From assembly GCF_036884295.1 (NCBI RefSeq), contig NZ_CP145608.1:2376285-2440284 (forward strand): DNA of 64,000 bases, read 5' to 3'. This DNA is from Brochothrix thermosphacta DSM 20171 = FSL F6-1036 (GTDB lineage: Bacteria > Bacillota > Bacilli > Lactobacillales > Listeriaceae). The notes beneath the pieces are model-generated. The model did no database searches. It was given only the letters and a program-made list of their open reading frames with translations, and was not told the origin of the DNA. Below are positions 1 through 64,000 of the stretch, one piece after another (the first letter of the stretch is position 1; each line of letters opens with the position of its first letter). The translations under genes and the position numbers were made by a program.

Positions 1-100
1 TTTTATAGTTCACTACCACCACTAAGGCTAAGGAAAGTAAAGAAGAACATGTAAGTTAATACTAACCAAGAGATTTTTTTATAAAAAATGCAAATATTTA

Positions 101-149
101 TCAATTAGTCCTTTTTTTGATATAATAATAGATAATACTGACTAATTGA
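101..149 (+). promoter_or_regulatory. Inverted repeat spanning the promoter of the Mga-like pseudogene
   Basis: Two perfect 10-bp arms (TCAATTAGTC at 101-110, GACTAATTGA at 140-149) flank a TATAAT -10 box at 121-126, just upstream of a TAGGAGG ribosome binding site. The placement fits an operator, possibly autoregulatory. Binding by the Mga-like protein is inference only. Confidence 0.4.
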
Positions 150-165
150 AGTAGGAGGTTCCAAC

Positions 166-1623
166 TTGAGAAAAATACTATCTACTCATGATTTACGCGT
201 TTTGCATATTGTTGAGTACCTACATTTACATGAACAACCTTCTGTAAGTGAAATCTGTCGTTTTTTCAATATCACGTCGAAAACATTACGCACTGATATT
301 AATTTTATAAATGAATATTGTATGCCTTTACACATTACAACCCATAATTTTGATGGTATCTTCCTGGATATACCACAAAACTATACCGTTGAATATCTTT
401 ATGAAACCATTCTTTCTAATAGTACTGAATTCAAAATAATCGAAACTGTTTTCTTTGATGAAACGCATACCGTTGACTCTTTAGCTGAAAAATTATAACT
501 TAGCACATCAACAGTGCGTCGTCTCATTAAGCGTATTAATAAGGCATTAGTCCCTGAAGCTTTTTCTATCAGCCTTACTCCTCTAAAAATCGTAGGAAAC
601 GAGACAAATATTTGTAACTTCATCATCTATTATATCTCTGAAAAATATACGGGTCGAAAAAAACCTTTTTCTAGAATACAATTGAATGTTCTTGATAAAA
701 TGTTTATTTCAGCTACAAAGTCTAATGGTCACACAGTAAATTTCCCTCAAATTGAAAAATTACGTATTTGGATAATGGTTATTATTATTCGTCTTCAAAA
801 TGGGAATCATACCGATGTGTATACACCCTTTTCAGAGGATGTTGATTTGTCTGCACTAGAAAACCCTCTGTTTAAAAACCTTTTCAAACTAACTTTCAAA
901 GTAGAATTAACCGACGAAGTTATCTTTCGATTGTTTTATCCTTTTATAAATGAAAATTTTGCAGTTAATCAAGAAACACTTACTTCTATGGTCCAAAAAA
1001 AGGCTGAAGTAGCGGAAAAAGTTACTGCTCTACGTACATTATTAGATAATATTGCTTTAAAAATGAATATCCCACAACCTAACCAAAATGAGGTATTACT
1101 CAACCTCTATAATATTAGTATCTTCCAATATGGGAAACCCTATATACTATACAATCGTTACCAATATTTTGTTGATAGTATTGAAAAAGATTACCCCGAA
1201 TTCATCGCTGTCTTCAAAGAAGAACTTAGCAAAAGTAATTTAGGTGAATTAGAGACGCATACAATTAATTCATTTGCCTATACTATTTTTACAAATTGGC
1301 AAAATCTAATGCTTGAGCTAGAAAAATTAGCACCCAAAATGTCAGTTGGCTTATTTTTCAATACTGACGTGGAACATATGCGCATGTTAAAAGATAAAAT
1401 CACATATCTTTTTAATAACAATCTCGAATCGACTATAATAATGGACCTTTCACTCAAGTCATTTACGAAACATGCTCAAAAATACGATATTGTACTGACT
1501 AATATAACTGGATTACACGTCAATAATGTGCCTGTATTTTGCGTACCTGTTTTCCCGACAACAAAAGATTGGGTAGTTATTCATAACTACTATGAAAAAA
1601 ACATAAAAACCTCTCCCAAATGA
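166..1623 (+). pseudogene. Mga-like transcriptional regulator, interrupted by an in-frame stop
   Basis: A regulator of about 485 codons starts at TTG 166 behind TAGGAGG. A TAA at 496-498 interrupts it, and the same frame continues open to 1623. Before the stop lies an N-terminal HTH (SVSEICRFFNITSKTLRTDI) and the sequence SLAEKL. After it comes LSTSTVRRLIKRINKAL, the second HTH, then the long Mga/PRD-like region. In relatives this join usually reads LAEKLxLS, so one substitution (for example a Tyr codon to TAA) explains the break. The layout matches the intact 499-residue protein at 19668-21167. As it stands, translation would give a 110-residue fragment with one HTH and perhaps a reinitiated C-terminal part. 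A sequencing error remains possible. Confidence 0.8.
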
Positions 1624-1681
1624 AATAAGAATGTTCAACCATTCTCTTCCGTCTAAGAAAAAGTTTTTATGAAGTAGCACA

Positions 1682-2404
1682 TTATTTATAGGCATCTTTT
1701 ATAACATCTGATATTGTATAACTCCTAGTATCAAAACGATTCCGTGATTTTGAGTATTCGAATGGGATACCATTTTGTTGATACACAACTTGTTCAACTT
1801 CTAATACCGGTGTTGTTTTTTTACAATTGAGATATTCAATATCATATTTGTCTGGAATATCTGCGTGTATTTTACGATAAGCACCACCAATAACCAATCC
1901 TAGTTCTTCTTTGATGTATCTGTAAATTGATTTTTCTAATATAGATGGCACTAACTTTTCAACAATACTTGCAACAAAATAAGTTTTTTCTAATACATAC
2001 GCTTTTTTGTCTACTAAACGTAGACGATGCACAAAGTAAACGGCATCTGTCTCTTTAATCATTAATAATTGTTGGAGTGCTTCATCGGGAAATTCAATTT
2101 TAAATTCAATGATTTTACTGGTGATTTCTTTATGTTTCATCTGAACTGTTAGACCTTGGTATTCTATTGCCAAACTATCGTTTTGATTCCATAAGGCATT
2201 TTTTAGTACCCGTGTGCCCATACCTCGCTTACGATATACAAGACCTTCCATTGCTAAAATATCAATTGCTTTTTTCACGGTCATACGACTCACTTCGTAT
2301 TGTTCAGCTAACGTGACTTGATCGGGCAAAAGATTATCGGCCTTATACTCACCGCTTTGTATTTTATGCCTGATATCATCTGCTATCAGTTTATATTTCA
2401 GCAT
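1682..2404 (-). CDS. GntR/HutC-family transcriptional regulator
   Basis: This 240-residue protein has an N-terminal GntR winged helix (residues about 5-70, with SRMTVKKAIDILAMEGLVYR as the recognition region) and a C-terminal UTRA ligand-binding domain, so it is of the HutC subfamily. The start is ATG 2404 behind GAGGAG; the frame is open upstream to 2500 but has no good ribosome binding site there. The gene lies directly downstream of the cellobiose-type PTS genes on the same strand, separated by a terminator hairpin. Relatives sense phosphosugars, so the likely role is repression of the adjacent operon by a phospho-beta-glucoside. That effector is inferred. Confidence 0.85.
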   Translation of the reverse strand: MLKYKLIADDIRHKIQSGEYKADNLLPDQVTLAEQYEVSRMTVKKAIDILAMEGLVYRKRGMGTRVLKNALWNQNDSLAIEYQGLTVQMKHKEITSKIIEFKIEFPDEALQQLLMIKETDAVYFVHRLRLVDKKAYVLEKTYFVASIVEKLVPSILEKSIYRYIKEELGLVIGGAYRKIHADIPDKYDIEYLNCKKTTPVLEVEQVVYQQNGIPFEYSKSRNRFDTRSYTISDVIKDAYK

Positions 2405-2430
2405 CACTTTCACTCCTCTATAACTAAAAA

Positions 2431-2453
2431 AATGAAGACCAGAGGTCTTCATT
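2431..2453 (-). terminator. Intrinsic terminator after the PTS IIC gene
   Basis: A perfect 10-bp stem (AATGAAGACC / GGTCTTCATT) with a 3-nt loop is followed on the minus strand by a run of T. It lies between celB (ends 2469) and the GntR gene (starts 2404) and probably reduces read-through into the regulator. Confidence 0.8.
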
Positions 2454-2468
2454 TCATTATCGCATAGA

Positions 2469-3740
2469 TTATAACTTTGTTGAAGCATTGACCTTTTCAA
2501 ATATTTTCAAGAATGGGAACCAGCATAGGACAACAATAACAAGATCGAGTAGTTGTAAAATCCCACCCATCACTGAGTTAGTTGCCATCATCCCACTTAA
2601 GAAAATTGGAACTGTCCAAGGTACTGTAACTCCTGTTGGAATCGGGAAGATTCCTAGTGCCATGACCGCATAGTTGAAAGAGGTAACAATGAGTGGTGTG
2701 ATTACCCACGGAATCATAATCGTCGCGTTCAAAACAATTGGAAGTCCAAAAATAACCGGTTCATTCACATTAAAAACCCCTGGCGCTAGAGCTAAACGAC
2801 CAATTTCTTTCATCTGTTTATTTTTAAAGAAAAACGCCATCATTAATACAACGGCCAATGTCATACCAGAACCACCTAAACCAACTGTATACGTTTCCAT
2901 AAATGATTTAGAAATAATATGTGGTAATTCATCACCTAATTTGTAGGCTGCTAAATTTTCTAGTGACAGTGTTTGCCAAATCGGGTCCATTACCGAGTTC
3001 ACAATCACTTGGCCATGCAAGCCGAAAAACCATAACAACTGAGCAAATAAAAGTGCGACTAATGTTGCAGGTAAACCACTACCTAATCCAACAAGCGGTT
3101 TTTGTATAATTGTGTATACAACATCGTGTAAGTTTGTGTTAAAAAAGCCATTGACAGCAGCATTTAAAAGCAAGAATACGGTCAATGTTGTAATCGCAGG
3201 AATTAACGCAGCAAAAGAGCGGCTAACTGCCTCAGGTACGCCATTTGGCATCTTAATCGTAATACCTTTTTTAGTGATGCGCACATATATTTCTGCAGCA
3301 ATGAATGCGGCTATCATTCCGATAAACATCCCTTTTGCACCTAATCGGTCAAGTGAAAGTGCACCTGTAACCGCTGCGCCTTCTGCTGTTTCGAAGAAAA
3401 ATGGAGTAAGAATTAAGAAAGATGCTAAGGCGACGACACCACCAAATACACCATCTTCACCATAGGATTTAGTAAGATAATACCCAATACCAAATGCTAC
3501 AAATACTGTCATGATAGACATTGTTGCATTTTGACCATTCCCCAATAATGTATTCAGTTGTAATGAAACATTTTCGGGCCAAAAAGGTAAGTTATTTAAT
3601 ACAACGACAAGTGAACCAAACATTGTTAATGGAAATGCCAACATAAAAGCATCTCTCAGAACAGTTAAATAACGATTTTGGCCTAATTTAGCAGCCAACG
3701 GCATCATTTTCTCAGCAAATTTATCAATCCATCCATTCAT
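2469..3740 (-). CDS. celB: PTS cellobiose/lichenan-type permease, EIIC
   Basis: A 423-residue multi-spanning membrane protein of the lactose/cellobiose PTS family (CelB/LicC type). It carries the sugar across the membrane while EIIB phosphorylates it. Characteristic segments include FGLHGQVIVNSVMDP and GVFNVNEPVIFGLPIVLNA; the latter holds the conserved NEP(V/I)xFGxP motif of the EIIC substrate site. Length is normal for the family. It is third in an operon IIB-GH1-IIC, 11 bp after the glycosidase. No IIA gene lies in this operon, so the IIA must come from elsewhere in the genome. Substrate is probably cellobiose or another beta-glucoside, given the neighbour. Confidence 0.9.
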   Translation of the reverse strand: MNGWIDKFAEKMMPLAAKLGQNRYLTVLRDAFMLAFPLTMFGSLVVVLNNLPFWPENVSLQLNTLLGNGQNATMSIMTVFVAFGIGYYLTKSYGEDGVFGGVVALASFLILTPFFFETAEGAAVTGALSLDRLGAKGMFIGMIAAFIAAEIYVRITKKGITIKMPNGVPEAVSRSFAALIPAITTLTVFLLLNAAVNGFFNTNLHDVVYTIIQKPLVGLGSGLPATLVALLFAQLLWFFGLHGQVIVNSVMDPIWQTLSLENLAAYKLGDELPHIISKSFMETYTVGLGGSGMTLAVVLMMAFFFKNKQMKEIGRLALAPGVFNVNEPVIFGLPIVLNATIMIPWVITPLIVTSFNYAVMALGIFPIPTGVTVPWTVPIFLSGMMATNSVMGGILQLLDLVIVVLCWFPFLKIFEKVNASTKL

Positions 3741-3751
3741 TTCAATTCCCC

Positions 3752-5146
3752 CTAATTATCAAACCCATTATTGTCAGCAACAGTTTTAAACCAGTGACCA
3801 CTTTTCTTAATTGTTCGTTTCCCCTCATTGTCGATATCGACAGACACAAAGCCATAACGGTTCTTATAAGCATTAGTCCATGACCAGTTATCAATTGCTG
3901 TCCACATGTGATACCCCTTCACATTACTGCCTTCTTGCAGTGCATCATGAACATAACGGAGATGTCCCGCCACAAAATCAATTCGGTAATCATCTTCTAT
4001 ACTGCCATCTTCTTTTATAAAGCGCGCTTCGTTTTCGACACCCATTCCATTTTCTGAAATAAAACATGGAATATTACCATAATTGTCGCGAAGATTAATT
4101 AATAAGTCGTAAACGCCGCGTTCATATATTTCCCAACCGCGGTAAGGATTCATTTTTTTATTTGGCATATCGTACATATCAAAGTAATCATCAGGCATTG
4201 GTATTAAAGGATTGTTTGGTGTTTCCTTCGCTTTCACACGGCGAGGATGGTAATAATTAACACCTAATAAATCCACCGTATTCTCCTTAATAATGTCTAA
4301 ATCATTTGCTTCATATTCGGGGAGCATACCTAACTCTTTTACAATATCAATGAGTTCTTGTGGAAAGGTACCCTTAATAGCCGGATCTAAAAACGAACGA
4401 TTGAAGAACGCATCACAAATAATTGACGCCTTTACATCCTCTGGATTATTAACATCACGAGGATAGCTAGGTGTGAGGTTTAAAATAATACCAATTTCTC
4501 CATCAAGATTTAATTGACGATAAGCCGAAATTGCCATCGCACTTGCTAAATTCTCATGGTACCCAACTTGTATCGCTTTGCGTAAATCAACGATTGCTGG
4601 GTAATGAAATTGGTAAAGATAACCGCCTTCGACGGGTACAATCGGTTCATTATTGGTGAACCATTTTTTGACACGATCGCCAAATAATTCAAAACAGATT
4701 TTAGCATAACGCACATACGCCTCAACTGTTGCACGACTTTCCCAACCGCCTTTTTCCATCAATGACATTGGCATATCAAAATGATATAAATTGATAAAAG
4801 GCTCAATATCATTCGCTATCAGTTCGTCAATGTATTCGTTGTAAAAACGAACCGCATCCTGATTAACTTCTCCGTCACCCGTTGGAATTAAACGACTCCA
4901 CTGAATAGATGTTCGAAAGGAATTATGTCCTGTTTCTTTTAACAATTGAACATCTTCTTTGAAACGCAAATAGGTATACGATGTTTTTTCAGGTCCAACT
5001 TGATCAAAAAACAGTTCTGGCTTTTGTTTATACCAATAATCCCATGTACTGTCACCTTTATTATCACCAGGGAATACCCCTTCAGTTTGTGGGCCACTTA
5101 CCGCTGAACCCCACCAAAAATCTTTTGGAAAATTATATTTCATCAT
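3752..5146 (-). CDS. 6-phospho-beta-glucosidase, glycoside hydrolase family 1
   Basis: A 464-residue cytoplasmic GH1 enzyme that hydrolyses PTS-imported 6-phospho-beta-glucosides to glucose 6-phosphate and an aglycone or glucose. The N-terminus (FPKDFWWGSAVSGPQTEG) is the GH1 signature. The acid/base glutamate is in WFTNNEPIVP (residues about 163-172) and the nucleophile in CFISENGMG (about 364-372). Length is typical. It lies between the EIIB and EIIC genes of the same operon, which fixes its role in the same sugar pathway. A second GH1 enzyme is encoded at 8670-10073, so the window holds two separate phospho-beta-glucosidases. Confidence 0.92.
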   Translation of the reverse strand: MMKYNFPKDFWWGSAVSGPQTEGVFPGDNKGDSTWDYWYKQKPELFFDQVGPEKTSYTYLRFKEDVQLLKETGHNSFRTSIQWSRLIPTGDGEVNQDAVRFYNEYIDELIANDIEPFINLYHFDMPMSLMEKGGWESRATVEAYVRYAKICFELFGDRVKKWFTNNEPIVPVEGGYLYQFHYPAIVDLRKAIQVGYHENLASAMAISAYRQLNLDGEIGIILNLTPSYPRDVNNPEDVKASIICDAFFNRSFLDPAIKGTFPQELIDIVKELGMLPEYEANDLDIIKENTVDLLGVNYYHPRRVKAKETPNNPLIPMPDDYFDMYDMPNKKMNPYRGWEIYERGVYDLLINLRDNYGNIPCFISENGMGVENEARFIKEDGSIEDDYRIDFVAGHLRYVHDALQEGSNVKGYHMWTAIDNWSWTNAYKNRYGFVSVDIDNEGKRTIKKSGHWFKTVADNNGFDN

Positions 5147-5172
5147 TAAATGCTCCTTTTATAACAAACTTT

Positions 5173-5493
5173 TTAGTTGTTTAATTTTTCTAAAGCAGCC
5201 GCTAAAACATTGCCGCCATGCATCAAACCGTAGTCACTCATGTTGATGACATCTAACTTCACATCTCGTTCACCAATTTGTTGCGCTACTTGTTTTTCAG
5301 CATAACGTACTTGTGGGCCTAATAAAATAATGTCGATGACCTCTTTTTCTAATTGTTGTGGCACTTCTGAAACAGAAACTGCGTATATTTTTGCATCTAG
5401 ACCTTGTTCTTTGGCAGCTGCTTGCATTTTTGTAACCAATAAACTCGTACTCATCCCTGCTGAACAAGCTAACATAATTGTTTTTTCTGGCAT
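5173..5493 (-). CDS. celA: PTS cellobiose-type phosphocarrier, EIIB
   Basis: A 106-residue cytoplasmic EIIB of the lactose/cellobiose PTS family. The phosphorylated cysteine is in IMLACSAGMSTSLLV (Cys10), the classical active-site loop; downstream, DIILLGPQVRY is also conserved. It receives phosphate from an EIIA and passes it to the sugar bound by EIIC. It is the first gene of the operon, directly after a promoter with a cre site, and is followed 26 bp later by the GH1 gene. The start at 5493 has an AGGAGG sequence 6-8 bp upstream. Confidence 0.93.
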   Translation of the reverse strand: MPEKTIMLACSAGMSTSLLVTKMQAAAKEQGLDAKIYAVSVSEVPQQLEKEVIDIILLGPQVRYAEKQVAQQIGERDVKLDVINMSDYGLMHGGNVLAAALEKLNN

Positions 5494-5537
5494 TTTAACT
5501 TCCTCCTTTTATCAAAAGACTATACTTATGTTTATAA

Positions 5538-5586
5538 TATACTGTACTTTTTGATAATTGTCACGCTTTTTTTGAAAGCGCTTTAA
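5538..5586 (-). promoter_or_regulatory. Promoter and cre site of the cellobiose-type PTS operon
   Basis: On the minus strand a GTGACA -35 and TATATT -10 are separated by 17 nt, about 45 bp upstream of celA. Just upstream lies TGAAAGCGCTTTAA (5573-5586), a close match to the CcpA cre consensus. Overlap with the promoter region fits catabolite control. Which direction CcpA acts is not shown by sequence. Confidence 0.65.
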
Positions 5587-5677
5587 ATTTAAAAAGAAAT
5601 CGCCTTCAATTAATTGAGTATTTCCACATAATTCGGCTATATTTTTGTTGTATCATGAAATATAAATCTTTACAGTA

Positions 5678-5706
5678 TTGACAGCCCTTACATTTTTTGC
5701 TAATCT
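5678..5706 (+). promoter_or_regulatory. Promoter of licT
   Basis: TTGACA at 5678-5683 and TAATCT at 5701-5706 are separated by exactly 17 nt. The transcript would begin some 75 bp before the RNA antiterminator element at 5786. Confidence 0.6.
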
Positions 5707-5785
5707 GAAACCAATACCATAGATGTTATTACTTCGGGTAAGCATGCTATTTGTTAATTACTACCTATTTTAATTAGTTAATTTT

Positions 5786-5855
5786 GGATGTTATCACATT
5801 ATTGTGAGCATGACCTATTTGCATTTCATAAGAAATGATAAATAGGATTTTTTTT
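5786..5855 (+). promoter_or_regulatory. RAT-like antiterminator and overlapping terminator upstream of licT
   Basis: GGATGTTATCAC...GTGAGCATGACC (5786-5814) resembles the ribonucleic antiterminator bound by LicT/BglG proteins. Its 3' end overlaps a terminator hairpin (CCTATTT at 5814-5820 pairing with AAATAGG at 5840-5846, plus inner pairs) followed by eight T. The two folds exclude each other, so licT probably controls its own expression. The 3' motif GCATGACCTA recurs before bglP. Confidence 0.65.
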
Positions 5856-5869
5856 TGGCAGGTGATTTT

Positions 5870-6703
5870 ATGATAATAAAGCGTGTACTTAATAATAATA
5901 CAGTTATTTCGACCAACAAGAGTGGGTTTGATATCCTTGTCATGGGACGAGGCATTGCCTTTGGTAAGAAAAAAAATCATGAAATCGATATGGAATTAGT
6001 TGAAAAAACGTTTTTATTAAGAGATAAATCGATGCAAAATAAATTCACAGAGCTATTGCTTGATGTGCCGATGGAGCATATATTAGTCGCTGAGACCGTT
6101 ATAAACTTCGGGAAAATCAAGCTCGGAAAAGCCCTCAATGAAATTATTTACGTCAACCTAACCGATCATATACACTCTGCTGTCGAACGTTATAACACAG
6201 GAATAATTTTAAAAAACCCTTTGCGTTGGGATATCAAACGCTTCTATCCTGATGAATATGCGATTGGAGAAAAAGCGATTGAAATTGTCCAAAAAAATTT
6301 AGGTGTTCAGTTTGAGATAGATGAAGCCGCTTTTATTGCCATTCATTTTGTGAATGCTGAAGAGGGGAAATCCTTCGATTATGCCTATGAAATTGCTGAA
6401 ATTACAAAAAACATTGAAAATATTATTAAAGAAAAATACCGTACGGAGTTTGATGAAACATCACTTGATTATTACCGTTTCATAACGCATGTGAAATTTT
6501 TTGCACAACGTATTTTAACGAGTGACCATTATGATGATGAAGACTCTGAATTACTCATGATTTTAAAAGAAAAATATCGCAATGAATATGAATGTGCCAT
6601 TCTTATTCATGATTATGTTGAAAAAACATTTGATTACCCTCTTAGTTCAACAGAATTATTATATTTAACCGCACACATTCGACGTATCACTAAAAATTTA
6701 TAA
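5870..6703 (+). CDS. licT: LicT/BglG-family transcriptional antiterminator
   Basis: A 277-residue RNA-binding antiterminator with an N-terminal CAT domain (residues 1-55, MIIKRVLNNNTVISTNKSG and VMGRGIAFGKKK) followed by two PRD domains. PRD histidines that are PTS phosphorylation targets are visible in DHIHSA, AIHFVNAE and YLTAHIRRI. When beta-glucoside is present the dimer binds the RAT RNA and stops the terminator forming. The start is ATG 5870 behind AGGTGA; an upstream in-frame TTG at 5855 falls in the terminator T-run. It is co-directional with bglP-bglA, and matching RAT elements precede both licT and bglP. Confidence 0.92.
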   Translation: MIIKRVLNNNTVISTNKSGFDILVMGRGIAFGKKKNHEIDMELVEKTFLLRDKSMQNKFTELLLDVPMEHILVAETVINFGKIKLGKALNEIIYVNLTDHIHSAVERYNTGIILKNPLRWDIKRFYPDEYAIGEKAIEIVQKNLGVQFEIDEAAFIAIHFVNAEEGKSFDYAYEIAEITKNIENIIKEKYRTEFDETSLDYYRFITHVKFFAQRILTSDHYDDEDSELLMILKEKYRNEYECAILIHDYVEKTFDYPLSSTELLYLTAHIRRITKNL

Positions 6704-6705
6704 TT

Positions 6706-6778
6706 AGGGTGCTTGCTGTCACTAAAGACGGCGCATGACCTAAAGCCTTGTTTTTTTGGGGGCTTTAGGTCTTTTTTT
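6706..6778 (+). promoter_or_regulatory. RAT antiterminator and terminator switch before bglP
   Basis: The RAT-like fold pairs GCTGTC (6715-6720) with GACGGC (6727-6732), with outer pairs between AGGGT and ACCT. Its 3' side overlaps a terminator with a perfect 11-bp stem, GACCTAAAGCC (6737-6747) with GGCTTTAGGTC (6761-6771), followed by seven T. This is the classical LicT-controlled leader: antiterminator and terminator are mutually exclusive. Confidence 0.8.
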
Positions 6779-6796
6779 ATTAGAGGAGGAAAAAAG

Positions 6797-10073
<3,277 letters not shown>

Positions 10074-10082
10074 TAGCAAAAT

Positions 10083-10112
10083 CCCCTTGTAAAAGACGTC
10101 TTTTACAAGGGG
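10083..10112. terminator. Bidirectional terminator between bglA and the DUF421 gene
   Basis: A 15-bp perfect palindrome (CCCCTTGTAAAAGAC with its complement) separates two convergent genes. The T-run is weak on the plus strand. Confidence 0.7.
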
Positions 10113-10117
10113 GTTCT

Positions 10118-10747
10118 TTATTTATAGGGGTACAGTACAATTGCTCCTTTATCATACTCTCCAATATAGATATCACTCATTTGATACCCTTTTTCAGTGA
10201 GTTTGTCCAATACCCATACCGCATCTTTTTGTATCAAATCCAATACATCTTCATTTATCTGTCCATCGATAATCAATGGGTATTTAATATTATCATCACC
10301 GTATTGAATCACAGTTAATTGTCCATTTTGTTCCATTACTGCCCGTTTAACAGTTTTTATCTCATAAATACCTAATGCCCTTAGTTTAAAAGTGAGGTCA
10401 TTGCCTGATATACCTGATCGTAAGCAAGCCTCCACAATTACTTTACCATTGATAATAAGACCCACAGGTCGTCCATCAATGATATTTTTGGCAAAACGAT
10501 TATGATTTTTCAAGAATTTCAGAGTAAATACCACAATTGTCCAAATAACGAGCACTAAGAAAAATTGTAAGATTGTAATGTCTTGATTGTAGATCACACC
10601 ACCGATAATACCACCCAGCACATAATTTTGAACCTGATCCATTGCTGAAGATGGCGCTAAATTACCTTTACCCAGTAAATTTATTTGAAAAATCAAACAG
10701 ATAAACCCTAAACTTAGCTTCACAATCGCTGTATAATATAGTTCCAT
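10118..10747 (-). CDS. DUF421 (YetF-like) membrane protein
   Basis: A 209-residue protein with about three N-terminal membrane segments (residues 5-80) and a cytoplasmic DUF421 domain (about 85-205). The segment RPVGLIINGKVIVEACLRSG and the following LRALGIYEIKTVKRAVMEQNG match the YetF/YrbG family pattern. The molecular function of this family is unknown; homologues in spore-formers are linked to membranes and stress. It lies 20 bp after a DUF3290 gene on the same strand, a pairing common in lactic acid bacteria and relatives, so the two probably act together. Confidence 0.85.
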   Translation of the reverse strand: MELYYTAIVKLSLGFICLIFQINLLGKGNLAPSSAMDQVQNYVLGGIIGGVIYNQDITILQFFLVLVIWTIVVFTLKFLKNHNRFAKNIIDGRPVGLIINGKVIVEACLRSGISGNDLTFKLRALGIYEIKTVKRAVMEQNGQLTVIQYGDDNIKYPLIIDGQINEDVLDLIQKDAVWVLDKLTEKGYQMSDIYIGEYDKGAIVLYPYK

Positions 10748-10767
10748 TATTAATATGCCCTCATTTC

Positions 10768-11220
10768 TTACTTATGTGTTTTAACGATATCAATATTCTT
10801 ATCTAACAACTTAACTTCCTTTAAATGATACGCTTCTAAGTTAGGGTTAAGTTCTACCTGATAATAGGAGTCTTCTAATTTAATAATCATATCATTGCCT
10901 ACACTCGTCGTATTTACCAATATTTTTGATGTCGGTACTTGTTCTTCATTGCTAACCGATTCAATAAAAACAGCCATTTGAGCTGATTGTGATAAATTAT
11001 TTTGATCCTGCGAATAATCCGTGAATTGTATGCCGATAATAAATATTAAAAGCAAGCAAAAAATTATGCTAAGATCACGATATTTTGTCTGCAATTTATC
11101 ACGCATATACTTAAAAGTCACAAAACTTAAAAAAAGTAAAATAACGATTGTTAAACCATACTTCACATAATTAGTTAGATTAGATTCATTCATGAGATAT
11201 TCATATGTATAAAATGACAT
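10768..11220 (-). CDS. DUF3290 membrane protein
   Basis: A 150-residue protein with two N-terminal membrane helices (around VKYGLTIVILLFLSFVTF and LSIIFCLLLIFIIGIQF) and a C-terminal extracytoplasmic or cytoplasmic domain of about 75 residues ending in LLDKNIDIVKTHK. It matches the DUF3290 family, known mainly as the partner of DUF421 proteins. I chose ATG 11220, 11 nt after GGGAGG; the upstream GTG at 11232 overlaps the ribosome binding site. It starts the two-gene operon. Function is unknown. Confidence 0.8.
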   Translation of the reverse strand: MSFYTYEYLMNESNLTNYVKYGLTIVILLFLSFVTFKYMRDKLQTKYRDLSIIFCLLLIFIIGIQFTDYSQDQNNLSQSAQMAVFIESVSNEEQVPTSKILVNTTSVGNDMIIKLEDSYYQVELNPNLEAYHLKEVKLLDKNIDIVKTHK

Positions 11221-11370
11221 GTTATTTGACACCTCCCTATATATCTCTTTATTTTACCTAACGTCTTATTCATACGTCAATATCAATTCCTTATACACTC
11301 ATCAAAAGGGTCTACTTTTGATACTCTAAATATACCTCACATCTTGAATAATAAATGATGTAACTAAAAA

Positions 11371-11403
11371 AACGCCAAGACTTTTTTACAAAAGTCTTAA
11401 CGT
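11371..11403 (-). terminator. Terminator downstream of the Ig-like surface protein gene
   Basis: On the minus strand AACG-AAGACTTTT pairs with AAAAGTCTT-CGTT and is followed by a T-rich run. It ends the surface block transcript about 70 bp after the gene. Confidence 0.75.
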
Positions 11404-11472
11404 TCCGTTTTATTTTATGATTTAATACCACTAATTATAACCCTATGATTAGTCGTAAATAAAATCATGCCT

Positions 11473-14400
11473 TTATTTAAGTTCGAATTTGTATACTTCT
11501 TTACCTGCTTTATCAAGCACTTTTAGAGCATATGCATAGTTTTTTTCATTTCCAAAATCTTTAGGAATAATCGCTTGGAACGTATGGTCATCGCCCAGAC
11601 TTGTTGGAATACCCCATGAAGTTGGTGCACTGTGTAAGTTTTCAATTGTTTTTACAACTTTATTTGAACTGTCTTTAATTTCTAACGTTTTGTTGAGGTC
11701 TTTAAATGATTCTTCCCCTGTCACATAACCATCAAAAACGAGTTCAGTATTATTGTTCCAATATTTATTGAACAATCTAAGCTGTGTGTCTTCGCCAAAT
11801 TTTTCAATCTTAATCGCTGGAGAGTTATCGCTGACAAATGGCGATACTTTATTCTCTTTCAAAACAACACTTTCAAGATCATTGTATTTATCATGATAAG
11901 CACCACTACGCATTGCTGGTTTATTTAGCTCTAGCTTAACTGAATCTTGATCAACACCATCAATTTTAATATTCATCGTGAAGCTGTAATCATCCGCTGC
12001 TAAATCACCTAACACATCATTGTTAACGATGAATTGATAACCATCAAATTGCCCTGTTTTATACCAATCGGTATTAGCAGCTGTGATTGTTTTCACTACT
12101 TGACCTTTTGAATCAGTAACAGATACCGTTTTTTCAACTTTTGTCTTATCCGTTAAATCCCAATCATCATTGTTAACTTTCCCTTCATAAACTAAGCCGA
12201 ATTTTTCCCAGTAGCCTAGTTTAAATTCAGAAGTTGTCTCTGCAGCTGCTGCTTTTTCTACAATGGTTGTAATGTTTTCTGACTTTTTATTTTCTTTTCC
12301 GTCTTGATGACCAATTAATGTCGCCGTAATTTCGTCACCTTCAGCTAAAGTTACATCTTTTGGTAATGAAAAACTAAATTCTTTTTCTGATTTCACTACT
12401 TCTGAAATGATTTTTTCACCATTTTGTGCAATTTCAATTGAATAATTACGTCCAAAATCAACTGCTTGTTGAGGAATATTACCAGTGATTTTTGTATCTT
12501 TAACCGTTAAATTATTCAATTCTGGATTAACGATTTTCCAATCCGCCCAGTTACTAGCATCCTTAACTTTTGTAGTGATTGTCTCACTCAGTTTAGACTC
12601 TTTATCTTTTTGATGCCCTTCAACTGTAATGGCAATTTCATCATCTTCTTCTAGTGTTACTTTTTCTGGTAATTCGAAATTGAATTTAGAATCAGATTCA
12701 ACTTTTTCGTTTATAATTTCCGTACCATTTTGTGTGATAGTGACAGTATAATTACGATCAAAATCGATGTCTTGCTTAGCAATTTCACCTGTAATAGCAG
12801 TTGATTTTGTTGTTAATTCATTCAGTTCTGGGTTAGCGATTTTCCAGTCAGACCAGTTCGTACCATCTATTACTTCTGTTGATACTTTATCACTTGATAC
12901 ATCATCAAAATCAACTTGATGACCTACGACAGTGACTGTAACATTATCTTTGACTGCTAATTTCACTTCTTTTGGTAAGTCAATTTTATAATCACCATCT
13001 GGTGTAATTGCTTGTGTACTAATTACTTCATCATTCACCGCAACCTCAATTTCATAGTTACGGTCAAATTCGGTATCTTCTACTGGTACAGTTCCTGATA
13101 CAAATGTGTCTGTATCTTTTACATCATTGATAGTCGCTGCTGCAACTTTCCAATTTTCATGATCTGTAACATCTTTCACAGTTTCTGTCGTATCTTCACT
13201 ATCTTTGTCTTCCTTGTCTAGTTCGTGCCCCACAACGATTGCTGTTACTTTGTCCTTGTATTTCAAGTCGATTGAATCAGGAACACTCACCGAAAATTCA
13301 CCACCGCGGGCTGTATAACCTTCTTCAGTCGCGACTAACTTATCATTCACTAACACTTCAACATCATAAGTACGACCGTTAAATTTATTTTGAATCGGGA
13401 TGACACCTCTAATAATTTCATCACCTGATGAAATAGTTTCTAATTCTGTTGGTTCAACTGTCCAATTTTCCCAACTTTCTTGCCCTTCTTTATTTTCCTG
13501 AACAACTGTTTCAGCAACAAGGCTTTCTTTATCTGTTTCGCCTTCTTCATGTCCGATAATATAGGCCTTAACAACGTCACCTTTTTGAAGCACTTCATCA
13601 AATAACGGTGCGACTAGAGAACCAGATTCACCTGAAATAACAGCACGTTGTTTCTCAACATCATTAACTGTTACAACAGTTTCATAGGTGCGGCCATTTT
13701 GATGATTCTGCTCTGGTAAGTTACCTGTGATAATTGTTTCTTCATCATAAGCATCCGCTAAGGTAGGTGTTTTAATTTCCCAATCTGCCCATGATGTTGA
13801 ATCTTCACCCACAGTATAGAAAGTAGGTGCAGAAACTTTTGTATTCACAATACCATTACCATTAGCTTCTGTTTCAGTACCCTCTACATAAGCCTTTACA
13901 ACTGTTCCATTTGCTAAAGGTTTATCTTTACCATTACCCAGTGGTTTATCAAACGTTTTTTGCCAGTTTCCTTCACTATCTAGCTGGATGTTTTTGTATT
14001 TTTTTCCATCAATTTCTAATGTTACAAAATAATTTGTATCATGTTCATTGTCCATTGGTTGATAACCTACTCCAGTAAAAGTCATTTCATCTTCTGAAGT
14101 AATTGTAGTCGGTTTCACCTTATTTTCAATCCACGTATCATCTGGTAAATCATTACCGTTTAACACTGATTCTGCTGCACCCCATGACCAGTTAATACCA
14201 AGGTCAGCGTTTCCAGATTTCACCTTAAAGTTGAAGAAGTCTTTACGCTCTACTAAACGCCCCGTATCTTTAGACCATTTATCTAAATCAATTTCTAGAT
14301 TAACATTTTGATATTGATTCGCAGATACTACTGATACTTCACTAAAAATAACAATGGCATTTATTTTTTCATCAAAATAAGCTGTATCAAAACCATTTAG

Positions 14401-14844
14401 CGGCCCCGTTTTTTTATCCCATAATTTTTGAATCTTAACATTGCTATTACCAATCCCAATATTATGAAGACGATCTACAGACCCTCCTAAATATTGTTTG
14501 TAATTCGGTGTACTAAAAAATTCTGATGCAAATTCAGGATCTACTGTAATCGTTGTTTTCGTTTGCGTTGCAAATCCAACAGCCAATAATGCCGATGAAT
14601 TTGTATTAATTGTTAAGACACCATCTGTGTTTTCTAAATTTTTAAATTTGTCAGAGTAGCCTGTTCCCATACTAGCAAGAGGTGTTATACCTGCGCTATT
14701 TGTAATGTTATTCAGTTGACTCTTTGTCACCTCTTTGTTAGTCATATCGGCTGATGCAACTAAAGGTACCATCATAATTGCAGGTATCATGAGTGTTGAC
14801 GTTACTGCTAATTTTACTGCCTTCTTCTTTTTATTAATTGTCAT
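11473..14844 (-). CDS. Large secreted surface protein with five Ig-like repeats
   Basis: This 1123-residue protein begins with a signal peptide (KKKK basic stretch, then a hydrophobic core ending near ASA, residues 1-32). A non-repetitive region (about 35-340) resembles the N-terminal head seen in Listeria/Enterococcus surface proteins. Five repeats of about 100 residues follow (starting near 354, 458, 565, 666 and 768), each opening with W-x-x-W-like (NWSDWKI, NWADWKI) and containing a conserved NGRTY or DRNY and GHQ motif. A C-terminal domain from about 873 begins FKLGYWEKFGLVYEG. There is no LPXTG, WxL or GW anchor; the protein ends YKFELK. It may bind the wall non-covalently or be released. 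It lies downstream of wall-polymer genes on the same strand. Confidence 0.85.
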   Translation of the reverse strand: MTINKKKKAVKLAVTSTLMIPAIMMVPLVASADMTNKEVTKSQLNNITNSAGITPLASMGTGYSDKFKNLENTDGVLTINTNSSALLAVGFATQTKTTITVDPEFASEFFSTPNYKQYLGGSVDRLHNIGIGNSNVKIQKLWDKKTGPLNGFDTAYFDEKINAIVIFSEVSVVSANQYQNVNLEIDLDKWSKDTGRLVERKDFFNFKVKSGNADLGINWSWGAAESVLNGNDLPDDTWIENKVKPTTITSEDEMTFTGVGYQPMDNEHDTNYFVTLEIDGKKYKNIQLDSEGNWQKTFDKPLGNGKDKPLANGTVVKAYVEGTETEANGNGIVNTKVSAPTFYTVGEDSTSWADWEIKTPTLADAYDEETIITGNLPEQNHQNGRTYETVVTVNDVEKQRAVISGESGSLVAPLFDEVLQKGDVVKAYIIGHEEGETDKESLVAETVVQENKEGQESWENWTVEPTELETISSGDEIIRGVIPIQNKFNGRTYDVEVLVNDKLVATEEGYTARGGEFSVSVPDSIDLKYKDKVTAIVVGHELDKEDKDSEDTTETVKDVTDHENWKVAAATINDVKDTDTFVSGTVPVEDTEFDRNYEIEVAVNDEVISTQAITPDGDYKIDLPKEVKLAVKDNVTVTVVGHQVDFDDVSSDKVSTEVIDGTNWSDWKIANPELNELTTKSTAITGEIAKQDIDFDRNYTVTITQNGTEIINEKVESDSKFNFELPEKVTLEEDDEIAITVEGHQKDKESKLSETITTKVKDASNWADWKIVNPELNNLTVKDTKITGNIPQQAVDFGRNYSIEIAQNGEKIISEVVKSEKEFSFSLPKDVTLAEGDEITATLIGHQDGKENKKSENITTIVEKAAAAETTSEFKLGYWEKFGLVYEGKVNNDDWDLTDKTKVEKTVSVTDSKGQVVKTITAANTDWYKTGQFDGYQFIVNNDVLGDLAADDYSFTMNIKIDGVDQDSVKLELNKPAMRSGAYHDKYNDLESVVLKENKVSPFVSDNSPAIKIEKFGEDTQLRLFNKYWNNNTELVFDGYVTGEESFKDLNKTLEIKDSSNKVVKTIENLHSAPTSWGIPTSLGDDHTFQAIIPKDFGNEKNYAYALKVLDKAGKEVYKFELK

Positions 14845-14962
14845 TCGTTGTTCCTCCTTTGATATCTCATACTTTCTGCTTTATTTTAGCAGAATTACTA
14901 CGCTTGATTCCGTCATGAAAAACAAGCTAGTTCTTAAAATTGAAATTCATCCTGCTTTCGAT

Positions 14963-16069
14963 TTAACTCATTTTAATAAGTGCGGCTATTATTTTAGCAG
15001 AGGCATTACCATCTCCATAAGGATTGCTCGCTTTACTCATTTGTTCATACAGCACTCTATCGGTTAACAAATCTAGCATAGCGTTTTGAACAGTTTCTTT
15101 TTCAGTACCTATTAGTTTTAATGTGCCAGCTAAGACACCTTCCGGTCGTTCAGTAGTCTCACGTAAGACTAATACCGGCTTTCCTAATGAAGGGGCCTCT
15201 TCTTGAACTCCGCCAGAATCAGACATAATAAAATAGCTTCTCGCAGCCATATTATGAAAATCAAAAACATCTAGTGGACTAATGAGGTGAATACGGGGAT
15301 GATTACCTAACAATTCATGTGCACTTTTTTGTACAATGGGATTCAGGTGGACTGGGAAAATAATGTGCGTGTGTATATCTGCATTTATCACCTCAGTTAT
15401 CGCTTTAAATACTTCTTCCATTGGTGAACCCTGATTTTCACGTCGATGCATCGTCAGTAGTACAAAACGATCCTCCAGCGGAATTTTATGTAACACGGGG
15501 TGTTCATATGTATCTGTTATTGTATATTTCAATGCATCAATTGCTGTATTACCGGTTATATGAATCGCTGACTCATCATGTGCTTCATTCAAGAGATTTT
15601 GACGGCTTTCCTTAGTGGGTGCAAAGTAGATATCACTTAATGAATCTGTCAATTGACGATTCATTTCTTCAGGAAATGGTGAGTATTTATCATAAGTGCG
15701 TAGTCCAGCCTCAACATGACCTATTTTCACTTGATTATAAAAAGCTGCTAAGCTAGCTGCTAATGTTGTTGTTGTATCACCATGCACAAGGATTAGTTCT
15801 GGTTTTACACTTTTTAGTACACAATCTAATTGCTGAATAACATTACTTGTTATCTCAGACAATGTTTGTTGATCTTTCATAATGTCTAGATCAAAATCTG
15901 GCGAAATTGAGAACGTCGCTAATACTTGATCCAACATTTGGCGATGTTGAGCTGTTACTGTGACGATGACCTCAAAATTAACATTTTTTTTCAATGCTAA
16001 AATTAGTGGCGCCATTTTAATGGCTTCTGGGCGCGTGCCAAATACTATCATTATTTTCCTTTTTTTCAT
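14963..16069 (-). CDS. wecB: UDP-N-acetylglucosamine 2-epimerase
   Basis: A 368-residue non-hydrolysing epimerase (WecB/MnaA family) that interconverts UDP-GlcNAc and UDP-ManNAc for teichoic acid or polysaccharide synthesis. Family motifs are visible: FGTRPEAIKMAPLI at the N-terminus, HGDTTTTLAASLAAF, HVEAGLRTYDKYSPFPEEMN and SDSGGVQEEAPSLGKPVLVL. The start is ATG 16069 behind AGGAGG; the frame runs on upstream into the preceding gene. It follows the LtaS-like gene by 16 bp, so the product probably feeds the same surface-polymer pathway. Confidence 0.93.
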   Translation of the reverse strand: MKKRKIMIVFGTRPEAIKMAPLILALKKNVNFEVIVTVTAQHRQMLDQVLATFSISPDFDLDIMKDQQTLSEITSNVIQQLDCVLKSVKPELILVHGDTTTTLAASLAAFYNQVKIGHVEAGLRTYDKYSPFPEEMNRQLTDSLSDIYFAPTKESRQNLLNEAHDESAIHITGNTAIDALKYTITDTYEHPVLHKIPLEDRFVLLTMHRRENQGSPMEEVFKAITEVINADIHTHIIFPVHLNPIVQKSAHELLGNHPRIHLISPLDVFDFHNMAARSYFIMSDSGGVQEEAPSLGKPVLVLRETTERPEGVLAGTLKLIGTEKETVQNAMLDLLTDRVLYEQMSKASNPYGDGNASAKIIAALIKMS

Positions 16070-16085
16070 TGCTGCCTCCTTTTTG

Positions 16086-17921
16086 CTAAATGCTAAAGAG
16101 CTCTTTACTGTAGCCTTCTCCAACAAACATGTCATATTGAAATAATTGATAATCGTGCAGAGCCTCCTTTAGTGGCGCTGTTAAAGCAATTTTTTCACCT
16201 TTCGAATTTAAAAAAAGGTTCTTTGCAATATTATATGCAGGTAACTTTTGCATTAAGTCATGTTCAAACTGGTAGAAAGGAGCTTGTGCTACGCTCATTT
16301 CGCTGAAAGCTAAACTACCTAAAAAACCTGGGTTGATTATCTTTGGTTTTTGTTCACCATTTATTTTATTGTTCCAGACAAAATAAGGCGTTAAGTATTT
16401 TTGAAGTTGTTTATCGTCTTTAAAAAAAGCGTTATCGTATAATGATTGATTCAGAGCTGGTCCATGGTCACCGTAAAAAACAACTGTTGTCGGTTGATCT
16501 AGCTCGGTTAACTTTTGAATAAGTAAATCAATTGTTGTATCCATTTTTTTAACACCACGCGCATAAAGGGCCAATTGGTCACCATCAACGATATCTTGGT
16601 AGTTTTCTAATAAATTATCGTCTTGCTTCAACTTACCTTTTGTGGCTTCTGTATAGGGATAATGATTTTGCATACTGACACTGTTAATAAAAGTCGACTT
16701 GTCATTTTTGTTAACTTCTAACAAAATACGGTCAACAAAACTCATATCACTGATGTAGCCTTCATCATAATAAATCGGCAATTCCTTACTTTCAGCAATC
16801 ATTGTTTCTCGTGATATAAAGGAATCAAATCCTAATTTTTTATACACCTCATTGCGTTGATAGCCTTTTTTCAAATGTGAATGAACCCCTTTTGTCTCAT
16901 AACCTTGTTTTTTCAAAAAGAAAGGAATGCCGATATTATGATCGTTTTTTTCCAAAATATGATTATAGGCAATACTATTTTTTTGTAAAAAGTTATAATC
17001 AAATCCACTCAACAAACTAAACTCGACATTAACTGTACCACCACCAAAAACTGGGCTATACATCGAACCTCCGAATTTTTCTTGTAGTTTATGAATCGTT
17101 GGCAACGGATCTTCGGTCCACTTTGTATCAGGAAATTTCGTGGGATCAATCAAGGATTCGCTGAGGATATAAATAATTTTTTCTTTTTTCACAGGAACTG
17201 CTATTTTTTCTATCGGATATTTTGCATTGTATTTTAAAACAAGGTCCTTCATTACTATTTCTGAATAATCAGTTGGTCGCGGCATTATTTCAGGATTCAT
17301 ACTTTCAATAAAATACTCAACTGCACCACTGTTTTGATTTTCGCTTGTTCTTTGGGTTGCATAACTGGTTGAATGATTGATATATAGTAAACAACTCGCA
17401 CTTACTACTACACTAATACAGAGACCTGTTACTCGTAATTCAAGCGACAGTTGTTTGTCTCTCCAAAATTTATTGTACAGCCAGCCGCATAACACTATGA
17501 CACTAACTGTCACTAAAACCAATATAAAATGCGGTTTACTAGTCATTTCCCAGACTACCTCTTTCAATAAATTATTTTGGAAATCCGCCCAAACAATGGG
17601 TAAACCTGTACTTACGTTTTTTACACCATTGGCGACCGTAAGCAGTACACCTATCATGATAAATAGATAACTTCCAATCGCTATATTCGTTAATGAAATT
17701 ACAAATAATAATACTGAATAACCTAATAAATAAATCGTTAATGGATAATTAAACACATTTGAAAAGTCCCTAATATTACTATTTTCAACCATTGACGTTA
17801 CTAATAGGCCAACCAGCAATAGATAACCTATCAGATATATCCTCGATTTTTTATTAGCATTGAAAAATACTGTTGCTAACATTAACGCTAAAATAACACT
17901 CACATTAATAACTACATACAT
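16086..17921 (-). CDS. LtaS-type sulfatase-fold phosphoglycerol transferase
   Basis: A 611-residue membrane enzyme. Five or so N-terminal membrane helices (residues 1-190) precede an extracellular sulfatase/alkaline-phosphatase fold (about 245-560). The candidate nucleophile is the Thr in FGGGTVNVEFSLLSG. Metal-ligand motifs are YILSESLIDPTKF, where the conserved Glu lies, and VVFYGDHGPAL. This family includes lipoteichoic acid synthase and phosphoglycerol transferases that decorate wall polymers. The order of neighbours (GT2 upstream, wecB downstream) suggests modification of a surface glycan rather than housekeeping LTA synthesis. Which of these it does cannot be settled here. Confidence 0.85.
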   Translation of the reverse strand: MYVVINVSVILALMLATVFFNANKKSRIYLIGYLLLVGLLVTSMVENSNIRDFSNVFNYPLTIYLLGYSVLLFVISLTNIAIGSYLFIMIGVLLTVANGVKNVSTGLPIVWADFQNNLLKEVVWEMTSKPHFILVLVTVSVIVLCGWLYNKFWRDKQLSLELRVTGLCISVVVSASCLLYINHSTSYATQRTSENQNSGAVEYFIESMNPEIMPRPTDYSEIVMKDLVLKYNAKYPIEKIAVPVKKEKIIYILSESLIDPTKFPDTKWTEDPLPTIHKLQEKFGGSMYSPVFGGGTVNVEFSLLSGFDYNFLQKNSIAYNHILEKNDHNIGIPFFLKKQGYETKGVHSHLKKGYQRNEVYKKLGFDSFISRETMIAESKELPIYYDEGYISDMSFVDRILLEVNKNDKSTFINSVSMQNHYPYTEATKGKLKQDDNLLENYQDIVDGDQLALYARGVKKMDTTIDLLIQKLTELDQPTTVVFYGDHGPALNQSLYDNAFFKDDKQLQKYLTPYFVWNNKINGEQKPKIINPGFLGSLAFSEMSVAQAPFYQFEHDLMQKLPAYNIAKNLFLNSKGEKIALTAPLKEALHDYQLFQYDMFVGEGYSKELFSI

Positions 17922-17934
17922 TTTCTATTTACCG

Positions 17935-19253
17935 CTACTTTCTATTCAGACTGTCCGTAGAAATTGCACTTGAATGTTCCGTTTTTTTCCAGTGATTTTG
18001 TGGTAAAAACCATGTGAAAAAGCCTTGAATTTGTGCAAAGTAATAAAGAAGCGTTGAATAAAAGTAACCAATCCATAGCAACAAATACTCTTTGATACGC
18101 TGAGAAACTGACAGATCTTCAAAATAACTTTCACCTTCTTGAATAATATAAACTGTCGGTAATAATATATAATTAATAAACTCAAAAAATAACCAGAGCC
18201 AAAATAGCGAAAAGAAATAAGGAAAGCTTTCAATAAAACGACGATCAATCACTATTAGAAATACTAAACCTAATAACCATACCGAGCGTAGCATTGAATA
18301 AGAATAAACCAATGTTTCACATTTACTTATTAATTCTATTAATGATTTAGATTTGAAAAGAGAGCCTAGCTGTTGACCTGTTTTTGAAATCGCAATATAC
18401 CAATGTCCTTGTGACCAACGTGTTCTTTGGACATGACTTGTCTTAATGTCATTTGGTTTCTCATCATATACTTTTGCAAAATGATTCCAAGTACTTTTTT
18501 GCCTTGAATTGATAACTCTACTTGAATTTCAAAATCTTCAGTATAACTACGCGGTGTCCAACCATTTTCTTTAATATAATTTGTATCGATTGCAAAACCT
18601 GTACCACCAATTGATGTATTCCATCCCAAACGGTGTTTTGCATATTGAATCGCACGGTTAGTGATAAAATAGGCCGCTGCATACCCACGCGACATAAATG
18701 ATTCATTGATATTTTTAGAATCTAGATAACCTTGTATGACTGTTAAGTCTGTGTGTGCTAGAAATTGCGAATTAATTTCCAATAAATAATTTTCTGAAAT
18801 TAAATTGTCGGCATCAAGAAAAACAATGTAATCAAAATTTTGCCAATATGTTTTATTTTCACGTAAATATTTACCAATAACATGAGGTTTACCTCGGGGT
18901 TCTCCTCTTTTACTTCTGTTCTCAAAGAGATTAACACCGTCCCTTTTTCTCACGATACTTGCGGTCTTATCATTGCAGTTATCTGCAAGTGTCACCACTT
19001 TATAGAGATTTTTATCATAGTTCAATTGACCGATACTTTCTAAACAGTTATCAATTACATTTTCTTCATTATGTGCGGGTACAATAATTAGGAAACTTTT
19101 ATCAGCTGCTTTAATATCATAATTACGTTTTACCTTTTTCAATCCAAATAAACCTAAAATTGAATAAAAACCTAAGTGAATAAAAACCACTATCGACATT
19201 ATTAAAGTAAAAACCTTAATAAAATTGTATAAAAAATCTGGTACTACAAACAT
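17935..19253 (-). pseudogene. Processive GT2 glycosyltransferase (PgaC/IcaA-like), split by a one-base frameshift
   Basis: The first part (19253 to 18366) gives a membrane helix, the GT2 start KSFLIIVPAHNEENVIDNCL, the DxD-type FLDADN, GGTGFAID and TEDFEIQ. Then the frame is lost. If one A is added to the A6 run at 18495-18500, the reading continues KKSTWNHFAKVYDEKP and reaches QRTRWSQGHW, the catalytic QxxRW motif. It then joins the frame of 17935-18312, which holds the C-terminal membrane helices. The restored protein would be about 440 residues, normal for processive GT2 enzymes such as those making poly-N-acetylglucosamine. As read, the main frame lacks QxxRW and its terminal helices and should be inactive. 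Alternatives are phase variation at the A-run, recoding or a sequencing error. Confidence 0.85.
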
Positions 19254-19306
19254 TATTCATTCCTCTTTTCTAAATTAAATGCTCTTTTTATAAAAAACAC
19301 TTATGT

Positions 19307-19444
19307 TCAAACACTGTAATAAATAAAAACAGCCACTAATACTATAAATATAGTTAAAAAAATAACGTTACTCCGTGCGATACTCTTCTGACTCATTATG
19401 CTATCGCTCTCTTTTTGTGACTTAATCACCACTCTCGACTCCAC
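19307..19444 (-). CDS. Small single-pass membrane protein upstream of the GT2 gene
   Basis: A 45-codon ORF begins at GTG 19444, seven bases after a strong GGGAGGG ribosome binding site. The first half is charged (KSQKESDSIMSQKS) and the second is one membrane helix (VIFLTIFIVLVAVFIYY). It ends 53 bp before the GT2 start and is on the same strand, so it probably leads the operon. Size and topology recall the small accessory subunits that accompany processive polysaccharide synthases, but I see no sequence match to PgaD or IcaD. The function is unassigned. Confidence 0.6.
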   Translation of the reverse strand: MESRVVIKSQKESDSIMSQKSIARSNVIFLTIFIVLVAVFIYYSV

Positions 19445-19610
19445 TATAATCCCTCCCTTCGTTCTTTAGACAACCACATAAAGTGAAAACTTTGCATCTA
19501 TATTACTAACTCATTATATTTAAATTCTCAAATAACCACCGTTCAAAATTCATTTTTGTTTTTTTTTTTTTGAAACTATCATAAACAGCATTAAATGTTA
19601 CAATTCCAGT

Positions 19611-19632
19611 AAGATACATAAAAATGTATCTT
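19611..19632. promoter_or_regulatory. Perfect 9-bp inverted repeat before the Mga-like regulator
   Basis: AAGATACAT (19611-19619) and ATGTATCTT (19624-19632) flank a 4-base AAAA loop, about 24 bp before the GGAGG site of the regulator gene. It could be an operator or a leader hairpin. The stem is too AT-rich to be a convincing terminator. Confidence 0.4.
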
Positions 19633-19667
19633 ATTTTGTAATTATTCTAATAATCGGAGGTCAAATT

Positions 19668-21167
19668 TTGTTTTTACTTACGAATAAAAGTTATAAACGA
19701 CAGTTACAATTAATACAGTCATGTTTCAACGCCTCAAGGCCGCTCTCACAAAAATATTTAACAACTACTTTAAAGTGTTCAATTTCAACCCTCACCAACA
19801 CCATCAACTATATAAATGAAGAATTCGAATCCTTACAGTTTGAATATCGTGATGGCTGTTACACCCTCATTTCAAAAAGAGGTTACCGACTTAACGAAAC
19901 ATACAAACACTTTTTACAAACAGCTGAAGAATATAAACTTTTCGAACAACTTTTTTTTCATGAAGAAAGTATTCAATACTATGTAAATACGCTTTTCATG
20001 AGCGAGTCAAACATTCGAAGGATGGTGAAAAATCTCAATAAAGAACTGCGGCCAAAAGGTCTGTTCATCACTACAAATCCGATGAAGCTAAACGGAGATG
20101 AGTGGACAGTAAGACAAGCTTTCACTAGTTTTTTCTATGAAAAAAATCGTTTGGATTTCCAACAAACGTTTGGAGAAAATGTTCTATTTTATGATACCCT
20201 CACTGAAAAAACACTCTTTATTATGGGTGCTAAAGTATCTATGACAAACGCTCTCCTGTTAAAATACTGGTTGTATATCAGTGTTCAACGAACAAAAAAA
20301 AAGTATCATTTAAATAAACACACTTCTGCTACTAATGATGACTATTTCGCAAACACTCTTTATACATCAATTAAAGCGGATAATATTTTCCAACTTGAAT
20401 TCACTAAAAATACAGGTCTTGCTGTCACAATAGAAACAATTGGAGATATACTTCCACATATAGATAGAGCATTCATTAATAACAATCAGCCACTGAAAGA
20501 AACCGATTATTACTTTTCTACCTATACAAATATTTCTTTACAGATGATCAGTGACCTCATAACTCAATTAGAGCGAGGATTAAATAGCTACGCTTCTTCA
20601 ACTGTCAAAAATGAATCCATACATATGCTTTATAACTATTGTTCAACCCATTATTGTGTCCCTTCTTTTGCATACGATTTTAATAAGGCCTTTATTGATC
20701 TAATTCGCGAGAAAAATCCGCTCTTTGAACCCTTACTAAAAAAAACAATGACTCAACTCAACTATCCTCCAATGCTCCTTGAAGATCTAAATCAATATCA
20801 TGGATTTTTTGAAATGATTACAATGTTATTCCCTGATTTTTTCATAACTTCTTCCAATTACAAACCGATACGAATCTTTCTAATAACAGATTTCATCCCC
20901 TCTTATGTTAGTTTTCTTATTTCCAGATTGTATGATGAATTTGGAACAGAAATCATTATTAACACGTGTGAGAACATCTCACGGGATACCCTTTTAAGAA
21001 GTGAGGATCTTTCTGAAAAAATTATTCTTATCAGTAATTTTTATGATTTACCAATCAATGCCAAAGAATATGATGCGTTCATCTTTTTTAATAGTTTGTT
21101 AAGTGCTAATGACATTGCTAATATAAGAGCATTAATCGCAGTTGATAAAAAAAATTGGACCCTTTAA
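19668..21167 (+). CDS. Mga-like transcriptional regulator
   Basis: A 499-residue regulator starting at TTG 19668 behind CGGAGG. The N-terminus has an HTH (residues about 10-60, PLSQKYLTTTLKCSISTLTN). A second HTH (about 95-155) includes YYVNTLFMSESNIRRMVKNL. A long Mga/PRD-like region follows. The family controls surface and sugar genes in Gram-positive cocci and often responds to PTS phosphorylation. It diverges from the surface-polymer block (19307-11473), so that block is the natural candidate target; this is inference. It shares architecture with the interrupted regulator at 166-1623. Confidence 0.8.
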   Translation: MFLLTNKSYKRQLQLIQSCFNASRPLSQKYLTTTLKCSISTLTNTINYINEEFESLQFEYRDGCYTLISKRGYRLNETYKHFLQTAEEYKLFEQLFFHEESIQYYVNTLFMSESNIRRMVKNLNKELRPKGLFITTNPMKLNGDEWTVRQAFTSFFYEKNRLDFQQTFGENVLFYDTLTEKTLFIMGAKVSMTNALLLKYWLYISVQRTKKKYHLNKHTSATNDDYFANTLYTSIKADNIFQLEFTKNTGLAVTIETIGDILPHIDRAFINNNQPLKETDYYFSTYTNISLQMISDLITQLERGLNSYASSTVKNESIHMLYNYCSTHYCVPSFAYDFNKAFIDLIREKNPLFEPLLKKTMTQLNYPPMLLEDLNQYHGFFEMITMLFPDFFITSSNYKPIRIFLITDFIPSYVSFLISRLYDEFGTEIIINTCENISRDTLLRSEDLSEKIILISNFYDLPINAKEYDAFIFFNSLLSANDIANIRALIAVDKKNWTL

Positions 21168-21205
21168 TGCTCCCTACTACAACTCTAATGCTGTGACATT
21201 ATTAT

Positions 21206-21248
21206 AAAAAGCAGTGTCATAACACCTTTTGTTTTAACACTGCTTTTT
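21206..21248 (+). terminator. Terminator of the Mga-like regulator gene
   Basis: AAAAAGCAGTGT (21206-21217) pairs perfectly with ACACTGCTTTTT (21237-21248), about 40 bp after the stop codon at 21167. The stem ends in T5. Confidence 0.75.
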
Positions 21249-21352
21249 ATAATCATACTTACATTAAACATTTTTATTTTGATAACTACCTTACGTTTTC
21301 TTCTTACGTATACAGCGCCTTACCTCTAAGTGGAGGAATAATGGGCATCAAA

Positions 21353-21380
21353 AAAAAGTTGCACAAAAGTGCAACTTTTT
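21353..21380. terminator. Bidirectional terminator, probably ending the rib operon
   Basis: GTTGCAC-AAAA-GTGCAAC is flanked by A-run and T-run on either side, so it can work in both directions. It is the first strong hairpin downstream of ribH on the minus strand. Confidence 0.75.
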
Positions 21381-21392
21381 AATTACAACTGA

Positions 21393-21524
21393 TTATAGCT
21401 TTGCTACAAAAACAACTCTCTCTACGACACCTTTTAAAGCTTCAATCACATCCCCTTTTTAGATACCTCCACCAATTAAAAATATAGTTGCTAATGAACC
21501 CTCTCTGTATAATCGATGTCTTTT
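21393..21524 (-). pseudogene. Remnant of an unidentified gene
   Basis: In one minus-strand frame, after a TAG at 21525-21527, the translation reads HRLYREGSLATIFLIGGG, then I, an in-frame TAA (21459-21461), then KGDVIEALKGVVERVVFVAK and a final stop at 21393. The protein-like texture broken by stops suggests the 3' end of a decayed gene. I cannot name the family. There is no start codon or ribosome binding site. Confidence 0.35.
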
Positions 21525-21679
21525 CTAGGGGTTCAAAATTAACATACACTCTGTAAAAACATCTGCATAAACATCTGAAAGCCTAATCTAATGCTCAATC
21601 GTATTCCTTTTTTATAAACGGACATCAGCAAATTGACTGAGGTGTTACTCATTCCATTCATTTGGAAATAAGATATCCC

Positions 21680-22144
21680 TTAAGTTAATACTTTTGTTAA
21701 TTGTGCCATCTCCAATAAACTCATAGCCGCGTCAACACCTTTGTTACCTGCTTTTGTACCTGCGCGTTCAATTGCTTGTTCAATCGATTCGGTCGTAACC
21801 ACTCCAAAAATCACAGGTACGCCAGTTGTCAGACCAATATTAGCAACACCTTTACTCACTTCATTACATACGTAATCATAATGTGAAGTCGCACCTCGAA
21901 TGACGCAACCTAACGTGATAATGCCATCATATTTACCACTTTCAGCCATTTTTTTAGCAATAAAAGGAATTTCAAAAGCACCTGGTACCCAAGCAACATC
22001 AATATTATCTGTTGGTACATCATGGCGAATAAGGCTATCTACCGCACCATCCAATAATTTAGTGGTAATAAAATCGTTGAATCTCGCCACCACAATCCCT
22101 ACTTTTAAATCTGTTCCTCGTAAATGTCCTTCAATAATATTCAT
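21680..22144 (-). CDS. ribH: 6,7-dimethyl-8-ribityllumazine synthase
   Basis: A 154-residue lumazine synthase, the usual length. It condenses the RibA-derived pyrimidine with 3,4-dihydroxy-2-butanone 4-phosphate. Conserved motifs are [20 protein letters not shown] at the N-terminus, [27 protein letters not shown] (catalytic His) and [23 protein letters not shown] 22144 follows GAGGAGG; the frame continues upstream to 22165 with no better site. It is the last gene of the rib operon, 13 bp after ribBA. Confidence 0.97.
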
Positions 22145-22157
22145 CTTATTTCCTCCT

Positions 22158-23363
22158 CTAGTCAATTGTGAGTTGATGATTAAATTTTGTTTGTTTTGTT
22201 TTTAAATAGGCTTTATTTTCAAGGCGCGGGGCTATTTGCAACGCAATACGCTCCACTACTTCAATGCCATATGCTTGTAGAGCAGTTACTTTATCCAAGT
22301 TATTCGTCAATAGTCGAATACGCTGAATCCCTAGTGTTTTAAGCATTGCTGCTGCTATACCGTAATCACGACCATCTGCCTCAAACCCTAACTCAATATT
22401 TGCATCGTAGGTATCCCGTCCCTGTTCTTGCAATTGATACGCACGCAACTTACTCACCAGACCAATACCGCGACCTTCCTGGCGTAAATACAAAACTGCA
22501 CCAGTACCATCCGCTTCAATCCGTTGCAATGCTTCTACCAATTGCTCACCACATTCGCAACGGTGCGAACCAAAAATATCACCCGTCATACATTCTGAGT
22601 GCAAACGAATTAATGGGATTTTTTCTGTTTCAAATTCGCCTTTACTAACAACAATCTGCTCTTTTTGATCCGATAATGAAGTCATCACCTGTACCTTAAA
22701 GTCACCATACTCTGTCGGTAAATCGACCTGAACATCCGCTTCAAGAATACGATCATTGATGAGATGTCGATACCTAACAATATCAGCAACGGTAATAAAA
22801 GGGATTGCCATTCTAACAGCTTGTTCTTTTAACTCAGGTCGCCTTGCCATTGTCCCATCAGTATTTAGAATTTCACAAATGTAGGCCACTGGTTGCGCAC
22901 CTGCTAATCTAGCTAAGTCTACTGCGGTTTCCGTATGCCCTGCTCTTACAATGGCTCCATTAGCCTGCCCTACTAAAGGAAAAATATGACCCGGTCGTAA
23001 AAAATCACTCGGCTTTGCCTCTGGATTGGCAAGCTCCCTAATTGTCAATGCACGTTCTGCCGTAGATATACCTGTTGTTGTTGTGTGATGATCAACACTG
23101 ATTGTAAATGCTGTCCCATATGCATCCGTATTTTCACTCGTCATCTGCCCTAATCCTAGTCGCCGGGCTGTCCTTGCGCTCATCGGCACACAGACTAAAC
23201 CACGTGCCTCTGTTACCATTTGATTTAATGTTTCACTCGTCGCATATTGAGCCAAACCTATCAAATCACCTTCAGCTTCGCGGTTTTCATCATCTGCAAC
23301 GATAATCAGTTTTCCTTGTTGTAAAAAATGTATGGCTTCTTCTACTCTCTTTTTTACTGACAC
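22158..23363 (-). CDS. ribBA: Bifunctional 3,4-dihydroxy-2-butanone 4-phosphate synthase / GTP cyclohydrolase II
   Basis: A 401-residue fusion. The RibB half (residues 1-200) has [20 protein letters not shown], and [13 protein letters not shown] near its active site. The RibA half (about 205-400) has [21 protein letters not shown] within its zinc site (three Cys) and [12 protein letters not shown] for GTP binding. It produces both substrates of riboflavin synthesis. Start GTG 23363 lies behind a G-rich ribosome binding site. The gene sits between ribE and ribH in the operon controlled by the FMN riboswitch. Confidence 0.96.
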
Positions 23364-23383
23364 AACGTTTCCCCCCTTTATTG

Positions 23384-24019
23384 TTAATAACCATGTTGTT
23401 TTAAAAACGACTGACTGATACTTTGTCCATTATCTTCTACTAACGCACCTAAATACTTACTCAATAAATCGCTTTCCAGATTAACAATATCACCCACTTT
23501 TTTTTGACCTAACACCGTATGTGCCGCAGAATGTGGAATCAAAGCAACGACAAAAGCATCTGTACTTTTATCAATCACAGTAAGGCTTGTACCATCCAAT
23601 GTGATTGAACCTTTTTTTACAATACGTCTTTTTTCTGAAGACAACAACGCCAATTCATAATAAATGGCATTTTGTTCTTGCCAGCGGCGATTAATTTTCA
23701 CAGTACCATCCACATGGCCTGATACAAAATGTCCGTCTAAACGACCTGTGATTGGCAAGGATCGTTCGAGATTGACGGGTTCACCCTGCTTCAAAAGGGA
23801 TAGATTAGTCGTACGATACGTTTCGGGCATCGCCTCAGCGCTAAATACGCCCTCATTAATAGCAACAACTGTTAAGCAGACACCATTAACTGCAATACTA
23901 TCACCCATTTTAGTTGCTTTTAAATCTGTTTCTGGAAATAGAATGTCTAACACCATACTCTCTCGCTGATGTGTTGTTTTTTGTAACCGACCCATTTTTT
24001 CAACAATTCCAGTGAACAT
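23384..24019 (-). CDS. ribE: Riboflavin synthase, alpha subunit
   Basis: A 211-residue enzyme built of two homologous lumazine-binding barrels. The first starts MFTGIVEKMGRL and includes GDSIAVNGVCLTVV; the second includes FVSGHVDGTVKI and GSITLDGTSLTVI. It dismutates two dimethylribityllumazine molecules to riboflavin and the pyrimidine. Length is normal. It is 1 bp downstream of ribD, so the two are translationally linked. Confidence 0.96.
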   Translation of the reverse strand: MFTGIVEKMGRLQKTTHQRESMVLDILFPETDLKATKMGDSIAVNGVCLTVVAINEGVFSAEAMPETYRTTNLSLLKQGEPVNLERSLPITGRLDGHFVSGHVDGTVKINRRWQEQNAIYYELALLSSEKRRIVKKGSITLDGTSLTVIDKSTDAFVVALIPHSAAHTVLGQKKVGDIVNLESDLLSKYLGALVEDNGQSISQSFLKQHGY

Positions 24020-24020
24020 A

Positions 24021-25091
24021 CTAGCCCCCCTTTTCCTGTGGTAGCCATTGTAATTTAAAGTCAGTTCCTAACTGCTCCATACTTATTAATTTTAAATTTG
24101 GCTGTTGTACAATGGCTCCGTCAATAGCATCAACTCCTGCTGACCCTAAAAGATGAGGCGTCAGATAGCTCAATAATTGTTGATAGTACCCACCATTTAT
24201 AAAGGCATGTAATATTTTTGCGCCACCTTCAACAAATACGGACTGTATCCCTTCTTGAGCTATTACCATTAAAATTTGCTCAATTGTCCATAGTTCCGCG
24301 AAAAAAAGTCGAACATGTTGGTGGGTTAAACGCTGTTTCAAATTACTATTTTCTGTAAACACCCACGTAGGCTGACTAGTATCTGTAAACAACATGAGTT
24401 TGCCTGTTAATCTACCGGACCGATCAATAATAATCCGTGTTAAACCCTGCTTTCCTTGTGGGTTCCGAACAGTTAAGGAGGGGTTATCGACAAGCGCAGT
24501 TTCACTGCCTACTAAAATTGCCTGATATTTTTCACGTTCTATTTGAACATCTTGCCATGTCTCGCTACCACTGAGATTTGTTCTGACACCTCGTTTCGCA
24601 GCAATCTTTCCATCTAAACTACTCGTATATTTCAAGGTCACATAAGGCAATTTGGTTTCATGAAAGTGATTGTAGATGAGATTGATACGATAGGCTTCAT
24701 CTCTCAGTATATTTTCGATGACTTCAATCCCCGCTGCTTGTAAAAGTGCCACTCCTCGCCCCGCTACTATGGGATTAGGATCACGTTGACCGATGACGAC
24801 TTGTTTAAAGCCACCCGCAATAATACGTTCAGCACAAGGAGGAGTTTTTCCTGTATGGGCACACGGTTCTAAAGTAACATATAACGTTGCTTGAATAGAT
24901 TCCTCAAGGCTGGTGAGTGAATCAATGGCTTGTACTTCCGCGTGTGCAGCACCATAGTGTGTATGATATCCTTTTCCTAAAACAACATTATCTTTAACAA
25001 TCACTGCCCCCACTAGTGGGTTGGTATATGTTTCCCCTTGTCCTTTAAGCGCTTGTTCAATTGCCAAGCGCATATATTTTTCATGTCTCAC
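24021..25091 (-). CDS. ribD: Bifunctional diaminohydroxyphosphoribosylaminopyrimidine deaminase / reductase
   Basis: A 356-residue fusion. The N-terminal cytidine-deaminase-like half has the zinc motif HAEVQAI and PCAHTGKTPPCAERI. The C-terminal half is the NADPH reductase (KYTSSLDGKIAAKRG, SVFVEGGAKILHAFI). It catalyses the second and third steps of riboflavin synthesis. I prefer GTG 25091, five bases after GGAGGTGA; an in-frame TTG at 25109 lies within the leader terminator. It is the first gene behind the FMN riboswitch and starts the operon ribD-ribE-ribBA-ribH. Confidence 0.95.
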   Translation of the reverse strand: MRHEKYMRLAIEQALKGQGETYTNPLVGAVIVKDNVVLGKGYHTHYGAAHAEVQAIDSLTSLEESIQATLYVTLEPCAHTGKTPPCAERIIAGGFKQVVIGQRDPNPIVAGRGVALLQAAGIEVIENILRDEAYRINLIYNHFHETKLPYVTLKYTSSLDGKIAAKRGVRTNLSGSETWQDVQIEREKYQAILVGSETALVDNPSLTVRNPQGKQGLTRIIIDRSGRLTGKLMLFTDTSQPTWVFTENSNLKQRLTHQHVRLFFAELWTIEQILMVIAQEGIQSVFVEGGAKILHAFINGGYYQQLLSYLTPHLLGSAGVDAIDGAIVQQPNLKLISMEQLGTDFKLQWLPQEKGG

Positions 25092-25107
25092 TTTCTTCAC
25101 CTCCAAC

Positions 25108-25133
25108 AAAAAAGCCCCTCATATTTGAGGGAC
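25108..25133 (-). terminator. Second hairpin terminator in the rib leader, next to the ribD ribosome binding site
   Basis: On the minus strand CCCTCA-AATA-TGAGGG is followed by GCTTTTTT and then directly by the GGAGGTGA site of ribD. It lies downstream of the main riboswitch terminator, so the leader carries two terminator hairpins in series. Confidence 0.65.
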
Positions 25134-25192
25134 TTTTAAAAAATAGACAGTATTAATCTAGGTTAAACCACACATTCGTCTCTTTTGAATCA

Positions 25193-25225
25193 GATAAAAA
25201 CCCCACTAAAAAGACTAGTGGGGTT
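25193..25225 (-). terminator. Riboswitch expression-platform terminator
   Basis: On the minus strand AACCCCACTA pairs with TAGTGGGGTT across a short loop and runs into a T5 tract. It lies about 90 bp downstream of the FMN aptamer, as expected for FMN-induced termination. A further hairpin at 25264-25287 (GTAGG/CCTAC) lies between them. Confidence 0.75.
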
Positions 25226-25312
25226 AAAAAAGGTGTGCTTTAAATAAACGGATGCCCTTATAGGTAGGTGCTTTTAAAAAGCCTACAGCTATCGTTGGTT
25301 AACCGTTCCTTT

Positions 25313-25452
25313 GATTACTTCTCCCATCCAGACTTTAACTGTCGGTTTCAGATTTTCACTGAATCAACCACAATCGAAATTATGGTTCACGGACTTCAAA
25401 AATAATATTTTTGTCACCGCCGGTCGGGAATTACACCCTGCCCCGAAGAATC
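25313..25452 (-). ncRNA. FMN riboswitch (RFN element)
   Basis: On the minus strand the aptamer opens CTTCGGGGCAGGGTG-AATTCCCGACCGGCGGT and closes AGTCTGGATGGGAGAAG, both hallmarks of the RFN element. The ends pair as GATTCTTC / GAAGTAATC. It lies upstream of ribD and should turn the operon off when FMN is abundant. The remaining leader to ribD is about 220 bp. Confidence 0.97.
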
Positions 25453-25610
25453 ATTATTCAATTGAACACAGCATATCACCTGTTTTTTTATTTGTCAATA
25501 TCAGTATTTTTTATTAAACACAGCAGAACCATCAAGTCAGTAAGTTCCCCTCACCTATAAATGCAAATAATAGCAACGAATCGAGTCAAAAGACTCTTCA
25601 CTGTGTTATA

Positions 25611-25988
25611 TCACTCCAAAAACCATGAAACTGACGGCAAATATTTTTGATAATAATTAATCACATCTATTGCAGAGTAATAGCCGAGCACTACACAACC
25701 AAAAATGAACACTCCCGTTAGCATCATAATCTTTATCTTTTTTTTACGGATACTTAGAATAAATATCGTACCTGCTAATGGAGTCAAAAAAGCACTTATA
25801 CCGAGCATTAGCGGTGAAACATTCCCTTTTATTTTTCTGTAGCCAGACCTGTCCGAATAAAAAGTACCTCTATAAAAATGATCGTCCATCTGGTATTTAA
25901 GAATAAGTGCACCAATAGTCATTAGTATGGCGCAACTAATAAAACATTTAGTCTTCAAAGACATTTTTGAGAACTCTTGCAATCCCAT
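25611..25988 (-). CDS. Small membrane protein, unrecognised
   Basis: A 125-residue protein with three predicted membrane helices (near CFISCAILMTIGALIL, SPLMLGISAFLTPLAGTIFI and IMMLTGVFIFGCVVLGYY). ATG 25988 overlaps the end of the preceding gene by 34 bp; a second in-frame ATG at 25964 may be the true start but neither has a strong ribosome binding site. I do not recognise the family. The first residues (KMSLK, then a helix) resemble those of the upstream small protein (KMSLR, then a helix), so the two may be related. Confidence 0.5.
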   Translation of the reverse strand: MGLQEFSKMSLKTKCFISCAILMTIGALILKYQMDDHFYRGTFYSDRSGYRKIKGNVSPLMLGISAFLTPLAGTIFILSIRKKKIKIMMLTGVFIFGCVVLGYYSAIDVINYYQKYLPSVSWFLE

Positions 25989-26203
25989 TTAAAGACAACA
26001 ATAATGATTATAGCACCCGCAATCATAATCTTTTGGAATATCAACATCAATGCAGTAACTGACATTATAACTAAACCAGTCGTGTTTTCTCCAAATAAGA
26101 ACATAAAAACACCCACAATCATTAAAACTACAGCGGTAGTAATTAACCAGTCTCTTAAAGACATTTTCTTTAACTTTATTATCAATTCTTTGATTTTATT
26201 CAT
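25955..26203 (-). CDS. Small membrane protein, unrecognised
   Basis: An 82-residue protein with a short charged N-terminus (KIKELIIKLKKMSLRDW) and two membrane helices (WLITTAVVLMIVGVFMFLF and IMSVTALMLIFQKIMIAGAI). It ends FKWDCKSSQKCL, which overlaps the start of the next ORF in another frame. The overlap could reflect coupled translation or an old frameshift joining the two. The family is unknown. Upstream, a ribosome binding site (AAGGATAAG) precedes ATG 26203. Confidence 0.5.
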   Translation of the reverse strand: MNKIKELIIKLKKMSLRDWLITTAVVLMIVGVFMFLFGENTTGLVIMSVTALMLIFQKIMIAGAIIIIVVFKWDCKSSQKCL

Positions 26204-26338
26204 TTGTACTTATCCTTTGCCTATTTAATACGTAACTGTAGTAATAATAACATAGCCAAAGACTTCATTACTTACTTAGTTATGAACATTCAACGACTCT
26301 CTGAAAATAATAAGTTCCATCGCTCATCATAGTAAAAA

Positions 26339-26364
26339 GCCCCTATTCTAAGAAATAGGAGCCC
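26339..26364 (-). terminator. Terminator downstream of the lipoprotein gene
   Basis: On the minus strand GCTCCTATT-TCTTAG-AATAGGGGC is followed by T5. It lies about 140 bp beyond the stop codon at 26503. Between the two I see no gene. Confidence 0.75.
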
Positions 26365-26502
26365 AAAATACTAATCTCATTCTTTCATTCTCACTGACAC
26401 TATTGCTTCTCTGTTCTTAAATTATCATTAACCTTATCACAAATAAAAACAGCTCGCTCTGCGCCTTCAATTAATGATTACTACTAGTTGAAAATTCAAA
26501 TA

Positions 26503-27150
26503 CTAGTTAAGTCCAAATTTAGCACTTAATTCCTTTAGGAATTCATCTTCATTTTGCACGATCCACTTCTCTTTAAACTCGGGATCTTGCACTAATAACA
26601 TCGTTATTTTTTGAGCTTTTTTATTAGCCTTCACTTCATTCACTTTTTTATTAATGACACGTAAACTACTATTTTTAGCTATATTCGACAGTTCTTTATC
26701 GGTCGTTTTATGTGTTATTTTTACTTTTTGTGCAGTTAAATCTTTTATGACTTCTTTTTCAAAATCGCCTGTTTGCCATTCAGTTAAGCCAGTAATCATT
26801 AGGTCCACTTGAGCTTTACCCTCTTTATTTTCAATCGTTTCAGCCTTGAATTTTGTTTCATCTTGCAATTTTTTATTCAGTGACTCATAAATTCTACTTA
26901 AATTAGCATCATATGTATGATCTAACTCTAGTGCAGCTGATAACTCTTTTACAAACGCTGATTTTGATTCTTTTTTGATGTCACTTGTTTTATCCTCAAA
27001 AAAATCATTAAATTTCGCGTTATCTTTCCCATATATGTAAGTATCCACATAACTTTCGGCTGCTGCTTTTGGATCAGTCTGTTTTTGACAGGCACTTAAT
27101 AATAAAATCATTAATAGGCCTAACAAAATTATTTTATATTTATGCTTCAT
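26503..27150 (-). CDS. Putative lipoprotein (DUF5105-like)
   Basis: A 215-residue lipoprotein. The signal peptide (residues 1-20) ends in a lipobox LLLSAC with lipidated Cys21. The mature part is mixed helix and sheet, begins KQTDPKAAAESYVDTYIYG, and resembles the DUF5105 lipoproteins common in Listeria and Enterococcus. The function is unknown. It starts 11 bp after the asparagine-rich secreted protein gene (27162-27734) and is probably in the same transcript. A terminator follows. Confidence 0.75.
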   Translation of the reverse strand: MKHKYKIILLGLLMILLLSACQKQTDPKAAAESYVDTYIYGKDNAKFNDFFEDKTSDIKKESKSAFVKELSAALELDHTYDANLSRIYESLNKKLQDETKFKAETIENKEGKAQVDLMITGLTEWQTGDFEKEVIKDLTAQKVKITHKTTDKELSNIAKNSSLRVINKKVNEVKANKKAQKITMLLVQDPEFKEKWIVQNEDEFLKELSAKFGLN

Positions 27151-27161
27151 TATAGATAGTC

Positions 27162-27734
27162 TTAACGACGTCCTCCTTGTCTATTTTGATTATAATTTTT
27201 CTTTTCTTGGATAATTTGTTGACGTTCTGATTGCGTAAGATCGGGATTACTTAATTTTTCACCATACGCTCTATTTTGGTTCGCTTTTTCATTACCATTC
27301 ACTTGATTTGACTGGTTTCCTTGATTTGACTGGTTATAATTTTTCTTTTCTTGAATAATTTGTTGACGTTCCGCTTGCGTAAGATCTGGATTATTTAATT
27401 TTTCACCATATGCTTTGTTTTGATTTGCTTTTTCATTACTTATCACTGTATTCGCTTTTTTATCAGCTGCTTTTTGTTGTTCTTTTGCGGCAATCTCTTC
27501 TTTTTTAGCTTTAACCACTGCAATGTTTTTTACCTTTTTTTCCTTAACTTGTGTTGTTAATGTTGCTTTAGCAACTTTTTCAATTCGAGTAAACATCTCA
27601 CGGATTTTTTCTTGTTTTATTGTTAGTTGCAAGTCTTTATTCATATTTGAAGCCTGAACATCAACGCCACCACCTAAAGAAATTCCAATTGCTGTAAACA
27701 AAACACTACACATTAACACTACTTTTTTAACCAC
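27162..27734 (-). CDS. Secreted protein with a duplicated Asn/Gln-rich segment
   Basis: A 190-residue protein starting at GTG 27734. A signal peptide (hydrophobic core VVLMCSVLFTAIGISLG, cleavage near VQA-SN) is followed by a Lys/Ala/Glu-rich coiled-coil-like region (residues 35-95). Then two copies of a segment of about 35 residues follow, each with EKANQN-AYGEKL-NPDLTQ and QQIIQEKKNYNQ. The tail is NRQGGRR. The repeats are nearly identical also at DNA level (27181-27259 and 27340-27418). The family is not recognised; it could be a wall-associated or nucleic-acid-binding protein. The lipoprotein gene follows closely. Confidence 0.7.
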   Translation of the reverse strand: MVKKVVLMCSVLFTAIGISLGGGVDVQASNMNKDLQLTIKQEKIREMFTRIEKVAKATLTTQVKEKKVKNIAVVKAKKEEIAAKEQQKAADKKANTVISNEKANQNKAYGEKLNNPDLTQAERQQIIQEKKNYNQSNQGNQSNQVNGNEKANQNRAYGEKLSNPDLTQSERQQIIQEKKNYNQNRQGGRR

Positions 27735-28054
27735 TTATAATACACCCTTTCAAATGAAGTTTAAACACCATTATATAACTACTAATAACTAAAGTAAAGC
27801 TCATTTTTAGTTTATATTAATCATTTAATTTTATCTATAAAATAACCCCCCGATAATTACACCGTTCTTTCATTGCAGACGAATACTTAATTTTAATTGT
27901 GAAACCAAGTATTTATTAACCAGGATAAGTAATCACTAGAATCAATTTAACTTTTAAAAAAATTAATTAACGTAAAAAAAGAATAGATTTCTCTATTCTT
28001 CAAAAGACTATTTTTCCACATAAATGATTCACTTTATGTTTTTATTTTATGACT
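27735..28054. other. Intergenic stretch, no gene seen
   Basis: Apart from the truA terminator at 27980-27999, this AT-rich stretch shows no ORF with a ribosome binding site. Confidence 0.5.
27980..27999 (-). terminator. Terminator of truA
   Basis: On the minus strand GAATAGA-GAAA-TCTATTC runs into T7. It lies about 55 bp after the truA stop codon. Confidence 0.8.
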
Positions 28055-28801
28055 TTATTTATATTCCACACAATCCAGAAATAAGCCTTGAGCTGGTACT
28101 GTCATACCCGCATTTTTTCTCGTTTTGCTCATAAATACATCATCGATGATGTTAGCCTCTAAAGTTCCTGCACCAATTTCTAAAATTGTCCCCATCATGA
28201 TTCTCACCATATTGTATAAGAAGCCTTCTCCCTCAAATTTAAACTGCAGCAAATCGCCCTCACTCGTAATTGTGATTGCTTTTATTGTACGCACCGTTGT
28301 TTTTTTTGATTTTTTAAGCGAAGAGAAACCAAGAAAATCATGGGTACCTTCCAACATACGGCAAGCACTATTCATTTTAGTAATATCTAACTTTTGCGAA
28401 ATATGGTGGCTGTAATAACGTTCGAATGCTGATGGAATCGGATTATTCCAAACATAGTAGCTATACTGTTTACCAGTAGCGTTATAACGCGCATGAAACC
28501 GTTCAGGTACCTCTTCAACTTTTTTGACAATTATATCCCAAGGTAAATAGTGATTAAGTTGATTTAATAATTTATCACTCGTCAATGGTGAATCTGTTTT
28601 AAAATTAGCCACTTGCCCCCTCGCATGTGTTCCCGCATCCGTTCGTCCTGATCCAATAATCTCAATTTTTTCACCTGTAATTTGTGTTAAAACCGCTTCA
28701 ATTCGTCCTTGAATTGTTTTATCAGAATCACCCAATCGTTGCCAGCCTAGATAACGTTTCCCATCGTATTCAATCGTTATTTTTATATTTCGCATTATCA
28801 T
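28055..28801 (-). CDS. truA: tRNA pseudouridine(38-40) synthase
   Basis: A 248-residue TruA enzyme that forms pseudouridine in the anticodon arm of tRNAs. The start region RNIKITIEYDGKRYLGWQR and the catalytic SGRTDAGTHARGQVANF (nucleophilic Asp) are diagnostic; FLYNMVRIMMGTILEIG lies near the C-terminus. I chose ATG 28801, four bases after GAGGAG; ATG 28795 is also plausible. It is a single gene, diverging from the YdeI-family gene and ended by a terminator. Such genes often sit in ribosomal-protein operons in Firmicutes; here it stands alone and may be a second copy. Confidence 0.93.
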   Translation of the reverse strand: MIMRNIKITIEYDGKRYLGWQRLGDSDKTIQGRIEAVLTQITGEKIEIIGSGRTDAGTHARGQVANFKTDSPLTSDKLLNQLNHYLPWDIIVKKVEEVPERFHARYNATGKQYSYYVWNNPIPSAFERYYSHHISQKLDITKMNSACRMLEGTHDFLGFSSLKKSKKTTVRTIKAITITSEGDLLQFKFEGEGFLYNMVRIMMGTILEIGAGTLEANIIDDVFMSKTRKNAGMTVPAQGLFLDCVEYK

Positions 28802-28938
28802 TTTTCTCCTCATATTCGTGCTTATTATTTATTAATTCATTGTAGCAATAATCCCTTAAATTAACAATTACAGCCAAAATCCTCGTATCATGCTAAAATT
28901 AAAAAGAATATACTCTAATTAGATGGGATGATTTGAAA

Positions 28939-29547
28939 ATGTCCAGTAGCTACTTTGAATTTACAACACGTAAAGACTTAAGAAATTGGCTTGTTGCTAA
29001 TAGCAAAACTGAAACAGAATGTTGGCTCGTCATGAGTATTTCTATACAAACGAACACATTACTCTATCTAGATATCGTGGAAGAAGCACTTTGTTTTGGT
29101 TGGATTGATGGCGTCAAAAAAAAGTTACCTGATAACCGTTTGATTCAACGTATTTCACCACGCAGTAAAAGAAGTAATTGGACTGAATTGAACAAAGCAC
29201 GTGTGCGTCGTCTAGAAGCTCTTGGTTTAATGACAACTGCCGGCCGTGCTGTTTTACCTGAAATGGACCCTAATCTCTTTGAGTGGGACGCTCGCATTGT
29301 TGAGGCCCTTCAACAAGACGATGTTGTCTACCAGAATTTTAGAACGTTTCCGATTTTGTATCAAACCATCCGGATTGATACGATTCAAAGCTATAAAAAA
29401 GATACCGAACTATTTAACAAACGCTTAGAAAAATTAATTAAATATACTAAAGCTAATAAAATGTATGGCAGTTGGCATGATAATGGGCGTCTTTTGGAAG
29501 ATAATCAAAAACATTTTTTAGATACAACAACTAAAAAACTTAAATAA
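28939..29547 (+). CDS. YdeI/OmpD-associated family protein
   Basis: A 202-residue protein of the YdeI/OmpD-associated family. Family features are WLVANSKTETECWLVM, YLDIVEEALCFGWIDG, RISPRSKRSNWTELNKARVR and the C-terminal TYEK-like RLEKLIKYTKANKMYG. Members are linked in the literature to resistance against cationic peptides or bacteriocin tolerance, but the biochemical function is not established. The start is ATG 28939; TTG 28933 is in frame two codons upstream. It stands alone, divergent from truA. Confidence 0.8.
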   Translation: MSSSYFEFTTRKDLRNWLVANSKTETECWLVMSISIQTNTLLYLDIVEEALCFGWIDGVKKKLPDNRLIQRISPRSKRSNWTELNKARVRRLEALGLMTTAGRAVLPEMDPNLFEWDARIVEALQQDDVVYQNFRTFPILYQTIRIDTIQSYKKDTELFNKRLEKLIKYTKANKMYGSWHDNGRLLEDNQKHFLDTTTKKLK

Positions 29548-29686
29548 TTTTTAATTTATTACATTCGAAGAACCCTCATCAACAACTTTTTTTGATAAAC
29601 ACTTTCTTAAAAAAAAGGAATTAAGCAATGATGCGTTGCTTTTTCATAGAATAAAAATTTATTTTTTTAACATCGGAGGAATTAAA

Positions 29687-29956
29687 ATGTCAAAAACACC
29701 ACAATGCCAAAGTTGCGGGATGCCAATGAATAAAGCAGATGAATTTGGTATCGAAACAGATGGCTCTGCTTCAGAAAAATACTGTATTAAATGTTACGAT
29801 AATGGTCAATGGACCAATGGTGAGGCAACATTTGATGAATTTTATGAAATAAGTTTACGAGGCTTTCAAAATTCAAATATGAACAAAGTACAAAAATATT
29901 TTCTTAATAAGATGTACACTAAAAAATTCCTTAAAAAACTAGATCGTTGGAAATAG
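29687..29956 (+). CDS. Putative zinc-ribbon protein
   Basis: An 89-residue cytoplasmic protein starting at ATG 29687 behind CGGAGGA. Four cysteines (CQSCGMPM near residue 6 and YCIKCYDNG near 36) should bind one zinc ion. The tail ISLRGFQNSNMNKVQKYF is helical. It matches the short 'putative zinc ribbon domain' family, often found next to transcriptional regulators or GNAT enzymes. No function is known. A terminator follows closely. Confidence 0.8.
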   Translation: MSKTPQCQSCGMPMNKADEFGIETDGSASEKYCIKCYDNGQWTNGEATFDEFYEISLRGFQNSNMNKVQKYFLNKMYTKKFLKKLDRWK

Positions 29957-29963
29957 CAGGATT

Positions 29964-29994
29964 AGCCTCTTGAAACATCTAAGAGGCTTTTTTT
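29964..29994 (+). terminator. Terminator of the zinc-ribbon gene
   Basis: AGCCTCT and AGAGGCT pair across an 11-nt loop, followed by T7. Confidence 0.85.
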
Positions 29995-30065
29995 ACGTGC
30001 ACTCTCTTCCACTCTTTTTTTAAGTTAACTACCATTACTATCAACTCTCTTTTGAAACGGTTATA

Positions 30066-30776
30066 ATGTGCTCAAGAGGTGAGCTTAATGTTGCAATTTT
30101 TGCAAAGTACTCGTCAACCCTACACACTATCGAACGTCTTTTGGACAGCTATCACACTCAACTGTTCAATCCCCACTGTTACACCTATCCTATTCATCTC
30201 AACCCTGAATTTCGCGCTAACACTTTTTCTTTTTTTATTCTATCACTTGACGATACAGATATTGATGCACTTGCGCTAGCAAAAAAGATCCGACAATTAG
30301 CTCCTCCTGTTCCATTGATATTAACGACTACTAGGCAAAGGCTATTACCTGATCTATTGACACTCGATATCTTTGCTTGTATTCCTCAACCTATACAAAA
30401 AACACAGTTTTTCTCCACAGTTAAACGTTTATTATTTTCCCTTAAAACCACTCCTTCCTTATTTCATTTCAGTGAATATCAAAAAAAAATTCGGCTCCCC
30501 TGTGAAAACATTCTTTATTTTGAAAAAAAACGTCGCTTAGTTATTATCACAACTTTCCACGAAGTTTTTTCTCCTTATTTAACAACCACGGAAGTTCTTA
30601 AACAACTCGATACCTCTTTCATCCAAATTCATCGTTCCTATATTATAAACAGTCGTTACGTTATAAACTTGGGCAATAACAACGTCACAGTAACCGATTC
30701 ACATGAAGAAATTATCAACTTGCCGATTGGTCGGACCTTTCAACAATCAGTTAAACAAAAATTACGACGATTGTGA
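30066..30776 (+). CDS. LytTR-type DNA-binding regulator with a degenerate receiver domain
   Basis: The C-terminal half (residues about 135-236) is a LytTR domain: IRLPCENILYFEKKRRLVII, then FIQIHRSYIINSRYV and PIGRTFQQSVKQKL. The N-terminal half (about 8-125) has the order of a receiver domain, but the acidic pair is absent (VAIFAKYSS), the phospho-Asp position reads Ser (FFILSLDDTDIDAL), and the Lys near the C-terminus is missing. It therefore probably acts without phosphorylation. No kinase gene is adjacent. The start is unclear: ATG 30066 has no ribosome binding site, while a good one (AAGAGGTGAG, 30074-30083) points to ATG 30088 in another frame. Confidence 0.65.
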   Translation: MCSRGELNVAIFAKYSSTLHTIERLLDSYHTQLFNPHCYTYPIHLNPEFRANTFSFFILSLDDTDIDALALAKKIRQLAPPVPLILTTTRQRLLPDLLTLDIFACIPQPIQKTQFFSTVKRLLFSLKTTPSLFHFSEYQKKIRLPCENILYFEKKRRLVIITTFHEVFSPYLTTTEVLKQLDTSFIQIHRSYIINSRYVINLGNNNVTVTDSHEEIINLPIGRTFQQSVKQKLRRL

Positions 30777-30798
30777 CAGCGAATTTTCGAATAAAAAA

Positions 30799-30820
30799 AC
30801 AGACTGTCATGTCAGTCTGT
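30799..30820. terminator. Bidirectional terminator between convergent genes
   Basis: ACAGACTG-TCATGT-CAGTCTGT, with A7 before it and a T-rich stretch after it, can end both the LytTR gene and the minus-strand membrane protein gene. Confidence 0.8.
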
Positions 30821-30827
30821 TTGTAAT

Positions 30828-31184
30828 CTACTTCTTTCGGTATTTATTAATCTCATAATTAATGCCTAAAATAAGGAAACGGTAAAAGATAAATACCGTA
30901 ATAGTTAACAGGATATAGTTAGAGGAGTATTCTCCACCCGGAAAGGCATACATCGGATAATAAACCAAAAGACTCACAGTAATTAATTCTATCAGGGCTT
31001 GCCGTTTACCAATTTTACGTAAAATTTTTTTAAACGATTTGATATTAAAAACATCCGCCAACTCAAGCGTAAGCAAACCTTTTAAAGCGCCCATTACAAG
31101 AAGTGGCGCCATCACCATGTTGATTGAATCAATATTATAGATACGTAAAATCGTTAGATACAGAACAGTACTTATTAATAACAT
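30828..31184 (-). CDS. Small membrane protein, unrecognised
   Basis: A 118-residue protein with three or four predicted helices (LISTVLYLTILRIYN, MVMAPLLVMGALKGLL, ALIELITVSLLVYYPMY, YILLTITVFIFYRFLILG). ATG 31184 lies 11 nt after AAGGA. Basic stretches (KSFKKILRKIGKRQ and a KYRKK tail) suggest a cytoplasmic loop and C-terminus. No family was recognised. It is a single gene ended by a shared terminator. Confidence 0.6.
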   Translation of the reverse strand: MLLISTVLYLTILRIYNIDSINMVMAPLLVMGALKGLLTLELADVFNIKSFKKILRKIGKRQALIELITVSLLVYYPMYAFPGGEYSSNYILLTITVFIFYRFLILGINYEINKYRKK

Positions 31185-31484
31185 CAAGATTATCAGTCCT
31201 TTACTATTGAGATGATATTAGATAACCAATCATTTTCAATATTAGTATAGCACTAATAACACCTATAAAATAGCTAATGTAACCAACTGCAGATTATATG
31301 TAACAAGTGGAAGAGATAACTAAAATAGCCGTGATAAAGATGATGGTCTTAAAACAGCACCTAAGTTGTTTAGATTTTCGGATTCAATATATGACTTATT
31401 TTTCACTAAACAATCATGGTAAGATATGAATGAAACCTCTGATTATTTATCAATTTTTTAACTATTTTTATGGAGAAGAAAAAA
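31185..31484. other. Intergenic stretch, no gene seen
   Basis: Apart from the terminator at its right end (31485-31504), I see no ORF with a ribosome binding site. The composition is AT-rich and unremarkable. Confidence 0.45.
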
Positions 31485-31504
31485 ACAGCCACATAAATGG
31501 CTGT
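31485..31504 (-). terminator. Terminator of the LPXTG protein gene
   Basis: On the minus strand ACAGCCA-TTTATG-TGGCTGT runs into T8. Confidence 0.8.
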
Positions 31505-31555
31505 TAAAATGAACAATTTATTTTACTATGTTGAAAGCAGTATAGCTATTAAATG

Positions 31556-31900
31556 TTATAGTTGTCCACTGCGTTTTTTGCTTCTTTTGACGTAGAACCA
31601 CAACAAAACAGCTATACTAATAAGAATAGACCCTAAAACCGATAACCAAACGAGCGTTTCTGCACCTGTTGTTGGTAAATCGCCTGTTTTAATAATCGTT
31701 TGCTTCTTTTCTAAATTAGGCGTAACCACATCTTTTTCATCTGAATTTTCAACGATCGACTCAATGGCCTTATCTAGATTTCCAGTGACTTTAATGACTG
31801 AATTTTCGCTTGTTGCATTTACTATAAAAGGCATCGAAGTTAGATGGAGTGATAAGAGTGTTACTAGCACCAGTTTAATTGTTTGGTTTATACTTATCAT
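31556..31900 (-). CDS. Small LPXTG-anchored surface protein
   Basis: A 114-residue protein with a signal peptide (VLVTLLSLHLTSMPFIVNA), a short linker domain (about residues 30-75), and a C-terminal sortase signal: LPTTGAE, hydrophobic TLVWLSVLGSILISIAVLLW and a basic tail KRSKKRSG. The start is ATG 31900; it overlaps the end of an upstream decayed surface gene by 26 bp. In Listeria- and Lactobacillales-type Csc/WxL clusters a small LPXTG protein of this kind (CscD-like) accompanies WxL-type proteins. With its partner gone, it may have no function left. Confidence 0.8.
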   Translation of the reverse strand: MISINQTIKLVLVTLLSLHLTSMPFIVNATSENSVIKVTGNLDKAIESIVENSDEKDVVTPNLEKKQTIIKTGDLPTTGAETLVWLSVLGSILISIAVLLWFYVKRSKKRSGQL

Positions 31901-32385
31901 CTTTATCCATTGTCCCTGTAAATTCAAAATTAGTAGCCCTATCTGCATCTGTTTTATCTGCAAATTCACCTTCATTATTCGCTAATCTTACAAGTTCTTG
32001 ATTAATTGTGTACTTTTGCACCTCTGCTTTTGTAGCAACTAAAGGCACAATTTCATTTCCTTCATATTCTGTTGTACGTTTAAGGTTTAACTGAGTTAAC
32101 GCTGGAACACCTTTCCCTCCACTGATTTCATACGTATCAACATCAACTTTTACAGGACGACCAGACTTGTTAATAATTTGGTAGTTTTTTGGTGAAGTGA
32201 TGGTTGCTTCATCTTCAGACTCAAATATGACTTCAGTCGGTAATGTTACATTAATCCAACGATTGTCTCCATTAGGTAATGGCGTGTTAGGGTCAGTATT
32301 ATCAATTTTCCCTAAGTTGCCTCGTGTACTAACATCGGCAGAAATATATTTTAAATAAATCTGTGACTCACATAACTGATACTTA
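31875..32385 (-). pseudogene. 3' remnant of a WxL-cluster type surface protein
   Basis: An open minus-strand frame of about 170 codons runs from the glpK stop to 31875 with no start codon near its head. It reads, among others, ADVSTRGNLGKIDN, DNRWINVTLPTEVIFES, SGRPVKVDVDTYEISGGKGV and QELVRLANNEG, ending in TGTMDKDDKYKPNN. This resembles the central and C-terminal region of cell-surface proteins encoded with WxL domains and CscD-like LPXTG proteins in Listeria and relatives. The 5' part with signal peptide is missing, cut exactly at glpK. The classification is from recalled family patterns. Confidence 0.6.
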
Positions 32386-34748
<2,363 letters not shown>

Positions 34749-34917
34749 AATACCTCCTAAGTTAATTAATGAACGTAGCATGATGTATCATTCAGAGAAC
34801 GAGTGTCTTACAAAAATGATTTTCCTAACCTTGAAACGATAAGATAATCGACACTCCCACTCCACATCCACATATAAACTGCTTACTATTCCGATACGTC
34901 ACCAATAATGCTTCCTA

Positions 34918-34946
34918 AGTTTATTCTCCTATAAATGCATTGTCAA
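34918..34946 (-). promoter_or_regulatory. Promoter of glpFK
   Basis: On the minus strand TTGACA (34946-34941) and TAAACT (34923-34918) are separated by 17 nt, about 170 bp upstream of glpF. Confidence 0.55.
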
Positions 34947-34962
34947 TCACTTTTGACACAGA

Positions 34963-35011
34963 TTGGACATAGTAATTATTTATGCTCGTCATAAATAATT
35001 ACTATGTCCAA
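34963..35011. repeat. Perfect 22-bp inverted repeat between divergent genes
   Basis: The arms TTGGACATAGTAATTATTTATG (34963-34984) and its exact complement (34990-35011) flank a 5-nt CTCGT spacer. There is no adjoining T-run. It lies between the glpFK promoter and the divergent ORF at 35123, so it may be an operator for a dimeric regulator or a small repeat element. Confidence 0.7.
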
Positions 35012-35122
35012 ATAACAACAACTCCTTTGAATTTCGTGCTATAGTACGTGATATTAGTACCTGATGTTAATTCTAGTCTGATTGAAATTAAAAAGCACAC
35101 ACTTTTAGGAGATGATATATAT

Positions 35123-35605
35123 ATGTTCCAAGCAATAGGACGATCGTCAAAAAAATTATACTTTGAAGACAAGCAATATTCTGCTGTACTATCCTATGTG
35201 AGAAAGCTCAAATTACCTTTACCTGAGCCCCTTCAAATTATTGAAAAGAGCCAAATTAAAACATTTATACTAGGCATCACTATGACCAACTGTTATTCTA
35301 AATTATTATGTGATGAAACGATGCATTATAGTTTTATTTTTAAAATTAAGCAAAGTGATTTTGATATAAATCCTGTCAATTTAGCCCACGCATTTAATGA
35401 ATTCAAAAACAATGCAGACGGTGAATTATTAACGCTCAAATTTGAGAATAAATCCTTTTTTATTGTATTAAACTCACAAATGACAATTATAGTTAAAAAC
35501 ACTAGGGACATGTTTGAGAAAGAAACAAATAATACTGTTGTTATGTTAAACAAACGTCAAGAAAAAGAAATTTTCAATTTATTGAAAATGAGAGATTCTC
35601 TCTAA
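35123..35605 (+). CDS. Hypothetical protein, unrecognised
   Basis: A 160-residue soluble protein starting at ATG 35123 behind AGGAGATG; the frame is open 25 codons upstream but with no ribosome binding site. It begins MFQAIGRSSKKLYFEDKQYS and ends KRQEKEIFNLLKMRDSL. There are no membrane segments and no motif I can name. The alternation of charged helices and sheets suggests a folded cytoplasmic protein. It is followed by a 36-codon membrane peptide gene and lies next to the 22-bp inverted repeat. Confidence 0.6.
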   Translation: MFQAIGRSSKKLYFEDKQYSAVLSYVRKLKLPLPEPLQIIEKSQIKTFILGITMTNCYSKLLCDETMHYSFIFKIKQSDFDINPVNLAHAFNEFKNNADGELLTLKFENKSFFIVLNSQMTIIVKNTRDMFEKETNNTVVMLNKRQEKEIFNLLKMRDSL

Positions 35606-35675
35606 AGTTTCCCTCTTGGACTTTGTTTGTGAAAGTTGATTGTTATCTTATAAAATTTAAGGAGGAATTATTAGA

Positions 35676-35786
35676 ATGAAAAAAATAATTGTAACAATAC
35701 TATTAGTAGTTTTTGGTTTGTTTTTTTTCATAAAAAGAAAAAAGCACACCTATATCCCTATAACTCAAGAAAATAATCGTAAGTAA
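35676..35786 (+). CDS. Small membrane peptide
   Basis: A 36-codon ORF behind AAGGAGG. It encodes one hydrophobic segment (IIVTILLVVFGLFFF) flanked by Lys at the start and KRKKH after it, with a polar tail (PITQENNRK). A hairpin follows at 35808-35840. It may be a small membrane protein or a leader-like peptide. No homologue is recognised. Confidence 0.55.
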   Translation: MKKIIVTILLVVFGLFFFIKRKKHTYIPITQENNRK

Positions 35787-35807
35787 CGCTTTTCTAAAAA
35801 ATATAAA

Positions 35808-35840
35808 AGTAGAGCCGCTATATTATATAGAGGCTCTACT
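35808..35840 (+). terminator. Hairpin after the small membrane peptide gene
   Basis: AGTAGAGCC and GGCTCTACT pair across a 15-nt AT loop, with only a weak T-run. Confidence 0.55.
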
Positions 35841-36020
35841 CTTATACAAAGCTGAAGTATGCACTTCACTAGTAAATAAAATTCAGTTCTATAGAACCAA
35901 TCGCTCACCTTAATAATTAGTTTTTATAAACTGTTATTTATGTTATCGGTTTTATTTAACTGGTTCCCATTGTACAATGTAGAGATATCTATAGATAATA
36001 TTTAGTGATGAGGTGGGAAA

Positions 36021-36833
36021 ATGAAAACAAAAATCAGTCTTTTAATAATAAGTGTTGTACTGTGTATCACTGCCTATTCATTTTTCATCGAACCTTTCTT
36101 AGTTAAAATGAATTATATTGAATTAGGAGATGAAAATAAAAAAGAAACACTAAAAGTAGTGCAACTGTCTGATATCCAGTTGTCCGAGAGTTACACAGAA
36201 GACCGATTGGATAAAATCGTAAAAAAAGTAAATAAGGAAAATCCTGATATTATTGTTTTTACTGGCGATTTATTTGATAATTATTCAGTCTATTCCAATG
36301 AAAATAAAATTATTGATCAATTAAAAAAAATGCACGCTAAGATAGGAAAATATGCAGTTTGGGGAAATCATGATTACGGCGGGGGTGCTTCACGTATATA
36401 TGACAGCGTCATGACAGCTTCAGGCTATACCGTATTAAAAAACAACGGTACTACACTCAAATTAAAAAATGATAAAGAGGTTTATATTGGGGGCTTAGAT
36501 GACTCACTCTTAGGAAATCCCTCGGTCGATGATACCCTTTCTTTTCGTGAAAAAAAATATGACTATTCTATTATACTCACTCATGAACCTGATGTTGCTG
36601 ATGATTTTAAAGGCACAAACACTCAGTTAGTATTGGCAGGTCATAGTCATGGTGGACAAATATGGATTCCATTTTATCAAGTAACCAATACGCTAGCTGA
36701 AAAATATGTAAAAGGTCTGTATGACTTAGAAGATGATATGAAGCTTTATGTTAATACTGGTTTGGGTACCACTTCCATACACGCAAGATTTGGCGTTATT
36801 CCTGAAGTTACTACCTTTTTGATACATATTTAA
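36021..36833 (+). CDS. Membrane-anchored metallophosphoesterase (YkuE-like)
   Basis: A 270-residue protein with an N-terminal signal anchor (SLLIISVVLCITAYSFFI) and a calcineurin-type phosphoesterase domain (about 45-265). Metal ligands are in VVQLSDIQLS, IIVFTGDLFDN, VWGNHDYGG, ILTHEPD and LAGHSHGGQIW. The ATG follows GAGGTGGGA. Family members (YkuE, YpbG) hydrolyse phosphoester bonds on the outside of the membrane, and the substrate is unknown. It is a single gene with its own terminator. Confidence 0.88.
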   Translation: MKTKISLLIISVVLCITAYSFFIEPFLVKMNYIELGDENKKETLKVVQLSDIQLSESYTEDRLDKIVKKVNKENPDIIVFTGDLFDNYSVYSNENKIIDQLKKMHAKIGKYAVWGNHDYGGGASRIYDSVMTASGYTVLKNNGTTLKLKNDKEVYIGGLDDSLLGNPSVDDTLSFREKKYDYSIILTHEPDVADDFKGTNTQLVLAGHSHGGQIWIPFYQVTNTLAEKYVKGLYDLEDDMKLYVNTGLGTTSIHARFGVIPEVTTFLIHI

Positions 36834-36871
36834 TTCTGTTATGATTGTTTTTGTTGAGATACTATTTTAAT

Positions 36872-36911
36872 AAGAAGAAGCGATTTCTAGCAATAGGAAT
36901 CGCTTCTTCTT
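36872..36911 (+). terminator. Terminator of the metallophosphoesterase gene
   Basis: AAGAAGAAGCGATT and AATCGCTTCTTCTT pair across a 12-nt loop, with a TATTTAT tail. The following stretch to 37190 shows no gene. Confidence 0.75.
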
Positions 36912-37268
36912 ATTTATCCACTATCTATTAAGCTTAAAAGAATGACATGAAAACTTTTCTGACAAAAACATTTACTACTTCTTATACCCTAGTTCCCATC
37001 TAATTTAATTTAAAGTTAACATCCTTTTCCGAAATATTGACTTTTTTTAAACAGTATTACTCTTTTTGATATCAAATACATCCGCCCATATAACTGCAGA
37101 ACAGCTATATGTAAGTCAGCTATTTTTATAGTTTCATGTGGAACTATCTGAAACCTATATATTTTAAAACTAGCGACAATTATGAATATGTGGATAGGCT
37201 ACACTAAGTTAGACAGAATAAATGAGGGCTTGTAAACTAAGACTACTAATAAAAAGGAGTGTGCTACT

Positions 37269-37550
37269 ATGCCACGTCAACGTCGAACATTTACGCCTGA
37301 ATTTAAACTGCAAATGGTGAAGCTTTATGAAAATGGAAAGTCACGTGCTGATATTGCTCGTGAATATGATTTAACCCCTTCGGGATTAGATAAATGGATT
37401 AAAAATCATCAAGCTACTGGCTCGTTCGCAGCTAAAGATAATCGAACAGAAGATGAAATAGAACTAAATAAATTACGTAAAGAAAATCAGCGGTTACTAA
37501 TGGAGAATGATATTTTAAAGCAAGCGGCGCTGATCATGGGACGAAAATAA
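37269..37550 (+). CDS. IS3-family transposase, OrfA
   Basis: A 93-residue DNA-binding OrfA. The HTH domain (TFTPEFKLQMVKLYENGKSR, then IAREYDLTPSGLDKWIK) is followed by a leucine-zipper coiled coil (LNKLRKENQRLLMENDILKQ). It binds the element ends. It starts at ATG 37269 behind AAGGAG. The stop lies in CGAAAATAA, an A-rich site where ribosomes could slip -1 into orfB and make the OrfAB transposase. Confidence 0.92.
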   Translation: MPRQRRTFTPEFKLQMVKLYENGKSRADIAREYDLTPSGLDKWIKNHQATGSFAAKDNRTEDEIELNKLRKENQRLLMENDILKQAALIMGRK

Positions 37551-37552
37551 AT

Positions 37553-38398
37553 GTGATTCGTAATAACGCTCACCTTTATTCGGTATCAGCAATGTGTGCC
37601 GTCCTCGAGATTAAAAGGAGCACCTATTATTATCATATAAATTTAGATGCCACTTCGCAGCGAAAAACAGAGGACATCGCACTTTCAAAAGAAATTGAAC
37701 GGATTTTCAAAGAAAGCCGTAATAATTATGGTACGCGTAAAATCAAAAGAGAATTATTAAAGTTAGCTGAACCTAAACATGTATCAAGACGCCGAATTAG
37801 CCGCATAATGCATTCGTTAGGTTTAGTTTCAAACTACACTGTGGCTCAATTTAAACCGCAAAAATCACGTTCGAATGAGGCACTTATAAGAAACGAGTTA
37901 AAACGTGCGTTCATTCAAGAAAAAGAATTAGCTGTCGTTGTAAGTGATTTAACATACGTTCGTGTCGGTGGAAAGTGGCATTATGTATGTTTATTTGTAG
38001 ACCTTTTCAATCGTGAAATTATTGGACATAGTGTAGGAGAAAACAAGACTGCAAGTCTTGTCTATGAAGCATTAGCAAGCATTTCTGCAAATTTAAATGA
38101 CATACAGCTGTTTCACACGGATCGAGGGAAAGAATTTGATAATCGGTTGATTGATGAAGCGCTTGAAACATTTAATATTCAACGTTCACTAAGTATGAAG
38201 GGTTGTCCTTACGATAACGCTGTAGCGGAAGCAACATTCAAAGTGTTTAAAACAGAATTCGCAAACCAAGCTCACTTTTCCAATCTTAATCAGCTGGAAC
38301 TTGAATTAAATGATTACGTTCATTGGTTTAATAACATCCGTATTCATGGAACATTGGGTTATTTAACGCCTACCGAATTTAAATTACAGCCCTTATAA
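37553..38398 (+). CDS. IS3-family transposase, OrfB
   Basis: A 281-residue DDE integrase-fold protein in the -1 frame of orfA; this frame is open upstream into orfA. An N-terminal HTH_21 region (GTRKIKRELLKLAE) precedes the rve core. Catalytic residues are visible: Asp in VVSDLTYVRVGG, Asp in LFHTDRGKEF and Glu in DNAVAEATFKVFKTE. It ends LTPTEFKLQPL, as in many IS3 members. All three catalytic residues are present, so it is likely active. Confidence 0.92.
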   Translation: MIRNNAHLYSVSAMCAVLEIKRSTYYYHINLDATSQRKTEDIALSKEIERIFKESRNNYGTRKIKRELLKLAEPKHVSRRRISRIMHSLGLVSNYTVAQFKPQKSRSNEALIRNELKRAFIQEKELAVVVSDLTYVRVGGKWHYVCLFVDLFNREIIGHSVGENKTASLVYEALASISANLNDIQLFHTDRGKEFDNRLIDEALETFNIQRSLSMKGCPYDNAVAEATFKVFKTEFANQAHFSNLNQLELELNDYVHWFNNIRIHGTLGYLTPTEFKLQPL

Positions 38399-38720
38399 TT
38401 TTTGTTCAATTTACTGTTGCCATTCCAATGTTTTAAAACAAACTATTCTAACACTCTACATTCAGATGATTCCTAAACGGCAGAATATATGCCTCTAAAT
38501 AAAAATAAAAAAAGAGCGAACATTAATGTCCACTCCTTTTTTCTATAATAACCACATGCGGCACTACCTACCTTTTATTGGCTCCATTCTGTTAGCTCTA
38601 TTCAAACAATCATCACCTATGATATAAATGTGTAGCTCATGAGTAGTTTCTATTTCAAATTAAATGTTATTTTGCAAAAGTAAAATTCTTTAGGGCCTTC
38701 TCACAACCCTACTTGTTCTT

Positions 38721-38825
38721 TTAAATAAAGTAATCATACTTCAAGAGTACACAATAGTGAATGAATAAAAACGCAATGAAGAACAGTAAACATAATATTA
38801 TTGAAAGTAGTAGTAATTTTTTCAC
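38721..38825 (-). CDS. Very small membrane peptide after the module-1 sensor kinase
   Basis: A 34-codon ORF with GTG start at 38825 behind a GGTGGGTGG ribosome binding site. It is almost wholly hydrophobic (KKLLLLSIILCLLFFIAFLF, then IHYCVLLKYDYFI). It starts 35 bp downstream of the kinase gene in the same direction, with no terminator between, so it is probably cotranscribed. It could be a regulatory peptide for the kinase or transporter. No homologue is recognised. Confidence 0.5.
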   Translation of the reverse strand: MKKLLLLSIILCLLFFIAFLFIHYCVLLKYDYFI

Positions 38826-38860
38826 AATGACCACCCACCTAAAAAATACTTTACAACAAG

Positions 38861-40201
38861 CTATTCTAATTTGTTAATTTTAGCTACAAACATATTACTG
38901 TCATTAATATGTGTTTTTAACTCATAAGGGTAGTTTAACAACATCATCTTAATTAAATACAAACCAAGACCTGTCCCTCCACTGGGACCAAAGGAAACAA
39001 ATGGCTTCCCGATATTTTCCATATTGATAATATTTACGTTTGTTATGGGATTGTTCATGGTAAAGCTATCCGCGGTAATCACTATCCTAATAATCGTATG
39101 CTCATTTGTGTAATGAATGGCATTGCTTAATAAATTAGATAATATTTTTTCAATCAATTTAATATCAAACTTAATCTGAAATTCAGCCTCTATGATTAAA
39201 TCAACATGAATATCTTTGTCATCTAATAAAACATCATACTTTTCAAGTGTTTGTTGTAACACTGTACTCAAAAAAATAGTCTTATCTTCTTTTCCTGCAT
39301 ATTTTTTTTGTGTCACAAATAGCACTTCATGTATCAATCTTTCCAAATTTGTCATTTGTTGGAGAACACTTGGAATAGTCTCGTTATTTGGGATTTGTGT
39401 CTGCAGTTGGCCAATCAATAATTTAGTCGACATTAATGGTGTTTTCATTTCGTGTGTAATTCCCTGTAACAGCGAAACATTTGCTCGTTCAAGTTCTTTT
39501 ACCAGTAACATTTCTTGCTGCATTTTATTGTTAGATGTTTCTAGCGAGTCATATAAAGCTTTCACTTGTTTCTCAATAATGGCATAATCTTTCACCCGTA
39601 TGCCAAAATCGGTTTCACTAATAGTCTCACTCGCAACTCTTTTTTCTGTTAAGTGGAATAATTTATTAAGTTTATTCTTCTCATTACGGTATAGAAAAAT
39701 GTATAGCCCTGCTATTATTGCTACGATGATAAGTGTCATTACCAAAAGTATAGGGATTGATTTTAAGACAATCATTTTTATTTCTGGTGCCTGCAGTTGA
39801 ACTGGATAACCTACAGATACCTGCTTGTTGCCAACAGTAAACGTTGTTAAGTAACCGTCTGAATCTTCCAAAAGTGAAATGTTAACACTTTTGGTATCCA
39901 ATGCCCATGAAGAAAGAGCTTTGGGATAAATAAACATTTTACTAGTGGTATTGAAAACAGATATCTTATAACCTTTTCTAATAAATGGATCTAGCCCCTC
40001 CAAAGTGGGATCGCTAACAATACTATCTTTTACCGCTTCCGTTGCTTGATTAAATGTTTCTTGTTGAACACGTTCAATCTGCTTACCTAAATTACTAGAT
40101 ATAACACTTACTATCGTTATGAATAGAATAGCCGCCATAATAATTGTTGAGAAAATAATAACAGTACTCGTTTTCCACAAAACACGTTTATTTGGCAACA
40201 C
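38861..40201 (-). CDS. Sensor histidine kinase, module 1
   Basis: A 446-residue membrane kinase. Two membrane helices (residues about 12-35 and 150-175) bracket an extracellular sensor domain of about 115 residues. The DHp helix has LLQGITHEMKTPLMS (phospho-His). The ATPase core includes ILSNLLSNAIHYTN (N box) and GPSGGTGLGLYLIK (G boxes). It overlaps the response regulator by 14 bp, so the pair is translationally coupled. The upstream FtsX-type ABC genes in the same operon suggest that it senses peptides or envelope damage, but the ligand is unknown. Confidence 0.92.
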   Translation of the reverse strand: MLPNKRVLWKTSTVIIFSTIIMAAILFITIVSVISSNLGKQIERVQQETFNQATEAVKDSIVSDPTLEGLDPFIRKGYKISVFNTTSKMFIYPKALSSWALDTKSVNISLLEDSDGYLTTFTVGNKQVSVGYPVQLQAPEIKMIVLKSIPILLVMTLIIVAIIAGLYIFLYRNEKNKLNKLFHLTEKRVASETISETDFGIRVKDYAIIEKQVKALYDSLETSNNKMQQEMLLVKELERANVSLLQGITHEMKTPLMSTKLLIGQLQTQIPNNETIPSVLQQMTNLERLIHEVLFVTQKKYAGKEDKTIFLSTVLQQTLEKYDVLLDDKDIHVDLIIEAEFQIKFDIKLIEKILSNLLSNAIHYTNEHTIIRIVITADSFTMNNPITNVNIINMENIGKPFVSFGPSGGTGLGLYLIKMMLLNYPYELKTHINDSNMFVAKINKLE

Positions 40202-40853
40202 GATAGCCGACCCCTTTAACTGTTTGAATCAATTCTTTGCCTAATTTGATTCGTAAATTTTTGATGTGCACATCAATCGTACGTGAGTCGACAAAGTAAT
40301 CATATCCCCATAACGCTGTTAAAAATTCTTCTCTTGAAAACACTTTCCCTTGGTTTAGTAACATTGCCTCTATCACTTCAAACTCTTTTGCTGTTAATTC
40401 AACTTTTTTCCCATCGCGATAAATTGTATAGTTTCCAATTTCCAAACAAATATTTTTGTATTCAACCATCGATTTAACAGTTGTTTGTACACTGCTTCTG
40501 CGTAAAACTGCCTCAATCTTCAGCAATAAAATATTCATCGAAAAAGGTTTAACAATAAATTCATCAATTTTTTCATTATAAATATTAATTTGTGTAAATT
40601 CGTCATTCAAAGCACTGATTACAATAATAGGAATGTTTTTCTTGTTATTAAACCTTTTCAAAAATGTTTCACCGCTCATTTTCGGCAACATTAAATCTAA
40701 TAGTATTAGGCTAAACGTTTTATTTTGCAAACATTCTAATGCTGTTTCTGCATGCGAAAATGCATATACACCGTAACCTTCTTTTTCTAAACTGTAAATC
40801 ATACTATTGCGGATGCTTTCATTATCTTCAATCAATAAAACGGAATGCTCCAT
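40188..40853 (-). CDS. OmpR-family response regulator, module 1
   Basis: A 221-residue regulator. The receiver domain has the acidic pair (LLIEDNESIR), the phospho-Asp in SLILLDLMLPKMSG and the Lys in FIVKPFS. The C-terminal winged helix has LTAKEFEVIEAMLLNQGKVF and YDYFVDSRTIDVHIKNLR. The start is ATG 40853 behind GAGGTGAG. It lies 33 bp after the ABC ATPase gene and overlaps the kinase gene, so all four genes form one transcript. Confidence 0.93.
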   Translation of the reverse strand: MEHSVLLIEDNESIRNSMIYSLEKEGYGVYAFSHAETALECLQNKTFSLILLDLMLPKMSGETFLKRFNNKKNIPIIVISALNDEFTQINIYNEKIDEFIVKPFSMNILLLKIEAVLRRSSVQTTVKSMVEYKNICLEIGNYTIYRDGKKVELTAKEFEVIEAMLLNQGKVFSREEFLTALWGYDYFVDSRTIDVHIKNLRIKLGKELIQTVKGVGYRVAK

Positions 40854-40886
40854 TACTCTCACCTCTGTTAAAATATAGCAAACAGT

Positions 40887-41522
40887 TTAAGTTGCTGCAA
40901 CCAACGCACCATCCTCAAGAGTTAAAACAACGTCGGCTTCTGCAGCTAGGGTGCGGTCATGTGTCACAACAATTATACATTTTCCCTCATTACTTAATTT
41001 TTTAAATAGTGACATCACTTGTTTTGCATTACGTTTATCTAGATTTCCAGTTGGTTCATCCGCAATTACTAAATTCGCACCCAACGCAATTGCTCTCGCT
41101 ATGGCTACTCTTTGTTGTTGTCCGCCAGATAATTCCGTACATTTTTTCAATGTATTCTTTTCCTGTATCCCCAGCTCTTTTAGCGTATAGTTAATAGCAG
41201 GCAGACTCACTTTTTTACGATGAATCTCTAACGCGATTTTGATATTATCAACTGCTGATAAATACGATATAAGATTGAATGCTTGAAAAATATAACTGAT
41301 ACTTCGTCGGTATTCGGGATAATTTGTGATTTTCTTGTCTTTATAGTAAATCTCACCTTGCTGTAAAAATTCTAATCCAGAAATTAACGATAAAAATGTT
41401 GATTTACCCACACCAGATTCTCCCACTATCGCATATATTTTACCAGTTTCGAATATATAACTCACATTTTTCAATATTTCTTGTTCTTTATAACGATACG
41501 ATAAATTTTTAATTTCTAGCAT
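40887..41522 (-). CDS. ABC transporter ATPase of MacB/LolD type, module 1
   Basis: A 211-residue ATPase. Walker A is AIVGESGVGKSTFLS, the signature LSGGQQQRVAIARA and Walker B LVIADEPTGNLD; the H-loop is VVTHDRTLA. It powers the FtsX-type permease encoded 9 bp upstream. This subfamily works in mechanotransmission or export of peptides rather than import. The start is ATG 41522. Confidence 0.94.
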   Translation of the reverse strand: MLEIKNLSYRYKEQEILKNVSYIFETGKIYAIVGESGVGKSTFLSLISGLEFLQQGEIYYKDKKITNYPEYRRSISYIFQAFNLISYLSAVDNIKIALEIHRKKVSLPAINYTLKELGIQEKNTLKKCTELSGGQQQRVAIARAIALGANLVIADEPTGNLDKRNAKQVMSLFKKLSNEGKCIIVVTHDRTLAAEADVVLTLEDGALVAAT

Positions 41523-41531
41523 ATTATTCTC

Positions 41532-42875
41532 CTATTCTGTGCTTGATAGTATATTTTTGGGGCTTTTACGGATAATCCTAGTTGTTGGAATTACTGTAGA
41601 TAAACCTGTGATTCCTAAAATAATAAGGAAAATAATACTTGTTTCTACAGCATTACCCGTTCCTTCTTGGGCATCTATTTCAGTTTTTGCATCTAATTTC
41701 ACACTATCATCTTCTTCAAACAAAGGTCCTCGTGGCATTCCTTCTGCCGGCTTATCATCCATCATGGTGGTTTCCATTTTCTCGTTCACAATATTCGTTG
41801 CATAAGGCGTAACCATGAAATTAGAAACAGCCAGACTTATTGCTGTACTAACAATCAAAACAATTACTACTTCCAAAAACATTTGCAGTAAAATATTAGC
41901 TTTTTTCTCACCTAATGATAATAACAGACCAATTTCATATTTTCTTTCTCGTAATGATAACAACATAATTAAACTAATAATGACTCCTGCGACCACAATT
42001 GTAATTATTTTTAACATTGAAAACATTCCAGTTAAATTATCAATCATTGAGCTAATTGATTTATATTCTTTATAGCTACTATTAAAAACAATACCTGTGA
42101 AATCAGCATCCCCCTTTTTAATCTCCTTTATAAATTTTTCAGTCTCCATTGGATTTTTTAATTCAATTTTTATTTTGTCATAAGGTGACATAACTCCCGC
42201 ACTCTCGCCTTCAAAGCTCTTTTCATTAATAGCTGTCACTAGTTTTGCAGTTCCTAATAATGTTGAACTTTCCTGTTGCTTAGCGATATCTGAACTTTCA
42301 GAAGATAACTTATAAATACCTGAAACAGTTACAGGGTATTCTTTCTTTTCTTTAGCATTTTTTTCATAGTTCAAATTCAGTTTGATTGTATCACCAATCT
42401 TGATATCATTTTCTTTGGCATACGATTCTGATACCACAACAGGGCTTTTTTCTTTTGAATCTTGTGGCATTTTACCTTTTAAGAGATCGATGCTATTTTT
42501 AGCTACTTTTGCATTGGTGCTATCAAACACTGATACTGTTAAATTTTCAGGTGTACGAGCATTACCATACACAGAATAGTCTTTGACATATTTTGATTTT
42601 TTCACCTTTTCAACTAGAGTATCATTGATCTGCTGACGATTATTCTTACCCATATCTCCCGAAGTCATTTCTCGCATGAGCAAATCTAAATCTGTTTCAA
42701 TCGATACAATCGGATTAACATTCTCCTTGTTTTTTTCTAAAATATTGTTCATCGCTCCTTGCAAAGATGCACCTGTAATGAGAAAAGTCATCACTAATAG
42801 AAAGAGCAATCCTAATATTAGCGTTCTTTTTTTCAAATGTATTGCACTCTGTATCGCTCGTTTAATAATTTTCAA
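41532..42875 (-). CDS. FtsX-type ABC permease, module 1
   Basis: A 447-residue permease. An N-terminal helix (LILGLLFLLVMTFLITGASL) is followed by a large periplasm-like MacB core domain (about 45-270). Three C-terminal helices then follow (IVVAGVIISLIMLLSL, MFLEVVIVLIVSTAISLAV, IIFLIILGITGLSTVIPT). The motif SLRERKYEIGLLLSLGEKKA resembles RERKYEIGVLLALGENRF in the permease at 47807, so the two are paralogues. It is the first gene of the ABC-TCS operon, behind AAAGGAGG. Confidence 0.92.
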   Translation of the reverse strand: MKIIKRAIQSAIHLKKRTLILGLLFLLVMTFLITGASLQGAMNNILEKNKENVNPIVSIETDLDLLMREMTSGDMGKNNRQQINDTLVEKVKKSKYVKDYSVYGNARTPENLTVSVFDSTNAKVAKNSIDLLKGKMPQDSKEKSPVVVSESYAKENDIKIGDTIKLNLNYEKNAKEKKEYPVTVSGIYKLSSESSDIAKQQESSTLLGTAKLVTAINEKSFEGESAGVMSPYDKIKIELKNPMETEKFIKEIKKGDADFTGIVFNSSYKEYKSISSMIDNLTGMFSMLKIITIVVAGVIISLIMLLSLRERKYEIGLLLSLGEKKANILLQMFLEVVIVLIVSTAISLAVSNFMVTPYATNIVNEKMETTMMDDKPAEGMPRGPLFEEDDSVKLDAKTEIDAQEGTGNAVETSIIFLIILGITGLSTVIPTTRIIRKSPKNILSSTE

Positions 42876-43328
42876 AAAATTACCTCCTTTTGATATCTTT
42901 ATGTTAACTGAGCAATGTAAGGTATACGTGTATCTAATGTGTATTTAACGTAAAGTGATTATTAACTAACTATTACTAAATCATGACTATTTCCAGTTAG
43001 CCATTACCTATTACACGACCTTTTTCTATTAGAAAAGAGACAATAATTTCAATAGCTTTGACTTTCATTGGATATATATAAATAAAAATTAGCCAACTCT
43101 ATACGATATTAAATCGAATAGCTGTTAGCTAATTTTTGTAGTATTATCTTTATGCTTATAGACCCCGTATATAATGAATTAGAGCACGCTCAGTTAAAAA
43201 TATCACTCAGTTCAACTCTTCTAACATTTCTCGACAAATGTCTATGGTAACAAATATTTTATGAAATACATGACAGCCTTAATTCAACATTGTATTTTAA
43301 TTTTAAAATACTCCTTATGTGCTTACTA
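42876..43328. other. Intergenic region with a hairpin
   Basis: It holds the module-1 promoter region and a long AT-rich hairpin at 43084-43137 (AAAAATTAGC-AAC with GTT-GCTAATTTTT). The hairpin can terminate transcription in either direction. I see no gene. Confidence 0.5.
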
Positions 43329-44699
43329 TTATTGTTGAAATTTTTTTCCTTGATACTCAATATATGTCTCGCCTTCATTCTGTTTAATAACAAATTGCAC
43401 GTTAAATTCGCGGTCTTTAGATGCACCATTTAATCGATTAGCCTCTTCATAAGCTGATATCGAAAGTGTATTTGTATTTCCATCAAATGATTGCTCCACT
43501 ATATGACCAAATACGGCACTACCGGACTGTTGTTTTCCCATGACAACTTCGCTTTCAGTGATACTAATAATTAGATTTTCGCTTGTCCAATCGCCCATAA
43601 AGCTAGATTGTGTAAACTCAGGGGTATCATCGATTGTTTCTTCAGAGGGTGGCACAAACTCAGGAATAGCATCGATCATTTCTTGAGAGACATCATCGAA
43701 TATATTACCGTTGTATTCAGGTAGAACGTTCCCCGTCGCATCGGTATATTTAAAATCGCCACGATTCGTTAGTGTATAACTTCCTTCAACACTACTCGTA
43801 TTGGTTAGTGGATTAAGATACATGATATCACCATTACTAGGCGAGCCACTATACGCCACACTATAGTTAACTTTGACAGAGTCATCCGTAATATCCGTCT
43901 GGCTAAAATAGTAAGCCTTAACTCTATTAACTATTTCAACTTCTGATAAATTAGTTATATTTTTTCTCGCTTCCTCTTCACTTTTCAAAAGTTCTTTTTC
44001 TATTCCAGTTAATTTGGTAGCTAAGTTTTTTTTCAAGCTATCATTTTTAATTTTTTCGTTCCTACTCATTAATTTCTCGTAGATAGCTCTCGATGTATCT
44101 TCATTAATATTTGTATTTTTATAAAGTGTCTCAATTTCTTTCACTAACTTAATATATTCATTATATTGTTGTTGTGCACTTGAATAACTTTTTATATTAT
44201 CCGCATAAAACTTTTTGGAAACCGACTTTACTTTGTCCAAACTGTCTTTTATATCATTTAATTGTTTAGTGGTTACTTTTTCATTTATGATATTTTCATC
44301 ATTCAAAATAGCTTTTAATCCTTCATTAACATTTAACATACTAGTTGCCGTTATTAAATCCTCTTGTAAGCTCTTTTTCACCTGCGGATTAATCACCTTA
44401 CTAACTGTTCTATTGACCATTGCTAATTTATCGGAAGTCACATCTTCCTTCAAAAGGTTATCGGAATCAAATAACGCTGCGACATCTTTTTTAGCAACTT
44501 CATTTTGATGCTGCATATATAGAAAACCTCCAGCTAAAATTACGAGTAAACCTACAAAACAGAGACTAATAATTAAAGTTTTTTTCTTATTTTTCTTTAA
44601 TGCTCTTCCTGACCTGCTGATATCTTGCTGTTCCCCACAAAAATTACAAATAATCGTATCATCGCTAATTTTCTTCTTACACTTCGAACATTTTTTCAT
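43329..44699 (-). CDS. Membrane protein with N-terminal zinc ribbon (TcaA/YvbJ-like layout)
   Basis: A 456-residue protein. A zinc ribbon of four Cys (CSKCKKKIS, CNFCGEQ, residues 3-25) is cytoplasmic and a single membrane helix follows (LIISLCFVGLLVILAGGFLY). The remaining 390 residues are extracellular and largely helical, with predicted coiled coil (about 80-250). A C-terminal sheet domain begins SFMGDWTSENLIISI. The layout is like TcaA and YvbJ, which have been linked to antibiotic response in staphylococci and bacilli; the function here is unassigned. The start is ATG 44699 behind GAGGG. It is a single gene. Confidence 0.7.
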   Translation of the reverse strand: MKKCSKCKKKISDDTIICNFCGEQQDISRSGRALKKNKKKTLIISLCFVGLLVILAGGFLYMQHQNEVAKKDVAALFDSDNLLKEDVTSDKLAMVNRTVSKVINPQVKKSLQEDLITATSMLNVNEGLKAILNDENIINEKVTTKQLNDIKDSLDKVKSVSKKFYADNIKSYSSAQQQYNEYIKLVKEIETLYKNTNINEDTSRAIYEKLMSRNEKIKNDSLKKNLATKLTGIEKELLKSEEEARKNITNLSEVEIVNRVKAYYFSQTDITDDSVKVNYSVAYSGSPSNGDIMYLNPLTNTSSVEGSYTLTNRGDFKYTDATGNVLPEYNGNIFDDVSQEMIDAIPEFVPPSEETIDDTPEFTQSSFMGDWTSENLIISITESEVVMGKQQSGSAVFGHIVEQSFDGNTNTLSISAYEEANRLNGASKDREFNVQFVIKQNEGETYIEYQGKKFQQ

Positions 44700-45414
44700 T
44701 ACCAAACCCTCTTTTCAATTTAACTATTCTCAATTCTAATTTCACACTGACCCCAATTACTTAAATGTATTCGGCATAGTATCGTAGCTATATAAATATA
44801 ATAGTTTAATCGTTGATAACCCTTTAATTCTCAATTTCATAAACTACGCAGACAATAGCTTCAAACCGTTCTCTAGTTTTTCTACCTCATTATAACGTTC
44901 ACATTAATTACTTATATTCACGTTGAAATCACTGCCTACTCTCTTAATGATAACAAACCGTAATAGTAAGTGCTATTTAATTTTTAGAAATAGAAAGGTG
45001 TCGCTCATTCTTGAAAAACAATGTTAAATCGCTTCCACTCTCCATCAAAATGATTGCTTTTTGTCATTATATTAAAAAGAGATGTATCGCTATAAATAGC
45101 AATACATCCTTTTCAGTCTTCTCTTCTTACTAATAAAAACAAGCTCATATAATCTTACCTCAAGTAATTATTTCACATTTATTCATTCTAAGATTACAAC
45201 CTAGATCCCCCCTATCCGAGTCCGCTTAGGTGAAAAAATGTGGCTATTATCGATTTAGTAAAGCTGTATAAAATAGCAGCTAAATTATTTATGATCCGTC
45301 TTAAGCATGAAAAGAGAATGAATATTTATATTCACTCTCTTTTTCGAATACTGTCTCAATGATTAAATTATTGAACTCGCTATATTTACCTCCGAAATCA
45401 CTTTTTTCATTCCC
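44700..45414. other. Intergenic region with two hairpins, no gene seen
   Basis: Two terminator-like hairpins are present: 45081-45108 (GATGTATcGCTAT / ATAGCaATACATC) and 45310-45345 (AAAGAG-TGAATA / TATTCA-CTCTTTTT). The second follows the gene at 45415 on the minus strand. No ORF with a ribosome binding site is evident. Confidence 0.5.
45310..45345 (-). terminator. Terminator of the DGHHK protein gene
   Basis: On the minus strand GAGagTGAATA and TATTCAttCTC pair across a TAAA loop, followed by TTTT. It lies about 75 bp beyond the stop codon. Confidence 0.7.
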
Positions 45415-46563
45415 CTAAAGTACTCTTTCAAAATATTCATCACATATTTTTGTAACAGCTAAGTTATCATATTCATCATAGATTAAATAATCTAGCATGA
45501 TTTCATCGATTTGCTCCGAGTTACCAACACTAGATAGTTTTTCGAAGTAACTATATCTAATATCTTTATACTGATATTTTTTCGTCAATTGATATAGCCG
45601 CGGTAATTCTCTCTCTGTAAATACCTGACAATATGAAAAAAGACAGTCCAATTGTCCTTCCTGTAATACTACTTGTTCCTTAATAACCCGCTCGCACAGT
45701 AAGAGCATTTTTTCATGTGTCGTAATAGTTCGCTCTTCCATTAAATATCTAATATAGCAATAATCTTCAACTGTTGGTAATTGTGCTGTTCGCCCATTAA
45801 AAAACACTTCTTCTACTAATTTTTCCGGTGTGATGGGTTCTATTACTTTTTTCTGTTCTAATTTTTCAATTACTAAGCACTCAAGTGCTTGTTGACGTTC
45901 GTAAGCGACAGTCGCTTTATGATGACCATCTAATAAACAGCCTAAAAAACCAATGTAGCCCAACACTACTCCTCTTCCTAAAAAAGTTTTTTTTCGGTAG
46001 TCCTCTAATGTTTTTTCAGCTATTAATTCTTTTCCCTGTGTTGGCAGCATAAACCGCACACAGCTATCCATATAAACCGAATCATTATCTAACCATTCGT
46101 AATAGAGGTCAACAGAGGCTTTTAAAATTTTTTCAGTAGAAAATTGACTAAAAACATGTGTTTCCCCATAAGTTGGAAAAATTTTCTTAAGGGAAACACG
46201 ATAATTACCTGATTCTAATAAACAAAAAAGCATTTCGTTAACTTCTAACAATTCAGAAAACGTTGTATTTTCTTGCATCATCGCTTTACGATATTCTGCC
46301 AATGCGTCCGTTAAAATGACCTGCTCAGTAGTTGGATAATGACGACGAATGAGCTTTTCATACGTTGGTGAGCCGTAACTTTCATCAATGGCACTATATA
46401 CCTTCTGCCCTTTTATACTAAAAGTTACATGTGATTCTGTTTCATATTGTTGCATAGGTTCCTGTCTCAAATCACCACGACCATGCTTTACAGTTAGTAT
46501 TATACTGTCATTTGTACCATCGAGAGTACTCATGTATTTTATTTTTGGCTTTCTAACAAACAT
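45415..46563 (-). CDS. Unrecognised protein with a ParB/Srx-like DGHHK motif
   Basis: A 382-residue soluble protein. The start is ATG 46563, seven bases after GGAG; the frame continues 11 codons upstream. The only motif I can name is FLGCLLDGHHKATVAYERQQ (residues about 220-240), followed by a strand (ALECLVIEKLE). The DGHHR/K helix plus strand is typical of the ParB/sulfiredoxin-fold nucleotide-binding superfamily. The flanking regions are helical and do not look like a ParB DNA-binding domain. It is a single gene between the zinc-ribbon protein and rlmH. The function is unknown. Confidence 0.55.
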   Translation of the reverse strand: MFVRKPKIKYMSTLDGTNDSIILTVKHGRGDLRQEPMQQYETESHVTFSIKGQKVYSAIDESYGSPTYEKLIRRHYPTTEQVILTDALAEYRKAMMQENTTFSELLEVNEMLFCLLESGNYRVSLKKIFPTYGETHVFSQFSTEKILKASVDLYYEWLDNDSVYMDSCVRFMLPTQGKELIAEKTLEDYRKKTFLGRGVVLGYIGFLGCLLDGHHKATVAYERQQALECLVIEKLEQKKVIEPITPEKLVEEVFFNGRTAQLPTVEDYCYIRYLMEERTITTHEKMLLLCERVIKEQVVLQEGQLDCLFSYCQVFTERELPRLYQLTKKYQYKDIRYSYFEKLSSVGNSEQIDEIMLDYLIYDEYDNLAVTKICDEYFERVL

Positions 46564-46887
46564 TCTAAAACTCCAGTCCAACACTACTAAAGACAAAAAA
46601 AAATAGCATTTCTATCTAATCCAAGTAGCTCATTGTCTATTTTATTTGCGATTAATTAATTAATCACCAATTACTATCCCTATATAAAAAAGAGGGAATG
46701 AACACTACCTCATACCCTCTCCCCCACTAATTATGCCCCATCGGACATTAAGTCTACTTTATAAATTTTTTGTATACTTAATTATAGCAGTAACCATTAC
46801 TTAATACTAATGCTAATGCTAATGCTAAAACAAGAGTATCAACTGATAATCCAGCTAATTATATATTGCTAATAGTTGGAAATCGCT
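46564..46887. other. Intergenic region with a short tandem repeat
   Basis: It contains (CTAATG) repeated about 3.7 times at 46807-46828, and an imperfect hairpin GAGGGAATGA / CATACCCTC near 46691-46720. No gene is seen. Confidence 0.5.
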
Positions 46888-47367
46888 CTATTTATGATAC
46901 GTATGTCCATGGATAATTCGGTAACTTCGGTAAATTTGTTCCACTAGCACCAATTTCATTAATTGGTGGGGGTAGGTTAGTTTCCCAAAAGAGATTAATT
47001 GATTACTTTTATGTAAGACTTCATCACTTAATCCAAGCGATCCGCCAATAATAAACACGATGCTACTTTTACCACTGATACCGATTTTATCAATTTGTTG
47101 CGCCATACCTTCCGAGCTATATTGCGTCCCATTAATTGCTAAAGCAAAGATATAGTCTTGATCTTTCACCTTCGCTAAAATACGTTCGCCTTCTTTTTCT
47201 TTTACTTGTATCATTTCAGCTGCACTGAGATTTTCCGGTGCTTTTTCATCAGGAACTTCGACAACATTAAACTTACAATACTTCGTTAAACGCTTCGCAT
47301 ATTCTTCAATTCCTTGTTTTAAATACTTTTCTTTGAGTTTACCCACAGATATGATTGTTATATTCAC
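46888..47367 (-). CDS. rlmH: 23S rRNA (pseudouridine1915-N3)-methyltransferase
   Basis: A 159-residue SPOUT-class methyltransferase that modifies helix 69 of 23S rRNA. The N-terminus [20 protein letters not shown] and the knot region [13 protein letters not shown] and [20 protein letters not shown] are diagnostic, with the C-terminus HGHTYHK. The length is exactly that of the family. The gene is near walR in many Firmicutes, as here. DnaA boxes lie just upstream. Confidence 0.97.
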
Positions 47368-47379
47368 AGTTTTCCATCC

Positions 47380-47716
47380 TTTTCCACAGACTTATGCACA
47401 GGGTGTTATCCACACAATCCACAACTTTATCCACATTATGTGTGCGAATGTATGTTCCCCACTATATAAACGGCATCCTTTTTACAGTACGCACAAGTTA
47501 TACACAGGCTATCTTCTGGTATTTTGTTCATTTCGGGAAACGTTTCTCCCTCATAAATACAGTCATCTAAGATATAATCAACATGCTCATCGCATGCATA
47601 GTAAAGCTTTTCATTATTTTCACTCATTTTAAAACCTCCTGACTATTTAAGTATAGTTGATATTATCCACATTTTCAACGAGAGTTATACACAGACGTTG
47701 TCAACACTGTTGATAA
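47380..47716. promoter_or_regulatory. Cluster of DnaA boxes near rlmH
   Basis: Three perfect TTATCCACA boxes lie at 47406-47414, 47427-47435 and 47663-47671. Near matches are TTTTCCACA (47380), TTATGCACA (47392), TTATACACA (47498 and 47685) and TGTTGATAA (47708). There are eight boxes within 340 bp. No AT-rich unwinding element or dnaA gene is present, so it looks like an accessory DnaA-binding cluster rather than oriC itself. Confidence 0.75.
47436..47627 (-). CDS. CxxH/CxxC small protein (BH4260 family)
   Basis: A 63-residue protein with two metal-binding-type pairs: YACDEHVDYI near the N-terminus and CITCAYCKKDAVYIV near residue 45. This is the pattern of the CxxH/CxxC family, which is conserved next to rlmH in bacilli and relatives. 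The start at 47627 is behind AGGAGG. It shares the intergenic DnaA boxes with rlmH. The function is not known. Confidence 0.85.
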   Translation of the reverse strand: MSENNEKLYYACDEHVDYILDDCIYEGETFPEMNKIPEDSLCITCAYCKKDAVYIVGNIHSHT

Positions 47717-47806
47717 GTTTTACAAAAGCAACTTCTGCCTTTTTAAGTTTCGTTTAAGCTTCATTGTTTATAGTGAACTTACTTACAAAAGGAGGTTATT
47801 ATAATT

Positions 47807-49270
47807 ATGAATTTTATTAAACGTGCTTGGTACAGTATCATCGTCAAACGAGGTCGCACCTTTTTATTAATTGCTGTTTTTTCTGCTATTTTAATTTTTA
47901 TTTTAGCAGGTTTAACGATTAAAAGTGCTGCCTTACAAGCATCCGAAAATGCTAAAGAAAACATTGGTGCAACCGCAACGCTTTCGATTAACCGTGAAAA
48001 CATGAGAGAACAACGGGGAAATCAAGACAAGAGTACAACTGAAAAAAACGAATCAGCGACGGAACGTGTCGTAAAATTAACGGATGTTGAGAAAATCGCC
48101 CAGTTAGACAATGTGAGTTCTTACAATATTCTTTCTTCAACATCCGCAGGTGCAACGTCCAAATTCACTGCTATCGAAAGCAGCTCCGATTCTAGTTCTA
48201 CTACCGATACAAAAGAAGCTGACGGACATAATGATAGTGGTGGTCCACAACAAGCTCAGGGTGATTTTGCTATTTCTGGCGTATTATCAACTGCTGCTTT
48301 AGAAGCTTTTAGTGACGATGGCAATACAATTATTAGTGGAAAAGCAATTACAGAGGCTGACAAAAACACCAATAACGTTATGATTGAAAGCACACTGGCT
48401 GAACAAAACGATTTAAAAGTTGGTGATACCTTTAAGATTACAAATGCAACGGATACATCAGTGACCTATAAAATGATCGTCAAAGGTATCTATGAAACGA
48501 GTGAGGTTGCTGATGGTATGGGCATGAATTTCGCCTTTATGGATCCTGTGAATACCATTTATACATCCTATACATTTGCCAATACAATGAAGGGCTCTAC
48601 TTATAAAAACACAGCTGATTCCGCAACTTACACGCTTGCTCAACCTAAACAACTAACAGCATTCGTCAAACAAGCGAACAAGTTAATTGATACGGATACA
48701 TTTGAATTACAAACGAATGATTCACTTTATCAACAAATGTTGAAACCGATTAGCAATATTACATCTTTCTCAGAAAATATTGTACTCCTAGTTAGTGTTG
48801 CTGGTACGATTATTCTCGCTTTAATTGTAATGTTAACGATTAGAGAACGTAAATACGAAATTGGTGTGTTGTTGGCACTTGGAGAAAATCGCTTTAAAAT
48901 GATTGCTCAATTCTTTACTGAGTTGATTTTGGTACTGTCCCTTTCGCTTGTTATTGCAGGGTTTAGTGGTAGTTATGTCGGCAATATTGTGGGCGAACAA
49001 TTGCTTGCTCAAGAAACAGAAAGTACGACGACGTCTAATACTTCTAAATTTGAAGGTGGCGAACCTAATGGTGGTGGCGGCCCTGGCCAAGGTGGTGAAA
49101 TGGCTGAAAAAGCGAAACAACCTGACGAAATTAAATCCCTCGATATCACTTTATCACTTACAGAATTATTGGAGTTGGGAGGATTAGGCTTAGGTATTTG
49201 TTTCCTGTCTGTTCTAATTGCTTCTGTCGGTATTATTCGTTTACAACCTAAAAATATATTAACTAGTTGA
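47807..49270 (+). CDS. FtsX-type ABC permease, module 2
   Basis: A 487-residue permease. The N-terminal helix (TFLLIAVFSAILIFILAGL) is followed by a large extracellular MacB core (about 45-330) containing Ser/Asp-rich low-complexity sequence (ESSSDSSSTTDTKEAD). The C-terminal helices include IILALIVMLTIRERKYEIGV and FSGSYVGNIVGEQLLAQ. A Gly-rich stretch (GGEPNGGGGPGQGGEMAE) lies in the last loop. ATG 47807 follows AAAGGAGG. The permease resembles the one in module 1. The gene faces away from rlmH and overlaps neither neighbour. Confidence 0.92.
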   Translation: MNFIKRAWYSIIVKRGRTFLLIAVFSAILIFILAGLTIKSAALQASENAKENIGATATLSINRENMREQRGNQDKSTTEKNESATERVVKLTDVEKIAQLDNVSSYNILSSTSAGATSKFTAIESSSDSSSTTDTKEADGHNDSGGPQQAQGDFAISGVLSTAALEAFSDDGNTIISGKAITEADKNTNNVMIESTLAEQNDLKVGDTFKITNATDTSVTYKMIVKGIYETSEVADGMGMNFAFMDPVNTIYTSYTFANTMKGSTYKNTADSATYTLAQPKQLTAFVKQANKLIDTDTFELQTNDSLYQQMLKPISNITSFSENIVLLVSVAGTIILALIVMLTIRERKYEIGVLLALGENRFKMIAQFFTELILVLSLSLVIAGFSGSYVGNIVGEQLLAQETESTTTSNTSKFEGGEPNGGGGPGQGGEMAEKAKQPDEIKSLDITLSLTELLELGGLGLGICFLSVLIASVGIIRLQPKNILTS

Positions 49271-49281
49271 GGAGAATGTGT

Positions 49282-49944
49282 ATGTTAACAGCAAAAAATA
49301 TTTCTTATTGGTATAAACAGCAAGATGATTATTTATTTAAAGATGTGAATCTTTCATTTGATAGTGGTAAAACATACGCTATCCTCGGTAGCAGTGGGTC
49401 TGGTAAAACAACATTTTTATCCTTATTGTCGGGGATGGATAAGCCAAAGGAAGGCCAGATAGTGTGGGATGACCAAGATATTGCTAAACTGGGTCTTACA
49501 CGTTACCGTAAAACCGGCGTATCGATTGTATTTCAGGCGTACAACCTACTTCCTTATATGACAGCATTACAAAATGTCACAACGGCTATGTCGATTACAC
49601 GCGCAAAACAAAGTGATGCTAAAAAATATGCGCTTACAATGCTAAAAAGCGTTGGTATCGATGACGTTTTAGCTAAAAAAAACGTCACGAAACTATCGGG
49701 TGGTCAACAACAACGTGTTGCGATTGTTCGTGCAATGTGTTGCGATGCTCCGATTATCGTGGCAGATGAACCCACTGGAAATCTCGATCAAGCGACATCA
49801 AAAGAAATCATTACAATACTACAAACAATTGCTCGTCAACAAAATAAAACAGTGATTATTGTCACTCATGAGCTAGAAGTAGCTCATCAATGTGACTTTG
49901 TATTTGAACTAACAGATAAAAAATTTCAAACAATCATCTCTTAA
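49282..49944 (+). CDS. ABC transporter ATPase of MacB/LolD type, module 2
   Basis: A 220-residue ATPase. Walker A is AILGSSGSGKTTFLS, the signature LSGGQQQRVAIVRA and Walker B IIVADEPTGNLD; the H-loop is IIVTHELEVA. The start is ATG 49282, seven bases after AGGAG; ATG 49276 is too close to that site. It lies 11 bp after the permease gene. A hairpin ends the transcript at 49966-49997. The neighbouring two-component genes are convergent with it. Confidence 0.94.
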   Translation: MLTAKNISYWYKQQDDYLFKDVNLSFDSGKTYAILGSSGSGKTTFLSLLSGMDKPKEGQIVWDDQDIAKLGLTRYRKTGVSIVFQAYNLLPYMTALQNVTTAMSITRAKQSDAKKYALTMLKSVGIDDVLAKKNVTKLSGGQQQRVAIVRAMCCDAPIIVADEPTGNLDQATSKEIITILQTIARQQNKTVIIVTHELEVAHQCDFVFELTDKKFQTIIS

Positions 49945-49965
49945 AATAATAGTTCTATAATTTAT

Positions 49966-49997
49966 GACGTTGGTGAGTTTTCACTGACGTCTATTTT
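49966..49997 (+). terminator. Terminator of the module-2 ABC genes
   Basis: GACGTtGGTGA pairs with TCACtGACGTC across GTTT, and TATTTTT follows, about 20 bp after the ATPase stop codon. Confidence 0.75.
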
Positions 49998-50076
49998 TAC
50001 GCAAAAAAATAGTGACATTTTCAACATCCCTGAAACATTAAGTCACCATAACAAATTTATAGGGGAGGCATTGAAA

Positions 50077-50154
50077 ATGTCAGCTACTACTTCTAATAAT
50101 GGCGTAGTTCTTCTGGAAATACAAAAGGATGGCACTCTTAAGACATTAACATAG
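50077..50154 (+). CDS. 25-residue ORF whose end is tandemly repeated
   Basis: ATG 50077 lies behind a strong GGGGAGG ribosome binding site. The product starts MSATTSNNGVVLLEIQKDG and ends TLKTLT. Its last 8 codons and stop lie in the first copy of a 42-bp tandem repeat, so the ending is repeated downstream twice more, each time in frame with its own stop. The peptide lies between the ABC genes and the convergent two-component genes of module 2. Pneumococcal Pep27 is placed likewise between vex and vnc genes, but no sequence likeness is claimed. Confidence 0.45.
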   Translation: MSATTSNNGVVLLEIQKDGTLKTLT

Positions 50155-50240
50155 GGAATTAACATAAAAAACGGTACTCTTAAGACATTAACATAGGGAA
50201 TTAACATAAAAAACGGTACTCTTAAGACATTAACATAAGG
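50131..50240. repeat. 42-bp direct tandem repeat, about 2.6 copies
   Basis: Copies begin at 50131, 50173 and 50215 with the unit GGTACTCTTAAGACATTAAC plus 22 further bases (ATAGGGAATTAACATAAAAAAC). The first two are nearly identical; the third is truncated and changed after the stop codon (TAA instead of TAG). The unit length is a multiple of three, and each copy reads GTLKTLT then stop in the plus frame. Confidence 0.9.
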
Positions 50241-50321
50241 AATGGTACTCGCTTGCGCTCCGTCCCATACTGTTCTCGTAAAGCGGATAAACCCGCTACG
50301 ATAACAGCAAAGGATTGGCAC

Positions 50322-51593
50322 TTACTTTCTAGCGAAAATCATCATGAAACACGTACCGCCGCTTGGATTTGCTACTGCTTTAATTGTGCCTTGATGTAGC
50401 GTTACAATCGATTGCGCAATGGCTAAACCTAATCCGTGTCCCCCGCTTTCACGTTGGCGTGCTTTATCCTCACGATAGAATCGTTCAAATAATCGTTCGG
50501 CATGTTCTGGTGCAATGCCAATACCTGTATCAGAGACTGTAAGTTCCCACTGTTTTGCGGTATCTGTTACGCTAATTGTAATCTCGTCCCCTTCACGTGT
50601 ATATTTCAAAGCATTATCAAAGAGAATAATCAGCAATTGCGTCATCAATGTCTGATCAAAGTGTAACTGTTTTGTTGTCTCTATTTTCAATACGAATTTT
50701 TTCCCCTGACTTGCTGCAATTTCGCTATAGGGTTCGCATAATTTTTCGAGATATGGCGCTATCGCTGTTGATGTCATATTCACGTGGACTTCGTTGTTAT
50801 CTGCCCGAGCTAACATCAGTAAATCACTTGTCAATCGACGTAAACGTCTTGTTTCACTTAATGCTAGGGCAATGCTTTCTGCTTCATCTAAAATCGTATG
50901 GTTTGGCGTTGTTAAAAGCTTTTCAAGTTTCGTTTGCACAATGCTTAACGGCGTGCGCAACTCATGTGACGAGTTCTCCACAAATTCTTGCTGTTTCTGC
51001 CAAGCAACCATAATGGGTGCCATATTTTTCCTTGCTAGGTAGTAACTTAGCACAATCGAAATAAGCCAAAACACAATCATACAGCTAATAATTACCTTTT
51101 GAAAAAACTGTACTGTATTTTCTAATTGGTTAGTGTTCGAAACCAATTGTATGTAATACGTTGTACCGTCTAACTTAATTTTCTTGATTACTGAGCGAAA
51201 ACTCATTTGTTGGTCGTAACTATTTTTCACTTGAATGCTGTTAATTTGGTCTGAGTCTGTTTTATTAAATGTGATGTTTTTCAAATCATCATAACGATTA
51301 CCGAGTTGCTGTTCATTCAATAACTTCCCTTTAGCTGACCACACCATCAATTCTGTTTGAAAGCTGTTAGGTGGGTTGTTTAGGTTTCTAAAATCACCTT
51401 CTGATAAGTTACGTTGTACCTCACTACGAATAAAATGTTCATTTGTGATGGCGAGTTGTAATTTTTCATCTACATCTTTATACAGTGATTGTTGTAAAAT
51501 TTGACTAATAATCACACCTAATACCAAAAAGAGTAGACCAAATGCTATCATATTACGAATGAAGAGTGAGCGTTGTTGTCGATGAGCCTGCAT
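50322..51593 (-). CDS. Sensor histidine kinase, module 2
   Basis: A 423-residue kinase with two membrane helices (residues about 12-35 and 160-185) around an extracellular domain of about 125 residues. The phosphoacceptor region is FVENSSHELRTPLSIVQTKL; the ATPase core has ILFDNALKYTREG, VSDTGIGIAPEHAERLFERF and GGHGLGLAIAQSIV. It overlaps the response-regulator stop by 1 bp (TAATG). The paired ABC genes lie convergent to it. The ligand is unknown; module neighbours suggest antimicrobial peptides or envelope stress. Confidence 0.93.
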   Translation of the reverse strand: MQAHRQQRSLFIRNMIAFGLLFLVLGVIISQILQQSLYKDVDEKLQLAITNEHFIRSEVQRNLSEGDFRNLNNPPNSFQTELMVWSAKGKLLNEQQLGNRYDDLKNITFNKTDSDQINSIQVKNSYDQQMSFRSVIKKIKLDGTTYYIQLVSNTNQLENTVQFFQKVIISCMIVFWLISIVLSYYLARKNMAPIMVAWQKQQEFVENSSHELRTPLSIVQTKLEKLLTTPNHTILDEAESIALALSETRRLRRLTSDLLMLARADNNEVHVNMTSTAIAPYLEKLCEPYSEIAASQGKKFVLKIETTKQLHFDQTLMTQLLIILFDNALKYTREGDEITISVTDTAKQWELTVSDTGIGIAPEHAERLFERFYREDKARQRESGGHGLGLAIAQSIVTLHQGTIKAVANPSGGTCFMMIFARK

Positions 51594-52279
51594 TAAGCAC
51601 TCTCCTCTGTTAAGATATAGCCCACATTACGAATGGTATGAATTTCCACTTGTGAGTGCATCTGTTTTAATTTTTTGCGCAAGTTGCTCATATAGACTTC
51701 GACCACAGTATATGTTGTTTCTGAATCAAAGCCCCATATGCGCTCAAAAATTTGTTCTTTTGTAAGAATACGACGTCGCTCTTTAATAAAATAGAGCAGT
51801 AAATCAAACTCTTTCCCTTTTAAGATAAGGTCCTCATCATTGACTGTGACACAACGACTGGTCAAATCACAAGTCGTATTTCGATAAACAACTGTTTGTT
51901 CTGCAGTGAGACCAAGACTACGTTTTAACATCGCTTGCGCTCTCAAAAGCAGCTCTTCGCGATAAAAAGGTTTTGTTAAATAGTCATCGGCACCATTTTT
52001 AAAACCTTCAATTTTAGCAGCCAAACTATCTTTTGCGGTTAACAATAGTGTGGCTGTGTTAATGCCGTTTGCCCGTAATTGCTTCAATACCTCATAACCA
52101 TCTAACAATGGCAACATAATATCCAGTACGAGCAAATCATAACCGCCATACTGTGCTTCATAAAGGCCTTCTTCACCATCATTACAGTGTGTGACGTTAC
52201 CTATTTCTTCTAAAATTTCAGCGATACTGCCTGCGAGTAAAATATCATCCTCTACGAGTAAAATCTTGATTGTTGCCAT
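51593..52279 (-). CDS. OmpR-family response regulator, module 2
   Basis: A 228-residue regulator. The receiver has LLVEDDILLAG, the phospho-Asp in LLVLDIMLPLLDGYEVL and the Lys in DDYLTKPFYREELL. The winged helix has LKGKEFDLLLYFIKERRR and FDSETTYTVVEVYMSNLRKK. It probably controls the ABC genes at 47807-49944, though no direct repeat that could be its site was identified. It is cotranscribed with the kinase. Confidence 0.94.
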   Translation of the reverse strand: MATIKILLVEDDILLAGSIAEILEEIGNVTHCNDGEEGLYEAQYGGYDLLVLDIMLPLLDGYEVLKQLRANGINTATLLLTAKDSLAAKIEGFKNGADDYLTKPFYREELLLRAQAMLKRSLGLTAEQTVVYRNTTCDLTSRCVTVNDEDLILKGKEFDLLLYFIKERRRILTKEQIFERIWGFDSETTYTVVEVYMSNLRKKLKQMHSQVEIHTIRNVGYILTEESA

Positions 52280-52300
52280 CTGTCTGTCACCCTAATCCAG

Positions 52301-52681
52301 TTATTTATTATTCTTTGTTCGCTCAATTTCACTATTTAAAACAGCTTTTGCTTTTAAAATAGTTTTTATTTCAGCTACAGGTACCGCCTGATTAAATTTA
52401 ATCTGCAGTGTTCCTTTGCCTAATTTATAACCTTTTGCTTCTAATTCACTACGCATTTCAGCTGTTACAACATCTGAACCAAAGCCAAAACTAATATGTT
52501 GTTTATGTGCACTAAAGCCGACAAATTGCCCATGATAGTGGTAAAAGGGCACATTATAACTTATCTTTTCTTCTAACCCTGGAATGGTTTCTAAAATAAT
52601 TTGACGCAAAACTTCCATAACCGGTTGCGCCTCTTCGTCTGCGTTTAGAATATAAGTTGTTACATCTGGTATTTTCGTCAT
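52301..52681 (-). CDS. DUF1801 family protein (YdhG-like)
   Basis: A 126-residue protein of the DUF1801 family. Family motifs include EVLRQIILETIPGLEEKISY, NVPFYHYHGQFVGFSAHKQH and GKGTLQIKFNQAVP. Some members in bacilli are described as frataxin-like iron chaperones; others lack a known function. It lies 21 bp upstream of the response regulator gene and may be cotranscribed. A terminator separates it from htrA. Confidence 0.85.
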   Translation of the reverse strand: MTKIPDVTTYILNADEEAQPVMEVLRQIILETIPGLEEKISYNVPFYHYHGQFVGFSAHKQHISFGFGSDVVTAEMRSELEAKGYKLGKGTLQIKFNQAVPVAEIKTILKAKAVLNSEIERTKNNK

Positions 52682-52710
52682 CTCAATTTCCTCCTAATTT
52701 TTACAGTAAA

Positions 52711-52741
52711 AAGGCTGTCCCAACATTATCAGGACAGCCTT
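52711..52741. terminator. Terminator between htrA and the DUF1801 gene
   Basis: AAGGCTGTCC pairs with GGACAGCCTT across an 11-nt loop, with A and T runs on the two sides, so it can work in both directions. On the minus strand it ends htrA. Confidence 0.85.
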
Positions 52742-52753
52742 TTTAATTTATGA

Positions 52754-54082
52754 TTAACTAGAAAGCGCATCACGCTCAGTTAATTTTACTTTTACTGTTT
52801 CTTTTTTACCATCACGGTAAACCACTACATCGACAGTATCGCCAATTTTTAATTTTGAATTGTACAAGGCTTTACGAAGTGACATTGAATCTTTCACTGG
52901 TGCGCCTGCAAAATCTACGATAACATCGTATGTTTTCAACCCTGCATCAGCAGCGGCAGAATTATTTGAAACATTTTGAATCATCACACCGTCAGTCACT
53001 GATTTAGGTAATTTAAGAACATCTACGAGTTGGTTAGATGAAATTGTATTTAAATCACGTAACGTTACACCTAGAGATGGACGTGTTACTTTACCATTTT
53101 TTTCGAGTGAGTTAATAATTGGCTCCGCATCATTAATTGGGATTGCAAAACCGATACCTTCTACTTCAGCAGAAGCCAATTTCATTGAATTGATACCAAT
53201 TACTTGGCCTTCAATATTTACTAATGCACCACCACTGTTACCAGGGTTGATTGCTGCATCTGTTTGGATAACATTTGTTTCCCAATCACTTTTTCCATCA
53301 TTATCAATATCAACTGGTACTGTACGATCAATACCTGAAATAATCCCTTGTGTGACTGAACCTGCATAAGCTGTTCCTAATGGGCTACCAATTGCAATCG
53401 CTATTTCACCCGCTTTTAATGCGGCTGAATCACCAAATGTAGCCACGCTTTTCACATCAGTGTCTTTAATACGTAATACGGCTAAATCAGTCCATGAATC
53501 CTTACCAATCAATTTTGCCTCTACTTTTTTACCACTTGATAAAATAACTTCAAGTGAATCAGCGTCCGCAATAACATGATTATTGGTTACGATATAAGCA
53601 TAACCCTTCTCTTTTTTATAGATAACACCTGATCCTGATCCTGATTCAACGGCTTTATCTGTTGAGGCAGTCTGTTCACTCTTATCAGACCCACCAAGAA
53701 TATCATCAAGACCATTGGATTGTTTTTGATAGTTCAACACACTAACTACGGCATCTTGTGACTTTTTAACAGCATCTGTCACAGCAGAACTCGAATCGAC
53801 AGAAACTTTTTTCACATTTCCTGTTTGTGAACTTTTGGTGCTGTTATCATCTGATAACGGTGTGCTTGAGTCATTTTTCATACTACCTAATCCTAAGCTA
53901 CCGCTCAAAAGCGCCACTACTAAAGCTCCAACAATCACACCAATGAGCCCTACCAAAAAGTGACTGGCACCACTTTTCTTTTTACGTGGTGGTTCTGGTT
54001 TATATTCTTCTGTTTGAGTACCCTTTATATTGTCTTGTTCATTTTGCGTAAGGTGTTCGTGTTCTTTATTCTCTTCACTCAT
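52754..54082 (-). CDS. htrA: Membrane-anchored serine protease HtrA
   Basis: A 442-residue protease/chaperone for misfolded surface proteins. A charged cytoplasmic N-terminus is followed by one membrane anchor (FLVGLIGVIVGALVVALLSG, residues about 42-62). The trypsin-like domain has the triad His in VTNNHVIADAD (about 167), Asp in SWTDLAVLRI (about 200) and Ser in NPGNSGGALVN (about 282). A PDZ domain follows (about 340-435). It is next to the wal operon but has its own upstream gap of 200 bp. Confidence 0.96.
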   Translation of the reverse strand: MSEENKEHEHLTQNEQDNIKGTQTEEYKPEPPRKKKSGASHFLVGLIGVIVGALVVALLSGSLGLGSMKNDSSTPLSDDNSTKSSQTGNVKKVSVDSSSAVTDAVKKSQDAVVSVLNYQKQSNGLDDILGGSDKSEQTASTDKAVESGSGSGVIYKKEKGYAYIVTNNHVIADADSLEVILSSGKKVEAKLIGKDSWTDLAVLRIKDTDVKSVATFGDSAALKAGEIAIAIGSPLGTAYAGSVTQGIISGIDRTVPVDIDNDGKSDWETNVIQTDAAINPGNSGGALVNIEGQVIGINSMKLASAEVEGIGFAIPINDAEPIINSLEKNGKVTRPSLGVTLRDLNTISSNQLVDVLKLPKSVTDGVMIQNVSNNSAAADAGLKTYDVIVDFAGAPVKDSMSLRKALYNSKLKIGDTVDVVVYRDGKKETVKVKLTERDALSS

Positions 54083-54289
54083 CGATCATCCACTCCCTAT
54101 TCTGTTGTTGTTATAGTTTAACTATAAATTATAATCATGAAAAAAATATGACGGTTTTGTAAAAGTTCATGCTCAAATGATTGAACGGTTTATTAACTGC
54201 AAAATAACATAAACACACCCAACATTCAGTCTCGGTGCAACTGATCGTGCGTGTGTCTCCGTCGATTAGACGACTATTATGTTTTTCCC

Positions 54290-55144
54290 TTAAATCAATT
54301 TATTTAAACCTGTTAATGGTGTTGCTTTATTAGGGTCTGTATCAAAAATTTGCACCTGTGGTCCGACGCTAATTCCTTGCTGTGTTAATGTTTGCTCGAC
54401 TGCCATACGAGCAATGTCTTTCATATTATTATCTTGGCTGAGGTGTCCGAGGTAAATACGCTTTGTTTTATCTCCTAACACTTGGCTCATTGCCATACCT
54501 GCATCTTCGTTTGATAAATGCCCTTCATCCCCCAAGATACGCTGTTTTGTACTCCATGGGTAACGTCCTGCTCGCAACATTTGAATGTCGTGATTACTTT
54601 CAAACAGATAAACATCCGCATTACGAATAACGCCTTTCATGCGTTCGCTGACATAACCTGTGTCTGTCATTGTGACAATTTTATGCTGTCCTTGATGGAA
54701 AGCATAAAACATCGGATCCGCAGCATCATGAGAAACACCAAATGATTCAACATCAATTGATCCGAAGGTCTGCACTGTATTTGTATCAAACGTGAATTTT
54801 AAATCCGTTGCAATTTCTCCGACTGACTTCGGCATTGCTCGCCATGTTTTTTCATTGGCATAGATTGGGATTTGATATTTTCGAGCTAATACACCTAACC
54901 CTTTAATATGATCACTATGTTCATGTGAGATTAATATCGCATCAATATCTGCCAAAGAACGTCCGACTGATTGGCAAAGCTCTTCCATTTTTTTGCCGCT
55001 GTGCCCACAATCAATTAATAACAATTGATTATCTGATTCAATCAATGTTGCGTTACCTGAACTTCCACTTGTTAAAAATGAGTAACGCAAGTCAGCGACA
55101 CTTGTTTTAGCTGCCTGTGGCATTGCTTTTGTAATAAATTCCAT
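54290..55144 (-). CDS. walJ: WalJ/YycJ metallo-beta-lactamase-fold protein
   Basis: A 284-residue cytoplasmic MBL-fold protein, with metal motifs [13 protein letters not shown] and TMTDTGYVS, and GHLSQDNN near the C-terminus. The core begins [19 protein letters not shown], as in YycJ proteins; the 22 residues before it are an unusual extension. The start is ATG 55144 behind GGGGGA. In this family the protein is a 5'-3' exonuclease-like hydrolase linked to DNA repair and wall growth. It is cotranscribed with walI, overlapping or abutting it (walI ends 55155). Confidence 0.93.
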
Positions 55145-55154
55145 CTTTATCCCC

Positions 55155-55970
55155 CTATGACTGTGCAGTATACTCAACTTTTTGCGACATTTCTGTCGTC
55201 AATACTTGTCCTTCAATCGCATCTACCATTAGTTGCATGCGTTGATCATCCACTTCTATTGTATAGTACCAAACTGGCATATACACATTTGAACTCTCAA
55301 GATTTCCTAAGATGTAATAGCCCAATTGAATATCTACTAAATCGGCTTTGCTTGGTATTTTATTATTTTGAAATAAACTTTCAAATCCTTGACTAGGTGA
55401 AATCAGATCATTGGTTCCAGAAAGTTTGGTAATATCAGTCAACATTGTTTGTGTGTAACTTTTAACATAACCATCCTCGCAATAAAAAACCAGTTTGGCA
55501 TCATCACCTTCAACGAAACGTTTATTGTCGTATTTTTGCTTAAAGACAATTTCAGTTGTATCATCGTTATAATTTACCATCGAGTAAGATGAGCCTCGAT
55601 AAATATTATTAGCCACATAATTTTTTAACGCGGTGAAATCAGGACCTTCTGCAACAATATCATCTTTCAGTTCACTCACCATCAAAAAGCCATTATTCTC
55701 TAATTTAAACTTTTTTTTTGTTAATTTTTCAAAGTCTTTCAACTTAAATTTATTATAGCGAGCACTAAGATAAGGCGCCGTTGTAGGATGTGTTTTGAAG
55801 TTTACTTTATCAATACTAACTTGCTGCTCTTTTAACGTTTCTTCAAACGATGTTTGGCTTAAAGCATCTAACTCGTTTTCCTGCTGTTTGGTATACCATA
55901 AAAAAGCAAGGTATATGTCCAGTAACAAAAAAACCACTGCAAATATAACAAGTGTTTTCCGCCAATCCAC
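55155..55970 (-). CDS. walI: WalI/YycI regulator of WalK
   Basis: A 271-residue protein with a single N-terminal membrane helix ([20 protein letters not shown]) and an extracellular domain. With WalH it modulates the WalK kinase in the membrane. The domain contains [20 protein letters not shown] and [17 protein letters not shown], the YycI family pattern. The start is GTG 55970 behind GAGGAGG. It lies 15 bp after walH. Confidence 0.92.
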
Positions 55971-55985
55971 GCCAACGCCTCCTCT

Positions 55986-57266
55986 CTAATCTAAAAATTG
56001 ACTATTGCCATTAACAGTGTAGACCCAACGTGGCTCTAGATTAACAATTGTTGTTTCATGAGATCCTTTTGTCATCTCGTAACCAACTTCTAAGCTGTAC
56101 ACATCATCTAGCGTGCCTAATTTTTTTCGCAGCTTCTCTAAAGCCGCTGTAGGGCTATCTAAGGTTACTTTCACATCTTCTGAAGGAATACTGGTACTTA
56201 ACTCAAACATTGGACGTTGATGCTGGTACACGCTCTCTTTACCCGCTGTTGTGGTTATAACTGCGCCGCCAAAATCACTATAGACTGGCGTGTTATCCAC
56301 TCTCAAGCGATATCGCACTTTAAGTGTATTTTCATCAAAATCTTCAATACGATAGTCACCTGTGAACCCACTATAATTATTAATAAAACTTAAGCTCTCA
56401 CTTAAAACATGCGTTCTTTGAATCATTGCATTGGCATCTGGCGTAATTTCTTGTGCTGGATTGATATATAGCAGATTATCATTATTCATATCATAACGAA
56501 GCAACACACTACCATTAATATATTCACGCATATTTTTATTACTACTCACAAGTGCAGGGTCTTTTTTATTCAATAGTGCTTTTTGAAATTTTTCAATTGG
56601 TAAACTTTCAGCTACATAACTCTTTTTGTCCAAAACCACAGGAATGGACGATGAATTAAATGTGAAATGATTGAGTACAATTGGCAAAACACTAGTGCTT
56701 GTATCTTCACTAAACAAATCCGACAGTTTTTTCGCCTCTGACAACGGCAAATCAGCTATTGCAGAAACACGTGTTGTCGAATTAATGAAACTGACATTAT
56801 TTTTCTTTTTATCAAATGAAATAATAATTTCATCAAATGATTGTTCTTCATCAATTGTGCTTGTATCTATTTGCGTTGCAATTTGCTGAAAACTAGCAAA
56901 GGTTAATGCCACTGGGTATTTGAAGCGCAGTGAATTCGGCAAACTTTCTTCATCAATCAACTCATTTTTAGTGAGTGTACCCGTATTCTTCAAATTGCGG
57001 AAAATTTGACGATGCAAAGTGGCATTAATAACCGTTTCTTGCGATTTTAACACACGCCAGAATGAATTTTCTTTTTGATACATAATCATTTTAGGTTCAT
57101 ATGCTTCCGCAGCACTTTCAGTTTTACCAACAATTACCTTTTCACCTACTGCTGTTTCAATTGTTTCATAAGCGGGTTGCGAGTTCCAAATATTCCAAAC
57201 GAGATAAATACTAATAACAACGAACACGAGCAAGATTATCGCCCAAAAACTTTTTCTCAATCCCAT
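55986..57266 (-). CDS. walH: WalH/YycH regulator of WalK
   Basis: A 426-residue protein with one N-terminal membrane helix (FWAIILLVFVVISIYLVWNI) and a large extracellular region. In bacilli YycH and YycI form a membrane complex with WalK and lower its activity. The start ATG 57266 overlaps the end of walK by 10 bp, so translation is coupled. It has the family pattern of an extended helical C-terminus but no catalytic motif. Confidence 0.92.
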   Translation of the reverse strand: MGLRKSFWAIILLVFVVISIYLVWNIWNSQPAYETIETAVGEKVIVGKTESAAEAYEPKMIMYQKENSFWRVLKSQETVINATLHRQIFRNLKNTGTLTKNELIDEESLPNSLRFKYPVALTFASFQQIATQIDTSTIDEEQSFDEIIISFDKKKNNVSFINSTTRVSAIADLPLSEAKKLSDLFSEDTSTSVLPIVLNHFTFNSSSIPVVLDKKSYVAESLPIEKFQKALLNKKDPALVSSNKNMREYINGSVLLRYDMNNDNLLYINPAQEITPDANAMIQRTHVLSESLSFINNYSGFTGDYRIEDFDENTLKVRYRLRVDNTPVYSDFGGAVITTTAGKESVYQHQRPMFELSTSIPSEDVKVTLDSPTAALEKLRKKLGTLDDVYSLEVGYEMTKGSHETTIVNLEPRWVYTVNGNSQFLD

Positions 57267-59116
57267 CCCTCCTCTGCTTCTTCAACAGAATCATCGTAAG
57301 GTAGAGTGAAAGAAATAATCGTTCCTTTTTCTTCGGTGCTTTCAGCCCAAATACGGCCACCATGAGCATCAATCATTTCCTTGGAAATAGCTAAACCTAA
57401 ACCGGTGCCTCCCATTGCACGAGAACGGGCTTTATCTACGCGGAAAAAGCGCTGGAAGATTTTTTCTAAGTTGTCAGCCGGGATTCCCATACCTTGATCT
57501 CGAATACTAACTTTTATTTCATCTCCCTGTCTTGCTAAGTAGAAGGATATCGTTCCACCGTCAGGAGAGTATTTGATGGCATTGGAAATAATATTATCAA
57601 TGACTTGAACAATTTTATCTTCATCCACTTCAATCAAGATATATTCAGTCGTAATATAACGTTTAAAGGTGATACTGTCCTTTTTAGACATCTCATGTCT
57701 ATCAATAATTTGATTGAAGAAGGAATTAAAATGAACAAAATTTCGTTCGATTTTAGTCCGGCCACTATCCAATCGTGATAATTTTAACAAGTCATTAACC
57801 AGTCGAATCATACGTTCTGTTTCATTTTGAGTGACCTGTATGAAGTGTGGTGCAATATTCTCATCTTTCCATGCGCCATCACCCAATGCTTCTAAATAAC
57901 TTGCCATACTCGTTAATGGTGTCCGGAGTTCATGCGATACATTTGCAACAAATTCACGCAATTCAGCATCCACGCGTTCTTGTTCAGTAATGTCATGTAA
58001 AACGGCAATTACGCCATTAATAAAACCTGTTTCACGTTGAATCGCTGAAAAATTAGCTCGTAAAACATAGTTTTGACGTTCAGTTGAAAGATCGATTGTC
58101 ACTGAGTCTTTTTCTTCCAGAAGCGTTTCATAGGTATGATCTGATTCAATCTTCAATACTTCTGCAATCGGACGTGACATGGCATCCTCTTGATTAATTT
58201 TCAACATATCCGCAGCAGGACGGTTAATCAACATGATTTTCCCACGTCGATCCGTCGCAATCACACCATCTGTCATATACGATAAGATAGAAGATAATTT
58301 ACGACTTTCACCTTCCACACTTGCTTGCGCATCCTGTACTTTACGCGTCAAAATATTAAAAGCTGTTGCAAGTTGACCAATTTCATCTACACCATACACT
58401 TTTACTTTGCGCGAATAGTTTCCGCGTGTCATCGCTACAGCTTGCTCACGCATTTCCTTGATTGGTTTGGTGATTGTTCGTGCCAACCACACTCCTAAAA
58501 GACAAGTAATCGCCATTGCAAAAACTGTCCCTTTGACAAAAATACTCGTGATTTCACTTACTTGCGTATACACTTGTTCAATTTCCGAAACAATATAAAT
58601 AACACCGCGCGTATTATTCTGCAACTTCACCGGTTGCGCCAGGACCCACACGCGTTGTTTTTTATCCTTATCTAATAAAACACTATCTTCTTTCGTGTTA
58701 TTCAATAACGTTCGACGCACCATTTGGTCCTTTGATTGTTGCCCCACAATTTGCTGGTTATCATTGTCTGTTGTCCCAATAACACGGCCACCGCTATCAA
58801 CAACACGTACTTCTCGCACATTCGTTAAACTACCGGCAAAACTGCTCATACTTTTTTGAATTTCAGCTTCGGTTTCCTGTTCTTTTTCTTTAGTGCTTTG
58901 ATTGGCCTTTTTATCCACCTCAGAAATGACTTCCTGGATATTATTCTCCAGCAAGCTCACACGGTCACGAATTGACTGCTGAAAATTGTACACTAATTGG
59001 TGCTCTACTTTTTGGACAAAGTAGGCACTAATAATTTGCATGGCAATTAATACCAGTAGCATATAAACTAAGACAATTTTAAAATGGATAGATTGATATA
59101 TTTTAAGACGTTTCAT
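57257..59116 (-). CDS. walK: WalK (YycG) sensor histidine kinase
   Basis: A 619-residue essential kinase. Two membrane helices (residues about 12-32 and 185-205) surround an extracellular domain of about 150 residues; HAMP (KPIKEMREQAVAMTRGNYSR) and PAS (about 270-375, YMTDGVIATDRRGKIMLINR) follow. The phosphoacceptor region is FVANVSHELRTPLTSMASY (about 390-410). The ATPase core has IDNIISNAIKYSPDGG and GGTGLGLAISKEMIDAHGG. It overlaps walH. Confidence 0.97.
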   Translation of the reverse strand: MKRLKIYQSIHFKIVLVYMLLVLIAMQIISAYFVQKVEHQLVYNFQQSIRDRVSLLENNIQEVISEVDKKANQSTKEKEQETEAEIQKSMSSFAGSLTNVREVRVVDSGGRVIGTTDNDNQQIVGQQSKDQMVRRTLLNNTKEDSVLLDKDKKQRVWVLAQPVKLQNNTRGVIYIVSEIEQVYTQVSEITSIFVKGTVFAMAITCLLGVWLARTITKPIKEMREQAVAMTRGNYSRKVKVYGVDEIGQLATAFNILTRKVQDAQASVEGESRKLSSILSYMTDGVIATDRRGKIMLINRPAADMLKINQEDAMSRPIAEVLKIESDHTYETLLEEKDSVTIDLSTERQNYVLRANFSAIQRETGFINGVIAVLHDITEQERVDAELREFVANVSHELRTPLTSMASYLEALGDGAWKDENIAPHFIQVTQNETERMIRLVNDLLKLSRLDSGRTKIERNFVHFNSFFNQIIDRHEMSKKDSITFKRYITTEYILIEVDEDKIVQVIDNIISNAIKYSPDGGTISFYLARQGDEIKVSIRDQGMGIPADNLEKIFQRFFRVDKARSRAMGGTGLGLAISKEMIDAHGGRIWAESTEEKGTIISFTLPYDDSVEEAEEGWD

Positions 59117-59122
59117 TGCGCA

Positions 59123-59833
59123 TTACTCCTGTTCAGGGTTACGTAGATAATAGCCTACACCACGTCGGGTGACGAGCCAGGTTGGGTGACTGGGTGTATC
59201 TTCAATTTTTTCACGCAGACGTCTAACGGTCACATCAACTGTGCGGACATCACCAAAATAGTCATAGCCCCAAACCGTTTGCAACAAGTTTTCACGTGTC
59301 ATAACTTGTCCTATATGCTGTGCTAAGTAGTGCAACAATTCAAATTCACGATGTGTTAAGTCAATTTGCTGCCCTCTTTTTGATGCCACATAAGCTTCTG
59401 GGTGAATTGTTAACGCACCAATTTTAATTTCAGTGATTTTTTCTTGTTTTTGTGCTTTATCTGCATTGGCATGTCGACGTAGGTTGGCCTTAACGCGTGC
59501 AACAAGTTCACGGTTACTGAACGGTTTTGTAACATAATCGTCTGCACCTAGTTCCAATCCAAGTACTTTATCAAATTCAGAGTCTTTCGCAGTTACCATT
59601 ATAATTGGCATGTCGTATTTTTTACGAATTTCACGACAAACTTCCATGCCATCGCGGCCTGGCAACATAATATCTAAAAGGATTAAATCCGGTTGAAAGG
59701 ATTCAACCTTATCTAAAGCATCATCACCATCGTAAGCTACTTGTACCTCATAGCCTTCTTTTGTCAAATTGAAATCGACGATATCTGCAATGGGTTTTTC
59801 GTCGTCTACAACTAATACTTTCTTTTCACTCAT
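59123..59833 (-). CDS. walR: WalR (YycF) response regulator
   Basis: A 236-residue OmpR-family regulator controlling cell-wall hydrolases. It has [18 protein letters not shown], phospho-Asp in [37 protein letters not shown], and the winged helix [20 protein letters not shown]. It is the first gene of the operon walR-K-H-I-J. The ATG follows a purine-rich site AAAGGGG. It is probably essential. Confidence 0.98.
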
Positions 59834-60044
59834 GGTAATTCCCCTTTCTTATGTTGATTTAATTTTAAGTTAGTTTTATTTTATTTTAACAGTCATATAG
59901 TCATTATACCCGATTTTCACCACCATCGCACGAAAGCTCTATTGTAAAAGTTGAGAATAGCTCTTAAAGTAACAATAAATACGACGTCTGAAAAATACTC
60001 ATCAAAGCGCCTCATTTATTAATAGCTCCAAAAATATAAAAAAT

Positions 60045-60073
60045 AGCACTTTGACAAAAGATGTCAAAATGCC
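60045..60073 (-). terminator. Terminator of the ferri-siderophore transporter operon
   Basis: On the minus strand GGCAtTTTGACA and TGTCAAAgTGCt pair across TCTTT, followed by T6. Confidence 0.8.
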
Positions 60074-60098
60074 ATTACTACCTATTTATTACCACATT

Positions 60099-61037
60099 TT
60101 ACTTTTTAACGACGTTTCCAATTTCATCAATCATTTTATTAAATGACTCGATGCCTCCGCCTGCAAAGTACCAAACTTCGGGGTCAAGATATACCACCTG
60201 TTTTTCTTTGTAAGCATTTGTTTTTTCAACTAATTCATTTTCAATTACTTTTTTACCGCTCGCTTCTCCACCCACAACTGCACCACGATCTATTACAAAA
60301 ATATAGTCAGGATTCTTTTTACTAATGTACTCAAAAGAAACGCTTTGTCCATGTGTTTCTACTTTAAGGTCTTTATCAACCGGTGTAAAACCAAGCACGT
60401 CATGGATGAGTCCGAAACGTGAGTTAGCGCCATAAGCAGATGCTTTACCTTCATTCGCTAAAATAATTAAAGCTTTCTTATCTGTTGGTACATTCTCACG
60501 TACTTTTTCTATTTTAGTATCTATTGCTTCTAACTGTTTTTTTGCTTCTGCTTGTTTATCGAAAACTTTTGCAATTTCAGTTGTATTTGTTTTGAATGAC
60601 TTCAAATAATCCGCTGTATCGACAGACATTTGGATTGTTGGCGCAATTTTTTCGAATTTTTCATTCATATCTGACATACGTCCAGAACTAATTATTAAAT
60701 CAGGTGCTAACTCATTAATTTTTTCAATATCAACTTCTTTTAAACCACCTAGATTCTCCACTTTATCTGTGTCGTACTTTTTCAAGTAACTCGGGACATT
60801 CTCACGTGGCATACCTACTACTGTATCACCTAAACCTAATTTATCCATCGTGTCTAATACACCATAATCTAGCACAACAACTTTTTTAGGATTTTTAGGC
60901 ACTTTCACGTCACCCGTTGGTGTTGTGATTGTAACTGTTTCTTCTTTTTTCGTCTCTTTTTTTGTATCTTTGTTCGGGCTACACGCCACTAACAATACAA
61001 GTAATAATGTCACCATAATCATGAGTGTCTTTTTCAT
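60099..61037 (-). CDS. yclQ: Siderophore-binding lipoprotein
   Basis: A 312-residue lipoprotein with lipobox VLLVAC (lipidated Cys about 19). It is of the FecB/CeuA-type binding fold (VVVLDYGVLDTMDKLGLGD, ADLIISSGRMSDM). This resembles YclQ, the petrobactin-binding protein, rather than heme-binding proteins. The start is ATG 61037; an in-frame ATG 61046 overlaps the ribosome binding site. It is last in the operon of two permeases, ATPase and binding protein. Ligand assignment is by gene order and family likeness only. Confidence 0.88.
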   Translation of the reverse strand: MKKTLMIMVTLLLVLLVACSPNKDTKKETKKEETVTITTPTGDVKVPKNPKKVVVLDYGVLDTMDKLGLGDTVVGMPRENVPSYLKKYDTDKVENLGGLKEVDIEKINELAPDLIISSGRMSDMNEKFEKIAPTIQMSVDTADYLKSFKTNTTEIAKVFDKQAEAKKQLEAIDTKIEKVRENVPTDKKALIILANEGKASAYGANSRFGLIHDVLGFTPVDKDLKVETHGQSVSFEYISKKNPDYIFVIDRGAVVGGEASGKKVIENELVEKTNAYKEKQVVYLDPEVWYFAGGGIESFNKMIDEIGNVVKK

Positions 61038-61052
61038 CAATAACATCTCCCT

Positions 61053-61811
61053 TTATTTAAAGTATAAACAATATTTGCAACTACCAATTTCAGTAATAGC
61101 TAATGGCATATCATAAACAATGTTCAACTGTTCAGGTGTCATCATTTCTGCCGTACTGCCTTGTGCTACGATACGGCCATCTTTAAGCCCTACCATATAA
61201 TCTGCATACGCAGAAGCAAAATTGATATCGTGTAAAACCAGCACAATTGTTTTGCCAAAGTCATCTACCAAACGACGTAAAATTTTCATCATCTGTACTG
61301 CATGCTTCATATCTAAATTGTTCAAAGGCTCGTCCAACAAAACATACTCCGTATCTTGAGCAATAATCATCGCGATATACACACGTTGCTGCTGACCTCC
61401 AGATAACTCATCGATGTAATCTGCTTTTAAATCAGTAATCTCCATATATTCTAAAGCTTGCGTCACCTTCTGTTGATCTTCTAATGTTAATCGCCCTTTT
61501 GAATACGGAAAGCGCCCAAATGCCACTAAATCTTCAACTGTTAATCGTGCACTGACTTGATTACTTTGTTTGAGAATTGCCAATTTCTGTGCTAATGCAC
61601 GACTCTTCCATTTAGTGACATCTTGATCATCTATCAAGACTTCTCCGTCTTCCTTAGTAATCAAACGACTCATGATTCCTAATAACGTACTTTTACCTGC
61701 ACCGTTCGCCCCAATAAAGGCCGTGACTTGGGCTTGAGGTATTTCCAATGTAATATCATCAAGAATCAGTTTATCTTGGTATTTTTTAGAAAGTTTTTTT
61801 GACTGCAGCAT
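61053..61811 (-). CDS. yclP: Iron-siderophore ABC transporter ATPase
   Basis: A 252-residue FecE-type ATPase. Walker A is AFIGANGAGKSTLLG, the signature LSGGQQQRVYIAMI and Walker B YVLLDEPLNNLDMK; the H-loop is LVLHDINFASAYADYM. It overlaps the permease gene by 1 bp. It energises siderophore import together with the two membrane proteins upstream. Confidence 0.93.
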   Translation of the reverse strand: MLQSKKLSKKYQDKLILDDITLEIPQAQVTAFIGANGAGKSTLLGIMSRLITKEDGEVLIDDQDVTKWKSRALAQKLAILKQSNQVSARLTVEDLVAFGRFPYSKGRLTLEDQQKVTQALEYMEITDLKADYIDELSGGQQQRVYIAMIIAQDTEYVLLDEPLNNLDMKHAVQMMKILRRLVDDFGKTIVLVLHDINFASAYADYMVGLKDGRIVAQGSTAEMMTPEQLNIVYDMPLAITEIGSCKYCLYFK

Positions 61812-62773
61812 TATTTCCGTCCTTTCTTCACGAGTAGGTAGATAAAATAGATACCACCTATGAAGTTAATAATGACACTCAGTGTTGTTGAAAAGGTCAA
61901 TAGTTTTTCAACAATAAATTGACCTAATACTAAGGCAATAATTGCAATCAAAATTGTCCCAGGTAACAAAATACTGTGTCGATGGGTTGTAAAATATTGA
62001 TAACTCAGATTAACGACTAACAACCCGAGAAAACTTACAGGTCCAACCAATGCCGTTGAAGTGGAAACCAAAATAGATACAATAATGAGGATATGCCGAG
62101 CCATCCCATTATATGAGATACCTAAATTGATGGTTTGATCTTTTCCCAACTGGAGCACATCAAGATTTTTAAATATTGCCGCCACATATAAAAGTGCGAC
62201 AAGTGTGAATAACGTTGCAATCATTAGCACATCTGCATTTACGGCGTTAAAACTTGCGAACATTTTTCCTTGAATAATTAAAAAATCATCGGGATCAATC
62301 AGCATTTGCATAAATGAAGCACCACTTTGAAACAACGTTCCTAAAATAATGCCAAATAATAAAAGTGTAAAAATAGAATGGCTTAAACGCCCAAATAGAA
62401 TATAGTAAAGCAGGAACGAAAAAACCATCATCAACAGTAAGGTTACTAAAAAATTGATATTTTTACTCGCTAAAAATTGTGTGCTACTCCCGAGAAAGTA
62501 AACCAACGCTGTCTGTAATAACATGTATAACGAATCTAACCCCATAATACTTGGTGTTAAGATACGGTTCTTTGTCAACGTTTGAAATAATAACGTTGAT
62601 ACTGCGACTGCAATTGCGGTTAATAATAGTGCAGCGATTTTAACTGCACGTGTTTCGAGTGCAAACTCCCAACTGCCTCCAAGTCGATAAAGCATGTATA
62701 ACAAAATGCTCATCAACGCTAATAAACTGAGGGCACTGAACTTAAAAATCAGTAATTTTTTAGGATGCGGCAT
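61811..62773 (-). CDS. yclO: Iron-siderophore ABC transporter permease
   Basis: A 320-residue FecCD-family permease with about eight to nine membrane helices. The coupling helix region is near ALVGPVSFLGLLVVNLSYQ. It overlaps the preceding permease gene by 14 bp. It forms a heterodimeric channel with the YclN-like protein, as the two-permease operon shows. Confidence 0.91.
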   Translation of the reverse strand: MPHPKKLLIFKFSALSLLALMSILLYMLYRLGGSWEFALETRAVKIAALLLTAIAVAVSTLLFQTLTKNRILTPSIMGLDSLYMLLQTALVYFLGSSTQFLASKNINFLVTLLLMMVFSFLLYYILFGRLSHSIFTLLLFGIILGTLFQSGASFMQMLIDPDDFLIIQGKMFASFNAVNADVLMIATLFTLVALLYVAAIFKNLDVLQLGKDQTINLGISYNGMARHILIIVSILVSTSTALVGPVSFLGLLVVNLSYQYFTTHRHSILLPGTILIAIIALVLGQFIVEKLLTFSTTLSVIINFIGGIYFIYLLVKKGRK

Positions 62774-63716
62774 GTTTTTCCCCCCTCATTAAAAGATAGA
62801 GGAACACAACACTACCAATCATTCCAACCATCAAACTAATCGATACTTCGTATGGAAAAATAACAACCCGTCCTAAAATATCACATACTAAAACAAATGC
62901 TGCACCGAGCAGTGCGGTCAATGGTAATGTCTGTCTGAGATTGTCACCCATGTAAAGACTGACGATATTTGGTACAATTAAACCAAGAAACGGGATTGAC
63001 CCTACGGTCAACATAATTGCAGCGCTCATTAATGATACAATTATCAGACCGATTGTCACCACTAAGCGATAGTTCAGGCCCAGTCCTACCGCTACGGAAT
63101 CCCCTAGACCAGCCAATGTGATCCGATTGGCAAACAAGTAAACGAGTACAAAAAGTGGCAATGCAATATAGAGCCATTCATAACGACCACGTAAAATTGC
63201 TGAAAAATCACCTTGCATCCAAGAATTAATATTTTGGATTAAGTTGTTTTGATAAGCAAAAAATGTGGTAATAGCGTTCAAAACTCCACCGAACATCAAT
63301 CCGATGAGCGGAATGAGTACCGGATCTTTTAATGGAATGCGATTCAGCAGCTGAATAAACACCAGCGTCCCAATTAAAGCGAAGGTGAATGCCACCGAAA
63401 TTTTTTGCAGCATTGAAGCTGTTGGAAACACCATCATTGCAACGAGAACACCTAAACGAGCGGCATCCATTGTTCCAGCTGTTGTTGGCGATACAAAACG
63501 ATTACGTGTGAGGCGCTGCATAATCATTCCACAAATACTAATGCCGGCTCCAGCGATGATAATGGCTAATAAACGCGGTAAACGCGAGATCAAAAGAATA
63601 TCTTGTTGTTCAGCAGTTAAATGAAACAGCTGTGTAAAAGGTACGTCTTCAACACCTATCAACAAGGAAACAAAACTAAGCACTAATGTAATAACTAACA
63701 ATAACCATGTTTTCAC
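62760..63716 (-). CDS. yclN: Iron-siderophore ABC transporter permease
   Basis: A 318-residue FecCD-family permease. The N-terminal helix starts TWLLLVITLVLSFVSLLIG; the family motif RLPRLLAIIIAGAGISICG and the coupling segment GSIPFLGLIVPNIVSLYMG are seen. Start GTG 63716 follows GAAAGGACGAA. It is the first gene after a Fur box, so the operon should be induced by low iron. Confidence 0.92.
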   Translation of the reverse strand: MKTWLLLVITLVLSFVSLLIGVEDVPFTQLFHLTAEQQDILLISRLPRLLAIIIAGAGISICGMIMQRLTRNRFVSPTTAGTMDAARLGVLVAMMVFPTASMLQKISVAFTFALIGTLVFIQLLNRIPLKDPVLIPLIGLMFGGVLNAITTFFAYQNNLIQNINSWMQGDFSAILRGRYEWLYIALPLFVLVYLFANRITLAGLGDSVAVGLGLNYRLVVTIGLIIVSLMSAAIMLTVGSIPFLGLIVPNIVSLYMGDNLRQTLPLTALLGAAFVLVCDILGRVVIFPYEVSISLMVGMIGSVVFLYLLMRGEKHAAS

Positions 63717-63766
63717 AGTGTTCGTCCTTTCAAATAGCTTTTTTCATATCGCAACTTTATCATAAC

Positions 63767-63781
63767 TGATAATCATTATCA
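63767..63781. promoter_or_regulatory. Fur box
   Basis: TGATAATCATTATCA is a perfect 7-1-7 inverted repeat, matching the Fur/PerR-type consensus. It overlaps a minus-strand promoter (TTGATA, then TAAAGT 17 nt downstream), so repression by iron-loaded Fur is expected. The remaining 200 bp to the window end shows no gene. Confidence 0.85.
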
Positions 63782-64000
63782 ATGCCTTTCCTTGATAGAC
63801 TTGCTTTTTTTATGGATTACATTGAAAATATGTCTATTTAGTGGACAAGTTCAGCTAAATACTTTTAAATATAGGTATTCTAGTTCTATTTATCTGTTCT
63901 AATAGATTAATTTTGATAACTTTCCATTTATTGGTATAATATTTTCGTGTGTCTATTTCTGCGAATATCAGAATAGATTGAACGATATATTTATTAAAAC

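Follow-up and report, generated by a model that had tools for sequence, protein, structure and literature searches.

Does a polysaccharide-synthase gene that changes reading frame at a short run of adenines contain a switch, an accidental loss of function or a mistake in the assembly? A locus in Brochothrix thermosphacta DSM 20171 raises this question. It lies in a stretch of 64,000 nucleotides, genome positions 2,376,285-2,440,284, hereafter the window, to which all positions refer unless another source is named. We approached it by locating the break, comparing the gene with its homologues, surveying the genome for comparable lesions and examining the genes that accompany the synthase.

A GT2 synthase gene divided between two reading frames

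On the minus strand of the window, a GT2 polysaccharide-synthase gene falls into two pieces: its two reading frames meet at a run of six adenines, where a small change in length has split it (Table 1). An earlier note on this DNA had placed the split at this run and QRTRW, the gene's QxxRW motif, in the other frame, and both the positions and the motifs proved correct; the strand had not been given there. The first frame is homologous to related synthases up to about residue 253 and carries the DADN and TED motifs; after ...SIQGKK follow 42 residues unlike any homologue and then a premature stop (18366-18368). By homology search, the head corresponds to residues 3-251 of an intact homologue from a genome of another family, G051 (51% identity, E 1.7e-86), and the tail to residues 249-430 of the same protein (49% identity, E 1.4e-57), which served as the intact reference for both parts. 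In the multiple alignment head and tail abut with zero gap and one column in common, and a dicodon coding score trained on the B. thermosphacta genome switches frame exactly at the run (146, then 56).

When all hop points were scored against the homologues, the best join (191.4) fell within the run, at its two AAA codons. A base lost just 3' of the run was also considered and fits slightly worse, with 185.8 for the next codon downstream. The run is thus the best-supported break site, other sites still being possible, and the localisation proposed earlier stands as the best-scoring join, though not as the only one. One added A had been predicted to rejoin STWNHFAKVYDEKP and QRTRW in a frame of about 440 residues, which agrees with the combined homologous length of head and tail of about 439 residues. 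As it stands, the gene has the features of a frameshift pseudogene, namely a premature stop relative to its intact homologues and the loss of the essential motif QxxRW.

Table 1. Features of the synthase locus, with positions in the window
Feature	Position	Strand	Remarks
GT2 synthase, first frame	18366..19253	-	295 aa; N-terminal part and GT2 domain; Pfam Glyco_tranf_2_3, E 1.7e-18
A6 run, point of frame change	18495..18500	-	T6 on + strand
GT2 synthase, second frame	17935..18495	-	STWNHFAKVYDEKP..., QxxRW and C-terminal region; 186 residues to stop at 17935
QRTRW (QxxRW catalytic motif)	18415..18429	-	second frame only
LtaS-like sulfatase-fold membrane protein	16086..17921	-	intact; Pfam Sulfatase 7.1e-42; LtaS equivalog far below cut-off
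Non-hydrolysing UDP-GlcNAc 2-epimerase (WecB/MnaA)	14963..16135	-	intact; TIGR00236 505 bits, cut-off 210
Secreted repetitive adhesin-like protein	11473..14844	-	1123 aa; intact; without LPxTG
Adhesin C-terminal domain	11473..12297	-	~270 aa; no clear Pfam or NCBIfam family
Terminator-like hairpin	11369..11406	-	17 pairs; 3' of adhesin gene
AcpB/EbpR/MafR (Mga-type) regulator, divergent	19668..21167	+	

Judged from its motifs and relatives, the product would be a membrane-bound GT2 polysaccharide synthase of the QxxRW type and is probably processive. The head alone reaches 68 bits against Pfam PF13641 (cut-off 27), and DADN, TED and QxxRW are all present, the last only in the other frame. A profile of the intact homologues matches chains of cellulose synthase (5ej1, 4hg6) and hyaluronan synthase (7sp7) with modest scores; with these enzymes, as with PgaC/IcaA and EpsU, the protein shares the GT2 domain, DADN, TED, QxxRW and the C-terminal membrane region. 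Assignment to PgaC/IcaA itself was rejected. The PgaC/IcaA model finds the G051 homologue at E 1.4e-24, and the equivalog TIGR03937 gives 34 bits for the window head and 87 bits for that homologue against a cut-off of 422; moreover, no icaB- or icaD-type partners are seen in the operon, which holds an epimerase and an adhesin instead. The EpsU equivalog cut-off is likewise far off (82 of 700 bits).

Age and cause of the break

A search of 395 genomes of the order matched 13 of them with an E-value of 1e-30 or lower. We read 14 homologous loci; each is a single open frame, between 434 and 483 residues long, and has QxxRW where it is expected. The plasmid copies in Lactococcus lactis LB7 and Enterococcus raffinosus CX012922 are likewise annotated and read as intact, and among all homologous loci read the split is found only in the window genome. 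At none of the 14 loci, nor in the two plasmid copies, does the homologue stop at the end of the first frame; the earlier note had named homologues with a true end there as the finding that would speak against a break, and all prove to be full length. Searches of the other genome contigs with the pattern across the run and with the protein yielded no sister strain, and neither did viral contigs. The gene is absent from the 85% complete assembly of the other Brochothrix species examined.

The tail shows no sign of decay behind the break. It keeps all 36 residues that are invariant among the 14 aligned homologues, just as the head keeps all 65 of its own, and the tail/head identity ratio of 0.92 equals that of 74 intact homologue pairs (0.90 +/- 0.06). 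Since every invariant tail residue is kept, any real break must be recent, in line with the recent or reversible change suggested from the window alone. Such preservation would fit a recent mutation, a reversible mutation and an assembly error alike.

With moderate confidence, we favour an ordinary and recent loss-of-function mutation by slippage in a strain-variable accessory gene. A one-base length change at the run would throw translation out of its true frame after SIQGKK, and the wrong residues and the stop that follow would leave a product without QxxRW and the C-terminal region. Lacking both, the truncated synthase is expected to be inactive, and the polymer would hence not be made. The early stop might also lower translation of the downstream operon genes by polarity. 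Such a mutation could revert at a low rate and would not be an evolved switch. A precedent exists in the related genus Listeria, where A6/A7 slippage is a natural inactivating event in inlA (PMC2831843). The inlA frameshift of L. monocytogenes occurs in the same family, Listeriaceae, at an A-run of the same length, is of the same kind and also strikes a gene of surface function; in contrast to the GT2 run, which lies mid-gene and in one genome, the inlA tract lies at the 5' end and is polymorphic across isolates (PMC2831843).

How common such lesions are in this genome was surveyed in 464 kb, comprising 20 sampled stretches of 20 kb and the window, by looking for coding-frame breaks without a start signal and testing the candidates with Pfam. 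Seven other genes appear to be broken, an approximate count in which some pairs were judged by the order of their domains and the coding score, not against an intact orthologue. All seven are accessory: two GH3 glycosidases, a type III methylase, two Mga-type regulators and two adhesin/lectin proteins. Over all eight genes the lesions amount to about seven in-frame stops and four frame changes, and two of the other frame changes likewise fall at A-runs of six or seven. Because random homopolymer errors should also strike core genes, the accessory nature of all the broken genes favours real loss at the strain level. Two further candidates were discarded, MarR/MFS as normal neighbouring genes and purE/purK as intact genes that overlap normally.

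The main rival to a mutation is an assembly or sequencing error, in which the run would have been miscalled and the strain would have an intact gene; we consider it unlikely, yet the most serious of the alternatives. Homopolymers are the classic site of such errors, many of the bacterial pseudogenes recorded in databases are of technical origin, as artefacts of assembly (PMC11017572), and a tail without any relaxation is equally what an error would produce. Against this, the genome is a single contig of 2,564,037 bases (G+C 35%) with a completeness of 99.96%, and the broken genes of the survey carry mostly in-frame stops, not homopolymer indels, besides being accessory throughout. We thus infer that the mutation is probably real.

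Also conceivable, with a distinctly lower probability, is phase variation, in which slipped-strand mispairing at the run would turn the gene on and off and the assembly would have caught the OFF state. The break does lie at the run in a gene that is otherwise intact, surface polysaccharide loci can phase-vary, as S. aureus icaC does through a tetranucleotide repeat (PMC4117637), and the A6/A7 tract of inlA is reversible (PMC2831843). Six adenines, however, are a short and ordinary run: each kb of coding sequence holds ~2.9 A/T runs of at least six bases, which extrapolates to ~6,300 genome-wide, so that a break at one of them is expected for any slippage frameshift. Among the homologues read at the site, only G031 and G125b, the closest homologue (64% identity in the head), have an in-frame A-run of six or more. 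Most lack it, and the run is therefore not maintained as a switch. It also lies ~57% into the gene and not at the 5' end, and it does not form the long or conserved simple-sequence tract that distinguishes phase-variable loci. Even the inlA tract gains an A at only ~1e-7, about a thousand times the point-mutation rate and far below typical phase variation (PMC2831843). The earlier note had taken the homopolymer as a pointer to phase variation, and this does not hold for a run so common, so little conserved and so far inside the gene; of its two outcomes for the polymer, absence agrees with the inactive product expected here, while switching has become improbable.

Recoding by ribosomal -1 frameshifting or polymerase slippage, which would yield some full-length enzyme, is very improbable, for although A-runs are slippery and a -1 shift is what is needed, the single frame of the 14 homologous loci and the two plasmid copies means that neither recoding nor the frame transition is conserved, the zero-frame phase is AAA AAA G and not the slippery A AAA AAG, no downstream structure is predicted (folding z -0.14), and bacterial transcription slippage has been described on runs of ~9 A or T (PMC5009743), in contrast to six here.

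The operon and its epimerase

The synthase gene heads an operon in which genes for an LtaS-like protein, an epimerase and an adhesin follow on the same strand. All three are intact frames, and the view that the rest of the surface block is undamaged was thus correct. The genes are tightly packed: the LtaS-like gene starts 14 bases after the synthase stop and is overlapped by the epimerase gene. The LtaS-like protein is a probable phosphoglycerol-type transferase. Behind the adhesin gene, the hairpin is the probable end of the operon, and promoter matches within the operon occur at chance level only. By its position, the divergent regulator probably controls the operon; a regulator of the same family lies upstream of the GT2 gene in G051. 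Another Mga-type regulator gene of the AcpB/EbpR/MafR family, at 166-1623 (+) of the window, is broken by an in-frame TAA at 496-498, and the C-terminal part of its product is closer to the synthase-adjacent regulator of G051 (E 1.8e-59) than the divergent regulator is.

A second copy of the epimerase adjoins the ATP synthase genes elsewhere in the genome, so the copy in the operon is probably dedicated to it. From this, and from the parallel with E. coli, where the NGR glycan depends on WecB (PMC8669472), the operon epimerase is expected to supply UDP-ManNAc as substrate, and the polymer would thus contain ManNAc. The NfrB/WecB pathway behind this glycan, the receptor of phage N4, likewise combines a glycosyltransferase synthase with a need for a WecB-type epimerase and is postulated to make a ManNAc-based polymer; it differs in being controlled by c-di-GMP, in its Gram-negative host and in the place of WecB in the ECA locus, and the abstract mentions no adhesin partner (PMC8669472).

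Association of synthase and adhesin

The association of synthase and adhesin is a more interesting result of this analysis than the frameshift itself. The C-terminal domain of the adhesin occurs in 9 of the 395 genomes of the order, and all nine carry the synthase; conversely, ten genomes have a close synthase, and of these only G031 is without the domain. Fisher's test gives p 1.7e-17 for this co-occurrence, which involves five genera, when the genomes are treated as independent, a value that overstates its strength because they are not independent and several of the species are congeners. In 16 of 16 copies the domain forms the very C-terminus or lies close to it, and none of these proteins has an LPxTG. 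In other genera, too, a WecB-type epimerase is repeatedly found near the synthase, together with an adhesin that is similar in its C-terminus to the one in the window. Cassettes of adhesin, GT2 and wecB are also found on plasmids, namely in L. lactis LB7 (L098, 5432-10524), close to Tn3-family transposase genes, and on the E. raffinosus megaplasmid (L099, 5600-10516), so that the trio may move as a unit. A single-sequence structure prediction of the C-terminal domain was too poor for use (pLDDT 46).

The simplest functional reading suggested by this co-occurrence is that the polymer holds the adhesin. We tentatively propose a two-part surface display, for which the odds seem to us somewhat less than even: GT2 and WecB would make a ManNAc-type polymer, and the C-terminal domain of the adhesin would bind it and so retain a protein that has no LPxTG. 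Shared regulation, or a shared role in a biofilm matrix without any binding, is a possible explanation of the same pattern. Conceptually, the proposed display resembles SLH-domain proteins, in which a domain is held on a ManNAc-containing secondary cell-wall polymer (PMC6030368), yet the operon contains neither an SLH domain nor a CsaB-like gene, and the C-terminal domain of the adhesin belongs to no clear family. A literature search for a known synthase-adhesin cassette, judged by titles and abstracts, recognised none.

If the proposed display is true, loss of the synthase frame would release the adhesin and alter adhesion with the adhesin gene untouched. A true link between synthase and adhesin would amount to a new way for Gram-positive bacteria to anchor adhesins, and natural synthase mutants like the B. 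thermosphacta allele would make the idea directly testable. The frameshift itself is ordinary: as one more recently inactivated exopolysaccharide gene it bears on strain differences in biofilm, and B. thermosphacta strains indeed vary widely in biofilm, with known gene differences that could not be linked to phenotype (PMC9785830). Altogether, the break is of a common kind with no evidence of a deliberate on/off switch, though the cassette to which the gene belongs, with its large surface adhesin, has been little studied.

Some minor observations concern other genes of the window and of the surveyed stretches. A giant adhesin gene with collagen-binding and SpaA-repeat parts (L081, 8770-17863, -; genome 2470001-2490000) has an A6 frame change and two in-frame stops. 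One GH3 glycosidase gene (L065, 10950-13252, -) is apparently interrupted by an in-frame stop and shifts frame at an A7 run, and a second (L063, 6698-9483, +) also looks broken. In the window, an FMN riboswitch (25312-25454, -) lies upstream of the riboflavin operon, and an IS3-family element (37200-38600, +) shares ~77% identity with an element carried by a plasmid of Priestia flexa.
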